A stretch of 64,000 nucleotides of DNA from Chroococcidiopsis sp. TS-821. Its GTDB lineage: Bacteria; Cyanobacteriota; Cyanobacteriia; Cyanobacteriales; Chroococcidiopsidaceae. A program made the translations under genes and the position numbers. Where the stretch lies: the NCBI RefSeq assembly GCF_002939305.1, contig NZ_MVDI01000002.1, forward strand, positions 1 through 64,000. Direction: 5' to 3'. This document shows, one piece after another, positions 1 through 64,000 of this stretch (positions are counted from its first letter, which is position 1; every line of letters starts with the position of its first letter). The notes under the pieces were generated by a model. The model did not search any database. It had not been told where the DNA came from and worked only from the letters and a program-made list of their open reading frames with translations.

Positions 1-1533
<1,533 letters not shown>

Positions 1534-1570
1534 GCAACAGACTGGCTTTTGTCAGTTCTAATAGTAAACG

Positions 1571-1603
1571 TAGCTTCTGTGTTTCAACAGGAGCTATTTT
1601 TTT
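1571..1603 (+). terminator. Rho-independent terminator of psbDC
   Basis: TAGCTTCTGT (1571-1580) pairs with ACAGGAGCTA (1587-1596) across a six-base loop, with one G-U pair, followed by seven T residues. It lies 37 bases after the psbC stop and is the clear end of the psbDC transcript. The rest of the psbC to 1858 gap holds nothing else I recognise. Confidence 0.85.
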
Positions 1604-1857
1604 ATTAGATTTCTTGTATGAAGAGAATGACGACGATGTAGAGAAGATGCCTGTGTAGCTTTAGTCAATAGAGGAAGTGAGGACATTGTATAAGATCTTA
1701 ATAACTTCTAGTAACTTCCCTGAAGGAAGTTTAACCCTGTCTCTTGAGCTCTGACTCCGGCTATGTTAACTAATTGCAAAAGTTTTCCCAGCTGATCTAT
1801 GACACAATTTGACTTAGCGGATATCAGATAGGCAGCTTATGTTACTCATGTAAGTAT

Positions 1858-2043
1858 ATGAACGACTTTGAATCTATAGGAGCTTTGCAATGGACACCTG
1901 AAGCCAAAGCCAAGCTTAAAAACATTCCTTTTTTTGCGCGAACTCAAGCTAAAGCACGAATTGAGCAATTAGCCCGTGTATCGGGGCAACAAGTTGTCAC
2001 AGTAGAGTTGGTTGAGCAAGCACGAGTAGAATTTGGTCAGTAG
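1858..2043 (+). CDS. PCP_red domain mini-protein
   Basis: A 61-residue protein made almost wholly of the small helical domain found at the C-terminus of the dark protochlorophyllide reductase subunit ChlB (Pfam PCP_red). The recognisable core is [20 protein letters not shown] followed by a helix rich in Arg, Glu and Val. In ChlB this domain is an appendage to the nitrogenase-like catalytic domain, which is absent here. Stand-alone PCP_red proteins occur in cyanobacteria but their role is not established; a link to chlorophyll or light-independent reductase biology is inference from the domain only. It is monocistronic, with about 180 bases to the next gene. Confidence 0.8.
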
Positions 2044-2224
2044 CCGCGATCGCCGTTTCTGGAAATCTTAATAACGAGATGAGAACAGCTTAAAGCGAAT
2101 TTAGTTGTTCGTTAACGAGTTGCTAGCACGCCCTTAACGCTTCATGAGTAGGGTGTAATTGACTTTAACTATATGTCACAAAGCAGGCTTTTCTTTAAGA
2201 CGATACCTGTAGCGTGCAAACCAT

Positions 2225-3928
2225 ATGAAAATATACCAAAAGCGGCTCCTAAATGCCGGTTTTTGCTACAGTTTCAGCATCGTTGGGTTAGCAATATCTT
2301 TACCAGCATCTGCTTTAGCAAATTCGTGTCCCGAACCGAAAGCAGTTCAATATAACATCACAGATCCAACAATTCAGCTTGCGAGTTGGGTAGATGCACC
2401 GCAAACTTTGATTCCAAAACTTGTACAAGATCTCGGACCTTGGCTTGCTGCTTACTTGAATCCCTATCCAACACCAAAGCTGCACCCCAGAGCAAAACAG
2501 GCAAGAGTACCAATTATCATGTATCACGATATCTTGCCCCAGAAACAAGTCTTTTTTGACGTTACACCCCAGGAATTTGCCACTCACCTCGAATTAATTC
2601 GATCGCACAAACTCACTCCAATTAGTTTGGCGCAATTAGTTACTCATCTCCGTACTGGTATACCATTACCGAAAAAACCTATTTTACTGACATTTGACGA
2701 TGGCTACAGCAGTCATTATCACTATGTTTATCCCTTACTTAAAAAATACGGTTATCCAGCTACTTTTTCAATTTATACATCTAACATTGGTAAAAATACA
2801 GGAAGACCGCACGTCACCTGGGAACAATTGCGACAAATGGCAGCCGATCCTTTGATCGCGATCGCAGCTCACAGCGTCACCCATCCCGCTGATTTAACTG
2901 TTTTACCCGAAGAGCAACTGCGATTTGAAATTAGTGAGTCAAAACGAATTCTAGAAACTCAGTTGGGAATTCCTATTGATTACTTTACTTATCCTACAGG
3001 AAAGTATGATTCGCGAGTAGCGCGCTTGGTCGCTCAAACAGGGTATAAAGCTGCACTAACGATGGATGATTCGGAGGATCGCTTTGCAGGACAATCGGAG
3101 AGTCTTTTGGCGATCGCCCGTCTTGGACAATCACGCTTAAAGCACGCGATCGCTGCTACCTGGGGAGGATCTCAATTACCAGTTTGGGGTGAAAAATTTG
3201 ACTTTACATCTGAAATTACTGTTAGCAAAACCACGATTAACTCTTCGCGACTGATTTTGATCGCTGGTGGGAAACCAATCACAATTCATGCTAAAAGCCG
3301 CTACCAAGTTCCACAAATTCTCGCAGGTAGTCCGGCGATCGCTGCTGTCGATGGCGGTTTCTTTTCGCTCAAATCTCTCGACTCTAATGTCATGATTGGA
3401 CCTGTATTGAGTCACAGCGGCAAATTCATTCCTGGAAACAATACTGAGAATCGAAAACTCAGCGGACGCCCTTTGGTACTCATCAATTCTCAAGCTGTCA
3501 AATTTATTGCTTTCAACCCCCAACAGCACAACACGCTAGCCGGATTAAACGCCGCACTACCAAACGTTACCGACAGTTTTGTCGCAGCTGCATGGCTAGT
3601 CAAGGACAATCAACCGCAACCCGCCAGTACCTTTGGTAGTTTGTTTGATTATGACGCGGCTCGCCACCGAGCTTTTTGGGGAATCAATCAAGCAGGACAA
3701 CCAACAATCGGTGTTTCTACAACACTAATAGATTCAGTGTCGCTAGGAATCGCACTTGCTCAAGCTGGATTGCGCGACGCTGTGATGCTCGATTCTGGTG
3801 CAAGTACTTCACTTGCTTACAAAGGAGAATCCCTTGTCGGTTATACGCCCCGCCCTGTACCTCACGTTGTGGCATTGGTTCCTCCACAAACAATGACTCA
3901 AAGCAACTGTGTTATGGCATCTAGGTAA
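2225..3928 (+). CDS. Secreted polysaccharide deacetylase / phosphodiester glycosidase fusion
   Basis: A 567-residue exported enzyme with two catalytic modules. Residues 1-32 form a signal peptide with likely cleavage after SALA. A NodB-type carbohydrate esterase 4 domain spans about 95-310: VPIIMYHDI opens it, TFDDG (about 157) supplies catalytic and metal Asp, HSVTH (about 216) gives the two metal His, and FTYPTGKYD the later motif. From about 330 to 555 follows a NAGPA-type phosphodiester glycosidase domain with AVDGGFFSL, SGRPLVLI and MLDSGASTSLAYKG. CE4 enzymes remove N- or O-acetyl groups from polysaccharides; NAGPA-type domains cleave sugar-phosphodiester linkages. A role in cell wall or capsule remodelling in the periplasm is inferred. 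It stands alone, convergent with the VWA gene. Confidence 0.88.
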   Translation: MKIYQKRLLNAGFCYSFSIVGLAISLPASALANSCPEPKAVQYNITDPTIQLASWVDAPQTLIPKLVQDLGPWLAAYLNPYPTPKLHPRAKQARVPIIMYHDILPQKQVFFDVTPQEFATHLELIRSHKLTPISLAQLVTHLRTGIPLPKKPILLTFDDGYSSHYHYVYPLLKKYGYPATFSIYTSNIGKNTGRPHVTWEQLRQMAADPLIAIAAHSVTHPADLTVLPEEQLRFEISESKRILETQLGIPIDYFTYPTGKYDSRVARLVAQTGYKAALTMDDSEDRFAGQSESLLAIARLGQSRLKHAIAATWGGSQLPVWGEKFDFTSEITVSKTTINSSRLILIAGGKPITIHAKSRYQVPQILAGSPAIAAVDGGFFSLKSLDSNVMIGPVLSHSGKFIPGNNTENRKLSGRPLVLINSQAVKFIAFNPQQHNTLAGLNAALPNVTDSFVAAAWLVKDNQPQPASTFGSLFDYDAARHRAFWGINQAGQPTIGVSTTLIDSVSLGIALAQAGLRDAVMLDSGASTSLAYKGESLVGYTPRPVPHVVALVPPQTMTQSNCVMASR

Positions 3929-3993
3929 GTCGATGAGCCTGCACCGCGTGCTTCAGAAAGAATCTCAGGAGAATAATATAATTACAATTACGA

Positions 3994-4668
3994 TTAAACT
4001 GCACCCCAGCCTGGCGGTGGTAAGGCAACTTGATCGTCTGGTTTCGATTGCGAAACGCGCTGCATACTAGCTGATAGCCAAATAAACATCTCTTGAAAAT
4101 TAAGTCCTTTTAACTTCAATGGCGTACGCACGACAATCTGGCTAAGACGATCCATGTTAGCCCCTTCGACACCTACCGCAAAAAAGGCAACGCGCTTGCT
4201 ATTTTCATCATCTCTAATTCGCTGTGCCGCTTGTTCTACAAGGCTTTCTAACTCTCCTTGTGGTTCGCCATCTGTAATGAGAAACACCCAGGGACGATAG
4301 TAGGCAATGCCGTTGTTGCGATACTCAGTTTTGCGCGCCTGAATTAAATCTAGCCCTTGATGAATTGCTGCACCCATGTGAGTCAAACCATGCGCAACGA
4401 GGGTTGGTGGCTCGAACTGATCGGCAGTGACAAACTCTTGAACAACTTTTACCTCAAAATTGAATGAAATAATCGCTACCTCAACTCGTTTTCTAGCAAG
4501 GCTGTCACGATTTAACTCATCTCTAAATACTTTTAATCCTTCATTTAGTGCTTCAATTGCTTCGCCCTGCATCGAACCAGATGTATCTAGAAGCAGAACA
4601 CAAGGACACCGTGGTTCTGGGTTTTCGGCGAATTCTACAGCATCTTCAAGTTTCAAAATTTCTGGCAT
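3994..4668 (-). CDS. VWA-domain protein, TerY-like
   Basis: A 224-residue cytoplasmic protein that is essentially one von Willebrand A domain. The MIDAS metal site is complete: DTSGS near residue 29, a conserved Thr (GLTHMG) near 95 and ITDGEPQGE near 131. The closest family is TerY-type VWA proteins, which in some bacteria sit in tellurite/stress-resistance operons with kinase and phosphatase partners. No such partners are nearby; the neighbours are an unrelated secreted enzyme and a gene-free stretch. The metal-binding fold is clear, the biological role is not. Confidence 0.82.
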   Translation of the reverse strand: MPEILKLEDAVEFAENPEPRCPCVLLLDTSGSMQGEAIEALNEGLKVFRDELNRDSLARKRVEVAIISFNFEVKVVQEFVTADQFEPPTLVAHGLTHMGAAIHQGLDLIQARKTEYRNNGIAYYRPWVFLITDGEPQGELESLVEQAAQRIRDDENSKRVAFFAVGVEGANMDRLSQIVVRTPLKLKGLNFQEMFIWLSASMQRVSQSKPDDQVALPPPGWGAV

Positions 4669-5361
4669 AGATCTATATTTGAAAATTCTCTAGTTATTGA
4701 AGCTACTACAGGTTGAACCGTGAGTTTCTTAAAATTAATTGATTATCTTAACAGAGATAACAAAAAACTACTCTACTTAATTAAATTTTGGCTGTCATAC
4801 CGGAGGTTGCCTAATTTTAGATAATGTGCTAAGCAATTTTTATCTACACTTTTAAGTAGCTTTTATACAAACTCATTAAAATATCTGCAATATTCTTCAA
4901 TCTTCTGCAATTTTAAACTATCAGCTAGGCATACATTTTCTTGAAGTTATCTTGAACATTAAACGTGAAGCAAATTAGAGAGCTTTGTTTAGTAGCCTTC
5001 TTATCTATTTGAATTAAGATGCTATTTTTCAAGTTGGCTGTCTTACATTTGTATACTCTATAGATTAAAGAACATCTATCATAACTTTTGATAAGCACAG
5101 ACCACTTAGAGTTTTAGACTAAGTGTTTTGAGGGAAGTTTCCTCAATGCAAGCAAGATTACGAAGTTACATATAACAAAAATTTAAATTAAAATGCAATT
5201 GTATAAATTTAGACTCAGATAATCTGCGTAATAGTTCGTTTAATTTCATCAATTTAGGGTGCTGGTCGGATAGCAGGGTTGGATAACTTAAGTATTTTTC
5301 CAGGCATAACGTAACATTAAGTTACAAATTACGCAACTCTAGTCATCGTTAACGCCAGGTT
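4669..5361. other. A+T-rich intergenic stretch
   Basis: About 690 bases with no convincing open frame, tRNA or hairpin terminator. It separates the start of the VWA gene from the end of the SWIM gene and must hold the VWA promoter, which I cannot place. Confidence 0.6.
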
Positions 5362-6198
5362 TTAATTAGCCGTAGCGTTCATCGCCGCGAGGAAAGCTTG
5401 TTGAGCCACTTGCTTGTAAGCCGTATCTAGATAGTTCATCAATACATCGGATGAATTAGCATCAGAATCGTCAGCTAGATCGTGGGACAGTGGAATTGCG
5501 CCTAACGTTTCTAGGACATCACTGCTGGTTGATGGAGCGATCACGACTAAGTTAGGATCGAGTGGTTCTTGATACTGCCAAAACGATGCACTCGTGTTGG
5601 TTGATGTCGTCTCCAGTGTAGATGAAATTGGCGCTGGTTCAGTACTCACAACTTCTTTTTGGTGCGCGCTGCGAAACTCGCGCAAAGCATCGATAATCTG
5701 GTTTTTGGTTCGTCCGCGCAGCTGAAATAAGACAAAAGGATCTTCGCTAAAGCGATCGCCTAGCTGATAGTACACTGCACCAATATGCTTACACGGATTA
5801 GCTTTATCAGGGCACGAGCATTTGCTCCGCACTTCGGAAAGTGTAAACGGAAATAACGATAGTCCATTGGCAGTAAAGACTTCTTCGATATTAGGTGGCA
5901 TTTCACCTGCTAGGAGTTTTGCCGCAAAAATCGCGCGTTGCGACATTGTTTCAATGACGTAACCCCACTGTTCATCGGTAAAAGGTTCCAGAAATAGCGA
6001 AACTTGATATGGCTCAGGTTCTGTGCCTTGTACCCGTGCTGATACTTTTGCGCCTTCAAACTCTATACTCAAAACATTACCTTGACGCGCGTAGTTACGC
6101 GCCCGTTCCAGACGCTTTTTGAAGCGGTAAGAATCGAGGAGATCGAGCCAGCGTTGCGACCACCATTCGCGGCTTGCTTGAAAACTAAAATTGGTCAT
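5362..6198 (-). CDS. SWIM zinc finger protein
   Basis: A 278-residue protein with a SWIM zinc finger, CSCPDKANPCKH (about 142-153, pattern CxCx6CxH). SWIM fingers bind DNA or protein and recur beside SNF2-family ATPases in bacteria. The N-terminal half resembles other proteins of this partner family; the C-terminal third is Ser/Thr/Asp-rich and looks disordered. Its ATG overlaps the stop of the SNF2 helicase by four bases (ATGA), so the two are co-transcribed and coupled and probably act together on chromosomal DNA. The exact function is unknown. Confidence 0.88.
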   Translation of the reverse strand: MTNFSFQASREWWSQRWLDLLDSYRFKKRLERARNYARQGNVLSIEFEGAKVSARVQGTEPEPYQVSLFLEPFTDEQWGYVIETMSQRAIFAAKLLAGEMPPNIEEVFTANGLSLFPFTLSEVRSKCSCPDKANPCKHIGAVYYQLGDRFSEDPFVLFQLRGRTKNQIIDALREFRSAHQKEVVSTEPAPISSTLETTSTNTSASFWQYQEPLDPNLVVIAPSTSSDVLETLGAIPLSHDLADDSDANSSDVLMNYLDTAYKQVAQQAFLAAMNATAN

Positions 6199-9100
6199 TC
6201 TGCATCCTCATCAATTACAGCATTACGGTCAAGCACGAGTAGATTGCGCAATTGATCGGTATCTAACTCTGTCAACCACTGTTCGCCTGCACCGACAACT
6301 TGTTCGGCTAAGGCTTTTTTGCTTTCAATCATTTCGTGAATTTTTTCTTCTAATGTTCCCGTACAGACAAACTTGTGGACTAAAACGTTCCGTGTTTGAC
6401 CGATACGAAATACGCGATCGGTTGCTTGGTTTTCTACCGCAGGGTTCCACCAGCGATCGAAGTGGAAGACGTGATTCGCCCGCGTTAAATTCAACCCGAC
6501 ACCGCCAGCTTTTAAAGAAAGAATCATAATCGGCGGACCTTGCGGATCGTGCTGAAAGCGATCGATTATTTCTTCGCGTTGTTTTTTGGAAGTACTGCCA
6601 TAAAGAAAGAGAATTTCACGCTGTAAATGCTGTTGTAGATAAGGTTGTAGCAGTTTACCCCACTCAGCAAATTGCGTGAAAATTAACGCGCGATCGCCTT
6701 CGGCTAAAGCTTCTTCCAACATCTCTCCAAGGCGCAGTAACTTTCCTGACTGACGCGGTTGTGTAATTTTATCTTGCTTGAAATACAGTACAGGGTGATT
6801 GCAAATTTGTTTGAGTTTGACGAGTAGTGCTAAAATCATGCCTCGTCGTTGCAGTCCTTCTGCGGATTCGATTTCTGCTAGTGATTCCTCGACGACTTGT
6901 TGATACAAGGCGGCTTGTTCGGGGCTGATACCACAAAACTCTGTCATTTCCTGCTTTTCAGGCAAATCTTGAATGATATCGCGATCTGTTTTGACGCGTC
7001 GCAGAATAAAAGGCTGAACAAGCGATCGCAACTGTGTTAGAGAATCAACATCACCGTATTTTTCGATCGGCATTGCAAAGCGCCGTTGAAAAAATTGTCG
7101 CGTGCCTAAATAACCAGGATTGAGAAAATCTAAAATTGACCACAATTCCTGCAGGCGGTTTTCCACTGGGGTTCCTGTCAGGGCAATGCGAAACGACGAT
7201 TCGAGTTGGCGAATTGATTGCGACTGCTTTGCTTCAGGATTTTTAATATTTTGTGCCTCATCTAGCACAATTCCTTGCCACGAAACACTTTGTAAATCTT
7301 TGAGATCGCGGTGAATCAACGCATAACTTGTAATTACAAGATCGTGCTTGCGTGCGGCGGTGACAAATGTTTTACCTTTGGGACGCTTATCGCCGTGGTG
7401 CAGCATCACTTTCAACTGCGGAGCAAATTTTTTGACTTCGCGCTCCCAGTTGCCTAATACTGAAGTTGGACAAACCAGTAGTGTAGGATTTTCCAGTGCC
7501 CCTTGCTCTTTCTGATGCAGCATAAAGGCAATAAACTGAATGGTTTTACCAAGTCCCATATCGTCGGCGAGACACGCGCCTAAATTCCAGCGTTCGAGAA
7601 AGGCAAGCCAGCTAAAGCCGCGGATTTGATACGGACGAAGTTCGCCTTGAAAACTTTTTGGTGGGGGTAATAAAGCGATCGCCTGATTATTTGTCAATGC
7701 GGACATCAATTCTTGTAGCGCTCCCGTTGCTTCAAAATCGACAACGGGTAGTTTTTCAATGACTAAGCTGTCGCCAGTACTCAAACGTAAAGCATCTTCG
7801 AGTGACAGCGATAACTTATCTTTGCGACTTGCAAAAAAGCTTTGAGCCGTTTTGATATCTTGCGGTCGCAGTTCTACCCACTCGCCGTTGATTTCCACTA
7901 AGGGGCTATTCAATGCGACTAAGCGGTCAAATTCAGCTTTCGATAAAGTTTGTCCGCCAATGGCTAATTCCCACTCGAAATTTAATAAACTCTGCAACCC
8001 CACTCCTTGTTTTTGACGCGGTGTCACAGCGCGGATTTTCAACCCTAAGCGATTTGCCCAACCTTCACGATTTGCTAAACTCGGCGGTAAAATCACTCCT
8101 AATCCGCTATCTGTAAATTTTGCTGCGATTGATTTGATAAATTCGTAGGCTTCCAGGGGCGTTAAACAACACGACGTCGGATATTGCTCGTCTAAACTTG
8201 CTGCTATGGGAGCAAATAAACGCGAAGCTAGCCCTAATCCTCTTAACAACGTTTCTTGTGGTTGATGAATTGTGCGATCGCCAATTACCCACTCAGCAAC
8301 CGGATGACGCCAAACGCTTGCTGCATCGACAACAAATTCGGGATCGCTAGCTGCTTGCAAACCGTATGCTAACGTCCACTCGTTACCTGTTGCGGGTGGA
8401 TGCAAGATAAAACAAGTCCGAATTTGAGCTTGGTTAATTTGATACTGGAGCGGTGCTGTCCATGCGTTCAGTACGGCGACTAATCTTTCAAGTTGGTTGG
8501 GTGCGGCTTTGACAATTTTGTCTGGTGTTGTTAATGCTTGCAACCATTCTGGTATTGGAGAGGGTGCGTTTGGCGGTATAGTGCCATTGAGTATGGTTCT
8601 TATTTGCACGTCTATGGTGCTATCTAAAAAGCTTAATATCACTTCTTGCGGCGACGGTTGGGTTGCATCGTCATTGTCTGCTGCACCAGTGCGATAAGCA
8701 AGACAAACACCAGGTATGACTTTCGCAAATTTTTCGAGTCGTGAAGTATCGATGGCGCTATCTAAAAGCGATCGCCAGCTAGCCTTGAATGAATCATCAA
8801 ATTTCTCTAAGGCAGGTAAGAACTTGCAGCGACTGAGAAGAGCCAAACTCCAACGCGCAACGTGCGACCAAAAGCGTAAATCGCCTCCTAGGTACTCGTC
8901 CACTTGGCTAGCACTACCCAATGGTAACGAACTGAGAAATTGAAAGGCAGCTAAAGGTTCTAAAAGTAAGCCTTGCACGCGCCAAGGTTTGAGCGTATAG
9001 TCAGCGTCTTGAGATGCGGCTGAATGGACGGGATAGCCTGTATCAGGATCGGTTGGTAAGGCAAATATAGCAGTGGGCGATCGCGCGATTTCTACCACGC

Positions 9101-9368
9101 CAGTCGCTTGTCTCGATTTTCCTTTACGAGTGCGTTCAGTAGTAGCCGTTTCCGTCACTGGCAACGCCGATTTTAAGATGTCGCGCGATACTTGTGGCAA
9201 AAAATCAGTTTTGTGCAGCCATTCGTTTAATTCCACTGGAGTCATTGCCAACGGATGGTCTAAGTTCTCTGTTGACGAGGGTGCTATCCTACTCAAAGCG
9301 CGCCACGTTTCTCCCCAAATGAATAAACTGTGGTTTTCAATTAGCCAACTTCCATGTAAAATTGCCAT
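6195..9368 (-). CDS. SNF2-family DEAD/DEAH-box helicase
   Basis: A 1057-residue ATP-dependent DNA translocase of the bacterial SNF2 group. The N-terminal 430 residues are lineage-typical and followed by an SNF2-associated domain. The ATPase core starts near residue 580: DDMGLGKT (Walker A, about 605), DEAQNIKN (Walker B), ALTGTPVENRLQELW (motif III), then the second RecA lobe with LKAGGVGLNL and ATDRVFRIGQ (motifs V and VI). Such proteins remodel nucleoprotein complexes or take part in repair and transcription. It is the first gene of a two-gene operon with the SWIM protein. Confidence 0.93.
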   Translation of the reverse strand: MAILHGSWLIENHSLFIWGETWRALSRIAPSSTENLDHPLAMTPVELNEWLHKTDFLPQVSRDILKSALPVTETATTERTRKGKSRQATGVVEIARSPTAIFALPTDPDTGYPVHSAASQDADYTLKPWRVQGLLLEPLAAFQFLSSLPLGSASQVDEYLGGDLRFWSHVARWSLALLSRCKFLPALEKFDDSFKASWRSLLDSAIDTSRLEKFAKVIPGVCLAYRTGAADNDDATQPSPQEVILSFLDSTIDVQIRTILNGTIPPNAPSPIPEWLQALTTPDKIVKAAPNQLERLVAVLNAWTAPLQYQINQAQIRTCFILHPPATGNEWTLAYGLQAASDPEFVVDAASVWRHPVAEWVIGDRTIHQPQETLLRGLGLASRLFAPIAASLDEQYPTSCCLTPLEAYEFIKSIAAKFTDSGLGVILPPSLANREGWANRLGLKIRAVTPRQKQGVGLQSLLNFEWELAIGGQTLSKAEFDRLVALNSPLVEINGEWVELRPQDIKTAQSFFASRKDKLSLSLEDALRLSTGDSLVIEKLPVVDFEATGALQELMSALTNNQAIALLPPPKSFQGELRPYQIRGFSWLAFLERWNLGACLADDMGLGKTIQFIAFMLHQKEQGALENPTLLVCPTSVLGNWEREVKKFAPQLKVMLHHGDKRPKGKTFVTAARKHDLVITSYALIHRDLKDLQSVSWQGIVLDEAQNIKNPEAKQSQSIRQLESSFRIALTGTPVENRLQELWSILDFLNPGYLGTRQFFQRRFAMPIEKYGDVDSLTQLRSLVQPFILRRVKTDRDIIQDLPEKQEMTEFCGISPEQAALYQQVVEESLAEIESAEGLQRRGMILALLVKLKQICNHPVLYFKQDKITQPRQSGKLLRLGEMLEEALAEGDRALIFTQFAEWGKLLQPYLQQHLQREILFLYGSTSKKQREEIIDRFQHDPQGPPIMILSLKAGGVGLNLTRANHVFHFDRWWNPAVENQATDRVFRIGQTRNVLVHKFVCTGTLEEKIHEMIESKKALAEQVVGAGEQWLTELDTDQLRNLLVLDRNAVIDEDAE

Positions 9369-10199
9369 TTACCAACTACTCAATCTGACACAAATACTTC
9401 TGTTTATTTAAGTTAATCAATATGCTAATTCAGTTAGCATAAGATTTACTATAAATTTTTCTATTTTTAGTTTTATCAGGATATGTTTTATTAAAGCTAA
9501 CAGCAAGTTTAATGATAAATACTCTTACTTTCTGTACTTATTAAAGTTTTGGCTAAAAATATCAAATTATCGACAAGCTAAAACTTTTACCCTAAAAAAT
9601 AAATACAGCAACTTAATGTATTATATATAATTTATCGCTTTCCAAATTTAAAAATATTTGCGCCTAAAATAATAGAGCTATAAAATATTTATTTTGAATA
9701 AAACCTTAGCAATTACCTACATTATTAAACCAGTCTTCTAACTACAATACTCGTGAGTTAGATACGCTAGATTTATTCTATAACCAGAATAGCATTTTTA
9801 AGCAAAAACTAGATTGCTGCGAGTTATAGTATAAGCGTTAAAATCCAGGAATTTAGAGCACCGCAACATTCGCTTTGTTTTTTTTGAGGCAAAAATTCTG
9901 AAAACGTGGAAGTATTAACCAATTCTCAGCCATGGCTTCAGCTAATGGACGTTTATCCGATGTATTGACGATTTATGTAAAATACCGTAAGTACCCTCTG
10001 CAAGTTTGAGTAAAAAAACTTACTTCATTTAACTAGGGCAACCTTCGTTTGACTAAATACACATATAAACTTGAAATCTTACGTCTTAATCCTCGTAACA
10101 TTAGTACTTATTTTGTCCTGCGCTGTAAGGCAGTTACAGGGCTAGAAATGCTAGGATTGCCACAGAAAAAGAAAGTGATAAAGAAGGACAAAAAACTTA
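9369..10199. other. A+T-rich intergenic stretch upstream of pnp
   Basis: About 830 bases between two divergently transcribed genes. No open frame, RNA gene or terminator stands out. It must hold the promoters of the helicase operon and pnp, and pnp may have a long leader, since pnp is autoregulated through its 5' region in other bacteria, but no such structure was identified here. Confidence 0.5.
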
Positions 10200-12359
10200 A
10201 TGGTAGAGATTGATAGGTCAATATCCTTTGATGGAAGGGATATTAGATTGACCGTAGGTCTACTAGCACCCCAAGCTGGTGGGTCAGTTTTAATGCAATC
10301 TGGGGATACTGCTGTGTTAGTCACAGCTACCCGCTCTGCCGCAAGGGAAGGCATTGATTTTTTGCCGCTAACGGTAGATTATGAAGAAAGACTATATTCC
10401 GTTGGTCGGATTCCTGGTGGTTTTCTCCGGCGCGAGGGTCGCCCACCAGAAAAAGCAATTCTCACCAGCCGTTTAATTGACCGTCCACTCCGCCCTTTAT
10501 TTCCTCAGTGGTTGCGCGATGACCTACAGATTGTAGCAACAACTTTATCAATGGACGAACTAGTGCCACCCGATGTATTAGCTGTGACGGGTGCATCACT
10601 AGCGGTATTGTTAGCCAAAATACCGTTTGATGGTCCGATGGCAGCAGTGCGCGTTGGTTTAGTCGGAGACGACTTTATCATTAATCCCACGTATGCAGAA
10701 ATAGAGGCTGGAGATTTAGATTTAGTTGTCGCCGGATCGCCAGCGGGCGTAATTATGGTGGAAGCGGGAGCCAATCAGTTGCCCGAGCAAGACATCATTG
10801 AGGCAATTGATTTCGGTTATGAAGCTGTACAAGACTTAATTCAGGCGCAAAGAGACTTGATAGCGGATTTGGGAATAGAGACGGCATACGAGGAACCACC
10901 CCCTGAAGTCGAACCGGTATTAGTCGAGTTTATTCGCGATCGCGCCGAAGCGCCAGTGAAACAAATTTTGTCGCAATTTGACCTCGACAAAAATAGCCGC
11001 GATGCTGCACTAGATGCCATTAAAGAAGAAATCGTTGCAGCGATCGCCGAACTTCCCGAAGAAGACCCGATTCAAGTTGCTGCCACGACAAACAGCAAAG
11101 CTGTAGGCAACATATTCAAAGACTTAACCAAAAAACTCATGCGCCGTCAAATTGTGGAAGACGGCGTCCGCGTTGATGGTCGTAAGCTTGATGAAGTTCG
11201 CCCAGTGTCCTGTCGTGTAGGTGTTCTGCCGAAGCGAGTTCATGGCAGTGGCTTGTTTAATCGCGGACTCACCCAAGTGCTATCTGCGTGTACGCTAGGT
11301 ACGCCAGGAGACGCCCAAGCCTTATCTGACGATCTGCAACAAGACTTAGAAAAGCGCTATATCCATCACTACAACTTCCCACCCTTTTCCGTAGGAGAAA
11401 CTAAGCCACTGCGTGCCCCAGGACGCCGGGAAATCGGTCACGGTGCGCTCGCCGAACGCGCTCTCGTACCAGTATTACCACCTAAAAATGAGTTTCCCTA
11501 CGTCATTCGTGTCGTCTCCGAAGTTCTCTCGTCTAACGGTTCTACCTCAATGGGTTCGGTTTGCGGTTCGACGCTGGCGTTAATGGATGCAGGCGTGCCC
11601 ATTATTAAACCTGTCAGTGGCGCAGCGATGGGTTTAATCAAAGAAGGCGATGAAGTCCGCGTTCTTACCGATATCCAAGGTATAGAAGACTTTTTGGGCG
11701 ACATGGACTTTAAAGTTGCAGGTACAGATAGCGGAATTACAGCCTTGCAAATGGATATGAAAATTCCTGGTCTATCATTAGACATCATCGAGCAAGCAAT
11801 TCAGCAAGCCTTACCAGCGCGATTGCATATTTTAGAAAAAATGCTGCAAGCGATCGACAAGCCGCGCTCTACAATGTCGCCTTTTGCCCCGCGGCTACTC
11901 ACAATTAAGATCGATCCAGAAATGATCGGCATGTTAATTGGACCTGGGGGCAAAACAATTAAAGGCATTACCGAAGAAACAGGAGCCAAAATCGATATTG
12001 AAGACGACGGTACAGTAACCATCTCTGCTGTTGACGAAAGCAAAGCTAAACGGGCAAGAAATATCGTTCAAGCTATGACCCGCAAGCTGAACGAAGGTGA
12101 TGTTTATGCTGGGAGAGTCACTCGTATTATTCCGATAGGCGCTTTTGTCGAATTTTTACCAGGCAAAGAAGGGATGATTCATATTTCTCAACTCGCCGAT
12201 TATCGCGTAGGTAGAGTCGAAGATGAAGTCGCTGTGGGTGATGAAGTAATTGTCAAAGTTAGAGAGTTAGATAGTAAAGGTCGAATCAACCTGACACGTT
12301 TGGGAATTCATCCCGATCAAGCCGCTGCAGCACGCGAAGCTGCATCAATGAATCAATAA
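10200..12359 (+). CDS. pnp: Polyribonucleotide nucleotidyltransferase (PNPase)
   Basis: PNPase degrades RNA 3' to 5' by phosphorolysis and can add heteropolymeric tails, an activity important in cyanobacteria. The 719 residues show the full order: first RNase PH domain ([27 protein letters not shown]), helical linker, second RNase PH domain ([46 protein letters not shown]), KH domain ([16 protein letters not shown]), and S1 domain ([21 protein letters not shown]). The ATG is the family-typical start. It is the first of three plus-strand genes, but 230 bases separate it from tpiA. Confidence 0.98.
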
Positions 12360-12589
12360 TCTATTCACAGCAATTAGCAGTGAGCGGTTGGCAATTAGCT
12401 AAAGACGAATGGCTAATAGCTAATCGCTTTGTTAATTTGCAACTTGGTTTACATCTATCCTGTTTTAACCCTGACCTCTACCGTCGTCTGCTATAGAATC
12501 AGCAAGCTAAATGTGACATTGATCCCTGAAAGCTTTAAACTATGTTTTACATTTGATTGTGTTCTAAATTTGGATTGATTGAGTCACTT

Positions 12590-13315
12590 GTGCGAAAAAT
12601 AATTATTGCCGGTAATTGGAAAATGTATAAAACCCAGGCAGAATCCCTGGAGTTCTTGCAAGGATTTATGCCGAGTTTGGAGCAAACACCAGAAGCGCGC
12701 GAAGTCGTGCTATGCCCTCCGTTTACTGCACTGTCGTTAATTTCTAAAAATCTTCACGGAAGCCGCGTGCAGTTAGGCGCGCAAAATGTTCACTGGGAAG
12801 ATCAAGGAGCTTATACAGGTGAAATCGCGGCTCCTATGCTTGCAGAAATTGGCGTACGTTACGTCATTGTTGGTCATAGCGAACGACGGCAATATTTTGG
12901 TGAAACTGACAAGACAGTTAACAAAAGATTAAGAGCAGCCCAAGCGCATGGTTTAACTCCAATTTTGTGTGTCGGGGAAACAAAGGAACAACGCGATGCG
13001 GGTGAAACTGAAGCACTCATTTCGATGCAGTTGGAAAAAGATCTGGTGGAAGTCGATCAGCAAAATCTTGTCATCGCCTACGAACCAATTTGGGCAATTG
13101 GAACGGGTGATACTTGCGAAGCATCAGAAGCAAACCGCGTGATTGGGTTAATTCGCACTCAGCTAAGTTATCCTGATACGCCGATTCAATACGGTGGTTC
13201 AGTGAAACCAAACAATATTGATGAAATTATGGCACAACCAGAGATTGACGGTGCTTTGGTCGGAGGGGCAAGCTTAGAACCAGGTAGTTTTGCCCGAATT
13301 GTCAATTATCAGTAG
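12590..13315 (+). CDS. tpiA: Triosephosphate isomerase
   Basis: Interconverts dihydroxyacetone phosphate and glyceraldehyde 3-phosphate in glycolysis and the Calvin cycle. All catalytic elements are visible: GNWKM with the catalytic Lys, VGHSERR with the His, [11 protein letters not shown] with the Glu, and the phosphate-binding GGSVKP and [10 protein letters not shown] chose the GTG at 12590 ([12 protein letters not shown]), which gives the usual 241 residues; an upstream TTG at 12557 would add eleven residues unlike the family. folP follows after 21 bases, suggesting co-transcription. Confidence 0.96.
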
Positions 13316-13336
13316 TAGTGACTTAGACTTAACTCG

Positions 13337-14161
13337 ATGGCAACCTTAAACTCGTTTGAGTGGGGTAAGCGTACCTACCTGATGGGAGTGTTGAATGTCA
13401 CGCCAGACAGCTTTAGTGATGGTGGTGAATTCAATACCCCACCTTCTGCGTTAGCTCAAGCACGCCGCTTAGTCGCCGCTGGCGCGGATATTCTTGATGT
13501 TGGCGGACAATCAACGCGTCCTGGTGCAGTTGAAGTCTCGCTCGAAGAAGAACGAGAGCGCGTCTTGTCTGTATTACAAGTCCTACGTCCAGAAATTTCT
13601 GTTCCCATTTCTGTGGATACAACGCGAGCAACAGTTGCCAAAGCTGCGGTGAAGGCTGGTGCAGATATCGTTAATGACATTTCTGGCGGGACTTTTGATA
13701 CAGATATGTTGCCTACCGTGGCTGAGCTTGGCGTACCTATTGTATTAATGCATATTCGCGGTACACCACAAACCATGCAACAACATACTGAATATGAAGA
13801 TTTAATTGGGGAGATTTATGCGTTTTTAGCCAATAGAATTAGTGCGGCGATCGCCGCCGGAATTCCGCAAAATTGCATTATTATCGATCCTGGAATTGGC
13901 TTTGCTAAAAAATACAACCAAAGTATCGAAATTATTCGTAACTTATCTGCGTTTCGCTCGCTTAATTGTCCCATTTTAGTAGGACCATCGCGAAAAAGTT
14001 TTATCGGACATATTCTCAATCAACCCGAACCTAAAGCACGAGTTTGGGGAACCGCCGCCGCGTGTTGTGCAGCGATCGCCAACGGTGCAGATATTCTCCG
14101 AGTTCATGATGTTCGAGAAATGCACGATGTCTGCCGCGTTGCTGATACTTTATTTCGATAG
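13337..14161 (+). CDS. folP: Dihydropteroate synthase
   Basis: Condenses p-aminobenzoate with dihydropterin pyrophosphate in folate synthesis, the target of sulfonamides. The 274-residue TIM barrel carries MGVLNVTPDSFSDGG, GADILDVGGQSTRPGA, ISVDTTRA, VNDISGG, IDPGIGFAKK and GPSRKSFIG, all family signatures. It begins 21 bases after tpiA and is probably in the same transcript. Confidence 0.97.
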   Translation: MATLNSFEWGKRTYLMGVLNVTPDSFSDGGEFNTPPSALAQARRLVAAGADILDVGGQSTRPGAVEVSLEEERERVLSVLQVLRPEISVPISVDTTRATVAKAAVKAGADIVNDISGGTFDTDMLPTVAELGVPIVLMHIRGTPQTMQQHTEYEDLIGEIYAFLANRISAAIAAGIPQNCIIIDPGIGFAKKYNQSIEIIRNLSAFRSLNCPILVGPSRKSFIGHILNQPEPKARVWGTAAACCAAIANGADILRVHDVREMHDVCRVADTLFR

Positions 14162-14425
14162 TTACAAAAAACAAAGTATTTAAATATACTGAAATTTAGT
14201 TGATATTTAGACATTTACACGCAATTCAATAACATATTTGTGAACTCAACTTTACCGTAGCTTTAAATAAAATCATTTTTGATCGCTAGCTTTATCAAAA
14301 AATTATTCTTTCCAAAACTTAATCGGTTTAATCTCATACTATCGGGGTGAAACCTGATTTTTTAACTCAATAACTTGTGCTACGTCGATTGACGTAGACG
14401 TAAATACTGGTATTGGTACAAAAAT

Positions 14426-14626
14426 ATGGCAACCATCAACGGTACTCCTGGCAACGATACATTAACCGGAACCTTATTTGCTGATACTATCTTTGGTTTT
14501 GCCGGTAACGATTTGCTACGAGGTTTAGGCGGTAATGATACGCTCAACGGTGGGTTGGGTAACGATACACTTAATGGGGGCGCGGGCGTTGACTCTCTTA
14601 CAGGTGGCGCTGGTAACGATACTTGA
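14426..14626 (+). pseudogene. Truncated RTX calcium-binding protein, N-terminal fragment
   Basis: Sixty-six residues made of RTX nonapeptide repeats ([20 protein letters not shown] and further units) ending abruptly at TGA right after GAGNDT. The fragment aligns closely with the first 66 residues of the 1004-residue RTX protein at 44743-47757 (both start [14 protein letters not shown]). Nothing after the stop continues the repeat. The break falls two bases before the ATG of a decayed Uma2 gene, so it looks like a paralogue cut by a rearrangement. It might still be made as a tiny calcium-binding peptide, but I judge it a remnant. Confidence 0.75.
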
Positions 14627-14628
14627 CT

Positions 14629-15158
14629 ATGAAAACACTCGCTAAATGGTCTGTAGATGACTATCATCGAATGGTTGAAGCGGGTATTCGGCGCGATCGC
14701 CGTGTGAAATTAATAGCCGACGAAATTGTTGAGATAGGTCCAGTTATCCCAATTCATTACACCACAGCAAGATGAGGAGCAAAATACTTAGAAGAATTGC
14801 TATTGGGTAAAGCTGATGTTCGGTTTACTGGTTCTATTACTTTATCAGATTCAGAGCCTGAACCTGATACTGCTTAGAGTCAGCGTACAGCGATCGCCAT
14901 CCTGCTTTTCAAGATATCTTCTGAATTGTAGAAGTAGATAAAACAAGAATAAAGAAAGACGTGGAAATCAAGGCTGCAATTTACGCAACTGCTGCAATTC
15001 AAGAGTATTGGGTTTTGGACTTATCTGTGAAGGAGATAATTGTATTTAGAAATCCTCAAGCGGTTAAGTATACCGAAGAATATACGATTCAAAAAGAAAT
15101 GATTACACCACTAGCATTTGCAGACGTTACAGTGTCTGTTGAAAAGCTTTTAACCTAA
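14629..15158 (+). pseudogene. Decayed Uma2-family (DUF820) endonuclease gene
   Basis: The frame from 14629 reads KWSVDDYHRMVEAGI, a typical Uma2 N-terminus, hits TGA after about 48 codons, resumes with GAKYLEELLLGKADVRF and SDSEPEPD, then stops again. After a frame change the C-terminal half is recognisable from about 14894: RHPAFQDIF, stop, IVEVDKT, then DVEIKAAIYATAAIQEYWVL to the end VSVEKLLT at 15158. At least three stops and a frame change, plus loss of the middle part, show that it is dead. Uma2 proteins are PD-(D/E)XK-fold proteins of unclear role, extremely multiplied in cyanobacteria. The stretch 14961-15158 is open but is only the tail of this gene. Confidence 0.85.
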
Positions 15159-15279
15159 GATAATACGGCGAGTAATCGAAGTCAGGAATACTACGGTTCG
15201 CAGATTTGTATAGCCTTAATGATCTGCTGGGTAACATATGACTGAGCTGTGTGTCATTTTCATAGGTTAGTGCAGAATT

Positions 15280-16446
15280 ATGTCGTGGTTATTACCTGTA
15301 TTTAGTGTGTGTGCATTAGATAGTTCTTGGTTATGGGCTGCATGGAACAGTCCACAGGATGCTGATACTTTTCTAAAAAAACCTAAAAAAGATTTAGCTT
15401 TGGATTGCTTAATCTATGCGGAAGCACCCTCTGAGGAAATTGCTATTAAAACAGCGCGTAAGCTACTAGGTAATCACATTAAACAAATAGGTAATGAATG
15501 GGCTATAGAAGTCTGCAAAGCAGTTGGCAAGAAACCTCGTACTGATACTGTTGAACGTAAAGCAGTTAGCAAGAAACCTCGTATTGATACTGTTGAACGT
15601 GAAGTAGTCACTGATGAACTTCAGAAATCTCTAGATCAACTTCATTTGTTGACTGGATTAAGTGCCGTTAAATCTACAGTTCAAGAGTTGGTCAATATTG
15701 CAAAAATAGCTCAGATGCAAACCCAGGTAGGTATTAAAGCGCCTTCAATTACTAGACACCTTGTATTTACAGGCAATCCTGGAACTGGCAAAACTACAGT
15801 GGCTAGGATTCTTGGTGCAATTTACAAAAATCTTGGTGTTTTGTCAAAAGGTCACTTTGTTGAAGTAGACCGAAGTCATCTAGTTGCAGAATATGTAGGA
15901 CAAACAGCACCCAAAACAGTCAAAGTAGTTGAATCTGCTTTAGGAGGTGTACTTTTTATTGATGAAGCTTACTCGCTAGTTCCAGACGATCGTGGAGATA
16001 CATTTGGACAAGAGGCCATCAACACCCTCTTGAAGATGATGGAAGATCATCGAGAGGATTTGGTAGTAGTGGTTGCAGGATATAAAGCAGAAATGTCCAG
16101 ATTCATTGATTCTAATCCTGGTCTCAAGTCGAGATTTTCCAGATCAGTTCACTTTGAGGATTATTCTCCATCTGAGTTAGCCGAGATTTTCAAAGTTAGA
16201 TGCGAACAGCATGGCTATCTAATCTCTGCTCAGACACTAGAATCAGTGCGTCATTTAGTCAATCAATTTGAACATCAAATTGGAGAACTTGGAAATGGTA
16301 GATTTGTGAGAAATATTTTCGATCGTTGTATAGCTAATCAGTGTAACCGTTTAGCAGCACTAGCTAACCCAACAAAGGAGGATTTAATAAGTTTCCTCCC
16401 TGCTGATGTTCCTACTCGCGAACAAGTAGCACAGTCTATCTTTTAA
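15280..16446 (+). CDS. CbxX/CfqX-type AAA+ ATPase
   Basis: A 388-residue AAA+ protein of the CbxX/SpoVK group. Residues 1-80 are an N-terminal region I do not recognise; residues 80-107 are a duplicated basic linker; the ATPase spans about 125-380. Visible motifs: GNPGTGKTTVARILG (Walker A, about 166), EYVGQTAPKT (pore loop), VLFIDEAYSL (Walker B), VVVAGYKAEM (sensor 1), NPGLKSRFSR (arginine finger region). Relatives include the Rubisco activase CbbX and ATPases beside type VII secretion loci. No Rubisco gene lies nearby, so an activase role cannot be claimed. It follows the Uma2 remnant and stands alone. Confidence 0.85.
   Translation: MSWLLPVFSVCALDSSWLWAAWNSPQDADTFLKKPKKDLALDCLIYAEAPSEEIAIKTARKLLGNHIKQIGNEWAIEVCKAVGKKPRTDTVERKAVSKKPRIDTVEREVVTDELQKSLDQLHLLTGLSAVKSTVQELVNIAKIAQMQTQVGIKAPSITRHLVFTGNPGTGKTTVARILGAIYKNLGVLSKGHFVEVDRSHLVAEYVGQTAPKTVKVVESALGGVLFIDEAYSLVPDDRGDTFGQEAINTLLKMMEDHREDLVVVVAGYKAEMSRFIDSNPGLKSRFSRSVHFEDYSPSELAEIFKVRCEQHGYLISAQTLESVRHLVNQFEHQIGELGNGRFVRNIFDRCIANQCNRLAALANPTKEDLISFLPADVPTREQVAQSIF
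15517..15600 (+). repeat. Tandem 42-bp repeat inside the AAA+ gene
   Basis: Two direct copies (15517-15558 and 15559-15600) differ at two bases and encode KAVGKKPRTDTVER and KAVSKKPRIDTVER. They form the linker between the N-terminal region and the ATPase. Near identity at the DNA level points to a recent duplication. Confidence 0.95.
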
Positions 16447-16515
16447 CTACATCCGCGTATCCAGCGCTACTAAAGACAATTGGATACAAGGCAAAAGCCC
16501 TTTTAACTCAACAAA

Positions 16516-16534
16516 GGGTGGGACATACCCACCC
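16516..16534 (-). terminator. Hairpin at the end of the moeB transcript
   Basis: GGGTGGG (16516-16522) and CCCACCC (16528-16534) form a perfect 7-bp stem with a five-base loop. On the minus strand it is followed by TTTGTT, a weak U tract. It lies just past the MoeB stop, between convergent genes. Confidence 0.55.
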
Positions 16535-16540
16535 AATCGC

Positions 16541-17713
16541 TTAATACTCAGGTACTGAAGGATCGACTTCGCGACTCCAAGCGGTAATACCACCTTTGAC
16601 ATTTATTCCCTCAATTCCTGCTTCTTTGAGAATACCCAGCGCTTTTGCAGATCGTCCGCCCATCTTACAATGCGCAATTAAACGATGACCATTAAATAGT
16701 TCTTTTACTTTCTTGACGCCTTCACCGCTTTCAATCTCAGATAAAGGAACGAGGACAGAACCTGGAATTTTGGCAATTTCGTATTCATTAGGATTGCGTA
16801 CATCAAGCAGTACAAAATCATCTGCGCCGCTATCGAGTAATTGCTTTAATTCCTGTACGGTCATTTCTTGCATTTCCATCTGTCGTTTTTCCTCTTCGGC
16901 TTTTGCTTGGGGAATACCACAGAAAAATTCGTAGTCGATGAGTTTATCAATAACAGGACGTTCGGGGTTAGGGCGCAGTTTCAACTCGCGAAACTTCATA
17001 TCGAGGGCGTTAAATAGCAACAAGCGTCCGCTTAAGGTTGTCCCTTGTCCTAAAATAATTTTGATAGTCTCAGTCGCTTGAATGACCCCGATAATACCAG
17101 GTAAAATTCCTAAAACACCACCTTCAGCACACGAAGGAACCATCCCTGGAGGTGGCGGTTCGGGATATAAGTCGCGGTAGTTGGGTCCGCCTTCATAGTT
17201 AAATACAGTTGCTTGTCCTTCAAACCGGAAGATTGAACCGTAGACATTGGGTTTATTAGACAACACGCACGCATCATTGACAAGATACCGTGTCGGGAAG
17301 TTGTCTGTACCATCGACCACAATATCGTAGGGTGCGATGATGTCTAAAGCATTCTCTGAACTGAGGCGCGTTTCGTACAAATCAACTTGACAATTTGGAT
17401 TGATTTCCAAAATGCGGTTTTTCGCTGATTCAATCTTGGGTTTACCAACCCACGATGTGCCATGAATCACTTGCCGTTGTAAGTTTGAATTATCGACAAC
17501 ATCAAAATCGACAATTCCAAGACGTCCAATACCCGCAGCTGCAAGGTATAAAAGTAACGGCGAACCTAGTCCACCTGTACCAATACAAAGTACGCTTGCT
17601 GCTTTGAGGCGCTTTTGCCCATCAAGTCCAACTTCGGGTAAGATTAGGTGGCGCGAATATCGTTCGTATTCTTCTTTTGTTAGCTGGATTTCGTCCAGAT
17701 TGGGATTGAGCAT
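16541..17713 (-). CDS. moeB: MoeB/ThiF-type adenylyltransferase with rhodanese domain
   Basis: An E1-like enzyme that adenylates the C-terminal glycine of a ubiquitin-like sulfur carrier (MoaD, ThiS or similar), fused to a rhodanese domain that can deliver sulfur, for molybdopterin, thiamine or related pathways. Residues about 20-260 are the ThiF fold: GTGGLGSPLLLYLAAAGIG (nucleotide binding), DNSNLQRQ, VDGTDNFPTRYLVND. Residues about 280-390 are the rhodanese: LLDVRNPNEYE and AHCKMGGRS with the active Cys near 348. The 390-residue length fits cyanobacterial MoeB-rhodanese proteins. A JAMM peptidase gene lies directly upstream on the same strand with 73 bases between. Confidence 0.92.
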   Translation of the reverse strand: MLNPNLDEIQLTKEEYERYSRHLILPEVGLDGQKRLKAASVLCIGTGGLGSPLLLYLAAAGIGRLGIVDFDVVDNSNLQRQVIHGTSWVGKPKIESAKNRILEINPNCQVDLYETRLSSENALDIIAPYDIVVDGTDNFPTRYLVNDACVLSNKPNVYGSIFRFEGQATVFNYEGGPNYRDLYPEPPPPGMVPSCAEGGVLGILPGIIGVIQATETIKIILGQGTTLSGRLLLFNALDMKFRELKLRPNPERPVIDKLIDYEFFCGIPQAKAEEEKRQMEMQEMTVQELKQLLDSGADDFVLLDVRNPNEYEIAKIPGSVLVPLSEIESGEGVKKVKELFNGHRLIAHCKMGGRSAKALGILKEAGIEGINVKGGITAWSREVDPSVPEY

Positions 17714-17786
17714 AGCAGTGTGTGAAAGAACGGATTTTTGATCCTAGTCCAAAGATAACCTTTGGATGTTTGGATTTTTGTAGTTT

Positions 17787-18263
17787 TTAAAATAACGACT
17801 CAACGCGTTCTGTAACGATCAGGTTTTCGGACTGGAATTGATGACGGTCGTCCAGGCTCCAGTTTTGCACATCATCACATTCGCCATTGACCACCGAAAC
17901 TATGATATACGAGTATTGTTGCCAAGCATAGATGCGATCGCATTCGGAAGGAATTGCCGGATGATTCGGGTGTGAGTGATAAATACCAATTATATCTAAA
18001 GAGCGATCGCGCGCAGCTTTTTGGATTTTTAACATTTCTTGTGGGGCGATCGCGTATCGATCGCTTTTGCCATGATTGCTCGTATCATCTTCCCATTCAA
18101 GTGCTGCGGCGTGCCAAGCATTTTCGGTTGGGACAACTTCGGTGACTAATTTTTGGTTGTCAACCGCTTTACCCAATAATAAACCACAGCATTCTTCTGG
18201 GTACGTGCTTTCGGCGTGCGTGCGAATTGCTTGTAGCTGCTGTGGAGAAATCTTTACTACCAT
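17787..18263 (-). CDS. M67-family JAMM metallopeptidase
   Basis: A 158-residue Mov34/MPN domain protein with an intact zinc site: a conserved Glu near the N-terminus (ESTYPEECCGLLLG) and HSHPNHPAIPSECD (about 95-108, HxHx7Sx2D). Bacterial relatives such as Mec+ remove residues from the C-terminus of ubiquitin-like sulfur carriers to expose the glycine pair or release products. Its position just upstream of an E1-like MoeB supports such a role. No sulfur carrier gene is in the window, so the substrate is unknown. Confidence 0.88.
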   Translation of the reverse strand: MVVKISPQQLQAIRTHAESTYPEECCGLLLGKAVDNQKLVTEVVPTENAWHAAALEWEDDTSNHGKSDRYAIAPQEMLKIQKAARDRSLDIIGIYHSHPNHPAIPSECDRIYAWQQYSYIIVSVVNGECDDVQNWSLDDRHQFQSENLIVTERVESLF

Positions 18264-18394
18264 ATCTGTCTTTCGTTTACAAACAAAGGCAGGAAAGAAA
18301 GGGCACTAGACGAAAAGCTGAAGATATTCATAAAAAATACCTGTTGTGGGTACAAAACTTGATGCACGCTCCAGAAATACAAAGTGTCTTTGTT

Positions 18395-19168
18395 TCAATC
18401 TCTTGTTTTCCAATCCTGCGTTTCTTCTACCTTCTGCCTTTTACCTTCATGTGCGCCAAGATAAAGTTCGCCGACTTTCGGATCGTTGAGTAATTCCCTC
18501 CCTGAACCGGTAAAGCGATCGCGTCCTGCATCGAGTACATAACCCCGATGCGCCATTGTTAGTGCTTTACGCGCGTTTTGTTCTACAAGCACAATTGCGG
18601 TTCCTGCCTTGTTAATTTGTTGTATTTGCTCGAATACATTATTGACGAGTAACGGTGAAAGTGCGGCGCTAGGTTCATCCAACAACAGCAAACTCGGTTC
18701 TAGCATCAATGCTCTCCCCATTGCCAACATTTGGCGTTCTCCTCCTGAAAGCGTTCCTGCTTTTTGGCGGCGGCGATTTGCCAAGACTGGGAAGGTTGTG
18801 TAGATTTTCTCTTTTAATTCACTTAATGGCGTGTTGCGAATAAACGCCCCCATTTCTAAATTTTCTTCTACACTCAAAGAAGGAAAAACGTTGGCAATTT
18901 GCGGTACATAACACATGCCGCGCTTGACAATTTGGTTTGATTTAAGTCCAGCGATATTTTCCTTGTTAAAAGTGATTTTCCCACGCCGGGGAGTCAATAG
19001 CCCAAATATCGTTTTTGCTAAAGTTGATTTTCCTGCACCGTTAGGACCAATAACTGCAACTAATTCTCCAGGAAAGATATGAAAATTAATTCCTTGCAAG
19101 ATGTCTAGGTCTTTAACATAACCCGCCCAGACATCCTCAACTTCTAATAAAGGAGTCGTCTGTATCAT
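18395..19168 (-). CDS. ABC transporter ATP-binding protein, LivF/NatE type
   Basis: A 257-residue ATPase of the branched-chain amino acid (HAAT) uptake family. GPNGAGKST (Walker A, about 41), LSGGERQMLAMGRAL (signature), LLLLDEPSAAL (Walker B) and VEQNARKAL (H/Q-loop region with Gln in the LivF manner) are complete. In cyanobacteria these systems import neutral amino acids or urea. The permeases, LivG-type ATPase and binding protein are not adjacent, so this subunit is encoded apart from its partners, as is common for cyanobacterial nat genes. Confidence 0.88.
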   Translation of the reverse strand: MIQTTPLLEVEDVWAGYVKDLDILQGINFHIFPGELVAVIGPNGAGKSTLAKTIFGLLTPRRGKITFNKENIAGLKSNQIVKRGMCYVPQIANVFPSLSVEENLEMGAFIRNTPLSELKEKIYTTFPVLANRRRQKAGTLSGGERQMLAMGRALMLEPSLLLLDEPSAALSPLLVNNVFEQIQQINKAGTAIVLVEQNARKALTMAHRGYVLDAGRDRFTGSGRELLNDPKVGELYLGAHEGKRQKVEETQDWKTRD

Positions 19169-19326
19169 ACGCGTACAGCCAAAAAAGGTGAAGTATGAAT
19201 ATTATCCTGCAACCTTCAGCTTTTAGCTGCATAACATAATTACTACATTTAACCTAAGTACAATGCATGAGGTATCAAGATGGTGTTTACTACTTTCTTT
19301 GACAAATCTCGTTATTTATTACTTAT

Positions 19327-19551
19327 TTAGGGAGTTTTTTGCAAATCTGGTCTTTCTTCTGGAACAATTGCATTTTCTACAGGACAAACCTGAATACAAA
19401 TACCGCAGTCAATGCAGGTAGCAAAATCGATCCAGTACCAATCAGTACCCTTCATATTTTTTCCTGGTCCAGGGTGAATACAAGCTACAGGACAAGCATC
19501 AACGCAGTCAGCAACTCCTTCACAAGTTTCTGTAACAATTGTATGCGGCAT
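19327..19551 (-). CDS. Bacterial-type ferredoxin, probably 7Fe
   Basis: A 74-residue dicluster ferredoxin. The second motif C46xxC49xxC52xxxC56P is complete; the first is C10x5C16x3C20P with a Val at position 13 where the second Cys of a 4Fe motif would be, and an extra Cys at 24. By analogy with 7Fe ferredoxins, C46, C49, C52 and C20 would hold a [4Fe-4S] cluster and C10, C16 and C56 a [3Fe-4S] cluster. It resembles small cyanobacterial ferredoxins such as Synechocystis ssr3184 (from memory). It could carry electrons at low potential; the partner is unknown. Confidence 0.85.
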   Translation of the reverse strand: MPHTIVTETCEGVADCVDACPVACIHPGPGKNMKGTDWYWIDFATCIDCGICIQVCPVENAIVPEERPDLQKTP

Positions 19552-19959
19552 GATTTCTCTCTTCTGCTTCTTTAAACTAGGTTGCTTAGAATATTTTTTG
19601 ATTCTAGCAAAAAACTTTTAATTTAAGTTTTCTTGCGCCTATGTTTGTTACTTAAAAATTACCGATGTATAAATATTTTCTTATTCCATTTTCATTATAT
19701 AAATAGCTAATAAGCCTAAATCAATAGTTTATTCCTTAAGTAGGTTGTGATAATTATCGATAGTTATTTACTACTTTTTACCTGCACAATTTAACGCTGA
19801 ACCAGAGCTTGAAAAGAAGGCAGTGTTTTTTAGTAGGATGAACTAGTATTTTTTAAAACTATAGATATGCTTACTAAGCAGCACTTTTAAAAATAAATTA
19901 ACTTGTATCTTGATTTACAACCTAAACTTTATTATAGTCTTGTTTAAGAGGATGCATAA

Positions 19960-20086
19960 TACTAATTCGTAATTCGAAATTTATAGTAGTTGCTTCCGGC
20001 ACGCTACGCGAACGTAATGACAAAAGCCGGACAGTGTATGGAATTTGGAGCGTGCAACTATCGTCAGAATGCGCGAGAAATGGTAT
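19960..20086 (+). repeat. 127-bp dispersed intergenic element, copy A
   Basis: The block from TACTAATTCGTAATTC to CGAGAAATGGTAT recurs at 25531-25657 with the same length and roughly 85-90 percent identity and no gaps. The ends form imperfect inverted repeats (ATACTAATTC against ATACCATTTC, 8 of 10). Differences fall at non-synonymous positions of the short internal frame, so it is not a conserved coding unit. It may be a MITE or a non-autonomous remnant of an insertion sequence. The rest of the 19552-20220 gap shows nothing recognisable. Confidence 0.85.
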
Positions 20087-20220
20087 AGGAAGTGTTAAAG
20101 ACGCTGAATTAACCTCCTAAATCAACAAAGGACAGCTTTCTTCTACACGTGACAATGCCTTCAGTTAGACTAGAGCGAGTAGCTGTTTGTTTTAAGACCC
20201 TAAAACATCATCAAGAGAAA

Positions 20221-21453
20221 TTAGTGAAGCCTTTGTGCAAAAGCGATCGCCTCTATTGTCGGTAGACCTTCGGGTTTAATCCAAGCAATTTGTTGAATGC
20301 GGCGCTGACGGGCATACTCGCGAATTGTATCAGGATCGGCATCGCTTAAATTCATTTCAACGCGTACAAGATGTTGCGAAGTGCGTAGTTTAGCTGCATA
20401 GGCAAAGGCTGCGGTATATGCTTGGGGCGTTTCGGGAACTACTAACCAATGACTTGCAGGAGTTGCATGGGGAAGTTGTTGCGAGGGCAGTAGAACTTGA
20501 TGTAAATCTTCGATATTGAGCGAAAATCCAATTCCTGGAATCATTTCAGCTTGCGGGTGGTAGAGTCCTAGAAGTTGATCGTAACGTCCGCCTTGTCCAA
20601 TAATTCTTGCTGGATGAGTATTGCTGACGACTTTGAAAACAATTCCGGTATAGTAGTCAAACGTTTGGATCAAACTTAAGTCGAGGATAATTGCTTGTGA
20701 TGATATGGGAAAGCATTCATCTAATAAAGCAAGTAATGACTTCAAGTAGTTGAGTGCTTCTGTTTGAGGTATTTCTAAATCAAGCGAGGCGAGTTTTTGT
20801 AAGATATCAGCAGGACGTCCGCGTAAGTCAAGCATCACCAGCGCGCGATCGCGTAGTTCGTGACTAAGGGGTAAAGTTTCTAGTGTAATGCGGTCGAGGT
20901 TGGCGATCGCATAGCGAACTTGTTCGCGCAAATTTGCTGGAAATGTTGATAATAGCGATCGCGCGATACCGGCTTCGCCTAAAATCAGACACCAGTTATT
21001 TAAACTAAGTTCTTGCAGACACTCAGCAAGTAACAGCAAAATTTCAGCATCTGCTAGCCAACCTTTAGCACCGAGTAATTCGACGCCTGCTTGATAAAAT
21101 TCTTGTTGCTGATTGTGGTTGCTGCTCGATGCGCGGCGAAACACATTAGCATTGTAGTACAAGCGTTGCGGATACATCGATCCTGCCATGCGCGTGACGG
21201 CAGCGCGGGCGATAGATGCGGTAAGTTCGGGGCGCAGTCCGATTTCGCCTTCGTCAGATTGTAGTTGAATCAGTTGCGATCGCTCGACTGCACCACCTGC
21301 CATTAAGGTATCGAGGTGTTCTAAAGTTGATGTAATAATGCGGTGATAGCCCCAACGGTGAAAGACTTGCTGTAGTCGTTCTTCGATCCAACGTTTTTGT
21401 GCGACATCTAGAGGTAATAAATCCCGCGCCCCTGCTGGCGATTGATAGACCAT
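20221..21453 (-). CDS. hisZ: ATP phosphoribosyltransferase regulatory subunit
   Basis: HisZ is a histidyl-tRNA-synthetase-like protein without aminoacylation activity that pairs with short HisG to catalyse and regulate the first step of histidine synthesis. The 410 residues start YQSPAGARDLLP, carry the class II motif 2 stretch GEIGLRPELTASIAR, and FDYYTGIVFKVV and GGRYDQLLGLY. The anticodon-binding domain of true HisRS is not evident. Its ATG overlaps the stop of the J-domain gene (TAATG), so it is translationally coupled as the last gene of a minus-strand run. Confidence 0.92.
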   Translation of the reverse strand: MVYQSPAGARDLLPLDVAQKRWIEERLQQVFHRWGYHRIITSTLEHLDTLMAGGAVERSQLIQLQSDEGEIGLRPELTASIARAAVTRMAGSMYPQRLYYNANVFRRASSSNHNQQQEFYQAGVELLGAKGWLADAEILLLLAECLQELSLNNWCLILGEAGIARSLLSTFPANLREQVRYAIANLDRITLETLPLSHELRDRALVMLDLRGRPADILQKLASLDLEIPQTEALNYLKSLLALLDECFPISSQAIILDLSLIQTFDYYTGIVFKVVSNTHPARIIGQGGRYDQLLGLYHPQAEMIPGIGFSLNIEDLHQVLLPSQQLPHATPASHWLVVPETPQAYTAAFAYAAKLRTSQHLVRVEMNLSDADPDTIREYARQRRIQQIAWIKPEGLPTIEAIAFAQRLH

Positions 21454-22376
21454 TATTTTTTCTTCCCGCCGAATAAACCACCAAACAAACCACTACCCCC
21501 ATTATTGGCTTTGCCTGAACTTGGCTGCGAGACCGACGTTGATTTTGTACTCGCAGTTTGTGTTGCTTGATTGAGTAATTTCTTTGCTTTGAGTGCCATT
21601 GGTTCTTGAGGGTTCAACTGCAATGCCTTATTAATATGAACCTTAGCCATAGTGACTTGATTTTGCTTCAAATACAAGACTCCCATTAAGCTATGGCAAC
21701 TACTATTGTTGGGTTCTAACTTCAGTGCATCTTGTAACTCAATTCGCGCTTGTGTAAAGTTATTATTTTCCATAAAAGCTTGCGCGCGGCGATAATATTG
21801 TTCCACAGCGCTTGTGGGTTGGGGTGTAGGCGTTGGCTGTGGTGTTTTATGGGGATTAGGATTAATACGAGTTACGGGTTTGGGTTGCTGAACGCTAATA
21901 GCACCTTTGCGCATCAAGTATACTAAATTGAGTTCGCTAAGAGTGCCAATAATATCGAAAACTTGCTCAAAATTTTCATACTGCTTTACGGCTAACTGCT
22001 GAAGTGAAGTTTGATAAGAGTATTCAATATCGCTTGCTTGCGCTAACTTTTGTGCTAATTTAGATTTCAATTCAACGGTACTTTGTTCTTGTGCGAGACG
22101 CTTGCTCATCTCTCGCAGCACGACAAGATGCTCAGCACGGTTACGATCTTTTGAAAATTGTTCGTAGGCAGGATTGACAATTTTTGAGAGAAGTTGATTG
22201 GCGAGTTGTTTCGCTTCTGGTGTAACTGCTGCACAACTATCGGGGTGTAAACGACGGGCTATTTGCAGATAACGCTTGCGGATTTGATTGAAATCAGCAT
22301 CGACAGGAACGCCTAGTACTGCATGGTGGTCAGTTACATCATACTGAAATAAGCCACGTTCGATTTTAAATGACAT
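21453..22376 (-). CDS. J-domain and TPR protein
   Basis: A DnaJ-type domain occupies the first 65 residues, with HAVLGVPVDADFNQIRKRYL and an intact HPD tripeptide (LHPDS), so it should stimulate an Hsp70. A helical region follows, then a Pro-rich linker, two or three TPR motifs (about 200-270: AEQYYRRAQAFMENNNF type and LEPNNSSCHSLMGVLY) and a Gly-rich tail. I chose the ATG at 22376 (MSFKIERGLFQYD) with AAGG upstream; a TTG or GTG a few codons earlier is possible. Known in cyanobacteria as a conserved protein of unknown target. Coupled to hisZ. Confidence 0.85.
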   Translation of the reverse strand: MSFKIERGLFQYDVTDHHAVLGVPVDADFNQIRKRYLQIARRLHPDSCAAVTPEAKQLANQLLSKIVNPAYEQFSKDRNRAEHLVVLREMSKRLAQEQSTVELKSKLAQKLAQASDIEYSYQTSLQQLAVKQYENFEQVFDIIGTLSELNLVYLMRKGAISVQQPKPVTRINPNPHKTPQPTPTPQPTSAVEQYYRRAQAFMENNNFTQARIELQDALKLEPNNSSCHSLMGVLYLKQNQVTMAKVHINKALQLNPQEPMALKAKKLLNQATQTASTKSTSVSQPSSGKANNGGSGLFGGLFGGKKK

Positions 22377-22435
22377 AGAACCTTGTGCCACCGGCAAAGC
22401 CTATAATTTGTTTCTAGTGTACTGCGCCATATTTC

Positions 22436-23305
22436 CTAAGTTGGGGATTCATAGCTAAAAGCGCAATCGCTTTTGTTACTATTATTCCCTACCAAGGTTA
22501 AAGAACGAACGTGCAATAATTCATTGCTCAAGGCTGCGTGCAGATAGCCATTTGTTGCTAGAATGCGCCCTGATGCCATGTCAAACGCACTTTGATCGTA
22601 AGCAGTGACTTTTCCTCCTGCTTCTTCGAGTAAGACAATTCCCGCCGTGATATCCCACGGTGACAGTCCGCGTTCCCAATAGCCATCTAAGCGCCCACAC
22701 GCAACATAAGCTAAATCAAGCGCAGCGGAACCACTACGGCGGACGCCTTGCGTCAGATGCGTCAGATGACAAAACTCGGCATAGTTGTTGTCTAGTGTTT
22801 CGCGGCGATCGTAGGCAAAACCTGTGACTAAAAGGCTTTTACTTAGTTCCTGCGTTTGGGAAACAGAAATTGGGCGGCGATCGCGCGTCGCGCCTAATCC
22901 TCTTGCAGCCCGAAATAACTCTTGATGAAAAGGATCAAAAATTACGCCTACTTGAGGAACTCCCCCCACAAGTAACCCAATCGACACGGCAAAACTTGGG
23001 TATTGGTGCGCGAAATTAGTTGTACCATCTAAAGGATCGATCGCCCATAAATAATCGCTATTTGAATTTCCGACATTCCCCGATTCTTCGGCTAAGATTC
23101 CATGTTGCGGTAAGTGACGCTGTAGCACGTCTAATATCACGGTTTCGGAAGCTTTATCAGCTTGGGTTACTAAATCTCCAGGGCGTCCTTTTTCAATAAC
23201 ACCATCTAATGCACCATAGTAACTTTGAATAACCGCACCAGCAGCTAGCGCGGCTTCTGTTGCAATATCTAGATAAGTTTGCAGTTGGGAAGTTGAAGGA
23301 TTCAT
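22436..23305 (-). CDS. Inositol monophosphatase-family phosphatase
   Basis: A 289-residue Mg/Li-sensitive type sugar phosphatase: EESG (metal Glu), WAIDPLDGTTNFAHQ, and SPWDITAGIVLLEEAGG are the three metal motifs, all intact. The ATG at 23305 overlaps the nuclease stop by four bases (ATGA) and gives the usual N-terminus MNPSTSQLQ; earlier in-frame codons inside the nuclease gene are rejected. Family members hydrolyse inositol phosphate, 3'-phosphoadenosine phosphate, fructose bisphosphate or histidinol phosphate. The position in a run with hisZ makes a HisN (histidinol-phosphatase) role worth testing, but sequence alone does not decide. Confidence 0.9.
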   Translation of the reverse strand: MNPSTSQLQTYLDIATEAALAAGAVIQSYYGALDGVIEKGRPGDLVTQADKASETVILDVLQRHLPQHGILAEESGNVGNSNSDYLWAIDPLDGTTNFAHQYPSFAVSIGLLVGGVPQVGVIFDPFHQELFRAARGLGATRDRRPISVSQTQELSKSLLVTGFAYDRRETLDNNYAEFCHLTHLTQGVRRSGSAALDLAYVACGRLDGYWERGLSPWDITAGIVLLEEAGGKVTAYDQSAFDMASGRILATNGYLHAALSNELLHVRSLTLVGNNSNKSDCAFSYESPT

Positions 23306-23853
23306 GATTGACGGCGAAATTCGGCTGGAGTAAAACGCATTGGTTGAGCGGGATTCCAAATTCCCCGCCCCATGAGTCTAGCTGATTCTTGCGCGCGATT
23401 GAGTTGCTGAGTGTATTTGTCATTAGGGTTTCTAGCAACAGCTAGAACATATCCCTGTGCGACAAGCCATTCGTTTAACAATCGTTTGTCATGCCAAACA
23501 TACGCTTGATAGCGTCCAAAGCGGTCTTTTTGTTGCACGTCAAACTCTAGCAGAACATCGCTGCCTTGAACAATTTTTTCTAATTGTTGTTTTGCCGTTT
23601 GTCCCCATGGTTGTTGTTGCAAATCGGGTGCGTCTATGCCGATGAGGCGGACTCGTGCATTAAAATTACGTTGCGCCTCTAAGCCAATGACTTCAAGTGT
23701 ATTACCACTAACTACCCGCGTTACTTTGACAATTTTGCCTTGCGGTGTAGTCTCCGGTTGACAACTTTGTGTTAGCACCAATAACAGCAGGATAACAAGT
23801 CTATTCAACCAAGGTCGGTAACACATCATAACTTTTAGCCACTGGCCACTCAT
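23302..23853 (-). CDS. Thermonuclease-family lipoprotein
   Basis: A 183-residue staphylococcal-nuclease-like protein. Residues 15-31 are hydrophobic and end in LTQSC, a plausible lipobox, so the enzyme is probably anchored outside the cytoplasmic membrane. The nuclease fold shows VVSGNTLEV, ARVRLIGIDAPDLQQQ with the first active Arg and Asp, LLEFDVQQKDRFGRYQAYVW with Glu/Asp and Arg, and NPNDKYTQQL. It cuts DNA or RNA with calcium in the known members. It begins about 10 bases after the ferredoxin stop and overlaps the phosphatase start. Confidence 0.88.
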   Translation of the reverse strand: MSGQWLKVMMCYRPWLNRLVILLLLVLTQSCQPETTPQGKIVKVTRVVSGNTLEVIGLEAQRNFNARVRLIGIDAPDLQQQPWGQTAKQQLEKIVQGSDVLLEFDVQQKDRFGRYQAYVWHDKRLLNEWLVAQGYVLAVARNPNDKYTQQLNRAQESARLMGRGIWNPAQPMRFTPAEFRRQS

Positions 23854-23862
23854 GACTAACTA

Positions 23863-24231
23863 CTAATCTTCATCTAACGGTAAACCCGCCCGCACTTTTC
23901 CTTTACCAAAATAACGTCCAAATTGTAGTTCATAGACTTCGTCTTCGTCTTGGGTTTCGACTTCTAAATCGGAAAGTGGGTAGCTGACACACAACAACGC
24001 ATAGCCTTTGGCACGTAATTCGGGAGATAAGCCCATCGCTTCGGGTTGGTAGATTTCTCCCGATCGCACGCGTACTGCACACGTCGTACAAGCCCCATTA
24101 CGACACGAAAATGGCAGTTCTACGCCCTGATTTTCGGCGCTTTGGAGGATGTAGCTATCTTCAGGAACTTCGAGCGTGTAGTTCTTGTCACGCGCGCGAT
24201 CGCGAATTTTAATTTTAAAATAACGAGTCAT
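23863..24231 (-). CDS. Plant-type [2Fe-2S] ferredoxin with C-terminal extension
   Basis: The cluster motif is C43x4C48xxC51 and C81 (FSCRNGACTTCAVRV and ALLCVSYP). At 122 residues it is longer than photosynthetic PetF (about 97-99) because of a tail that contains ELQFGRYFGKGKV, so it is a paralogue rather than the main photosystem I acceptor. It is first in the minus-strand run ending in hisZ. Its redox partner is unknown. Confidence 0.9.
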   Translation of the reverse strand: MTRYFKIKIRDRARDKNYTLEVPEDSYILQSAENQGVELPFSCRNGACTTCAVRVRSGEIYQPEAMGLSPELRAKGYALLCVSYPLSDLEVETQDEDEVYELQFGRYFGKGKVRAGLPLDED

Positions 24232-24301
24232 GAAGCTTAAGAATTATCTATTCTTGCTGAACGTACATGACTTCATTGTATAATTAGAATTTGTGACACC
24301 T

Positions 24302-24388
24302 GGAGAGGTGGCCGAGTGGTTGAAGGCGCAGCACTGGAAATGCTGTTTGGGGGTAACTTCAACGAGGGTTCGAATCCCTCCCTCTCCG
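24302..24388 (+). tRNA. tRNA-Ser (GGA)
   Basis: An 87-nt class II tRNA: acceptor GGAGAGG pairs with CCTCTCC, the D arm has the Ser-type GTGGCCGAGTGGTTGAAGGC, the anticodon loop reads CTGGAAA with anticodon GGA, a long variable arm follows, and the T arm has GGTTCGAATCC. The discriminator is G and CCA is not encoded. It ends one base short of the truB stop codon on the opposite strand. Confidence 0.97.
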
Positions 24389-24389
24389 T

Positions 24390-25277
24390 TTAGAGAACAA
24401 TTTGTGGAACTAGTTTGGTTTGTGTATTTATCATCGTTAAATATCCAATCCCTAAAAAGTCGCCGCCTTCCTGATAAATCCGCAACGGTGAGTTTGATGG
24501 AAGACTGGTGATATCGCAAGCAATTTTTTGCCCTTGACACCATTTTTGGGCGATCGCAAAGGGTAAGGTGACAGCAGGAAGATGCTGTAATGCTTGTGTT
24601 GGTGGAATTGGTTGAAAGCTTCCTTGTTGAATTTGAGCTTCTAATTGCTCAAATGTTAAGCTATCTGCAATTTCAAAACCACTGCTGTGCGTGCGGATGA
24701 GTTTAGCTAAAGTTCCTCCAGTTTGTAAGACTATACCTAAGTCGCGGGCGATCGCGCGAATATAGGTTCCTGTACCACAGGCGATCGCAACATCAATCTC
24801 TGGAAAGTCTCCTGGTCGCCAGTCTAAAATTTCAATGTGAAATATTTCTACACTGCGTACAGGAATTTCAACATCTTCCCCTGCGCGGGCAAGATCGTAC
24901 AAGCGTTTTCCTTGAACTTGGATAGCACTATAACGCGGTGGTATTTGCTCAATTTTGCCTTGAAATTGTTTGAGCGCGGTTGTGACTTGTTCCAAGCTTA
25001 AATCAGACACTGGCTGTGAACTAATAATGTCGCCTTCGAGATCGTCAGTTGTTGTTGTTATTCCTAGCCGAATTGATGCTTGGTAAGCTTTTTTGGTTTG
25101 TAGAAACTGTAATAATCGAGTTGCTTTTCCTAAAGCAATAGGTAAAACACCTGTAGCAGCAGGATCTAATGTTCCCCCATGTCCTACCCGCTTCATCTGT
25201 AGTAATCGCCGTACTTGCGCTACACAGTCGTGAGAAGTCAACCCAGCAGGTTTATCTAAATTCAGAAACCCTAGCAC
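24390..25277 (-). CDS. truB: tRNA pseudouridine(55) synthase
   Basis: TruB makes pseudouridine 55 in the T loop of most tRNAs. The 295 residues start [20 protein letters not shown], with [19 protein letters not shown] carrying the catalytic Asp, [12 protein letters not shown], and a PUA-like C-terminal domain. Its stop lies one base from the 3' end of a convergent tRNA-Ser gene. Confidence 0.97.
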
Positions 25278-25298
25278 AATTAATTACAAATCGTAGAA

Positions 25299-25483
25299 CT
25301 ATATTCGTGATTTATCTAAAACAGGAAGAAATGAACTAGCGAACAAGACAGCTTGGGCGCGATCGCGTAAGTGTAATTTAAAATACTCGTAACGTGATTT
25401 TTCACGGTTGTTTTTGAGACATAAAGTGCTTGGGCAATTTCACAATTGCTAGCACCACGAGCAATTAAGCGTAACACATTAAT
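25299..25483 (-). pseudogene. LuxR/NarL-type response regulator, HTH remnant
   Basis: The minus strand reads [20 protein letters not shown], then [10 protein letters not shown], the helix-turn-helix of a NarL-type regulator; after a frameshift the tail [20 protein letters not shown] follows to TAG at 25299. No receiver domain or start lies upstream. It is a broken remnant directly behind truB. Confidence 0.85.
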
Positions 25484-25530
25484 TTATAAATAGTAGCTCA
25501 CAGTATTAAGAGTTGAACAATAGGTTCTTA

Positions 25531-25657
25531 TACTAATTCGTAATTTGTGATGTATAGTATTTGCCTTTGGCACGCTGCGCGAAGGTAATGACAAAAGCTG
25601 GACAGTGTATGGCATTTGGAGCGTGGAACTGTCGTCAGAATCCGCGAGAAATGGTAT
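25531..25657 (+). repeat. 127-bp dispersed intergenic element, copy B
   Basis: Second copy of the element at 19960-20086, same orientation and length, with the same imperfect terminal inverted repeats. It lies between the LuxR remnant and the UvrD gene. An open frame that runs through it is not supported as a gene because the two copies differ mainly at codon-changing positions. Confidence 0.85.
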
Positions 25658-26140
25658 TATTCATAATCTACGCGATCGCGTTTCTTCACCAGAGACTTTT
25701 GTTGCATTTTTTTGTGAGTTTGGTACTAAAGTCATATGATTTTTAGTGCTTCGTTACTAACATTTTGGGAATTTAGATCCATGCAGTGAATGTCAGCAAG
25801 CTTTTACTATTAAGGCATTCTGAGATCTTGCAGCATTCTCAGTTAACCCAACAACCCGCCCGGGAATTAATTACCACGCTCATAGCTCAAGCCCACTCAA
25901 AGTGGGCTGCAAGGCTGATTCAGTCTTTTGCCCAAGAATGTGTATCTATAACATAAGTAAGCAACGTAAGTTATTAAGAATTATTTTTAAATCATATAAC
26001 GCGCTTGAACCTGAGTTAAGTTTTTACATTTCGAACTTGCAATTTCACGATCGAATTAGGGGTAACTTTACTTCTTATGTATAAAATTTACTTTCAGAGA
26101 TTTCTATAAGTTGTTTACCTAAAAGTAAAGTACTTAAACG
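25658..26140. other. Intergenic stretch with a short perfect hairpin
   Basis: No gene recognised. AGCCCACT (25890-25897) and AGTGGGCT (25901-25908) form a perfect 8-bp stem with a CAA loop, similar to hairpins common in cyanobacterial interspersed repeats; it has no T tract. Confidence 0.5.
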
Positions 26141-28489
26141 CTAGTTAAATTTTTGTAATTGTGCAATGCGAGGATCGATAATTTTTTGACCTAAAGTGGG
26201 AAATTTAATCGCGACGGATACTTTATTTCCAGAACCGAAAACATGGGTGATTTCACCAACACCAAACGTTTTATGTAACACGCGATCGCCGACTTGCCAA
26301 TTTTGCGAGCTTGTATTCACAGGAGTTGCTGCTACTTGTTTACTTCGCGAAGCAATACTCGGTGGTTTCGTATAACTGCGACTCACAGGTTGTCGCTCTG
26401 CGAGTAATTCTTCAGGTAACTCTGTCAAAAACTGCGAACGAATCGCCGGTTCGCGCGAACCATAAAGCCGACGTTCTCGTGCGTGTGAAAGATACAATAG
26501 TTCTTGCGCGCGAGTAATGCCAACATAACATAAACGCCGTTCTTCTTCTAAGGCATCAGGATCGTCTAAAGAGCGAAAGTTGGGTAATAAACCTTGTTCC
26601 ATTCCTACTAAGAAAACTACAGGAAACTCTAACCCTTTAGCTGCATGTAATGTTAGTAATGAAACAGCTTTTTGTCCTTCTTTTAAATTATCTAAATCAG
26701 AATTTAATGCGGTGCTAGCTAAAAAAGCTTCTAAAGAAGTATCTTCACTTTCTTCTTCAAATTGAACAACAGCATTATAAAGTTCTTGTAAGTTTTGCAA
26801 TCGTTCTAAACTTTCATCAGTACCTTGGTTTTTCAAGTCTTGAATATAACCTGATTCTTCCATAATTGCTTGCACGATGACTGACGCCGGCGTGATATCT
26901 ACTTGTTGTTGCCAACGACCGATCAATTGCGCAAAACTCGTCACGCCTTTTACCGATCGCCCTGCTAGAGTACCCGCCGATGTCTCATCGCTGATAATTT
27001 CCCAGACAGGGATGCTTAACTCTTGCGCCGCGCTGACCAAAGCATCAATTGTTGCTTTTCCAATACCGCGACGCGGTGTATTAATCACGCGCAGCAAACT
27101 TACGGTATCTGAAGGATTAACAATGACTCGCAGATAGGCAAGAATATCTTTAATCTCTTTGCGATCGTAAAACTTCAATCCACCAACGATTGTATAGGGA
27201 ATACCCCATCGTACTAAAGTATCTTCAAATGGTCGTGATTGCGCATTCGTTCGGTAAAGAATGGCGAAGCTACCCCAGTGAAAATCAGCATAACGGCGTT
27301 CTAAATTCTGAATTTGATTAATAACAAACTGCGCTTCAGCAATTTCATCGTCGGCTTTGTATAAATAAATTTGTTCGCCAGCCCCGCGCGTAGGTTTGAG
27401 AACTTTATCGATGCGTTGAGTATTATTTTCGATTAGTTGGTTTGCTGCTTGAAGAATATTTTCTCTAGAACGATAGTTTTCTTCCAGTTTTACCATGGTG
27501 CGGGTATCAGCATCAGGTAATCCATCGCCAAAATCAGATTGAAATTCTAGTAAAATTGTAAAATCTGCCATGCGGAAACTATAAATTGACTGATCGGCAT
27601 CACCAACAACAAATATCGAGCGGTTTTGCCAATTCCAATTGTGTTTATTAGTTTCGCCATTGGTAACAAGTAACCGAATTAAATCGTATTGCGTGCGATT
27701 GGTATCTTGATACTCATCGACTAAAATATGTTGAAATTTGCGGTGCCAATAGCTTAATACTTGTTCGTTTTGTTGAAAGAGTTGGACAGGAACGAGAATG
27801 AGATCGTCGAAATCTAAAGCGTTGTTTTCTGCTAAAGCGTTTTGGTATTGACTATAAACTTCAGCAATGACTCGACCGCGATAGTTCGGTTGCTGGTACT
27901 CAAACTCTTGTGGAGTTAATCCTTGATTTTTCGCATTACTAATTGCATAGCGTACCGAACGCGGTTCAAACTTTTTATCGTCTAAATTGAGTTGTTTTGT
28001 GACTATTTGTTTGACAAGGCTTTGCGCGTCAGATTCATCAAAAATTGAAAAATTGCGATTCCAACGTCTTCCTTTTTCATCTTGATATTTTTCAATATCG
28101 AATCGCAGCACGCGGGAAAATAAGCTGTGAAAAGTACCAATCCACAAATCTTTAATGATAGTTTTGTACACGCGCGATCGCAAACTTGTCTGTTCGTGCG
28201 GTGCTAGCGCTTCTAGGGGCTTTCCATAGTCGCGCATCGCAATTTGTTGGGCAAACAGCTTCTGGATGCGTTCTTTCATCTCCCGCGCGGCTTTGTTGGT
28301 AAAGGTGACAGCCAAGATGTTTTCAGGAGCGACGCGGTGTTTCAGGATCAGATTGGCAATTCGGTAAGTCAGTGCTCGTGTTTTACCAGAACCTGCGCCA
28401 GCAACTACCAACATTGGACCGCAGAAATGTTCTACAGCTTGGCGTTGACTCGGATTAAGGTGGCTGAAAAAATCAATGGTTGTCGTCAT
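26141..28489 (-). CDS. pcrA: ATP-dependent DNA helicase, UvrD/PcrA type
   Basis: A 782-residue superfamily 1A 3'-5' helicase for repair and replication restart. Motifs in order: LNPSQRQAVEH (Q motif), VAGAGSGKTRAL (Walker A), AVTFTNKAAREMKERI, VDEYQDTN (Walker B), GDADQSIYSFRMAD (III), LEENYRS (IV), LLTLHAAKGLEFPVVFLVGM (V), EERRLCYVGITRA (VI). The C-terminus has the PcrA-type WQVGDRVLHKTFGVGEI domain that binds partners such as RNA polymerase. It stands alone. Confidence 0.95.
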   Translation of the reverse strand: MTTTIDFFSHLNPSQRQAVEHFCGPMLVVAGAGSGKTRALTYRIANLILKHRVAPENILAVTFTNKAAREMKERIQKLFAQQIAMRDYGKPLEALAPHEQTSLRSRVYKTIIKDLWIGTFHSLFSRVLRFDIEKYQDEKGRRWNRNFSIFDESDAQSLVKQIVTKQLNLDDKKFEPRSVRYAISNAKNQGLTPQEFEYQQPNYRGRVIAEVYSQYQNALAENNALDFDDLILVPVQLFQQNEQVLSYWHRKFQHILVDEYQDTNRTQYDLIRLLVTNGETNKHNWNWQNRSIFVVGDADQSIYSFRMADFTILLEFQSDFGDGLPDADTRTMVKLEENYRSRENILQAANQLIENNTQRIDKVLKPTRGAGEQIYLYKADDEIAEAQFVINQIQNLERRYADFHWGSFAILYRTNAQSRPFEDTLVRWGIPYTIVGGLKFYDRKEIKDILAYLRVIVNPSDTVSLLRVINTPRRGIGKATIDALVSAAQELSIPVWEIISDETSAGTLAGRSVKGVTSFAQLIGRWQQQVDITPASVIVQAIMEESGYIQDLKNQGTDESLERLQNLQELYNAVVQFEEESEDTSLEAFLASTALNSDLDNLKEGQKAVSLLTLHAAKGLEFPVVFLVGMEQGLLPNFRSLDDPDALEEERRLCYVGITRAQELLYLSHARERRLYGSREPAIRSQFLTELPEELLAERQPVSRSYTKPPSIASRSKQVAATPVNTSSQNWQVGDRVLHKTFGVGEITHVFGSGNKVSVAIKFPTLGQKIIDPRIAQLQKFN

Positions 28490-28839
28490 GGGTGTCAGAA
28501 GTGCGATCGCGCTTAGGGCTGCAAAAGATATATCCTGTCTGACCTATAGTACAAAACTTATGATATCTTGATAGCTTCTTACTTGAAACGTTGCCGCGTT
28601 ATAACAATCTACCGACGACAGACTGTATTATATACTACTAAAATCTCTGCGAGTTAATTCTGAATTATCGATCTTTAGCAAACATTAAGCTTACTTAACT
28701 TCAGTAGTATCACTGTTATTATTCTTTGATATAAAATATTTACGTCTGTTTTTCGGTAGATTTCGCATTTGTATGTCATCTACTGTTTGATAGCCTTGAT
28801 CGCATTCAACCGTTTCATCTTGTATAAAGAATAACAAAT
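28490..28839. other. Intergenic stretch between divergent genes
   Basis: About 350 A+T-rich bases holding the promoters of the helicase and of the following gene; no distinct element recognised. Confidence 0.5.
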
Positions 28840-29517
28840 ATGGGAACATCAGATACGCCTTTGTGGGTTCAAGACAGAGATACAGTCATTGCAGAAGGAA
28901 GTAATGTTGAGTGGCGTTATGGAGAACCACCAGACTACTCGCGTAACAATGCAGCACTCAAAGAGCAAAGTCAATACAATCATATTGAAGGTTCTTTAGA
29001 GGCGATCGTACAAAACCTTGTCCGAACTTTTGAGATGGAAGCCTCATTTAAGACGAATCCTCAACAGTGGTTATCGATTGTTGCTGATAAGTTTCGGATG
29101 CGGACGAATACACAACCAGAGTACACTGCTGAGGATATCGTTGCGGCTGGAACTTATAATTTATTTTTAGGAGAGTCTGAGCACTACAGTGCAAAAGCTG
29201 AGGATTTTGAATCATCAGGAAAAATTTTTCACGAAGCCTTTCCTAATGGCTTTTTATGGGAAGTTATTGAGGTTTTAGCCGGACCGCCTAATGTGACTTT
29301 CAAGTGGCGTCACTGGGGAACTTTTAGCGGTTCTTACAAAGGATATGAACCCACAGGAGAAGTCGTCGAAGTTGTTGGAATTAGTGTGGCGCGAGTAACT
29401 GATGATTTGAAAATTGAATCATTAGAACATTATTTTGATACGAATTCTTTCTTAGGAAAATTGACATCGGGTGGAAAGGCGATCGCCAATGGCTGTCCTT
29501 TTCATCAACAAACATAA
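28840..29517 (+). CDS. SnoaL-like protein related to plant pathogen-related protein
   Basis: A 225-residue protein with the architecture of the plant pathogen-related protein of barley and its homologues: a WRYGEPPDY segment, SLEAIVQNLVRTFEMEASFK, ending in an NTF2/SnoaL-like fold with FLWEVIEVLAGPPNVTFKWR, HWG and GEVVEVVGISVARV. No catalytic function is known for the family; the fold binds small hydrophobic ligands in relatives. It has no signal peptide. It stands alone between the helicase and an AraC pseudogene. Confidence 0.75.
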   Translation: MGTSDTPLWVQDRDTVIAEGSNVEWRYGEPPDYSRNNAALKEQSQYNHIEGSLEAIVQNLVRTFEMEASFKTNPQQWLSIVADKFRMRTNTQPEYTAEDIVAAGTYNLFLGESEHYSAKAEDFESSGKIFHEAFPNGFLWEVIEVLAGPPNVTFKWRHWGTFSGSYKGYEPTGEVVEVVGISVARVTDDLKIESLEHYFDTNSFLGKLTSGGKAIANGCPFHQQT

Positions 29518-29831
29518 AGATTGACTTTAAAGTTACGCGCGATCGCCTTCTATAGCACCAAACGCGTATTAAAGGCGATCGTTTTTTGTCTATTCTATGC
29601 TTCGCACATACTTCGCGAACATATTTAAGCGCATCGTTGGTTGATTGTTCAAATTTTTCTTATTCAGTTTCTTAGTTAAATTACCATTCTGAAACTTCCT
29701 TCCACTGAGAAACAACTTGTCACGAATATCGCGTCATTAATCTCCGTAATTCCTGTAACTGGTTTCTCGGAACAAAATGTAAAAGAATCGCCATTAGCTA
29801 AACGCAGCTAAGTTGGTCAAACTAGCATATT

Positions 29832-30462
29832 TTATCTGTGTTTTGCTTGGCGATAGTTGTTCGGACTCATACTAAATTTACGGCAAAAGGCTTTCGTAAA
29901 TGCACTGCGATCGCGATACCCCATACAGGCGTTTGGTAATTCCCGCATACAGACATTGCAGAATTTGCTGTAACGCTATCTGTATTTGTGGTGTCACTTT
30001 CCCGTAACGATAAAAATAGTGTTGATGCGGTTGCTTAAATAGATGAAGTAACTCTGGGGGAGTTTGTTCGGTTGATTTGGCAAGATACGACTGAACTAAT
30101 TTTGGTGCAATATGGACATCAACAGCTAACATCCTTTGCTGCATCAATTCTTCGCACAATCCACCTGTTGCACATCCACTTCCGCAAAAGCAATACAACC
30201 TAGAACAAACCTGTTCGTCATTATTGTTGTAGTTTCCTGAAAGGAGAAATCCGCACTGGATAGGATGTTCGCGTACATCAACTTTTTCAATTACATTACC
30301 GTGTAGTTGATAGTCATCAATTCTAATCTCGATTCCTTCTTGATACTCAATGTTGCGTCGAAAACCTTGTCCTAACTTAGATGGATACCTCCGAATAACA
30401 TCAAAAGGATCTAATGCGTCGGCGTGTTGTAGTGTTGGATTGGCTTCTTGCCAAAGTTCTCC
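29832..30462 (-). pseudogene. AraC-family transcription regulator, decayed
   Basis: From 30462 downwards one open frame reads ELWQEANPTLQHADALDP, IRRYPSKLGQGFRRNIEYQE, HPIQCGFLLSGNY and YCFCGSGCATGG, the sensor half of a cyanobacterial AraC (PchR-like) regulator, to GITKRLYG. There the sequence jumps, with a frame change near 29920, to YRDRSAFTKAFCRKFSMSPN, the end of the second helix-turn-helix, with TAA at 29832. Most of the DNA-binding domain is deleted, and there is no start codon (a TAA precedes the frame). PchR-type regulators often control iron uptake, but no such genes are near. Confidence 0.85.
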
Positions 30463-30634
30463 TTAAGATTGTTTCTACTGGTCTACACTTCTAGGAAACG
30501 TCGTTGTTTATCTTGGTAAGCTGTGGTTTATAGACCGCATGGTTTGGCTGTACGAAGACATGAAAGACACCAACGCAGAGTATCATAGCTGGTTATACTA
30601 AATATGTTTGCACGACAATAAATATTTGCATTAG

Positions 30635-30710
30635 TCCACTTGCGTGGAATACCCTGCGGGAAGCCGCTATGCGTCTATGTTTATTCAGCCGCGACTTCGG
30701 TCGCCAGGCT
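30635..30710 (+). repeat. Hairpin-rich interspersed repeat
   Basis: TCCAC/GTGGA (30635-30648) is a small hairpin, and AGCC-GCGAC-TTCG-GTCGC-C-GGCT style pairing (30687-30710, with one bulged CA) forms a UUCG-capped stem. Between them GGAAGCCGCTATGCGTCT matches, from memory, a motif spread in many cyanobacterial genomes. It immediately precedes the oxidoreductase start and would be in its leader. Confidence 0.55.
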
Positions 30711-30732
30711 CAAGTTATATTTAAGTGTTTTC

Positions 30733-32253
30733 ATGCAAGATAGCGATGTCATCGTCATTGGTAGCGGTATCGGTGGTTTAACCGCTGGGGCTTTATTGTC
30801 GCGTTATGGTAAACGAGTCATTGTTTGTGAAAGTCACAATATCCCTGGTGGTGCAGCACACAGTTTCACCCGCCGAGGATTTACCTTTGACTCTGGTCCT
30901 TCATTTTACTGCGGTTTGAGTAACCCAAACAGTTACAATCCCTTACGACAAGTTCTAGACGTATTAGGAGAATCAATACAGTCTATCCCGTATGACCCAC
31001 TAGGACATTACCACTTTCCTGAAGGGACTTTTGCAGTTCATAGCGTAATTGAGCAGTATCTTGAAACAGTAGCTCAAATCACTCCCCAAGGTGCAAGGGA
31101 ACTACAGCGATTTACGCAACGCTTGCTCCCACTATACGAAGCTTTACAAGGTATTCCTACTCTTGCTTTAAGAGCAGATTGGCAACTGATTCCGACTTTA
31201 CTAAAATACTTGCCATCTGTACTCAAAATGCTACCGCATCTCGGAACAATTCAAAGTTCCGTAGGGCAAGTGATGGATCGCGAAGTACAAGATCCTTGGG
31301 TACGACGCTTGATTGACTTGGAATGCTTTTTACTTTCTGGTTTAAAAGCGCATGGCACGATCGCTCCTGAAGTTGCATTTATGTTGGGAGAGCGATCGCG
31401 CGTCGGAGTCGATTATCCCATCGGTGGTAGCGGGGCGATCGTTGATGCTTTAGTACGCGGGTTGCAACGTTGGGGTGGTGAGTTGCGCTTGGGAACTCAT
31501 GTCGAGCAAATCTTAGTATCTAATAAAGTTACTGGGGTACGCTTACGTAATGGTGAAATTTTGAAAGCCCCCGTAGTGATTTCCAATGCTTCAATTTGGG
31601 ATACTTACAACACTTTATTGCAACCGCATGACTTACCGAGTTCCTATCGTCAAGCTTCTTTAAAGACACCAACGGTAGATAGTTTTATGCATCTTCATCT
31701 GGGTATCAAAGCTGAGGGTTTAGAGCATTTGACAGGTCATCATGTCGTCGTTCGCGATCCGCAACGCGATATTACTGAACCTGGTAACACGTGCATGATT
31801 TCGATTCCCTCGGTGTGGGATGCAACGCTTGCACCATCAGGTCATCATGTTATCCACGCCTATACGTTAGAACCTTATCACTCTTGGCAGCGCGATGATG
31901 GTTATGAAGAGAAGAAAAAAATGCGATCGCAATCTTTATACAAAGCCTTAGAATGCATAATTCCTGATATTAGGCAACGAGTTGTTATAGAACTTATTGG
32001 TACGCCATTAACTCATGCCTATTATTTACGACGGTATCAAGGTACGTATGGACCAGCGATCGCCGCCGGTCAGGGGATGTTTCCTGGAGCTACCACGCCG
32101 ATACCAGGATTATACCGCGTTGGTGATAGCACGATGCCTGGCATTGGCGTTCCTGCAGTTGCAGCTTCGGGCATTTTGTGTGCAAATACTCTAGTGACAC
32201 CGCAACAAGTATCCGAGATACTTTCTACAGTATCAATAGGCAGGTATAAATGA
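30733..32253 (+). CDS. CrtI/CrtISO-type FAD-dependent oxidoreductase
   Basis: A 506-residue member of the phytoene desaturase/carotenoid isomerase/retinol saturase group. VIVIGSGIGGLTAGALLSRYG is the FAD-binding Rossmann motif; GGAAHSFTRRGFTFDSGPSF and the C-terminal GLYRVGDSTMPGIGVPA are typical. Candidates include a CrtISO paralogue or another carotenoid/quinone oxidoreductase; the substrate cannot be chosen from sequence. I start at ATG 30733; the open frame extends upstream but there codes through an interspersed repeat. It is followed by a terminator. Confidence 0.85.
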   Translation: MQDSDVIVIGSGIGGLTAGALLSRYGKRVIVCESHNIPGGAAHSFTRRGFTFDSGPSFYCGLSNPNSYNPLRQVLDVLGESIQSIPYDPLGHYHFPEGTFAVHSVIEQYLETVAQITPQGARELQRFTQRLLPLYEALQGIPTLALRADWQLIPTLLKYLPSVLKMLPHLGTIQSSVGQVMDREVQDPWVRRLIDLECFLLSGLKAHGTIAPEVAFMLGERSRVGVDYPIGGSGAIVDALVRGLQRWGGELRLGTHVEQILVSNKVTGVRLRNGEILKAPVVISNASIWDTYNTLLQPHDLPSSYRQASLKTPTVDSFMHLHLGIKAEGLEHLTGHHVVVRDPQRDITEPGNTCMISIPSVWDATLAPSGHHVIHAYTLEPYHSWQRDDGYEEKKKMRSQSLYKALECIIPDIRQRVVIELIGTPLTHAYYLRRYQGTYGPAIAAGQGMFPGATTPIPGLYRVGDSTMPGIGVPAVAASGILCANTLVTPQQVSEILSTVSIGRYK

Positions 32254-32335
32254 ATGTAATAAAAGTTGGTAACTGGTCATTGAAAGTAAATTACTAAGTG
32301 CTTTCCGCTTACCCATTACCTGTTACTAGATAATC

Positions 32336-32384
32336 AGTGGCTGGCTTCGTTCTAGTCACGACACACCAGCCACTCATCATTTTT
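32336..32384 (+). terminator. Terminator between convergent crtI-like gene and metK
   Basis: AGTGGCTGG (32336-32344) and CCAGCCACT (32366-32374) form a perfect 9-bp stem with a 21-base loop, followed by CATCATTTTTA. It ends the plus-strand transcript and may serve metK too. Confidence 0.7.
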
Positions 32385-32386
32385 AC

Positions 32387-33646
32387 TTATCCAACAGTTG
32401 CTGAAAGCGGTTGAGTTGCTGCTTTCAACGCATCGACTTTATCGGTACGTTCCCACGGCAAATCCAAATCGGTGCGACCAAAATGACCGTAAGCTGCGAC
32501 GTCCTGATAAAAACGTCCGCCTCGTTCAGATGGTAGCTTTTGCAAATTGAAAGTGTGGATAATGCCCGCCGGACGAAGTTCAAAGTGCTGTTTGACTAAC
32601 TCTAGCAAGCGGTCTTCTGCAACTTTGCCTGTACCAAAGGTTTCCACCATGATACTGACAGGTCGTGCAACACCAATCGCATAACTTAGTTGTACTTCAC
32701 ACTTATCTGCCAACCCAGCAGCAACAATATTTTTAGCGACATAACGACACGCATAAGCCGCACTGCGGTCTACCTTTGTGGGATCTTTGCCAGAAAAAGC
32801 CCCACCACCATGTCGCGAATAACCCCCGTAGGTATCCACAATAATCTTACGTCCAGTAAGTCCTGAGTCGCCTTGGGGACCGCCGATCACAAACTTACCA
32901 GTCGGATTCACTAAAAAGCGCGTACTGTCATCTGGTTTAATCGCAATATCCGCAAACACAGGTTCAACTACTGCTGTCCATAAATCAGCTTTGATTTTGG
33001 CTTGTACAGCGTCGGTGTCGGTGATATCGCCAATCGTTGCTGTATGCTGCGTAGAAATGAGAATGGTGTCAATTCCAACCGGACGTCCATCTTCGTAAAC
33101 CACAGTGACTTGTGTTTTACCATCAGGACGCAGGTAAGGTAAATCTCCTGTTTTGCGTACAGCAGCAAGGCGACGGGAAATTCGATGTGCCAAACTGATT
33201 GGTAATGGCATCAATTCGGGTGTTTCATTGCAAGCAAAACCAAACATAATACCTTGGTCGCCTGCACCGATCGCATCAAATTGTTCATCGCTATCTTGTT
33301 CGCGACTTTCGTGCGCTGTATTCACACCTTGGGCAATATCAGGCGATTGTTCGTCTAAAGCAACCAAAACCGCACAACTATTGTCAGAAAAGCCATTATT
33401 CGCATCAGTATAGCCGATATCAGCAATTTTCTTGCGCGCAATATCAACGTAGTTGACATGGGCTTTGGTGCTGATTTCTCCGGTAATCAGGACTAATCCA
33501 GTATTGACGACAACTTCTGCGGCAACGCGACTAGTAGGATCTTGTGCTAGTAGCGTATCTAAAATCGTGTCAGAAATTTGGTCGCAAATTTTGTCTGGAT
33601 GTCCTTCTGTGACTGATTCAGAAGTAAAGAAATAACGACGAGACAA
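32387..33646 (-). CDS. metK: S-adenosylmethionine synthetase
   Basis: Makes S-adenosylmethionine from methionine and ATP. The 419-residue product has [32 protein letters not shown] (ATP motif), [18 protein letters not shown] and the expected C-terminus. I chose the TTG at 33646: it gives the family start [11 protein letters not shown] and lies 8 bases after AAGGAG, whereas the TTG two codons earlier would sit only two bases from it. Confidence 0.96.
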
Positions 33647-33774
33647 GGGCAATTCTCCTTAACTCATGATGTATTAGTGTTGATGGTTGTATGATGTTAG
33701 TCTGCCATCATAGCAACATTTCCAATATACGGATAAGTTAAGAATAAGGTACGATCGCAGGAGTAGGCGAACAT

Positions 33775-34515
33775 TTAGTCAGATTGCCAAATCTGAATTT
33801 CATTCAGTTGCGCGATCGCGACATCGGCTGAATGTAAATGTGCTGCTGAACTTCTCCAGGCAATACCTATACATCCTGCTGCACCCGCATTGCGTGCCAT
33901 TTCAATATCACCTACAGAATCTCCTACCATCAAGGTATTTTGGGGAACGACTTCTAGCTTTTGGCAAGCTTGAATAAACAATGCTGGATCGGGTTTACTA
34001 GGTCCAAATTCCTCAACTCCCATTTGCAATTGCACGTAGTCTTGCAACCGATGGCGTTCGACAAAGGCTTTGACTCGTTGTGTTGAAGCTGCTGAAAGAA
34101 TTCCTAGTTTTAAACCCGCTTGCGATAGATACTGTAGGACTTCTAAGGAACCAACAAATAACGGTGAAGGTGTCGTTCCAATTACTCGATCGGCTTCCAT
34201 AAAGGCATTGTGCGCGATCGCCCGTGACTCTAACCACCCCCGCCCTGTTTCAGCAATATAAGCCGCTGCAGCAATTTCGGTTTCGTAACGACTACCAACC
34301 GCCAGTAATCCTGTTGGATCGAGGCGATCGCCTTGAATACCAAATGCCATTAACAACGGTTCTCCAATTCCAGGAATCTGCGCATCAATTAGGCGCGATC
34401 GCTTTTGTCCTAAGGAACGCAAATACTCTTCAGAATCTTCTAGGGTACCGTCTTTATCAAAGATAATTGCTTGAATATTTGGGAATATTTTGTTTTTACA
34501 CTGAATTGAGACCAA
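33775..34515 (-). CDS. HAD-family phosphatase, Gph-like
   Basis: A 246-residue haloacid dehalogenase-type hydrolase: IIFDKDGTLEDS (catalytic Asp, motif I), LGILSAAST (II), Lys in GPSKPDPALF (III) and MVGDSVGDIEMARNAGA (IV). The helical cap fits phosphoglycolate phosphatase-like enzymes, but substrate is open. The TTG start at 34515 follows AAGGAGGT by seven bases. It lies after rpsA but beyond a terminator, so it probably has its own promoter or depends on read-through. Confidence 0.88.
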   Translation of the reverse strand: MVSIQCKNKIFPNIQAIIFDKDGTLEDSEEYLRSLGQKRSRLIDAQIPGIGEPLLMAFGIQGDRLDPTGLLAVGSRYETEIAAAAYIAETGRGWLESRAIAHNAFMEADRVIGTTPSPLFVGSLEVLQYLSQAGLKLGILSAASTQRVKAFVERHRLQDYVQLQMGVEEFGPSKPDPALFIQACQKLEVVPQNTLMVGDSVGDIEMARNAGAAGCIGIAWRSSAAHLHSADVAIAQLNEIQIWQSD

Positions 34516-34588
34516 ACAAGATACCTCCTTGTGAGATGGTTACGATCGTGTGGGAAATTTGGGGAGGCAAAGCTGTAGATTTCAGCGA

Positions 34589-34613
34589 TAAAAAAAGAGG
34601 GTTTTTCCCTCTT
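34589..34613 (-). terminator. rpsA terminator
   Basis: On the minus strand AAGAGGG, loop AAAAA, CCCTCTT, then a run of seven T. A textbook Rho-independent terminator 50 bases after the rpsA stop. Confidence 0.9.
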
Positions 34614-34662
34614 GTTAGTCACTATGCGATGTATTTACTTTCTACCCAGAAAAGAAAAAAGC

Positions 34663-35661
34663 TTACTCTTCGTCGGTTGCTGCTGGAATTTCTTCAAGCT
34701 CCTCCGTCGCCGCTGGAATTTCTTCAGCTACTGTTTCAGTATCTTCCAAGGTAATTCCTTGTTGTTTTGCTAGCAGTTGCTCGCGGTACTTAGCTGCCAT
34801 TTCTTCAGCTTTTTCGTACACCAGGTCGCGATTCTTAATCATATCTCCTGGTTCGGGTTCTAGCTGCTTGGTAGACAACGAGATCCGACCGCGTTCCGCG
34901 TCCAAATCAATGATCATGACTTTTACTTCGTCATTGACGTTAAACACGCTGTGAGGTGTATCTATATGATCGTGCGAAATTTCAGAGATATGTAGTAGAC
35001 CACTCACGCCACCAATATCAATGAATGCGCCGTAAGGTTTAATTCCGCGTACAGTACCGACCACAACTTCACCGACTTCTAGACGGTTCATCTTGCGCTC
35101 AACTAAAGCTCGGCGGTGCGATAGAACTAAGCGGTTGCGGTCTTCATCTACTTCTAGAAATTTTAGCGGTAGTTCTTCGCCGACTAAGTCTTCTTTGGGT
35201 TTACGAGTACTGATATGCGATCCTGGAATGAAGCCCCGTAGACCCTCAATGCGGACTAATGCGCCACCACGGTTGGTTGCAAAGACATTAGAGCGCACTG
35301 TGGCATCTTCGGTTTGCAATTGTCGTACTCGTTCCCACGCCCGCATATACTCGATTCGACGAATCGACAGCGTTAGCTGACCATCTTCATTTTCATCGGT
35401 AAGAATGAAGAATTCCCGTGTTTCGTTCGATTGTAAAACTTCTTCTGGGGAATCCACGCGGTTAATGGACATCTCCTGAATGGGGATGTACGCCGCTGTT
35501 TTCGCACCAATGTCAATCAGAGCGCCTCTAGGCTCGATACTGAATACTGTCCCAGCTACCGTATCTCCAGGACTAAAGTGATAATCGTACTTATCGAGTA
35601 GAGCAGCGAAATCCTCGTGAGTAAAACCAATTTCTGCGACAGTTTGTTTCTGATTGACCAT
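34663..35661 (-). CDS. rpsA: 30S ribosomal protein S1
   Basis: A 332-residue S1 of the short cyanobacterial/chloroplast type with three S1 RNA-binding repeats (about 28-100, 115-180, 196-266: GDTVAGTVFSIEPRGALIDIG, SNVFATNRGGALVRIEG, GEVVVGTVRGIKPYGAFIDIGG) and an acidic tail ending in duplicated EEIPAATEELEEIPAATDEE units. It binds mRNA on the small subunit. The order psbB, psbT, nrdR, rpsA on one strand is one I believe is conserved in several cyanobacteria. Confidence 0.96.
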   Translation of the reverse strand: MVNQKQTVAEIGFTHEDFAALLDKYDYHFSPGDTVAGTVFSIEPRGALIDIGAKTAAYIPIQEMSINRVDSPEEVLQSNETREFFILTDENEDGQLTLSIRRIEYMRAWERVRQLQTEDATVRSNVFATNRGGALVRIEGLRGFIPGSHISTRKPKEDLVGEELPLKFLEVDEDRNRLVLSHRRALVERKMNRLEVGEVVVGTVRGIKPYGAFIDIGGVSGLLHISEISHDHIDTPHSVFNVNDEVKVMIIDLDAERGRISLSTKQLEPEPGDMIKNRDLVYEKAEEMAAKYREQLLAKQQGITLEDTETVAEEIPAATEELEEIPAATDEE

Positions 35662-35827
35662 GCTAATGTTTTCCTGGTATTTAGTCTCCGTAAGTTTTTG
35701 CCTCCTATCGATGTATATGTTCGCTACTTCTTAACAGCGCTTTACACCTACATCTCTAAGTTAATTCTAGCGTAGGATAGCCAAATCTATACGCACAAGT
35801 ATTCAGACCCTCCATTATACCTGATTA

Positions 35828-36343
35828 TCATGAATGAGTAAATTCATAATCGTTGATAGTTTCGGTGGCAATATCGGATGTTGGGGGACTGCTGCGGCGA
35901 GCGAGATCTTCTAGAGTATCTACAAAATCACGGATGCTCTGGAATTGGCGATATACTGAAGCAAAACGCACATAAGCTACCTCGCTAAGTGACTTGAGGT
36001 GATGTAAAACTAATTCGCCAATTTCTAAACTCGTGACTTCGCGCGAGGTGCGTTGTTGAAGTTCAGATTCAATCTCGTCTACTAATGCTTCGAGCCTGAC
36101 TGTAGAAATACCTGTTTTATGGCAGGCTTGGACAATACCGCGAAGTAATTTGGAGCGATCGAAACACTCGCGATCGCCGTTTTGCTTTAAAACGGTAATT
36201 GGTAGAAACTCAATACGCTCATAGGTCGTAAAGCGACGCTGACAGTTGAGGCAATCGCGTCGCCTGCGGATACTTTGCCCTGCTTCTGTTACTCGTGATT
36301 CCAACACCCGATGATTAGGATGTTGGCAGAAAGGACAACGCAT
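35828..36343 (-). CDS. nrdR: Transcriptional repressor NrdR
   Basis: A 171-residue repressor of ribonucleotide reductase genes. The zinc ribbon is complete ([13 protein letters not shown] and [17 protein letters not shown]) and an ATP-cone domain covers about 46-136 ([18 protein letters not shown]). It senses ATP/dATP. About 170 bases separate it from rpsA. Confidence 0.96.
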
Positions 36344-36578
36344 AAAAAACGCATCTTGAAAAAGGATTTACTTGCAATCGCGGTCAAGGTCAGAGGTCAG
36401 AACTCAAGGTTAGTGAAAGTCATCATGCCTAGCCTCGATAGTATCCTAACCATATTAACCTTGCCCTAAAACTCTACTTACCTTAAAGCAGGGAAAGATG
36501 CAAACAACCCGCTACTTCCACGCTCGGCAGCAGCGGTTGTCAAATTGCCTTCCTTGCTAAAACTAGCTTGAGAAATTG

Positions 36579-36677
36579 CTATTTCTTTTGGATGCGGGGA
36601 GGTTCGCGAAAGGCGACTGCAAAGAATAGAGTTCCAATTGCCAAGGCAAGAATTAAGATGTAAGCAACGCTTTCCAT
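36579..36677 (-). CDS. psbT: Photosystem II protein PsbT
   Basis: A 32-residue single-helix protein, [15 protein letters not shown] then [17 protein letters not shown], matching PsbT, which lies at the dimer interface of photosystem II and helps stabilise the acceptor side. It lies about 135 bases downstream of psbB on the same strand, the conserved psbB-psbT order. Confidence 0.95.
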
Positions 36678-36812
36678 AAGACAATGTTCTAATTACAAGC
36701 TGAGCTAATATTGATAGTTTACCAAGCAAAAGAAAAGAACGGTTTAAAAAACTACTAAGGCTATAGTTGCCGCAGCAATTTGTTACCGTTCTTTACAATT
36801 ACTAAAGAAGTG

Positions 36813-38369
36813 CTAAACAGCTTCTTTCTTCCTGGTAGTCTTGTCGCCGACTTTCTGGAACAGACCAAACTCGACTTGTTCTTCTAAATCTGCTTCAATT
36901 CCAGCAAATACGTCGCGGAAGATTGTTCGCGAACCATGCCAGAGATGACCGAAGAAGAATAACAAAGCAAATGTAGCGTGCGCGAAAGTAAACCAACCGC
37001 GCGGTGAGGTGCGGAAGACTCCGTCCGGTTTCGCGATCGCCAGGTCGCCAAAACGCGTACTTTGGTCGCCATCAAACAAGAAGGGTTCGCCTAATTGAGC
37101 TTGACGTGCGTACTTTTTCACGTCGGCTGGGTCGGTGAAGGTTTGTCCATCTAACTCACCGCCATAGAAGCTAACAGTGACACCTACTTGCTCGAAGCTG
37201 TACTTGGATTCTGCCCGACGGAAAGGAATATCAGCGCGGACAACACCATCAGCATCGGTCAGAATGACTGGGAACGTTTCAAAGAACGCAGGCATTCGGC
37301 GGACAAACAATTCACGTCCTTCGGCATCTTTGAACACGGGATGACCCAGCCAAGCTAAGGCAACGCCGTTCGTTTTATTCATCGGACCTACACGGAATAA
37401 ACCGCCTTTGGCAGGGTTATTACCAATGTAGTCGTAGAAGGCGAGCTTTTCAGGAATTGCCGACCAAGCCTCTGATAGGGAAGCCCCTTCTGCTAGACTT
37501 GCTTGTACGCGACGTTCAATTTCTTGTTTGAAATAGCCATCATCCCATTGATAGCGGGTTGGACCAAATAATTCGATTGGCGTGGTCGCGCTGCCGTACC
37601 ACATTGTGCCAGCAACAACAAACGCAGCAAAGAAGACGGCGGCAATACTGCTAGAAAGTACCGTTTCGATGTTACCCATCCGTAGAGCTTTGTACAGCCG
37701 TTCGGGTGGTCGTACTGACAGGTGGAATAAACCAGCAATAATACCAACAATACCAGCCGCGATATGGTGGGCAACAACGCCTCCAGGATTGAAGGGGTTA
37801 AACCCAGCAGGTCCCCACTCAGGTGCGACAGGTTGAACGCTACCTGTTAAACCATAAGGATCGGACACCCACATTCCTGGACCAAATAGTCCGGTAAGGT
37901 GGAACGCACCAAAACCAAAGCACAACAGACCAGATAAAAATAAGTGGATGCCAAACATTTTTGGCAAGTCAAGCGCGGGTTCGCCAGTACGGGGGTCTCT
38001 GAAAAGTTCTAAATCCCAATAAACCCAGTGCCAAACAGCCGCTAAGAATAGTAGCCCAGAAAGAATAATATGGGCAGCAGCGACGCCTTCAAACGACCAA
38101 ATACCAGGGTCAGTGACAGCACTTCCTGTGATGTTCCAGCCCCCCCAGGAACCAGTAACGCCTAAGCGTGCCATGAAGGGCAGTACGTACATTCCTTGCC
38201 GCCACATGGGGTTGAGAACCGGATCGCTGGAGTCAAAAATTGCTAATTCATACAGGGCCATAGAACCAGCCCAACCTGCGACAAGCGCAGTATGCATTAG
38301 GTGTACAGAAATCAGTCGCCCTGGATCATTCAAGACGACTGTATGTACTCGGTACCAGGGTAGTCCCAT
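36813..38369 (-). CDS. psbB: Photosystem II CP47 chlorophyll-binding protein
   Basis: The core antenna CP47, 518 residues, six thylakoid helices. It begins [19 protein letters not shown] and has [37 protein letters not shown], and the lumenal loop region with [14 protein letters not shown]; the helix [19 protein letters not shown] is near the C-terminus. It transfers excitation to the D1/D2 centre. Slightly longer than the usual 507-510 residues because of the C-terminus. Confidence 0.98.
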
Positions 38370-38572
38370 CGACTACGATCCTCCAAGGGTGAATTATGTC
38401 TACAACGCAATTTTTCAACTTTTTGTTATTACCAGGTGCTTGCCGAGAAACACAACTGTGTTGAAGTAACAAATTGTCTTCACAGCTAAGCAATGGAAGG
38501 ACAAACAAAAATGAGAATTATTAAAAAAGTGTAACTATGTCCTGTGCCGATTGCAAGAGCGATCCCGTTGGG

Positions 38573-38908
38573 TTATTGCACAACTGATTGAATATTTTTC
38601 AACTGACACATCGCTTCGGCTGCACCTAAGCGCTCAATGACTTGTTCAGCACTAATTAAGCGTTTGAGAACGACTTGACCAATTCCTTTGGCTGCGGAGT
38701 TGTTTTGAAGACTTGCGATGGGTTTGACCTCTACAGTTAATACAATGTCTTCTACAGCATACAACCACAACTTTTCGTTAGCTTCTACAAGGCAAATATT
38801 TAAGCGGTTAATATCTGGTTGACGTCGCCACGCAGTTTCGTTCCACAATCCATCCGATGCCCAGACTCGGCAGACTGTCCAGCCATCAGTGAGAAAGAAG
38901 TATTTCAT
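38573..38908 (-). CDS. Conserved cyanobacterial hypothetical protein
   Basis: A 111-residue soluble protein starting MKYFFLTDGWTVCRVWA. No motif, signal peptide or membrane segment is seen. It looks like a genuine small cyanobacterial protein (Trp-rich N-terminus, Ala/Leu helical C-terminus with LKRLISAEQVIERLGAAEA). It lies about 200 bases upstream of psbB on the same strand. Function unknown. Confidence 0.65.
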   Translation of the reverse strand: MKYFFLTDGWTVCRVWASDGLWNETAWRRQPDINRLNICLVEANEKLWLYAVEDIVLTVEVKPIASLQNNSAAKGIGQVVLKRLISAEQVIERLGAAEAMCQLKNIQSVVQ

Positions 38909-39043
38909 ACCGTTTTACCGTAAGGCTGCTCCGAATTAGGGAGTACGGGCAACAAAAAGAATAAAGAATAAAGAGAGCCGTCCTGTCGATCGCGCTTTTT
39001 GTGAAATAGTATCACGAGCTTCTGTAATCTGTAATTGTTGCAA

Positions 39044-39056
39044 AATGAGAATCATT
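39044..39056. promoter_or_regulatory. Possible Fur/Zur-type operator
   Basis: AATGAGAATCATT is a perfect 5-bp inverted repeat around GAA and differs at one base from the core AATGATAATCATT of Fur/Zur boxes. It lies 93 bases before mnmG and 136 before the divergent hypothetical gene. One short match is weak evidence. Confidence 0.3.
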
Positions 39057-39148
39057 CGCCTTGGCAATCAGCTTGTAACCTCTTATGCCGTATAACAATT
39101 AGAATTATTACAGTACTGAGTCATTGCTGCTGCTTGAAGCTATAGCTT

Positions 39149-41077
39149 ATGCGATCGCCCACCACTGTAGAATTTATCGACGCGTTTGATGTCATCGTTG
39201 TCGGAGCAGGTCATGCTGGTTGTGAAGCTGCTCTTGCTACCGCACGCTTGGGCTGTCGGACGCTGCTGCTGACACTGAACTTGGATAAAATTGCTTGGCA
39301 ACCGTGTAACCCGGCGGTCGGAGGTCCAGCTAAATCGCAGTTGACGCACGAAGTTGATGCCTTAGGTGGGGAAATCGGCAAGATGGCAGACCGTACCTAC
39401 CTGCAAAAACGGATACTCAACTCATCAAGAGGACCTGCAGTGTGGGCATTACGCGCGCAAACAGATAAACGCGAATACGCAGCCGTCATGAAAGGAATTG
39501 TCGAGAACCAAGAAAATTTGACAATTCGCGAAGCGATGGTGACAGATTTGGTGTTGGGCGCCAACGATGAAGTCATTGGAGTCGAAACTTACTTTGGGGT
39601 CGGCTTCCAATCTCCCACGGTGATTTTAACGACGGGCACATTTCTCGGTGGTCGCATTTGGGTTGGCAATAAATCAATGCCCGCAGGACGCGCCGGAGAA
39701 TTTGCCGCCGAAGGACTTACAGAAACACTCAATCAGCTGGGATTTGAAACTGGACGATTGAAAACAGGAACGCCAGCACGAGTCGATAAGCGATCGCTCG
39801 ATTACAGTCAGTTAGAGCCGCAACCAGGCGACTCGGAAGTACGTTGGTTCAGCTTTGACCCGCAGGTATGGGTAGAACGCGAGCAAATGCCTTGTTACCT
39901 GACGCGCACCACCGCCCAAACACATCAGCTAATTCGCGATAATCTTCATTTATCTCCAGTTTATGGCGGCTGGGTAGATGCTAAAGGACCGCGCTACTGT
40001 CCCAGTATTGAAGATAAAATTGTCCGCTTTGCCGATAAAGAAAGCCATCAAATCTTTATTGAACCAGAAGGACGCGATATTCCTGAACTCTACATCCAAG
40101 GATTTTCTACCGGTTTACCCGAAGCGCTGCAACTGCAAATGCTCCGTACGCTTCCAGGGCTAGAAAACTGCGTGATGCTGCGTCCAGCGTATGCGGTGGA
40201 ATACGACTATCTACCTGCAACGCAATGTTACCCAACGTTGATGACCAAGAAAGTTGCGGGTTTATTCTGTGCTGGACAAATTAACGGAACAACAGGGTAT
40301 GAAGAAGCCGCAGCGCAGGGAATTGTTGCTGGTATTAACGCGGCGCGTTATGTACGGCATCAAGAAATGATTGTCTTTCCTCGCGAACAAAGTTATATCG
40401 GGACGCTGATAGACGATTTGTGTACGAAAGACTTGCGCGAACCTTATCGAATGCTAACTAGCCGTTCTGAGTATCGGTTGTTACTGCGCTCCGATAATGC
40501 CGATCAGCGATTAACACCACTAGGACGCGAGATTGGGTTAATTGATGACCGCAGGTGGGAGCTGTTTACCCGCAAACAAGCAAACATTGCAGCGGAAAAA
40601 GAACGACTTCATACCACACGCGTGAAAGAACACGAACCAGTAGGACAAGCAATCGCAGCCTCTACGCAGCAAGCCATTAAAGGCTCGATCACGCTTGCTG
40701 ATTTACTGCGGCGTCCTGGCTTTCATTACAAAGATCTAGAACATCATGGTTTGGGTAACTCGGCTCTTGATGTTGTGGAAAAAGAAGGTGCTGAAATTGA
40801 AATTAAATACTCAGGCTATCTGCAACGCCAGCAAAACCAGATTGACCAAATCTCGCGACAAGCACACCGCCCATTACCGCCAGATCTAGATTATGCAGCG
40901 ATCGAAACGCTATCGAAAGAAGCCCGCGAGAAACTTGCCAAAGTCAAACCGCTGACAATCGGTCAAGCCGCGCGAATTGGTGGCGTCAACCCTGCGGATG
41001 TCAATGCGTTGCTCGTCTATCTGGAAGTACGTTCTCGTGGCGGCGCGATCGCACAACCTTCCGTTTTAGTATCGTAG
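39149..41077 (+). CDS. mnmG: tRNA uridine-5-carboxymethylaminomethyl modification enzyme
   Basis: MnmG (GidA) works with MnmE to modify the wobble uridine of certain tRNAs, using FAD and methylenetetrahydrofolate. The 642 residues carry [19 protein letters not shown] (FAD), [39 protein letters not shown], and [16 protein letters not shown], with the MnmE-binding helical C-terminus ([18 protein letters not shown]). Length is normal. Confidence 0.97.
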
Positions 41078-41248
41078 GAAAGAAGGGCAATTGAGAAGTT
41101 TTGAGCGATGAGTTATGAGTGTTGAGTGGCTATTGACTAGCAATCAATTTTGAATCGAAAAAATTCTCCTCAGATCTCCTCTGTACCTCTACTCCCTCTG
41201 CTTTCCTGCTCTAAAAAACCCCGATCCCTCATCAATGGAGTTCTCATA

Positions 41249-41818
41249 GTGGGCTTATTCGACGATTTCAACCGCTTTTTAGAAAACCGCTTAGAAGAAT
41301 TTTTGCGCAACAACCCGCATTTGGAGTTTGAAGCGCTTTTAGAACAACTCCGCGAGCAAGAAGAAGATACTTTAAAATTGATTGCGGATTTGCAACTACA
41401 AGAGAAGCGCGCGCAAGATGAAATTTTAGCGACTGCGCAAGAAATCCAGCGTTGGCACGTTCGTGTAGAAAAAGCAAAAGCAGCAAATCGACTCGACCTC
41501 GCACAACCAGCACAAGAACGCGAAGCCGCATTGTTGCGGGAAGGTAATCAGCGTTGGGGTCACATGCAGGGTTTAAAAGAACGTATTAGCCAAGCAAAAG
41601 AACTACTACACCAAATTCAACAACGACGCCAAGAAGTTCAAAGAAAAGCGACAGAAGCACAAGTAAATCGCGCCAATTACCAAACGCAACAACTCTGGGA
41701 AACAGAGGGTTGGAATCGTCGCGAGCGATCGCAAGAAGCAGATGACCTCGAAGCAACTTTTCAGCGCTGGGAAACTCAAGAGGAATTAGAACAGTTAAAG
41801 CGAAATATGGGCAGATAG
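41249..41818 (+). CDS. TIGR04376-family coiled-coil protein
   Basis: A 189-residue cyanobacterial protein that begins VGLFDDFNRFLENRLEEFL and is then almost entirely coiled coil (EQLREQEEDTLKLIADLQ and on). I start at GTG 41249, which gives the family N-terminus; the frame upstream is not family-like. Function unknown. It lies about 170 bases after mnmG. Confidence 0.8.
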   Translation: MGLFDDFNRFLENRLEEFLRNNPHLEFEALLEQLREQEEDTLKLIADLQLQEKRAQDEILATAQEIQRWHVRVEKAKAANRLDLAQPAQEREAALLREGNQRWGHMQGLKERISQAKELLHQIQQRRQEVQRKATEAQVNRANYQTQQLWETEGWNRRERSQEADDLEATFQRWETQEELEQLKRNMGR

Positions 41819-42126
41819 GATATTTGCCGTCGTCAAAAAAAATTATTCGTAAGTTAGTAGGTAATTGGTCATCGGTGATTCATTTGCCTTGTCCAGCTAC
41901 CAACTATTTTGCAGGTGATGAATCAAGCATAGATTTAAACAAACTTTTACTGTTCGCTGTTAGATTGATCTCAGGACTTAGCACGGCGATCGGACCTCTT
42001 GCCAATTCCTCTAACTCGCAAATACAAGACTTCTACAAGCTTGTGTTACTAATTACCATTTTTATCAAGTCTAACTGCATTCCGGAATTTTCAGGAAGAT
42101 TACTATATCCTGAAAAACATCAATAG
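41819..42126. other. Intergenic stretch
   Basis: About 300 bases between the coiled-coil gene and tRNA-His. A 100-codon open frame here has no recognisable features and no ribosome site, so I see no gene. Confidence 0.5.
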
Positions 42127-42200
42127 GGCGAACGATGGGATTCGAACCCACGAATGGAGGAACCACAATCCTCTGCCTTAACCACTTGGCTACGCTCGCC
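42127..42200 (-). tRNA. tRNA-His (GTG)
   Basis: 74 nt with an encoded extra 5' G (G-1) facing C73, the hallmark of tRNA-His. Acceptor GCGAGCG pairs with CGTTCGC, the D arm is TAGCCAAGTGGTTAAGGC, the anticodon loop reads TTGTGGT with anticodon GTG, and the T arm carries GGGTTCGAATCCC. CCA is not encoded. Confidence 0.97.
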
Positions 42201-42256
42201 GTTGCATTACTCAGTATACCACTTTTATTCGCAGCTTGATTGCTTTAACACAAAAT

Positions 42257-42637
42257 ATGAAAAATCCTCATATTATTACCTACCTTGGAGTTGCAGCCTT
42301 AGCAGGAATAGGAATCACAATGGCTGCGACTAACCCAAGCTTGTCAGCCTACGAAGCCTATGCGGTACAACGGTTGACAGAATACTTAAAAAGCGACGTT
42401 TGTTCGCAAGTTCCAGAGGCTTTTGGCGATTTCTTGCAGCGTAATTGCGCTAAGATTGTGGATTCGAGCCAAGAGCAAATGCGATTGATCGTTACTCAAG
42501 CAACACAGCAGCAAAATTTTATTCTATTTAGTATTTATCGAACGAATCTATCGGTGAATCCTTTACTGCCATCTTATCAATTTGAAACTTTAGGAGTTTT
42601 TAATAATTTTTACACTTATAGTGCTGAACGTCAGTAA
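42257..42637 (+). CDS. DUF4359-type protein
   Basis: A 126-residue protein with one N-terminal hydrophobic segment (YLGVAALAGIGITMAATNP), probably a membrane anchor or signal peptide, followed by YAVQRLTEYLKSDVC and two conserved Cys. It matches the cyanobacterial DUF4359 type. The ATG at 42257 is preferred to an upstream TTG. Function unknown. Confidence 0.75.
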   Translation: MKNPHIITYLGVAALAGIGITMAATNPSLSAYEAYAVQRLTEYLKSDVCSQVPEAFGDFLQRNCAKIVDSSQEQMRLIVTQATQQQNFILFSIYRTNLSVNPLLPSYQFETLGVFNNFYTYSAERQ

Positions 42638-42639
42638 GC

Positions 42640-43074
42640 CTAGCCCAGAACGCGAATGAATTCTAAGGGTAATCCATCCGGATCGGCAATAAAGGCGACT
42701 TCATAACAGCGATCGCCAATTTGTTGTTGAGTCGGTTCGAGAAGAACTTTTAAAGCCTGATATCGTTCGGGTTGCGACTGCTGGGCTTGGATAAAGCGTT
42801 GTTGTAATGCCGTTAACCAACTAGGAAGATCGCTAGTGACATGACTCAGGTCAAACGATAAGTGGTAGTATCCGACATAATGTTCGTCGTTGAAAGCGTC
42901 TGGTGCGGGGCGGGGTTGAGGAATTTGAATGAGTTCAATTCTGCCATTGAGTCCTTCCATCCAGCAAGCCAAGGTGTAGCCTGTAGTAAAGCGCTCGCAC
43001 ACGGTAAACCCCAGAAGTTCGTAAAAGGCGATCGCGCGATGAATATCAGCAGTGCGAATCGAAGCGTGATGCAT
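42640..43074 (-). CDS. VOC-family (glyoxalase-like) protein
   Basis: A 144-residue vicinal oxygen chelate fold: MHHASIRTADIHRAIAFYELLG opens the first beta-alpha-beta-beta-beta module and EVAFIADPDGLPLEFIR closes the second with the typical metal Glu. His at 2 or 3, a central His (YYHLSFD) and the late Glu could bind a metal. Substrate unknown. It overlaps nothing and lies 29 bases from the next minus-strand gene. Confidence 0.82.
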   Translation of the reverse strand: MHHASIRTADIHRAIAFYELLGFTVCERFTTGYTLACWMEGLNGRIELIQIPQPRPAPDAFNDEHYVGYYHLSFDLSHVTSDLPSWLTALQQRFIQAQQSQPERYQALKVLLEPTQQQIGDRCYEVAFIADPDGLPLEFIRVLG

Positions 43075-43103
43075 GGAAGTAGCGCAGGTAAAATACCTAC
43101 GTG

Positions 43104-43613
43104 CTATTCAAACAATCGGAAATAAGGGTAGCGTACAGGGACACCAGGCTCTTTTTCCAAGTCAAAGTTAATCACTTCCCAACATGGTTCCTCTTGAGGA
43201 TCGGGACTAAATTCTACAGGTAAACCGTAAAGCCTTGGTTTTGAGGCTTCCGACTGTCCTCGCCAGGGTGTACTTCGCTCTAAATAACCACTAATCAGTT
43301 CTTGATAGCGACGGGCGATGATCACGCGAGTTGCGCGATATCCTTGCGTATACAGGCGATCGAGTGCCTCGTGAATTTCAAAGCGAATGCCATCAGGATG
43401 CGTGTGCTGTCGATACCACTCGCTATTCCAACGTCGCCAGTGACGCCCTGACTGAAGATGAATCAGTTCGCCAGTTTTGGGATCGGCTTCAAAAGCGCCG
43501 TGACGCGGACACAAATACGTATCAGTCAAAGTCAGTGCCGGAATCGTCTGGCGACAGTGAGGACACTGAATTTCGGGACCAAAAATTGGGTATTGTAAGC
43601 CTGGGTTAATCAT
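43104..43613 (-). CDS. TIGR02652-family zinc-ribbon-like protein
   Basis: A 169-residue cyanobacterial protein. IQCPHCRQTIP and DTYLCPRHGAFEADPKTGEL form a probable zinc ribbon; GRHWRRWNSEWYRQHTHPDG and the end YPYFRLFE are conserved in the family as I recall it. The ATG at 43613 is preferred to a TTG three codons earlier. Function unknown. Probably co-transcribed with the VOC gene. Confidence 0.8.
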   Translation of the reverse strand: MINPGLQYPIFGPEIQCPHCRQTIPALTLTDTYLCPRHGAFEADPKTGELIHLQSGRHWRRWNSEWYRQHTHPDGIRFEIHEALDRLYTQGYRATRVIIARRYQELISGYLERSTPWRGQSEASKPRLYGLPVEFSPDPQEEPCWEVINFDLEKEPGVPVRYPYFRLFE

Positions 43614-43792
43614 GTAGAGCAAAGCAGCATAGGTCTCTGTACACCAGCGCCAGTAGTTTTATTTTGACATTGCTCTAAAAAGCTGTCATACTTTTTTGCT
43701 TGCACTGTCTTTCTATCAGTTTTTACACCATGATATGCTCATAGAACAACCAAGTTTTAATTCTTTTATCCACATTCGCAGATAAATTTTGG

Positions 43793-44347
43793 TTGAACTC
43801 TGAGAATAATATCTATTCTACTGTGTCTGTTATATCCTACTGGAGCGATCCTGACCTTTCTGCGGCGGCTTTTGTTGCTGCCAATGCTACTGTTGTGGGT
43901 AAAGTCACGCTGGCAACAGGGGTAAGCGTCTGGTATGGTGCTGTCATTCGCGGTGATGTTGAGCGAATTGAAATTGGCGAGTATACAAATATTCAGGATG
44001 GTGCGATTTTGCATGGCGATCCTGGTAAGCCCACGATTTTAGAAGATTACGTGACTGTAGGGCATCGAGCCGTTGTGCATTCAGCGTATATTGAACGCGG
44101 TAGCTTGATCGGAATCGGCGCAGTCATTTTAGATGGAGTTAGGGTAGGAACTGGAAGTATCGTTGGGGCTGGGGCTGTTGTGACGAAAGATGTTCCGCCG
44201 CGATCGCTTGTTGTTGGAGTACCTGGAAAATGCATTCGTGAGGTTTCTGAATCAGAAGCCGCTGAATTAATTACTCACGCACGTCACTATCAAAAGCTAG
44301 CGCTCGTTCATGCAGGTAAAGGTACAGACTTAGGATTCTTGCCGTAG
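43793..44347 (+). CDS. Gamma-carbonic anhydrase family protein
   Basis: A left-handed parallel beta-helix protein of up to 184 residues with hexapeptide repeats (VVGKVTLATGVSVWYGAVIRG and on). The three zinc His are likely in AILHGD and VGHRAVVHSA. Relatives are gamma-class carbonic anhydrases such as CcmM N-terminal domain and YrdA-like proteins, not all active. The start is uncertain: TTG 43793 or GTG 43823; the latter gives a more usual N-terminus. Confidence 0.87.
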   Translation: MNSENNIYSTVSVISYWSDPDLSAAAFVAANATVVGKVTLATGVSVWYGAVIRGDVERIEIGEYTNIQDGAILHGDPGKPTILEDYVTVGHRAVVHSAYIERGSLIGIGAVILDGVRVGTGSIVGAGAVVTKDVPPRSLVVGVPGKCIREVSESEAAELITHARHYQKLALVHAGKGTDLGFLP

Positions 44348-44525
44348 GTGGTGCTTTAGTACATGAAAAAGCAATGCCCGCAAGGCAAAATATAATAATC
44401 TTTACATAAAGAACTTATTCACTAAGATAACAATGCGGGGATCTAGAAATTTTACCAATTTCGGCTAACAATAAAAGATGAGAAAATTCAAAAATCTTTA
44501 ATTTCTACTTTCAAGAGGTAAAGAT

Positions 44526-44651
44526 ATGGACATCGATATGCGGGTTGCTTTTGTGTTACTTCCTGTCATTGCCGCAGCAAGTTGGGCAGTGTTCAACATT
44601 GCACCTGCTGCTATCAAGCAAATTCAAGCTTTTCTCAACAAGGAAGCTTAG
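44526..44651 (+). CDS. psbY: Photosystem II protein PsbY
   Basis: A 41-residue single-helix protein: [20 protein letters not shown] followed by [14 protein letters not shown], the PsbY pattern. PsbY lies at the edge of photosystem II near cytochrome b559. The ATG at 44526 follows GAGGTA by a few bases; the ATG four codons later is possible. Confidence 0.92.
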
Positions 44652-44681
44652 GTAACGAAAGTTAAATCAAGCTGAAATAGA

Positions 44682-44725
44682 GGAGATAGCAAGACAAGGT
44701 GACCGAGAATGTCTTGCTCTTCTCC
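44682..44725. terminator. Bidirectional terminator between psbY and the RTX gene
   Basis: GGAGATAGCAAGACA (44682-44696) pairs with TGTCTTGCTCTTCTCC (44710-44725) with one small bulge. It sits between convergent genes and has short T tracts on the plus side. Confidence 0.7.
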
Positions 44726-44742
44726 TTCTAAAGATGACAGAC

Positions 44743-47700
44743 TTAGGTGAATGTCTGGGTAATATCTGTATCTACGATTAAAGTGGCGATACCAGAAAGA
44801 TACTGGTTATAGCGGTTACCCTCGATGTCTAGAGTGCGGTCGAAGCGCCATCCTCGATCGAGCACAGTTACTGTATCGCCGACGTTCCCTTTCACAATTA
44901 ACTCATTGCTGGTGTCAGAGAGGTTGAGTAACTCCAAGCGATTGAGCTTTAAGGTATTGTCGCCTGTCCCCGTCAGGTCGATTAGCTCAAATTCACTCAT
45001 CTTGTTGTTACTAAGATTAATCAAGTCTAGATTGATACCAGTACCATCGACTCTTAACGTATCATTGCCGCTACCGCCTTTGACGCGGCGATCGCTTGCA
45101 TCGAACGCGATAGTGTCATTTCCTGCACCACCATAAAGAACGTCTGCGCCTAAACCGCCAATTAAAGTATCATTGCCTAACCCACCGATGATGACGTCAT
45201 TGCTAGGCGTGCCAGTTAGGCGATCGCTGTTTGCTGTACCTAGATGCGTAACTTTACCAGTGAAGTTGCGACCAAATACTACATAACTTTCGCCAGCATT
45301 TTGTTGCCAATTGGCATCGGCATTAGAAGCTCCGATTATCAAATCATCAAAGCCATCACCGTTAACATCTCCTGCCCCACTTACCGAATTACCTGAGTTG
45401 TCACTTGGCACAATACCATTAATGACAATACCATTGCTGCCATTGAAGTCAGAAGTGTCGAGGCTGGGAGTAAAGCCTGCTGCTTTGCCGAACACCAAAT
45501 AACTCTTACCCGTAGCACCTCGGTAAAACCCAGCGTCACCGTCGCTAGGAGAACCAACGATCAAGTCATCGAAGCCATCGCCGTTGACATCTCCTGCCCC
45601 ACTTACCGAAATGTTTGAAGAAAAATAGGTACTAAACCCGCTAATTTTGAAACCATTAGTTCCATTGAGGGTAGAAAGATCTAAGCTAGCACTAAACTTC
45701 CCTGGTTTACCAAAGACTACGTAGCTGTAACCCCCATTAAAAGTGGATGCCCCAATAATTAGGTCGCCAAAGCCGTCACCATTAATATCCCCTGCCTCTG
45801 AAATACTACTAGGGGAGTAATTGTTGTCGGCAAATCCCCTAATCTTAAAGCCATTGGTGCCATCGAGGGTAGACAAGTTAAAGTTGGTATCAAACCCCTC
45901 TGCGCCGAACACGACATAGCTTTCACCAGCAGAATTGGCACGAGGAGCACCAATAACGATGTCGCTCAAGCCGTCGCCGTTAATATCCCCTGCACCACTC
46001 ACGGAAGTCCCCAAACTGTCACCACTATTAATACCGCGAATCCTAAAGCCATTGGTGCCATCAAGGGTAGACAAGTTCAAGTTAGCACTAAAGCCCCCCT
46101 GCTTGCCGAACACGACATAGCTTTCACCAGCGGAATTGGCATTAGGAGCACCAATTATGAGGTCGTGGATGCCATCGCCGTTGACGTCCCCTGCACCACT
46201 CACGGAAGTCCCCAAACTGTCGGAAGTACTAAGGCTATTAATCCTAAAGCCATTGGTGCCATCAAGGGTAGACAAGTTCAAGTTGGTATCAAACCCCTCT
46301 GCGCCGAACACGACATAGCTTTCACCAGCAGAATTGGCAAGAGGAGCACCAATAATAATGTCAGCAAAGCCATCGCTGTTGACATCCCCTGCTGAACTGA
46401 CCGAAGTGCCTGAATAGTCATAAGCATTAATGCCGCGAATCTTAAAGCCATTCTTGCCATTGAGGTCAGCAAGGTTGAGTTCTTCTGTAAATTGGAATCC
46501 TGCTGTAAACCTGAAGTAATCGTTCGCAAGGCTTAAACCTGTAACGCCTTGGATAATTGCAATGAGTTCATTCGGTTCGCTACCAGGCTTATTGATGTAG
46601 ATCGCTGTCCCCTTTGGTAAACCACTCGGCGATGCAGCCAAAACATATTTGCTGCGAGTTCCCTGGAGTTGAATGACATCAGCGTTGGGGTTAAAGTCAG
46701 TGATGAGTGCGTAACTACTTCTACCATCGGTGGCAGGGTTGCGATCGTCATAGAAAACTTGAGTGGCATTTCCAAGAACGAATCGATCTGACGCCGTACC
46801 GCCAGTTAAAGTATCCTTTTCTCTAACTCCTCCGGAACTTCCCCAAAGTTTATCTTTACCTGCACCTCCAGAAAGGCGATCGCTACCTGCTAATCCCTTA
46901 AGGACATTGTTAAGATCATTGCCAATAATGATGTTATTGAGGTTATTACCTGTGCCACTAGTGGCTCTCGAGTTTAGCGTCAAATTTTCCAGATTACTGC
47001 CTAGCGTATAGCTGAAGTTAGCTATAACCGTATCTATTCCTGAGTTGGCAGCTTCTATAAGCGTGTCACCCGTGCTAGTAAGGATATAAGTATCGTTTCC
47101 TTTACCACCATGCAAGACATCACCGTACGAGTTGGCATTGCCAAATCGAGAGTCACTTCCTCTCAATGTATCGTCTCCATTGCCACCGTACAAAGTGTCT
47201 CTGAAATCCTGATTGATTAGCGAGTAGTAGCCCCCTCTTAAATCATCATTGCCATCGCCACCATAGAGGACGTCGTTCCCAGAAGTATACCTGTCATCAC
47301 CTAGTAGAGTGTCGTTGCCGTCACCACCATACAGCGTATCATTGTCATTATAGCTGTAACGTTGTCCGCCCACTAGATAATTATTGGCAGCGTTACCAAC
47401 GATGATGTTGTTGAGGTTGTTGCCTGTACCATTAATCGCGCGAGTCCCTGTTAGGGTGAGATTCTCTAGCTTATTTCCTAACGTATAGCTGACCGATGAC
47501 CGGACGGTATCTGTACCTGAATTATCAATAATCGTGTCTGTTATACTGTCAACAATATAAATATCGTTACCTGCTCCTCCGTTCAGGGTATCTATACCAG
47601 TTCCACCATTGAGTGTATCGTTGCCTGTGCCCCCGAATAGGCGATCGTTACCTCCTAGACCGCGTAAAATATCATTACCAGCAAAACCAAATATAGAATC

Positions 47701-47757
47701 AGCCGAGTTAGTGCCAGTGAGAGTATCGTTTCCTGGCGTACCCTTGATAATCGCCAT
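44743..47757 (-). CDS. Large RTX calcium-binding protein with FG-GAP repeats
   Basis: A 1004-residue, Asp/Gly-rich acidic protein. Residues 1-65 and about 120-310 are RTX nonapeptide repeats (GGxGNDxLxGG) that roll up with calcium; about 325-430 is a linking domain (RFVLGNATQVFY, ALITDFNPNADVIQL); about 430-840 holds six FG-GAP/integrin-alpha repeats, each with AGDxNxDGxxDLIIGAP and ESYVVFG; then more RTX units and a C-terminal beta-rich part. There is no N-terminal signal peptide, as expected for type I secretion. A surface or extracellular role is inferred. The FG-GAP units are near identical at DNA level, a sign of recent duplication or conversion. The N-terminus is shared with the fragment at 14426. 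Confidence 0.93.
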   Translation of the reverse strand: MAIIKGTPGNDTLTGTNSADSIFGFAGNDILRGLGGNDRLFGGTGNDTLNGGTGIDTLNGGAGNDIYIVDSITDTIIDNSGTDTVRSSVSYTLGNKLENLTLTGTRAINGTGNNLNNIIVGNAANNYLVGGQRYSYNDNDTLYGGDGNDTLLGDDRYTSGNDVLYGGDGNDDLRGGYYSLINQDFRDTLYGGNGDDTLRGSDSRFGNANSYGDVLHGGKGNDTYILTSTGDTLIEAANSGIDTVIANFSYTLGSNLENLTLNSRATSGTGNNLNNIIIGNDLNNVLKGLAGSDRLSGGAGKDKLWGSSGGVREKDTLTGGTASDRFVLGNATQVFYDDRNPATDGRSSYALITDFNPNADVIQLQGTRSKYVLAASPSGLPKGTAIYINKPGSEPNELIAIIQGVTGLSLANDYFRFTAGFQFTEELNLADLNGKNGFKIRGINAYDYSGTSVSSAGDVNSDGFADIIIGAPLANSAGESYVVFGAEGFDTNLNLSTLDGTNGFRINSLSTSDSLGTSVSGAGDVNGDGIHDLIIGAPNANSAGESYVVFGKQGGFSANLNLSTLDGTNGFRIRGINSGDSLGTSVSGAGDINGDGLSDIVIGAPRANSAGESYVVFGAEGFDTNFNLSTLDGTNGFKIRGFADNNYSPSSISEAGDINGDGFGDLIIGASTFNGGYSYVVFGKPGKFSASLDLSTLNGTNGFKISGFSTYFSSNISVSGAGDVNGDGFDDLIVGSPSDGDAGFYRGATGKSYLVFGKAAGFTPSLDTSDFNGSNGIVINGIVPSDNSGNSVSGAGDVNGDGFDDLIIGASNADANWQQNAGESYVVFGRNFTGKVTHLGTANSDRLTGTPSNDVIIGGLGNDTLIGGLGADVLYGGAGNDTIAFDASDRRVKGGSGNDTLRVDGTGINLDLINLSNNKMSEFELIDLTGTGDNTLKLNRLELLNLSDTSNELIVKGNVGDTVTVLDRGWRFDRTLDIEGNRYNQYLSGIATLIVDTDITQTFT

Positions 47758-48015
47758 ACAACATCTCCATATATTATCTCAGCTATATAAATTTAGGAAT
47801 TAAAACACGAACTTGTTTGAGCAACAGCAAGCAGGTAATGATAGCAGTACGCTTTCCAAAACCTCATTATTTGCTGTATCTAATAAATGAAACTAGCGCT
47901 ATTTGGTTATGAGTAATTAAAGTTTTAATAAATAGTTGAAGTTTGAGTAAGGCAAAAGAGTTGAATTAATCTTGACAAAGAAAGCGCATCATACTAACTA
48001 TTTTTCTCAGATAGC

Positions 48016-48546
48016 TTATGCTGATACGCCGATTCTCCTGCGCAGCTTTTCTGCTCTACGCTTAGCAGTAGAATTATTGGGTTCAAACTCTAGCGTTTGC
48101 TCGTAGGTTTGTAGTGCTTGAGCTGTTAGGTTTTTTCGCTCGTAAGCATGACCTAAGTTGTTGAGTGCAGTGATGTATTGAGGTCGATGTTTAAGAGCTT
48201 CTTTGTAGTTGCGAATTGCTAAGTCATACTGCTCTTGGGCAAAGTAAGCATAGCCTAACCCGTTATAAATAGGAGCAATATTTTCTTCTGCTTCTTGTTC
48301 GGCTGCTTTGAGTGCTTTTTGAAATAGCGAGATCGCTTGCGCGTAAACTTTTTTATCTAAATAAATACTTGCCAACTCATAATATTCTTGCGTTGTTCCC
48401 TTTTCCTTGTTGAGCTTCTTTTGCAGCCGCGAGAGTGCATTTTCTATTCTACGGGTTTTGAAAACTTGACGGAAGATGGTGAAGCCCGCCACTGATAGTA
48501 ACACTAGCAAAATAGAAAGGTAAACAACAGCTAAAGAGTTATCCAT
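48016..48546 (-). CDS. Ycf37-like TPR protein
   Basis: A 176-residue membrane-anchored TPR protein: one N-terminal transmembrane helix (about 7-28), a charged coiled segment, then three TPR units (EYYELASIYLDKKVYAQAIS, IYNGLGYAYFAQEQYDLAIR, ITALNNLGHAYERKNLTAQA). Architecture and length match Ycf37, which aids photosystem I assembly or stability in Synechocystis. Orthology rests on layout only. Confidence 0.78.
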   Translation of the reverse strand: MDNSLAVVYLSILLVLLSVAGFTIFRQVFKTRRIENALSRLQKKLNKEKGTTQEYYELASIYLDKKVYAQAISLFQKALKAAEQEAEENIAPIYNGLGYAYFAQEQYDLAIRNYKEALKHRPQYITALNNLGHAYERKNLTAQALQTYEQTLEFEPNNSTAKRRAEKLRRRIGVSA

Positions 48547-48651
48547 TGTTTGTAAATACAGATATTAAACAAGTTTGTGCTGTCTTTATTATTAAAGAGA
48601 TGGGGGACTGGGGGCTAGAGGTGAGTTATAATTTTTGCTCGCACTTTGCAT

Positions 48652-49503
48652 TTAGTTATCTGAAAATCTAGCTTTCTGGTTAATTGGCAATCCCCAATAG
48701 CTAGCACGTTGTTGCAGCCACCCTTGTGTGAAGTAACGCGCGATCGCAGCGTTTACCTGTTGTCGCAAGGCATTATATTGCAAGCCTTTGGGCATTGCGA
48801 TCGCTATTGGCTCTGCGGACAGTAATGTTGGTAAAAGGCGATATTGTGGATATTCTTGTACCCAGCCGCTCAAAACACTAGCATCAGCGGCGAACCCATC
48901 AGCATTATTAGACTCTAAAAGTGAGTAAGCTTGCGTGTAAGAGTCAACACCAACTAATTGCACTGATGGCATGAAATAACGAATCGTAGGAATCGTACTT
49001 GAACCATTTAAGACGGCTATTCTTCTTGCTGCAAAATCACTCAAGTTCTGTACGGACGGAACTTTTGTTACGATCGCTGTTCCATCAAAGTAGTAAGGAA
49101 GACTGAAATCCACCAATCGCGCGCGCGATTCTGTCACCGTTATGTTGGCGATCGCAAAATCGACTTGACGGTCTATCACTGCTGCTAAGCGATCGCGGTT
49201 GGCGACAGGTTGAAATCGAACCGCGTTAGCATCTCCTAGCAAATCTTGGGCTAAACGCTGTGCTATGTCAATTTCTAGCCCTTGCAGGTTTCCTTGCGCA
49301 TCGAGGTAACTGAGTGGACGTAAATTGTCTTTCACCGCAACGAGAAAATAACCGCGTTGCTGAATTTCTGGCAAATTAGCAGCATGGGTAGCGATCGCAA
49401 ATGGAATTCCCCAGCGTGCAATCGCTGTGCCTGCCCTAATATTCATGCTAGCTATCACAAAGGAACAAACAAGAATCAGCAGAAGCTGACGTTTTACCTT
49501 CAT
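48652..49503 (-). CDS. Amino-acid-type solute-binding protein
   Basis: A 283-residue periplasmic binding protein of the PBP2/GlnH class. Residues 1-28 are a signal peptide or anchor; then [56 protein letters not shown] and [16 protein letters not shown] follow, the typical fold. Its ATG overlaps the rplT stop (ATGA), so it is translated by coupling from a ribosomal protein transcript. No permease or ATPase lies adjacent. Confidence 0.88.
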
Positions 49504-49856
49504 CCCCGCGCTTGGTTTGCCATTTCTGCAACTTTAGCAAAACCTGCTGGATCGAGGACTGCCATTTGTGCCAACATTTTACGATTAAGTTGAACGTTGG
49601 CTTTTTTCAGATTTCCGATTAGTTGGCTGTAGCTCATATCGTGCTGTCGCGCTGCAGCATTGATACGGGTAATCCACAACCGACGGAAATCGCGCTTGCG
49701 TTTTTTGCGATCGCGATAGGCGCTTCGCAGTGCTTTCATCACTTGCTGATTTGCAGTGCGAAATAGAGTTGAGTGCGAACCGCGAAAACCTTTGGCTAGT
49801 TTGAGAATTTTTTTACGGCGCTTGCGCGCAACGTTACCGCGTTTGACTCGTGTCAT
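49500..49856 (-). CDS. rplT: 50S ribosomal protein L20
   Basis: A 118-residue basic protein: [60 protein letters not shown]. Needed for early assembly of the large subunit. It follows rpmI by about 20 bases, and its stop overlaps the next gene. Confidence 0.98.
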
Positions 49857-49877
49857 CGTTTTTTCCTAAAAGTTAAA

Positions 49878-50075
49878 TTACAAGTATGGCAGCATAAACC
49901 GGACGTTTTGCTCGTCGCGTTCGTTGACGACTTCCATTTGGGAGAGGCGACGCTTTCTTGCAGAAGATTTGTGCTGTAGTAGGTGGTTTTTGAACGCTTT
50001 GCGGCGAACAATTTTTCCACTACCAGTTGCACGAAACCTTTTTGCCGCTGCTTTTCTGGTTTTAAGTTTTGGCAT
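49878..50075 (-). CDS. rpmI: 50S ribosomal protein L35
   Basis: A 65-residue basic protein, [20 protein letters not shown] and [11 protein letters not shown], the L35 signature. First gene of rpmI-rplT; infC is not upstream here. Confidence 0.97.
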
Positions 50076-50244
50076 GAGTTTTTGTTAATTCGACACAATC
50101 TATCATCATACCATGTCGTTGCCTATACTGCATGAAGTGAGCGTTCTTGCGATCTGTCGTGAGAAAGACGCAGACACACTGTTACTTGCTTAGGATGATG
50201 GAGATTCGTACACAATTTGCGTTATCTATCATAGGAGTGCATTA

Positions 50245-51042
50245 ATGAGTTCATTGACTCGACCTTTGGCTGTTGTCACTGGTGCTTCTAATGGCATTGG
50301 TTATGAGCTTGCCAAGCAGTTTGCCCAAAATGGTTTCGATCTGCTTGTCACAGCTACAGGAGAAAGTATCAATGAAGCGGCGCAAGCCTTTGAAAAGCTG
50401 GGTGCTAAAGTCGAGACAGTTCAAGCCGATCTTGCTACCTATGAGGGTGTTGAGACGCTTTACAGCCAAATTCAGGCAACGGGACGACCTGTGGAAGCGA
50501 TCGCAATTAACGCAGGTGTTGGTGTTGGTGGTGATTTTGCCCGCGAAACTGATTTGCAAGACGAACTTAATTTGATTAACCTCAATGTTGTATCATCTGT
50601 TCATCTTGCTAAACGCGTAGTGAAAGATATGGTAGAGCGTGGCAAAGGAAGAATTTTGTTCACCTCATCAATCGCAGCGCTGATGCCTGGACCATTTGAG
50701 GCAGTTTATGCGGCATCAAAAGCGTTTGTACATTCGTTTGCTGAGGGATTGCGCAACGAGCTAAAAGACACGGGCGTTACCGTAACTTCTCTTATGCCAG
50801 GACCAACTGATACTAACTTTTTCCATCGCGCTGGCATGGACGACACTAAAGCAGGTGCGAGCAAAAAGGACGATCCGGCTGAAGTTGCCAAGCAAGGATT
50901 TGAAGCACTGATGGCTGGCAAAGATTCTGTTATTGCAGGTTCGCTAATGACTAAGATTCAAGGCAATGTCAGTAAGATCTTACCGGATACTATCGGGGCT
51001 GAGCAGCACCGCCAACTAACCGAGCCTGGTTCTGCATCTTAA
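50245..51042 (+). CDS. Short-chain dehydrogenase/reductase
   Basis: A 265-residue classical SDR: TGASNGIGYELA (cofactor), NAGVGVGG, SSIAALMPGP (catalytic Ser) and YAASKAF (Tyr and Lys), then MPGPTDTNFF. NADPH is suggested but not proved by the cofactor loop. A clear TAGGAG precedes the ATG. Substrate unknown. Ends with a terminator. Confidence 0.92.
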   Translation: MSSLTRPLAVVTGASNGIGYELAKQFAQNGFDLLVTATGESINEAAQAFEKLGAKVETVQADLATYEGVETLYSQIQATGRPVEAIAINAGVGVGGDFARETDLQDELNLINLNVVSSVHLAKRVVKDMVERGKGRILFTSSIAALMPGPFEAVYAASKAFVHSFAEGLRNELKDTGVTVTSLMPGPTDTNFFHRAGMDDTKAGASKKDDPAEVAKQGFEALMAGKDSVIAGSLMTKIQGNVSKILPDTIGAEQHRQLTEPGSAS

Positions 51043-51095
51043 TGTGAGATTCCTGAACAGCTTTTTAAAAGTTAGAGCTACGCAATACTGATAAA

Positions 51096-51125
51096 GGGCG
51101 GAGGTTTTCCGCCCATTACCTTTTA
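51096..51125 (+). terminator. Terminator of the SDR gene
   Basis: GGGCGGA and TCCGCCC (51096-51114) form a perfect 7-bp stem with a GGTTT loop, then ATTACCTTTT; modest T tract. Confidence 0.65.
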
Positions 51126-51236
51126 ATATGTATTCTTATGCACCCAAATATAATGCTATTTACGTAATTACACGTAGATAGGCTTTATTTGTCTAGCAAT
51201 GAATTCATTTTGCAACTTGAGTCGGACGATCGATCT

Positions 51237-51674
51237 TTAATCGCCAAAAGCATCTTTGATACTATCAATAGTGCGCTCAACTGCATTTTTGGTGTTGTCT
51301 ACTGCTTTTTGAGTCCGTGCTGCGTCTTCTTCTGCTCTTTTCTCAATACGAGCCGCGTCGCGCTTAGCTTTGCGTTCAACGAAATTACCATCGCCATCGG
51401 TTGCTTCTTCGACACGCTTAGCATTTTTCTTTGCTGTTTCCTCAACGCGGTTTGCTGTATCGCGAATGAAGCCCTTAGCACTTCCAGCGTCTTCTTGCAC
51501 TTTATTTTGTGCTCGATCTCCGAGATCGGCTGCGATTAAGGTTGCATGAGGAGCCGCGATCGCATCAGTATTTAAGACACCCTGCCAAACAAAGGCGATC
51601 GCAGCGAGAAATACCACTGTTACGATTGTGCGTCCGACTGCGGCAAGCCGTTTTGTGAAGTGACTTAGTTTCAT
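51237..51674 (-). CDS. Exported charged helical protein
   Basis: A 145-residue protein from ATG 51674 (MKLSHFTKRLAAVGRT). Residues 12-40 are a signal peptide or membrane anchor, with AIAAPHA as a possible cleavage site; the rest is a highly charged amphipathic helix of Lys, Glu, Ala and Asp (VERKAKRDAARIEKRAEEDA), like LEA/apolipoprotein-type stress proteins. Identity of such low-complexity helices is hard to establish; a stress-protective role is only a possibility. Confidence 0.65.
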   Translation of the reverse strand: MKLSHFTKRLAAVGRTIVTVVFLAAIAFVWQGVLNTDAIAAPHATLIAADLGDRAQNKVQEDAGSAKGFIRDTANRVEETAKKNAKRVEEATDGDGNFVERKAKRDAARIEKRAEEDAARTQKAVDNTKNAVERTIDSIKDAFGD

Positions 51675-51862
51675 AGAATACAATTCCATTAAATTTGGCA
51701 TCCTAAGTTTTACTTCATTTGGCTCATCGCCTAAATCGCGCTCTAGATAGAGGTTTTCTTATGATAGGTTGTTAAGTAAATTCACTCTTTTGATAGACCA
51801 AGAGTATTACAAATAACAAGTTAATTCAGTAGACCTCTAGCAAAAGTCGAAAAATTGCGAAC

Positions 51863-51906
51863 GTCATTCCCAGCGAAATGTAATGTAGCGCAGAATCTCG
51901 CGAGAT
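51863..51906 (+). repeat. Degenerate GTCATT...ATCTCGCGAGAT repeat
   Basis: GTCATTCCCAGCGAAATG leads through AGCG into the 12-bp palindrome ATCTCGCGAGAT (51895-51906). The order GTCATT, AGCGA, AGCG, ATCTCGCGAGAT fits, from memory, a REP-like repeat known in many bacterial genomes, here mutated. It lies in the 350-base gap upstream of the alcohol dehydrogenase gene, which holds nothing else that I recognise. Confidence 0.5.
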
Positions 51907-52024
51907 GTTTTGCAACGCTCAACAGACAGTTCAAGTACTTATGCAAGAATTCTAGTAACGATAAACAGCTTTATCAACATAGATTACAGATTTTTGAGCA
52001 GCACAACACGGAGAATACTACAAC

Positions 52025-53134
52025 ATGGATGTTAAAGCAGCAGTTGCTTTTGAAGCTGATAAACCATTGTCGATTGAAACAGTACAACTCGAAGGACCCA
52101 AAGCCGGCGAAGTTTTAGTCGAAATTAAAGCGACTGGAGTGTGTCATACAGATGCTTTTACGCTTTCTGGTGCCGACCCAGAAGGATTATTCCCAGCAAT
52201 TTTGGGGCATGAAGGCGCGGGTGTTGTTGTTGAGGTGGGTGCAGGAGTAACCAGTCTCAAGCCAGGCGATCGCGTTATTCCGCTTTATACTCCAGAATGT
52301 CGCCAGTGCGAATATTGTCTCAGTCGCAAAACAAATCTTTGTCAAGCTATCCGCTCAACGCAAGGGCGTGGCGTAATGCCAGATGGAACAAGCCGCTTTT
52401 CGCTTGATGGCACGATGCTCCACCACTACATGGGAACCTCCACTTTCGCTAATTATACAGTTTTACCAGAAATTGCGGTAGCTAAAATTCGCGAAGATGC
52501 TCCCTTTGATAAAGTATGTTACATCGGTTGTGGGGTTACAACTGGTATTGGGGCGGTGATTTACACTGCCAAAGTTGAGCCAGGGGCAAAAGTCATCGTC
52601 TTTGGATTAGGCGGCATTGGTTTAAATGTGATTCAAGGCGCTCGTATGGTAGGAGCCGAAATGATTGTCGGCGTGGATATTAATCCCAATAAGCGAGCGT
52701 TAGCTGAAAAATTTGGGATGACGCACTTTGTTAATCCGAAAGAAGTTGAAGGTGATTTAGTACCCTATTTGGTCGATCTCACGAAAGGTGGTGCTGATTA
52801 TACTTTTGAATGCATTGGCAACGTGAATGTCATGCGTCAAGCATTAGAATGCTGTCACAAAGGCTGGGGTGTCAGCGTGATTATTGGCGTTGCTGCTGCT
52901 GGGCAAGAAATTTGCACTCGTCCTTTTCAATTAGTCACGGGACGTGTTTGGAAAGGTTCGGCATTTGGTGGTGCTAGAGGACGTACCGATGTTCCTAAAA
53001 TTGTCGATTGGTATATGGAAGGCAAAATCAATATTGACGATCTGATTACGCACACCATGCCATTAGAACGGATTAACGACGCGTTTGATTTAATGCACAA
53101 AGGTGAATCGATCCGCAGTGTCGTCACGTTTTAG
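52025..53134 (+). CDS. frmA: S-(hydroxymethyl)glutathione dehydrogenase / class III alcohol dehydrogenase
   Basis: A 369-residue zinc enzyme that oxidises the adduct of formaldehyde and glutathione to S-formylglutathione with NAD, and also reduces S-nitrosoglutathione. Visible: the catalytic zinc Cys in GVCHTDAF and His in [12 protein letters not shown], the structural zinc Cys in [15 protein letters not shown], the cofactor motif [14 protein letters not shown], and an Asp (GVDINP) for NAD. The next formaldehyde enzyme, S-formylglutathione hydrolase, lies 1 kb downstream on the same strand. Confidence 0.95.
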
Positions 53135-53145
53135 AAGCTAAAGAA

Positions 53146-53188
53146 TTAGGAGGAGTGTTTGTTATTCCTCCTAAATTGTTAATTTTTT
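53146..53188 (+). terminator. Terminator of the alcohol dehydrogenase gene
   Basis: TTAGGAGGA (53146-53154) and TCCTCCTAA (53166-53174) pair perfectly; a run of T follows after ATTGTTAA. The gap to rbp (about 400 bases) also holds an imperfect stem-loop around 53266-53305 and the rbp promoter. Confidence 0.8.
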
Positions 53189-53533
53189 AATGGTGGTAAG
53201 GTAGCCAGGTATGTTGTATGCGTGGTTCACATACGATCGCGCGCAGCATTTGTTGAGTAAAGGGTGATGGGCAATACATAATTCTTGCCAGTGACCCGTT
53301 ACCGATCGCTATTAAATTATTTAGTCTCAACTCAATTGTAAGACGCGTGTGTGTCGAACCTGAAAAAGTTAACTTGAGTTAATTGTATTGTTTGCTGTTC
53401 TTGATTAACACAACCTTGGGACTTGTGTTAAAGTGTCAATTACAGATTACATTCGGTTGTGCAGTTTGTTGTTTTCATATCACAGAACTCTCTCCGAATC
53501 TAATTCTCTACATCTATGATTCTGGAGACTTTT

Positions 53534-53839
53534 ATGTCGATTTATGTTGGTAATCTATCTTACCAGGTAGAACAAGAGGATCTCAAGCAAGTATTTCTCG
53601 AATATGGAGACGTTAAGAGCGTACAACTACCTACAGACCGCGAAACAGGTCGCGTAAGAGGCTTTGCTTTTGTTGAAATGGGAACAGAAGCCGAAGAAGC
53701 TGCGGCGATCGAAGCCCTCGATGGTGCTGAGTGGATGGGGCGCAACCTGAAAGTAAATAAAGCTAAACCTAGAGAGGATAGATCTTCTGGTGGTGGAAGA
53801 CGAGGAAATGGTGGTGGTGGATACTCGCGCCGCTACTAA
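53534..53839 (+). CDS. RRM-type RNA-binding protein
   Basis: A 101-residue Rbp of the cyanobacterial cold-inducible class: one RRM (1-80) with RNP2 (IYVGNL) and RNP1 (RGFAFVEM), then a short Gly/Arg tail (GGGRRGNGGGGYSRRY). The ATG at 53534 gives the family N-terminus MSIYVGNLSY. rpsU follows after 80 bases and an attenuator-like hairpin, the arrangement known for rbpA1-rpsU in Anabaena. Cold regulation is known for the family, not shown here. Confidence 0.93.
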   Translation: MSIYVGNLSYQVEQEDLKQVFLEYGDVKSVQLPTDRETGRVRGFAFVEMGTEAEEAAAIEALDGAEWMGRNLKVNKAKPREDRSSGGGRRGNGGGGYSRRY

Positions 53840-53876
53840 GCTTTGCGCTAAACAAACTTTACTCTAAAGTCTTTGG

Positions 53877-53901
53877 GGCAGATAAAGAGTCTGCCTTTTT
53901 T
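53877..53901 (+). terminator. Hairpin between rbp and rpsU
   Basis: GGCAGA, seven-base loop, TCTGCC, then six T. A good Rho-independent terminator that would attenuate read-through into rpsU. Confidence 0.85.
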
Positions 53902-53921
53902 GTTATCCATTGGAAGCGAGA

Positions 53922-54110
53922 ATGACCCAGATAATTCTAGGTGAAAACGAAGGCATTGACTCAGCCTTGCGTCGTTTTAAACGACAAGTATCGAAAGCAG
54001 GGATTTTCCCAGATATGCGGAAAAACCGTCACTTTGAGACACCAATTGAAAAACGCAAGCGCAAAGAACTTACCAAGCACAAGCAACGCAAACATGGGAA
54101 GCGCCGCTAA
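53922..54110 (+). CDS. rpsU: 30S ribosomal protein S21
   Basis: A 62-residue basic protein, [20 protein letters not shown] and [20 protein letters not shown], the S21 signature. ATG 53922 chosen over an upstream TTG. Confidence 0.95.
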
Positions 54111-54166
54111 AGCGCGATCGCCGCTTAGTCTAAAATCAGATCGACGCTTATCTCAATCTGTTCGAC

Positions 54167-55012
54167 ATGGCTGCATCGCTCAAACTGACAAGTGAATATC
54201 GCTGTTTTGATGGTACTGTCGGCTTTTATCGCCATCAGTCGGAAACTTGTAACATTGAAATGCGTTTTGCTGTGTACCAACCGCCGCAAGCAAAGTCGCA
54301 ACGAGTTCCAGTGTTGTATTTTCTTTCAGGGTTAACTTGCACCGAAGAAAACTTCATCGTCAAAGCAGGGGCGCAGCGTTACGCAGCGGAATGTGGATTA
54401 ATGTTAGTTGTCCCCGATACTAGCCCTAGAAATACAGGAATTGCAGGCGAAGATGACGATTGGGACTTTGGGACGGGTGCAGGTTTTTATGTTGATGCGA
54501 CAGAGGTTCCGTGGCGATCGCATTATCAAATGTACAGTTACGTTGTGCGCGAATTACCTGCACTGATTGCGGAGAATTTCTCAATACAACCAGAAAAGCA
54601 AGGAATTTTCGGTCATTCTATGGGCGGACATGGGGCGTTAGTATGTGCGTTGCGTAACCCCGATCGATACCAGTCTGTTTCTGCGTTTGCACCAATTGTT
54701 GCACCGATGCAGTGTCCTTGGGGTGAAAAAGCTTTGTCGCGTTATTTAGGGAATCGCGCAAGTTGGCGTAGCTACGATGCAACGGAATTAGTACTAAATG
54801 CCAACTATCAACGTCCGATACTGATCGATCAAGGAACTGCGGATCAGTTTTTAGTCGAGCAACTCAAGCCAGAATTATTTGCCAGCGCGTGTGCCAAAGT
54901 TAATCAACCGGTAAACTTACGGATGCAACCTGGCTATGACCACAGCTATTACTTTATTGCTACTTTTATAGAAGACCACATTCGTCATCATGCTGCTGCA
55001 CTGTTGAATTAA
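54167..55012 (+). CDS. fghA: S-formylglutathione hydrolase
   Basis: An alpha/beta-hydrolase of 281 residues that hydrolyses S-formylglutathione to formate and glutathione. LYFLSGLTCTEENFI, the nucleophile elbow GHSMGGHG, the Asp in DQGTADQF and the His in GYDHSYYF are all present. Second step after the class III alcohol dehydrogenase. The glutathione S-transferase gene follows after about 30 bases. Confidence 0.95.
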   Translation: MAASLKLTSEYRCFDGTVGFYRHQSETCNIEMRFAVYQPPQAKSQRVPVLYFLSGLTCTEENFIVKAGAQRYAAECGLMLVVPDTSPRNTGIAGEDDDWDFGTGAGFYVDATEVPWRSHYQMYSYVVRELPALIAENFSIQPEKQGIFGHSMGGHGALVCALRNPDRYQSVSAFAPIVAPMQCPWGEKALSRYLGNRASWRSYDATELVLNANYQRPILIDQGTADQFLVEQLKPELFASACAKVNQPVNLRMQPGYDHSYYFIATFIEDHIRHHAAALLN

Positions 55013-55041
55013 TTCTTCCTACGTTCGTAGGAGTGCGTGTT

Positions 55042-56094
55042 ATGTCCTCTACAGAAGATGAAAAAAAGCCGATCGCGACAAAGCGGAGTAAATTACCATC
55101 GAAGTGGATCGTTTGGTTAGGCAAGTTTGTCTGGACAAATCTTTGGCATATAATGATGTCAAAGCTAGCACCACGCGATCGTTCAGGCGCGTACATTCGT
55201 CCTAATAGCGAGTTTCGTAACTTTATCAGTGCAGCAGAGGGAAGTTCGTACCCACCTGTCTCAGGACGCTATCAACTTTATGTTGGGTTAGGATGTCCTT
55301 GGGCGCATCGAACGCTGGTTGTACGGGCGTTGAAAGGATTGGAAGATGCAATTTCAGTATCCACTGTGTCTCCCTCACCGCTTGAAGGCGGTTGGGTACT
55401 TGATAAAGAAGAAAACGGCTGTCGCACCCTAGCGCAAGTGTATCAGCTAGCACAACCAGGATATCGCGGACGTTCTACCGTACCTGTCTTGTGGGATAAA
55501 CGGACGAAGACAATTGTAAATAACGAGAGTTCTGAAATTATAGTGATGTTGAACTCCGAATTCAATCAATTCGCCAAGCATCCCACACGCGATCTTTACC
55601 CCGAACAACTGCGCGAAAAAATTGATTGGTGGAACGAGAAGATTTATCATGCAGTGAATAATGGCGTATACCGTTGTGGTTTTGCCCAAACGCAGGAAGC
55701 TTACGAACAAGCTTGCAACGAGTTATTTACTACTTTAGATGAAATTGATATCGCGTTAGCATCAAATCGATATCTATGTGGCGATCGCGTCACCCTTGCA
55801 GACGTACGTCTATTTACAACCTTGTTTCGCTTTGATGTTGTTTATTACGGTCTATTTAAGTGTAACCGTCGCCGCATTCAAGATTATCTCCATCTAGGAC
55901 CTTACTTGCGGGATTTATATCAGTTACCAGGCGTGGCTGAGACGTGTAATTTAGAAGCAGTTAAGCAAGACTACTACGGTAACTTATTTCCACTCAATCC
56001 AGGTGGTATTATTCCTTGTGGACCTGAAGTGAATCTTTTAGAACCACACAATCGTGAAAAAGTTGGTCAGAGAAAGGCGATTGGTAACTGGTAA
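55042..56094 (+). CDS. Xi-class glutathione S-transferase (glutathionyl-hydroquinone reductase)
   Basis: A 350-residue protein with an N-terminal extension, a thioredoxin-like domain with the catalytic CPWAHRT, and the helical C-terminal domain. CPWA, the length and GGWVLDKE and RCGFAQTQEAYEQA fit the xi class, which reduce glutathionyl-hydroquinones. The ATG at 55042 follows TAGGAG by nine bases; a GTG at 55033 is less likely. Probably co-transcribed with fghA. Confidence 0.9.
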   Translation: MSSTEDEKKPIATKRSKLPSKWIVWLGKFVWTNLWHIMMSKLAPRDRSGAYIRPNSEFRNFISAAEGSSYPPVSGRYQLYVGLGCPWAHRTLVVRALKGLEDAISVSTVSPSPLEGGWVLDKEENGCRTLAQVYQLAQPGYRGRSTVPVLWDKRTKTIVNNESSEIIVMLNSEFNQFAKHPTRDLYPEQLREKIDWWNEKIYHAVNNGVYRCGFAQTQEAYEQACNELFTTLDEIDIALASNRYLCGDRVTLADVRLFTTLFRFDVVYYGLFKCNRRRIQDYLHLGPYLRDLYQLPGVAETCNLEAVKQDYYGNLFPLNPGGIIPCGPEVNLLEPHNREKVGQRKAIGNW

Positions 56095-56260
56095 TTGGTA
56101 TTTTTAACGAGCCTACTGCTTTTACATAAGTATTGTCTCATTCACTAACCACTGACACTAAGATGAGATAAGCAGCTGATTAGATAAAGTTTTGCTTCCT
56201 GCTCAGTTTAGACTTTTATTTATTGCTTAAATTAATTGCAGTATAGCCTGATACCAAATA

Positions 56261-57406
56261 ATGACACAAACGATTTCAATCAACGACAAGCAGCGTCTGC
56301 AACTTGCTCCCTTAGAGATGCCTAATCGCCTGCTATTAGGACCTGGACCATCAAATGCGCATCCTGATGTGTTGCAAGCGATGAATAAAAAGCCTGTAGG
56401 ACATCTCGACCCTGCATTTTTGGCGCTGATGGACGAAATTCAGTCGCTGCTACGCTATGTGTGGCAAACAGAAAATCCCTTGACGATCGCAGTCAGTGGA
56501 ACAGGAACTGCGGCGATGGAAGCCACAATCGCAAATTCCGTAGCACCTGGAGATGTTGTTTTAATTGGTGTCAGTGGTTATTTTGGCAATCGCTTGGTCG
56601 ATATGGCAGGGCGCTACGGCGGTGATGTCCGTACGATAACCAAACCCTGGGGACAAGTTTTCTCCTTAGAAGAATTGCGAACTGCTGTAGAAACCCATCG
56701 TCCAGCAATTTTAGCACTCGTGCATGCCGAAACATCTACAGGTGCAAGGCAACCTTTAGAAGGCGTTGGCGAGTTGTGTCGCGAGTTCGATTGTTTATTA
56801 CTCGTAGATACTGTCACAAGTCTTGGTGGCGTGCCAATTTTCTTAGATGCTTGGGGTGTTGACCTCGCCTATAGTTGTAGCCAGAAAGGTTTAGGATGTC
56901 CCCCAGGGGCTTCGCCTTTTACAATGAGTGCGCGGGCAATGGAGAAGTTACAGCAACGCCAAAACAAGGTAGCAAACTGGTATCTCGATATGACCTTGTT
57001 GGGTAAGTATTGGGGTCAAGAACGCGTTTATCACCACACAGCGCCGATAAATTTATACTATGCCTTGCGGGAAGCTTTACGTATAGTTGCCGAAGAAGGA
57101 TTGGCAAACTGTTGGCAGCGCCATCAAAAAAATGTTGAGTACCTCTGGGAAGGATTAGAAGATTTGGGATTAAAGCTACACGTCGAACGCGAGTATCGCC
57201 TACCCACTCTCACAACTGTATGTATTCCTGAAGGAGTTGATGGTAAGGCAGTAGCTCGACAATTATTAAATGACCACAATATTGAGATTGGCGGTGGTTT
57301 GGGCGAATTAGCTGGTAAAGTTTGGCGTGTAGGATTGATGGGTATAAATAGCCGTAAAGAAAGTGTCGATCGACTTTTAGCAGCGCTGCGGCAAGTATTA
57401 ACCTGA
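56261..57406 (+). CDS. Alanine-glyoxylate/serine-type aminotransferase
   Basis: A 381-residue class V PLP aminotransferase: LLLGPGPSNAHPDV (N-terminal signature), SGTGTAAMEA, HAETSTGA, LLVDTVTSLGG and SCSQKGLGCPPG with the PLP Lys. Likely reactions are alanine-glyoxylate or serine-glyoxylate transamination in photorespiration. It stands alone, 160 bases after the GST gene. Confidence 0.93.
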   Translation: MTQTISINDKQRLQLAPLEMPNRLLLGPGPSNAHPDVLQAMNKKPVGHLDPAFLALMDEIQSLLRYVWQTENPLTIAVSGTGTAAMEATIANSVAPGDVVLIGVSGYFGNRLVDMAGRYGGDVRTITKPWGQVFSLEELRTAVETHRPAILALVHAETSTGARQPLEGVGELCREFDCLLLVDTVTSLGGVPIFLDAWGVDLAYSCSQKGLGCPPGASPFTMSARAMEKLQQRQNKVANWYLDMTLLGKYWGQERVYHHTAPINLYYALREALRIVAEEGLANCWQRHQKNVEYLWEGLEDLGLKLHVEREYRLPTLTTVCIPEGVDGKAVARQLLNDHNIEIGGGLGELAGKVWRVGLMGINSRKESVDRLLAALRQVLT

Positions 57407-57518
57407 TTTCTGTTACAAATTACGCAGTACCGTAAATTATCTCAATGGCAGCAAGGACGATCAATAAACCTCCTGCATGAAAAGAGTTGCGAAAGTAGAC
57501 TACACGCAAATCTAGTAG

Positions 57519-57551
57519 AAATCCCGCTAAACGAACAATCTAGCGGGATTT
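57519..57551. terminator. Bidirectional terminator
   Basis: AAATCCCGCTA (57519-57529) and TAGCGGGATTT (57541-57551) form a perfect 11-bp stem with an 11-base loop between the convergent aminotransferase and chimera genes. T tracts are short. Confidence 0.7.
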
Positions 57552-57583
57552 GTTAGTATTAACTTCTAACAGCCTGAGAAAGC

Positions 57584-60500
57584 TTAGAGTTGAATGTTAC
57601 CATTTCTCACTTGCTCAGCCAAAGCGCGAGGAAACGAGTTTTGTACATTCGGGTTAAAAATTCTTGCAAGGCTAGTAGCAAGTCTTCCATAGCTGAATAC
57701 ATTTGCAATCGGAATTCCCTCAGTAGTTTGGATAACAAAGTCACCCGCGGGTAATCGCTCAGCTGTCACCAATTCACTACTAATATCACGTACAGGGGGA
57801 GCCTGCTGAGCAACACTATTAAATTGGAGACCCGGTCTACCACCCATAAACCGAAGTAGTCGTCCCGTGTTTTTGTCTAACTGCGTTAGCCAAGCATCGA
57901 CAGCAGAAGTCGTCGCTCCATTGAGGTTTCCGAGTAAACCATCTGTAAATCCCGTGACATACAACATATTGTTGTTACCAACTGCTACTCCAGCTGGGTA
58001 GTCAATATTATTATCGCTACCAAACTGTCGGAACCACCCAATGTTACCATTGGTATCAAAACGTGCTACCCAGGTGTTGAAAGAATAATTTGCCGCTTGT
58101 CGTCTGAGCGCTCTAATATCTGTATGCCCGATGAGAAAGATATTATCCTGAGCATCAATTTCCATGTCAGATAAGATCATGCCATCATCACCTGGACCGC
58201 CGAATTGCTTAGCCCATACTTGACTTCCGTCAGTTGGGTTTAACTTGAATAGCCAGATATCGCGGGCTCCTCCTCCTAATCGTCTCCTGCGTTGGTTAAG
58301 TCTTGGACCAATGTCACCTGTTGTCCATCCTGTGAGGTACACAAAGCCTTGACTGTCAGTATCAATTGCCCAAGCAAACTCTAGTCCAAAGTCTGTGCTA
58401 CCTATTTGTTGCAGCCACTGCACTTGACCAGCTGAATTGACCTTCACAACCCAAACATCGTATTTTGGCAGAGGTCGGATTGGATCTGATTCTCTGACTA
58501 AACCTTGCGTCCATCCTGTAATGTAAGCATTGCCTTGTTGATCGACGGTGACGTCATAGCATTCGTGGAAAAAGGGAGTATTAATCTCAGTAGACCAGAG
58601 TTGATTGCCATTGCTATCAAACTTTCTTATCCAGGAATCGTCTTCAACGCTGAAATCGAAGATTTCTCGATTTGGGTTATCCTTAACTGCTAGTCCTGAG
58701 ACATAAACATTACCTGCTGGATCGACATCGACACCCCAAGCAGTACTGACAAAACCACCAGCATTAAATTGCCTACCCCACAAGCGATTGCCATTGGTAT
58801 CGTATTTAGCTACCCACGCATCTAACTGTTGTGATTGTTTGGGTGAAAATAAGCTGCCACCTGTTTCTCCGACTACGTAGATATTACCTTGACTATCTGT
58901 GGCAATCGCATGGGCACTGTCACCGCTAGAACCACCAAATTGCCTAGCCCATACTTGAGTTCCACTGCTGTTATATTTCGCTAGCCATGCATCAATAGAA
59001 CCTTGATTTGTGCCAAATAGCGGTCCTGTTGTCGTTCCGGTTATGTAAACATTTCCAGCAGAATCGGTTGCAGCATCAAGACTTAAATCTCTACCTGTTG
59101 TTCCTAGTTGGCTAATCTTTCTCCGACGCCCTGGTCTTCCTTGGGGTCTAGTTCCTACGTACTTAAAGTAACTCGCGTTTAAATCTAAAGTGACTTCTGG
59201 TCTTGCAATGATGTAACCGAGTACGTCGGGTGCGCCTTGTTGAAGTGAGATAATGGCTTTACCAAAGAAAGGTTGTTGAATTCCTTCAACTCTCAAGTTG
59301 TTAACATCGATCAAGCGATAGTCTTGGGGACGACCGTTGAGTTGGATGGAATCTTGAGCAGGATCGAAGTCATAGATAATTGCGTACTCGTTTAAACCTA
59401 GGAAATTAGTTGTCAGTAGAGTGGCTGGGTCAGCACTAGCATAATATGGTCGATCGGAATCTCCTAAAACGAACCGATCTTTCCCGACTGAGGGAATATT
59501 TCTTTCTAGAATTAGTAACGGATTACCTCCTTGCTGATTATTCTGAATGTTCAGAATAATTTCGTACTCTTGCGGGGTGTTATCGAAGATGTCACCGAAC
59601 AGAAAATCAACATCTACGTTTTGTCGGCGGGTGACCGGAGGATCGTCGCTGTAAATCGTATCACTTCCAGCACGCCCAAACACGAGTTCAAAATTAGAAT
59701 AGCCTGCTTGAACTAAATCGCTTGCTGGTGTAAATAGGTAAACAGGAAACGATTCAGCATCGCTTTGAGTTTGTGCTTGTACCTGTGGTAACCAGACATT
59801 AAGAACGATCAGTAAACTAAATACAGTACAAGCAGACAAAGCTGAGACAAAATTAACGGTTGCAAGCACCTTTGTTCGCACAAAGCGCAGTTGCCGCATC
59901 ACATAATTGTTACGGTACTCAACTGCCAAAAATGCTATGAAGCTAAGTCCGTTGACACTCAGTAGCCAAAGCCTAAAAGGCGATCGCCAGACACCATCGA
60001 TTCCGTGACTTAGTGCATAAGCAAGCGTACCTAAAACAATAATACTAAGAACAATACCTGCCCAATTGCGTTTTTGTCGCCGCTGAGGGATATCTGGCGA
60101 TACTGTCTTGGCAATTACCCAAAATGCGATCGCCCCGATCGCGACATTGAGTAAAAATAAACTCCGCCATCCCAAAATACTGGCGATGTTTCCACTCCAG
60201 TTATAACCAGCCCATAACCCAAAGACTGAGACTCCTAGCCAAAGTGCGAGGAAAAGAACTTTTTGACGCCCTCTAGCACAATGATTAACGATAAAAATTG
60301 ACGTTGGGATAAAGCCAGCAGCGCCAATTCCTTGTAATATTCGTCCAGCGAGCAAAATTTCCCAGTTTGGTGCGAATCCACATATTAAGGACGCGATCGC
60401 AAACAGGAATAGCCCTGTTAGCAATACTCGCTTGCGTCCATACAAATTTGCGATCGTCCCGCCTGTTAATACCAAACTGGCGGCAGTCAAAGTATACGCA

Positions 60501-60649
60501 TTGAGTACCCACTGCGATCGCAATACATTCCAACCTAAACTCGCTTGAACTTTAGGAAGTGCCATCATGACTGTATTGTCAAAATTAGTCATGAATAAAG
60601 CACACGCTATAGCAGCCAGTGCCATAACTCGAACACGACCTCGATTCAT
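57584..60649 (-). CDS. Chimera: truncated DHA2-type MFS transporter fused to seven-repeat beta-propeller protein
   Basis: A 1021-residue protein with two unrelated halves in one frame. Residues 1-~285 are the N-terminal two thirds of a DHA2/EmrB-type MFS exporter, nine predicted membrane segments (MALAAIACALFMTNFDNTVM; GRKRVLLTGLF; LAGRILQGIGAAGFIP). The frame then leaves the transporter within TM9 (VLNVWLPQVQAQTQ; nucleotides near 59770). The rest is a soluble protein: an RTX-associated linker (RFVLGDSDRPYYA, AIIYDFDPAQDSIQL) like that of the protein at 44743, then seven SBBP-type repeats (AATDSAGNVYITGTTTG, IATDSQGNIYVVGETGG and on). An odd number of helices would place the propeller outside. 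The ATG at 60649 is preferred to a TTG at 60673. Real fusion or assembly artefact is open. Confidence 0.85.
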   Translation of the reverse strand: MNRGRVRVMALAAIACALFMTNFDNTVMMALPKVQASLGWNVLRSQWVLNAYTLTAASLVLTGGTIANLYGRKRVLLTGLFLFAIASLICGFAPNWEILLAGRILQGIGAAGFIPTSIFIVNHCARGRQKVLFLALWLGVSVFGLWAGYNWSGNIASILGWRSLFLLNVAIGAIAFWVIAKTVSPDIPQRRQKRNWAGIVLSIIVLGTLAYALSHGIDGVWRSPFRLWLLSVNGLSFIAFLAVEYRNNYVMRQLRFVRTKVLATVNFVSALSACTVFSLLIVLNVWLPQVQAQTQSDAESFPVYLFTPASDLVQAGYSNFELVFGRAGSDTIYSDDPPVTRRQNVDVDFLFGDIFDNTPQEYEIILNIQNNQQGGNPLLILERNIPSVGKDRFVLGDSDRPYYASADPATLLTTNFLGLNEYAIIYDFDPAQDSIQLNGRPQDYRLIDVNNLRVEGIQQPFFGKAIISLQQGAPDVLGYIIARPEVTLDLNASYFKYVGTRPQGRPGRRRKISQLGTTGRDLSLDAATDSAGNVYITGTTTGPLFGTNQGSIDAWLAKYNSSGTQVWARQFGGSSGDSAHAIATDSQGNIYVVGETGGSLFSPKQSQQLDAWVAKYDTNGNRLWGRQFNAGGFVSTAWGVDVDPAGNVYVSGLAVKDNPNREIFDFSVEDDSWIRKFDSNGNQLWSTEINTPFFHECYDVTVDQQGNAYITGWTQGLVRESDPIRPLPKYDVWVVKVNSAGQVQWLQQIGSTDFGLEFAWAIDTDSQGFVYLTGWTTGDIGPRLNQRRRRLGGGARDIWLFKLNPTDGSQVWAKQFGGPGDDGMILSDMEIDAQDNIFLIGHTDIRALRRQAANYSFNTWVARFDTNGNIGWFRQFGSDNNIDYPAGVAVGNNNMLYVTGFTDGLLGNLNGATTSAVDAWLTQLDKNTGRLLRFMGGRPGLQFNSVAQQAPPVRDISSELVTAERLPAGDFVIQTTEGIPIANVFSYGRLATSLARIFNPNVQNSFPRALAEQVRNGNIQL

Positions 60650-62308
60650 TACTCTTATTGCCCCTAATGTCAAATTTTTCTAGATGTTGTAGAAGGTGAC
60701 GCTGCTATGCTTCTACTCATCTCAATAGGTTTAGTGCGAGAAAACAAAAACAATAGCTTAACCAGATGTTTGGTCGTTACAATCCAACATGATATTATTC
60801 CCTAACTTGTATAGCAATATACCTTGATGTGATAGGTATAAGGGCGAGCTTTAGCTAGTAAGAATAACAGCCAATAGCAATCGTACAGTATTGATTTTTT
60901 TGAAAAATCTCCCTTTGTGTCTTTAAGATTGAGCAATCTTTTGCGGTGTAAAGATAGATTCGAAAACATTTTGCATCCAACAAGAAATACTCATTTATAA
61001 GGCAATCTTGCTGGTAGACACTTAAGATTTTTGACAGGCAGCCTACGACTGCTAACTCATACACTGTTCGTTTTTAAGTTACGCAGCCTCTGTTGCTAAC
61101 CAGCAGTATATTCTCACACTTTGAATTGGAAGTAAATACTTTATTGGCAGGCTGCTCTTTTCAATTAACCTTCAACTTCAATTACCACTAAATCGTCTCT
61201 GGGACTACGCTGCAATCAATATCGAGCTTGATATTTCAATAAAAATTGCTCTAGAAATATATTATACATTTATTATACTTATAACTTATTCTAGCTAGAA
61301 ATTTAAAGACCTAAGTTAGGCTAAAAGCCCATAAAATCATACCTTTATCGCTAAATCAGCTTCAAACTTGATGAAAAAACACAATTTTGTAGTTTTAGCT
61401 ACATTAGAAATAATTATTGTTTTTGGAGGTTAAATCTTTAACTTACCGTAGTTGTGAAAAATGCTTTTGTCCTGTTTGCTAGTTGGCAGTTTTGTAAGAT
61501 GCGTTACAGTCATACTAAGCTAGATCTATTAGAAACCTAGCAATTTTCCCCTAATAATTGGTGACAGACTACATCTTGAAATTGCCTACAATATTAGTTT
61601 AGTCTGCAATAGAACTTTGATACATTAGGGGTTTGCGCTCGCAAGATTTTTTTATTTTTACCAAAATTTTATGCATTTATGATATATGCTTTTGCCAAAT
61701 CAACAAAAGTAGTACTATTTAGATCAATTACCTTATTGGAAATATCAAATAAGTTTTTTTTATCAAAATAGAGTGATTAAATGAAGAAAAGTGTAGTATC
61801 ATCTGTATCGAAGTTGCTGTTCTAAGCAGCTCGCAAATTAAAACCTCTAGTAGGTTGCAAGAAAATTTGCAATTAGGTCGCGACAAAGGGCAATTGGGCA
61901 AATATTAGCTGCTGTTTAAAATAATTGTTAGTGTTAAGTATTAAAGAATTGAATAGAAGATACGTCGTACAAAGTTCTAGAAGTGCAAACACGCTGTACC
62001 TAATAATCCTTTTATAGTTTTAGTAATAGTCAAAAACGTATAATTACTTTTACTAGAAATGTAAAATAAGGCACAGCTAAAACTGCAGGTGTCTATAAGA
62101 TGAGAGCAAATTAATTTTAAGAAATTTTGAACAGGGAGAAATAGAAATAGCTTAGAGAATTATCCGTTCTAGGCAAGCAGACAAAGCAGATTGAGATATT
62201 TTAGCTAGTAAATAATTGTCTCAACTTAACTCAGGCTAACAGAGTGAAACTGAAGGATTTCAAGTTGGTATAGAACATCAAATCACAATAGTAACAGGGT
62301 TGCATGTC
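60650..62308. other. Long gene-free leader before the FAAL gene
   Basis: About 1.65 kb between divergent genes, A+T-rich, with frequent stops in all frames. Only a 69-codon minus-strand frame at 60855-61064 is open, with no features. It must contain promoters for both neighbours; no clear repeat, tRNA or hairpin terminator was found. Confidence 0.6.
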
Positions 62309-64000
62309 ATGAATTGTCAAAATCAGGAGATGCCAGCTAGCGATTATTGTTTCTCAACGTTTGTTGAGTTACTTAATTACAGGGCAGAAAGTCAGGCGGA
62401 GCAACAATTATACACGTTTTTGAAAAGTGGCGAGACAGAGACTGAAAAACTAACTTACAAAGAGCTACAGATGCAAGCACAAACAATTGCAGCAGCACTG
62501 CAAGCTCTAGATATGTTCGGCGAGCGAGCCTTGCTACTTTATCAGCCAGGTTTAGATTTCGTTGCGGCTTTCTTTGGGTGTTTATATGCTGGAGTTGTGG
62601 CAGTTCCAGCGTATCCACCTAGAAAAAATCAAAACCTATCGCGATTGCAGGCGATCGCCCAAGATGCTCAAGCTAAAGCTATTCTTACTTCTACATCACT
62701 GATAGAGAGTCTGCAAGCTAGCTCAACACAGGAAGGGTTAGGTATATCTGGATTGCATTGGTTAGCGACTGATAGCTTGAGTACAGATTTGGCGCTGACA
62801 TGGCAACCTCCACAAATTAGCGATCGCACTTTAGCTTTTTTGCAATATACTTCCGGCTCGACAGGCAATCCCAAAGGAGTGATGGTGAGTCATGGCAATC
62901 TGCTGGCTAACTCAAGCACAATTTATCAGATGTTTGGGCATTCACCACAAAGTCAAGGCATGATTTGGCTACCACCCTATCACGATATGGGACTCATTGG
63001 TGGCATCTTGCAACCACTGTACGGCGGCTTTCCTGTTGTCTTGATGGCTTCTGTAGACTTTCTCCAAAAACCGATGCGTTGGTTGCAGGCGATTTCTCGT
63101 TATAAGGCAACAACAAGCGGCGGACCTAATTTCGCTTATGATTTGTGTTTGCGTAAAGTGACACCAGAACACTTAGCCACTCTCGATCTCAGTAGTTGGG
63201 AAGTTGCCTTTACTGGGGCTGAACCTGTAAGAGCGGAAACCATCGACAAATTTGCTGCTACTTTTGCTGAGTGTGGATTTCGTAAGGAAGCTTTCTACCC
63301 CTGCTATGGAATGGCAGAAACAACACTCATCGTATCTGGGGGTGAGAAAACAGCTTTGCCAGTAACTTATGATGTAGACAAAGTGGCACTAGAGCAGAAT
63401 CGCGTTAGCAAAGGCGATCGCGGAAGTAGTCAGACTATTGTAGGTTGCGGTCGCAGCCCAAGTTCGCAAACAGTGGCGATCGTTAATCCTGACACGCTAA
63501 TTCCTTGCACTTCAGAAGAAGTCGGTGAGATCTGGGTATCAGGACCGAGTGTTGCTCAAGGTTACTGGAATCAACCCGAAGAGACGGAGAAAAATTTTCG
63601 CGCCAAACTAGCAAATATTCATGAAGGTACATTCCTTCGCACAGGCGACTTGGGCTTTTTGCAAGATGGAGAGCTATTTATTACAGGGCGCATTAAAGAT
63701 GTCATTATCATTCGCGGGCAAAATCACTACCCGCAAGACATCGAACTAACGGTAGAAAACAGTCACCCAGCGCTGAGAATTGGTTGTGGGGCGGCGTTCG
63801 CGATAGACTTTAAAGGTTCTGAACGGCTAGTCATTGTCCATGAAGTAGAACGCAGTTATTTACGGAAGCTCAATGTAGCCGAAGTTGTCGGGAGTATTAG
63901 ACAAGCTGTCGCAGCACAACACGGGTTAGACGTTTTTGCAACAGCCCTTGTTAAAACTGGTAGCATTCCCAAAACTTCTAGTGGTAAGATTCGCCGCCGC
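62309..64000 (+). CDS. Fatty acyl-AMP ligase (FAAL), partial at window end
   Basis: Open from ATG 62309 to the window edge, 564 codons without stop. YTSGSTGNPKGVMVSH (about 180) is the adenylation motif, GGPNFAYDLC (about 271) and CYGMAETT are FAAL-typical, GDLGFLQDGELFITGR and IKDVIIIRGQNHYPQDIE follow, and TGSIPKTSSGKIRRR near the edge carries the conserved Lys. FAALs activate a fatty acid as acyl-AMP and load it on an acyl carrier protein to start lipopeptides, polyketides or, in cyanobacteria, terminal olefins. The remaining domains lie beyond the window. Confidence 0.93.
   Translation, partial: MNCQNQEMPASDYCFSTFVELLNYRAESQAEQQLYTFLKSGETETEKLTYKELQMQAQTIAAALQALDMFGERALLLYQPGLDFVAAFFGCLYAGVVAVPAYPPRKNQNLSRLQAIAQDAQAKAILTSTSLIESLQASSTQEGLGISGLHWLATDSLSTDLALTWQPPQISDRTLAFLQYTSGSTGNPKGVMVSHGNLLANSSTIYQMFGHSPQSQGMIWLPPYHDMGLIGGILQPLYGGFPVVLMASVDFLQKPMRWLQAISRYKATTSGGPNFAYDLCLRKVTPEHLATLDLSSWEVAFTGAEPVRAETIDKFAATFAECGFRKEAFYPCYGMAETTLIVSGGEKTALPVTYDVDKVALEQNRVSKGDRGSSQTIVGCGRSPSSQTVAIVNPDTLIPCTSEEVGEIWVSGPSVAQGYWNQPEETEKNFRAKLANIHEGTFLRTGDLGFLQDGELFITGRIKDVIIIRGQNHYPQDIELTVENSHPALRIGCGAAFAIDFKGSERLVIVHEVERSYLRKLNVAEVVGSIRQAVAAQHGLDVFATALVKTGSIPKTSSGKIRRR

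Follow-up and report, generated by a model that had tools for sequence, protein, structure and literature searches.

An open frame on the + strand (62300-64000) ran off the edge of the window, i.e., the whole 64,000-nucleotide stretch of Chroococcidiopsis sp. TS-821 DNA analyzed, which corresponds to bases 1-64000 of parent contig C2 (606,965 bases; genome of 5.23 Mb). A further 56 kb beyond the edge was read, and coordinates above 64000 are those of C2, continuing the window numbering. The likely start was the ATG at 62309; the stop lay 144 bases beyond the edge, at 64144, so that the full-length product comprises about 611-614 amino acids. Matches to the AMP-binding family (E-value of 4e-70), a DIP2-like AMP domain, and NCBIfam fatty-acyl-AMP-ligase models confirmed the identification, made in an earlier note, of a fatty acyl-AMP ligase (FAAL) gene cut by the edge; FAALs were also among the best solved-structure relatives of the protein. 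The prediction in this note that FAAL opens an unseen lipid pathway was borne out: the frame stopped shortly after the edge, yet ACP and PKS genes followed. On the other hand, FAAL was not the outermost gene: a CylK homologue was already located in the window (57584-60673). The whole cluster extended over about 33 kb (C2:57.6-90.3 kb) and contained the following features.

57584-59776, - strand: part homologous to CylK (about residues 300-1029) in a chimeric protein; phmmer to CylK structures
59777-60673, - strand: truncated MFS transporter (EmrB/DHA2 type) of the same ORF; Pfam MFS_1, TIGR00711
62309-64144 (in the window to 64000), + strand: FAAL; AMP-binding, DIP2-like, and NCBIfam matches
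C2:65036-65929, + strand: desaturase; FA_desaturase family membership
C2:66041-66334, + strand: lone free ACP
C2:66357-67775, + strand: predicted CylC-type dimetal halogenase, 472 amino acids; weak AurF match
C2:67923-72704, + strand: PKS1, KS-AT-KR-ACP, complete module with intact motifs
C2:72707-75637, + strand: PKS2, KS*-AT*-ACP, degenerate module
C2:75676-77553, + strand: TUB, TubC_N docking domain and about 560 amino acids
C2:77583-78431, + strand: SDR
C2:78434-79675, + strand: MGDG/diglucosyl-diacylglycerol-synthase-like glycosyltransferase
C2:79685-80866, + strand: UDP-galactopyranose mutase (UGM); TIGR00031, 449.6 bits (cut-off, 303.75)
C2:80896-81819, + strand: methyltransferase
C2:81838-82884, + strand: GT2 glycosyltransferase
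C2:82897-84147, + strand: GT4 glycosyltransferase
C2:84144-85640, + strand: flippase
C2:85660-86592, + strand: second GT2 glycosyltransferase
C2:86690-87901, + strand: second MGDG-like glycosyltransferase
C2:87898-88746, + strand: fatty acid hydroxylase
C2:88811-90340, + strand: MFS efflux pump

The gaps between genes from ACP to the MFS pump were -4 to 147 bases, suggesting that they are arranged as in one operon. Upstream of this tightly spaced part, a gap of 891 bases without a sizeable ORF was found between FAAL and desaturase (C2:64145-65035), and may represent a second promoter or a lost gene. Promoter-like sites upstream of FAAL were no more frequent than expected by chance, no Rfam match was obtained in the first 20 kb around the edge, and no second FAAL was detected in the genome at an E-value of 1e-60 or better. 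Directly after the cluster (C2:91908-99647; 27.9 kb past the edge), a DpdE/DrmD-like helicase (PADLOC DpdE, E-value of 9e-208) was found together with a DrmMI/type IIG-like methyltransferase, the coding sequence of which was divided between two frames. They may represent a frameshifted defence locus resembling DISARM or Dpd.

Predicted halogenase and CylK homologue

The halogenase contained QESYH and HLLDEAFH, corresponding to the QExxH and HxxDExxH signatures of CylC-type diiron halogenases, for which nine conserved active-site residues are described (PMC12101540). All nine were present (E103, Q136, E137, H140, E284, H311, D314, E315, and H318), E103 and E284 being assigned by position and spacing rather than by aligning the protein directly with CylC, and were invariant across ten aligned relatives. 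Sequence identities of 67-80% were found with 21 proteins from Nostoc, Komarekiella, Aliterella, Hydrococcus, Desmonostoc, and others. A profile search of the PDB gave nothing meaningful, and the AlphaFold model (pLDDT of 39.3) was too poor to use. The conserved residues suggested that the 472-amino acid protein chlorinates the acyl chain. If it were instead a diiron oxygenase, the product would be a hydroxylated, non-chlorinated glycolipid; in Pfam, the protein indeed resembled only AurF N-oxygenases, and weakly. However, this function appears improbable, since Gln occupies the position of the AurF Asp, both motifs are the published halogenase signature, and a CylK partner with the Arg and Tyr for an alkyl halide is encoded alongside.

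Halogenases of the same family were also found with other PKSs. Nostoc indistinguendum CM1-VF10 possessed two different clusters (L036 and L040), of which the PKS line-ups differed. Related halogenases (67-71%) at L041, L042, and L043 preceded very large PKS proteins (about 3100-3285 amino acids, the frames of L041 and L042 being still open at the end of the stretch examined); these formed a different branch of the family, and TUB was not seen within the stretches examined.

The - strand ORF upstream of FAAL was an MFS/CylK chimera. Its CylK part consisted of a Ca-binding N-terminal domain and an SBBP beta-propeller, and matched, over the last 700 residues of the ORF, the CylK structures 7fh8 and 7ron with an E-value of about 1e-88 in phmmer. 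Equivalents of Arg105 and Tyr473, which engage the alkyl halide in CylK (PMC8916777), were kept, and Asp440 was replaced by Glu, as in NglO (PMC10849952). This Arg/Tyr/Glu set was found in all 31 aligned homologue rows (some are duplicates of one gene), and the CylK part is predicted to be an alkyl-chloride-using enzyme. A CylK homologue was present in 19 of the 20 genomes checked.

The MFS half corresponded to the first about 300 of about 535 residues and was joined in frame to CylK, whereas CylK was a separate gene, adjoined by a complete MFS gene (about 520-535 amino acids), in several of the other genomes. An identical arrangement was found in Nostoc sp. FACHB-152, and the CylK tree paired the two fusions with a support of 99/97. 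The dN/dS values were roughly 0.3 (MFS half) and 0.14 (CylK), with dS near saturation. These values, well below 1 albeit with the near-saturated dS, and the twin in another genus, 58% identical throughout, argue against a decaying gene; the simplest reading is one old fusion, retained under selection. The joining of the two parts raises the possibility that chloride displacement is linked to export.

PKS line and relatives

The FAAL-ACP-CylC-PKS-TUB-SDR core recurred in about 20 cyanobacteria, in which several PKS line-ups were distinguished. Type A (e.g., L025) possessed a single KS together with a dead AT, ACP being separate; this KS kept the Cys and both His residues, with AVGT instead of GTGT. 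Type B (this cluster, G167, G101, and others) had a complete KR module followed by KS*-AT*-ACP. Another relative, G278, showed KS-AT-KR-ACP, KS-AT-DH-ER-KR-ACP, and then KS*-ACP without AT, in agreement with the domain list published for the ngl cluster. The His of HGTGT was replaced by Gln in the KS* of PKS2, as in all two-PKS relatives with TUB, and in the last KS of type B and G278, and GHSxG was missing from the last AT of types A and B. Type A, type B, and G278 all continued with ACP-TUB-SDR.

The Nostoc sp. FACHB-152 cluster (NZ_JACJRV010000021.1; L025) shared the MFS-CylK fusion upstream, FAAL (76%), desaturase (72%), halogenase (80%), hydroxylase (72%), and UGM (88%) with that of TS-821, but differed in its PKS (the single KS with a dead AT and separate ACP) and in the lack of the GT2-GT4-flippase-GT2 insert and of the methyltransferase. 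In phylogenetic trees, FAAL (99/96) and halogenase (89/91) grouped this cluster with type A L025, while TUB grouped with type B (100/100), and SDR (98/97) and GTa (100/100) paired with type B L046. The cluster looks as if a front of type A had been joined to a back of type B, with the junction near the boundary between halogenase and PKS.

Relationship to known pathways

In Nostoc punctiforme, the ngl cluster spans 36 kb and encodes FAAL, a glycosyltransferase, an epimerase, homologues of both CylC and CylK, and a PKS with domains including KS, AT, KR, DH, ER, ACP, and KS*; its products, nostochlorosides, are gulose glycolipids that carry chlorine and have a C21 tail derived from palmitate. 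NglO joins these products by ether bonds, and deletion of ngl abolishes the chlorinated glycolipids (PMC10849952). Judged by described gene content, not by alignment, our cluster shared with nostochloroside ngl/pks3 of strain ATCC 29133 FAAL, ACP, a CylC-type halogenase, a type I PKS with KS*, a glycosyltransferase, and a CylK homologue with Arg/Tyr/Glu. Glycosyltransferase and methyltransferase genes, as expected for an ngl-type cluster, were both present. On the other hand, there was only one elongating module, with KR alone, whereas the ngl domain list also contains DH and ER; UGM, several extra glycosyltransferases, and a flippase were found, with no recognized gulose-type epimerase (no epimerase family, as expected for an NglK-like protein, was the best match of any gene product); and desaturase and hydroxylase genes and the fusion of CylK to half an MFS pump were additional differences. 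The published nglO primer matched none of 53 genomes of the likely N. punctiforme genus.

The cylindrocyclophane (cyl) pathway shares the FAAL-ACP-CylC start and the CylK finish, but no gene for the type III PKS (resorcinol-forming CylI) was found here, with glycosyl tailoring instead. Similarly, the CylC clusters with type I PKS for chlorosphaerolactylate, columbamide, microginin, and puwainaphycin (PMC8406957) have FAAL and ACP upstream, and type I PKS downstream, of CylC; our cluster differs in lacking NRPS parts and in possessing CylK and glycosyl genes. We consider it highly probable that the cluster is a variant of the ngl-type chlorinated-glycolipid pathway, of which FAAL is a member. 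Among the options listed in the earlier note, a glycolipid-like system was nearest, while the CylC/CylK halogenation class with a probable glycolipid product had not been listed. The gene cut off by the window edge is now placed in a broadly distributed cyanobacterial halogenation-pathway family with one characterized product group, reported in 2024.

From the gene order, domains, active-site residues, and conservation seen in the sequence, we infer the following chemistry, step order, and product. FAAL would adenylate a free fatty acid and load it on the lone ACP, after which the CylC-type halogenase would chlorinate the chain at an unactivated carbon, and desaturase may introduce unsaturation. 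PKS1 would add one malonyl unit, leaving a beta-hydroxyl group, and the non-elongating PKS2 (KS*-AT*-ACP) would then take over the chain for release by docked TUB and SDR, which would probably generate a 1,2-diol-type end. Sugar(s) would be attached by glycosyltransferases and UGM, the methyltransferase would cap a hydroxyl group, and the MFS pump and flippase would be responsible for export. Like NglO, the CylK homologue may then displace chloride and thereby link the products into oligomers by ether bonds.

FAAL, desaturase, and ACP are also the three functions of the jamaicamide starter (review, PMC11837247), and a JamABC-like system would make a terminal alkene/alkyne acyl starter, the CylC-like protein being incidental. 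In one cluster type, desaturase is indeed located between the other two genes, which fits this; however, desaturase was absent from the other cluster type, while halogenase was always present, and the CylC and CylK residues were fully conserved, making such a function unlikely. Although FAAL and KS-AT-KR-ACP also belong to olefin synthase (FAAL-ACP-KS-AT-KR-ACP-ST-TE) and TubC_N typically serves NRPSs as a docking domain, the other options of the earlier note can practically be dismissed for the 57.6-90.3 kb cluster: olefin synthase by the absence of sulfotransferase (ST) and thioesterase (TE) domains and by separate proteins in place of one fused megasynthase, a lipopeptide PKS/NRPS by the absence of C and A domains, TubC_N standing alone, and the hgl-island version of the glycolipid option by the absence of an HglE/PUFA-type synthase and a PfaD-like subunit.

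TUB protein and a possible mode of chain termination

A profile search of the PDB and Pfam with TUB found the docking domain alone, and the AlphaFold model (pLDDT of 42.6) was too low in confidence to use. Among 36 TUB homologues, 137 residues were invariant, including H523, H525, C549, and E553. We tentatively propose that KS*-AT*-ACP, TUB, and SDR might constitute a new type of PKS chain termination, a possible rather than a likely mechanism, in which docked TUB would add one carbon to the acyl-ACP and SDR would help to leave a 1,2-diol for glycosylation. Such a step would explain the odd-numbered tail of nostochloroside: C16, two modules (four carbons), and one carbon would give C21. In ngl, the 6-hydroxyl group would then be due to the KR-only module, plain C4 to the DH-ER-KR module, and the diol at C1-C2 to TUB/SDR. 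By this rule, the tail of the TS-821 product would consist of the starter and three carbons and carry hydroxyl groups at C2 and C4. The cleavage of a larger PKS product was proposed instead by Glasser et al. (PMC10849952). Since variants with zero, one, or two apparently working modules all have a constant end (ACP-TUB-SDR after the degenerate KS/AT), the question of the odd-numbered tail is directly testable.

TUB homologues with identities of 53-60% also occurred in PUFA-synthase/hgl-like clusters of Nostocaceae-type genomes (L049-L065), close to a lone ACP, so that the one-carbon step, if true, would be widespread. These clusters also carried PfaD-like, ferredoxin, PapA-like, and ACP-thioester-reductase-like genes, and at L061 an ABC transporter and a sulfotransferase were located just after TUB.
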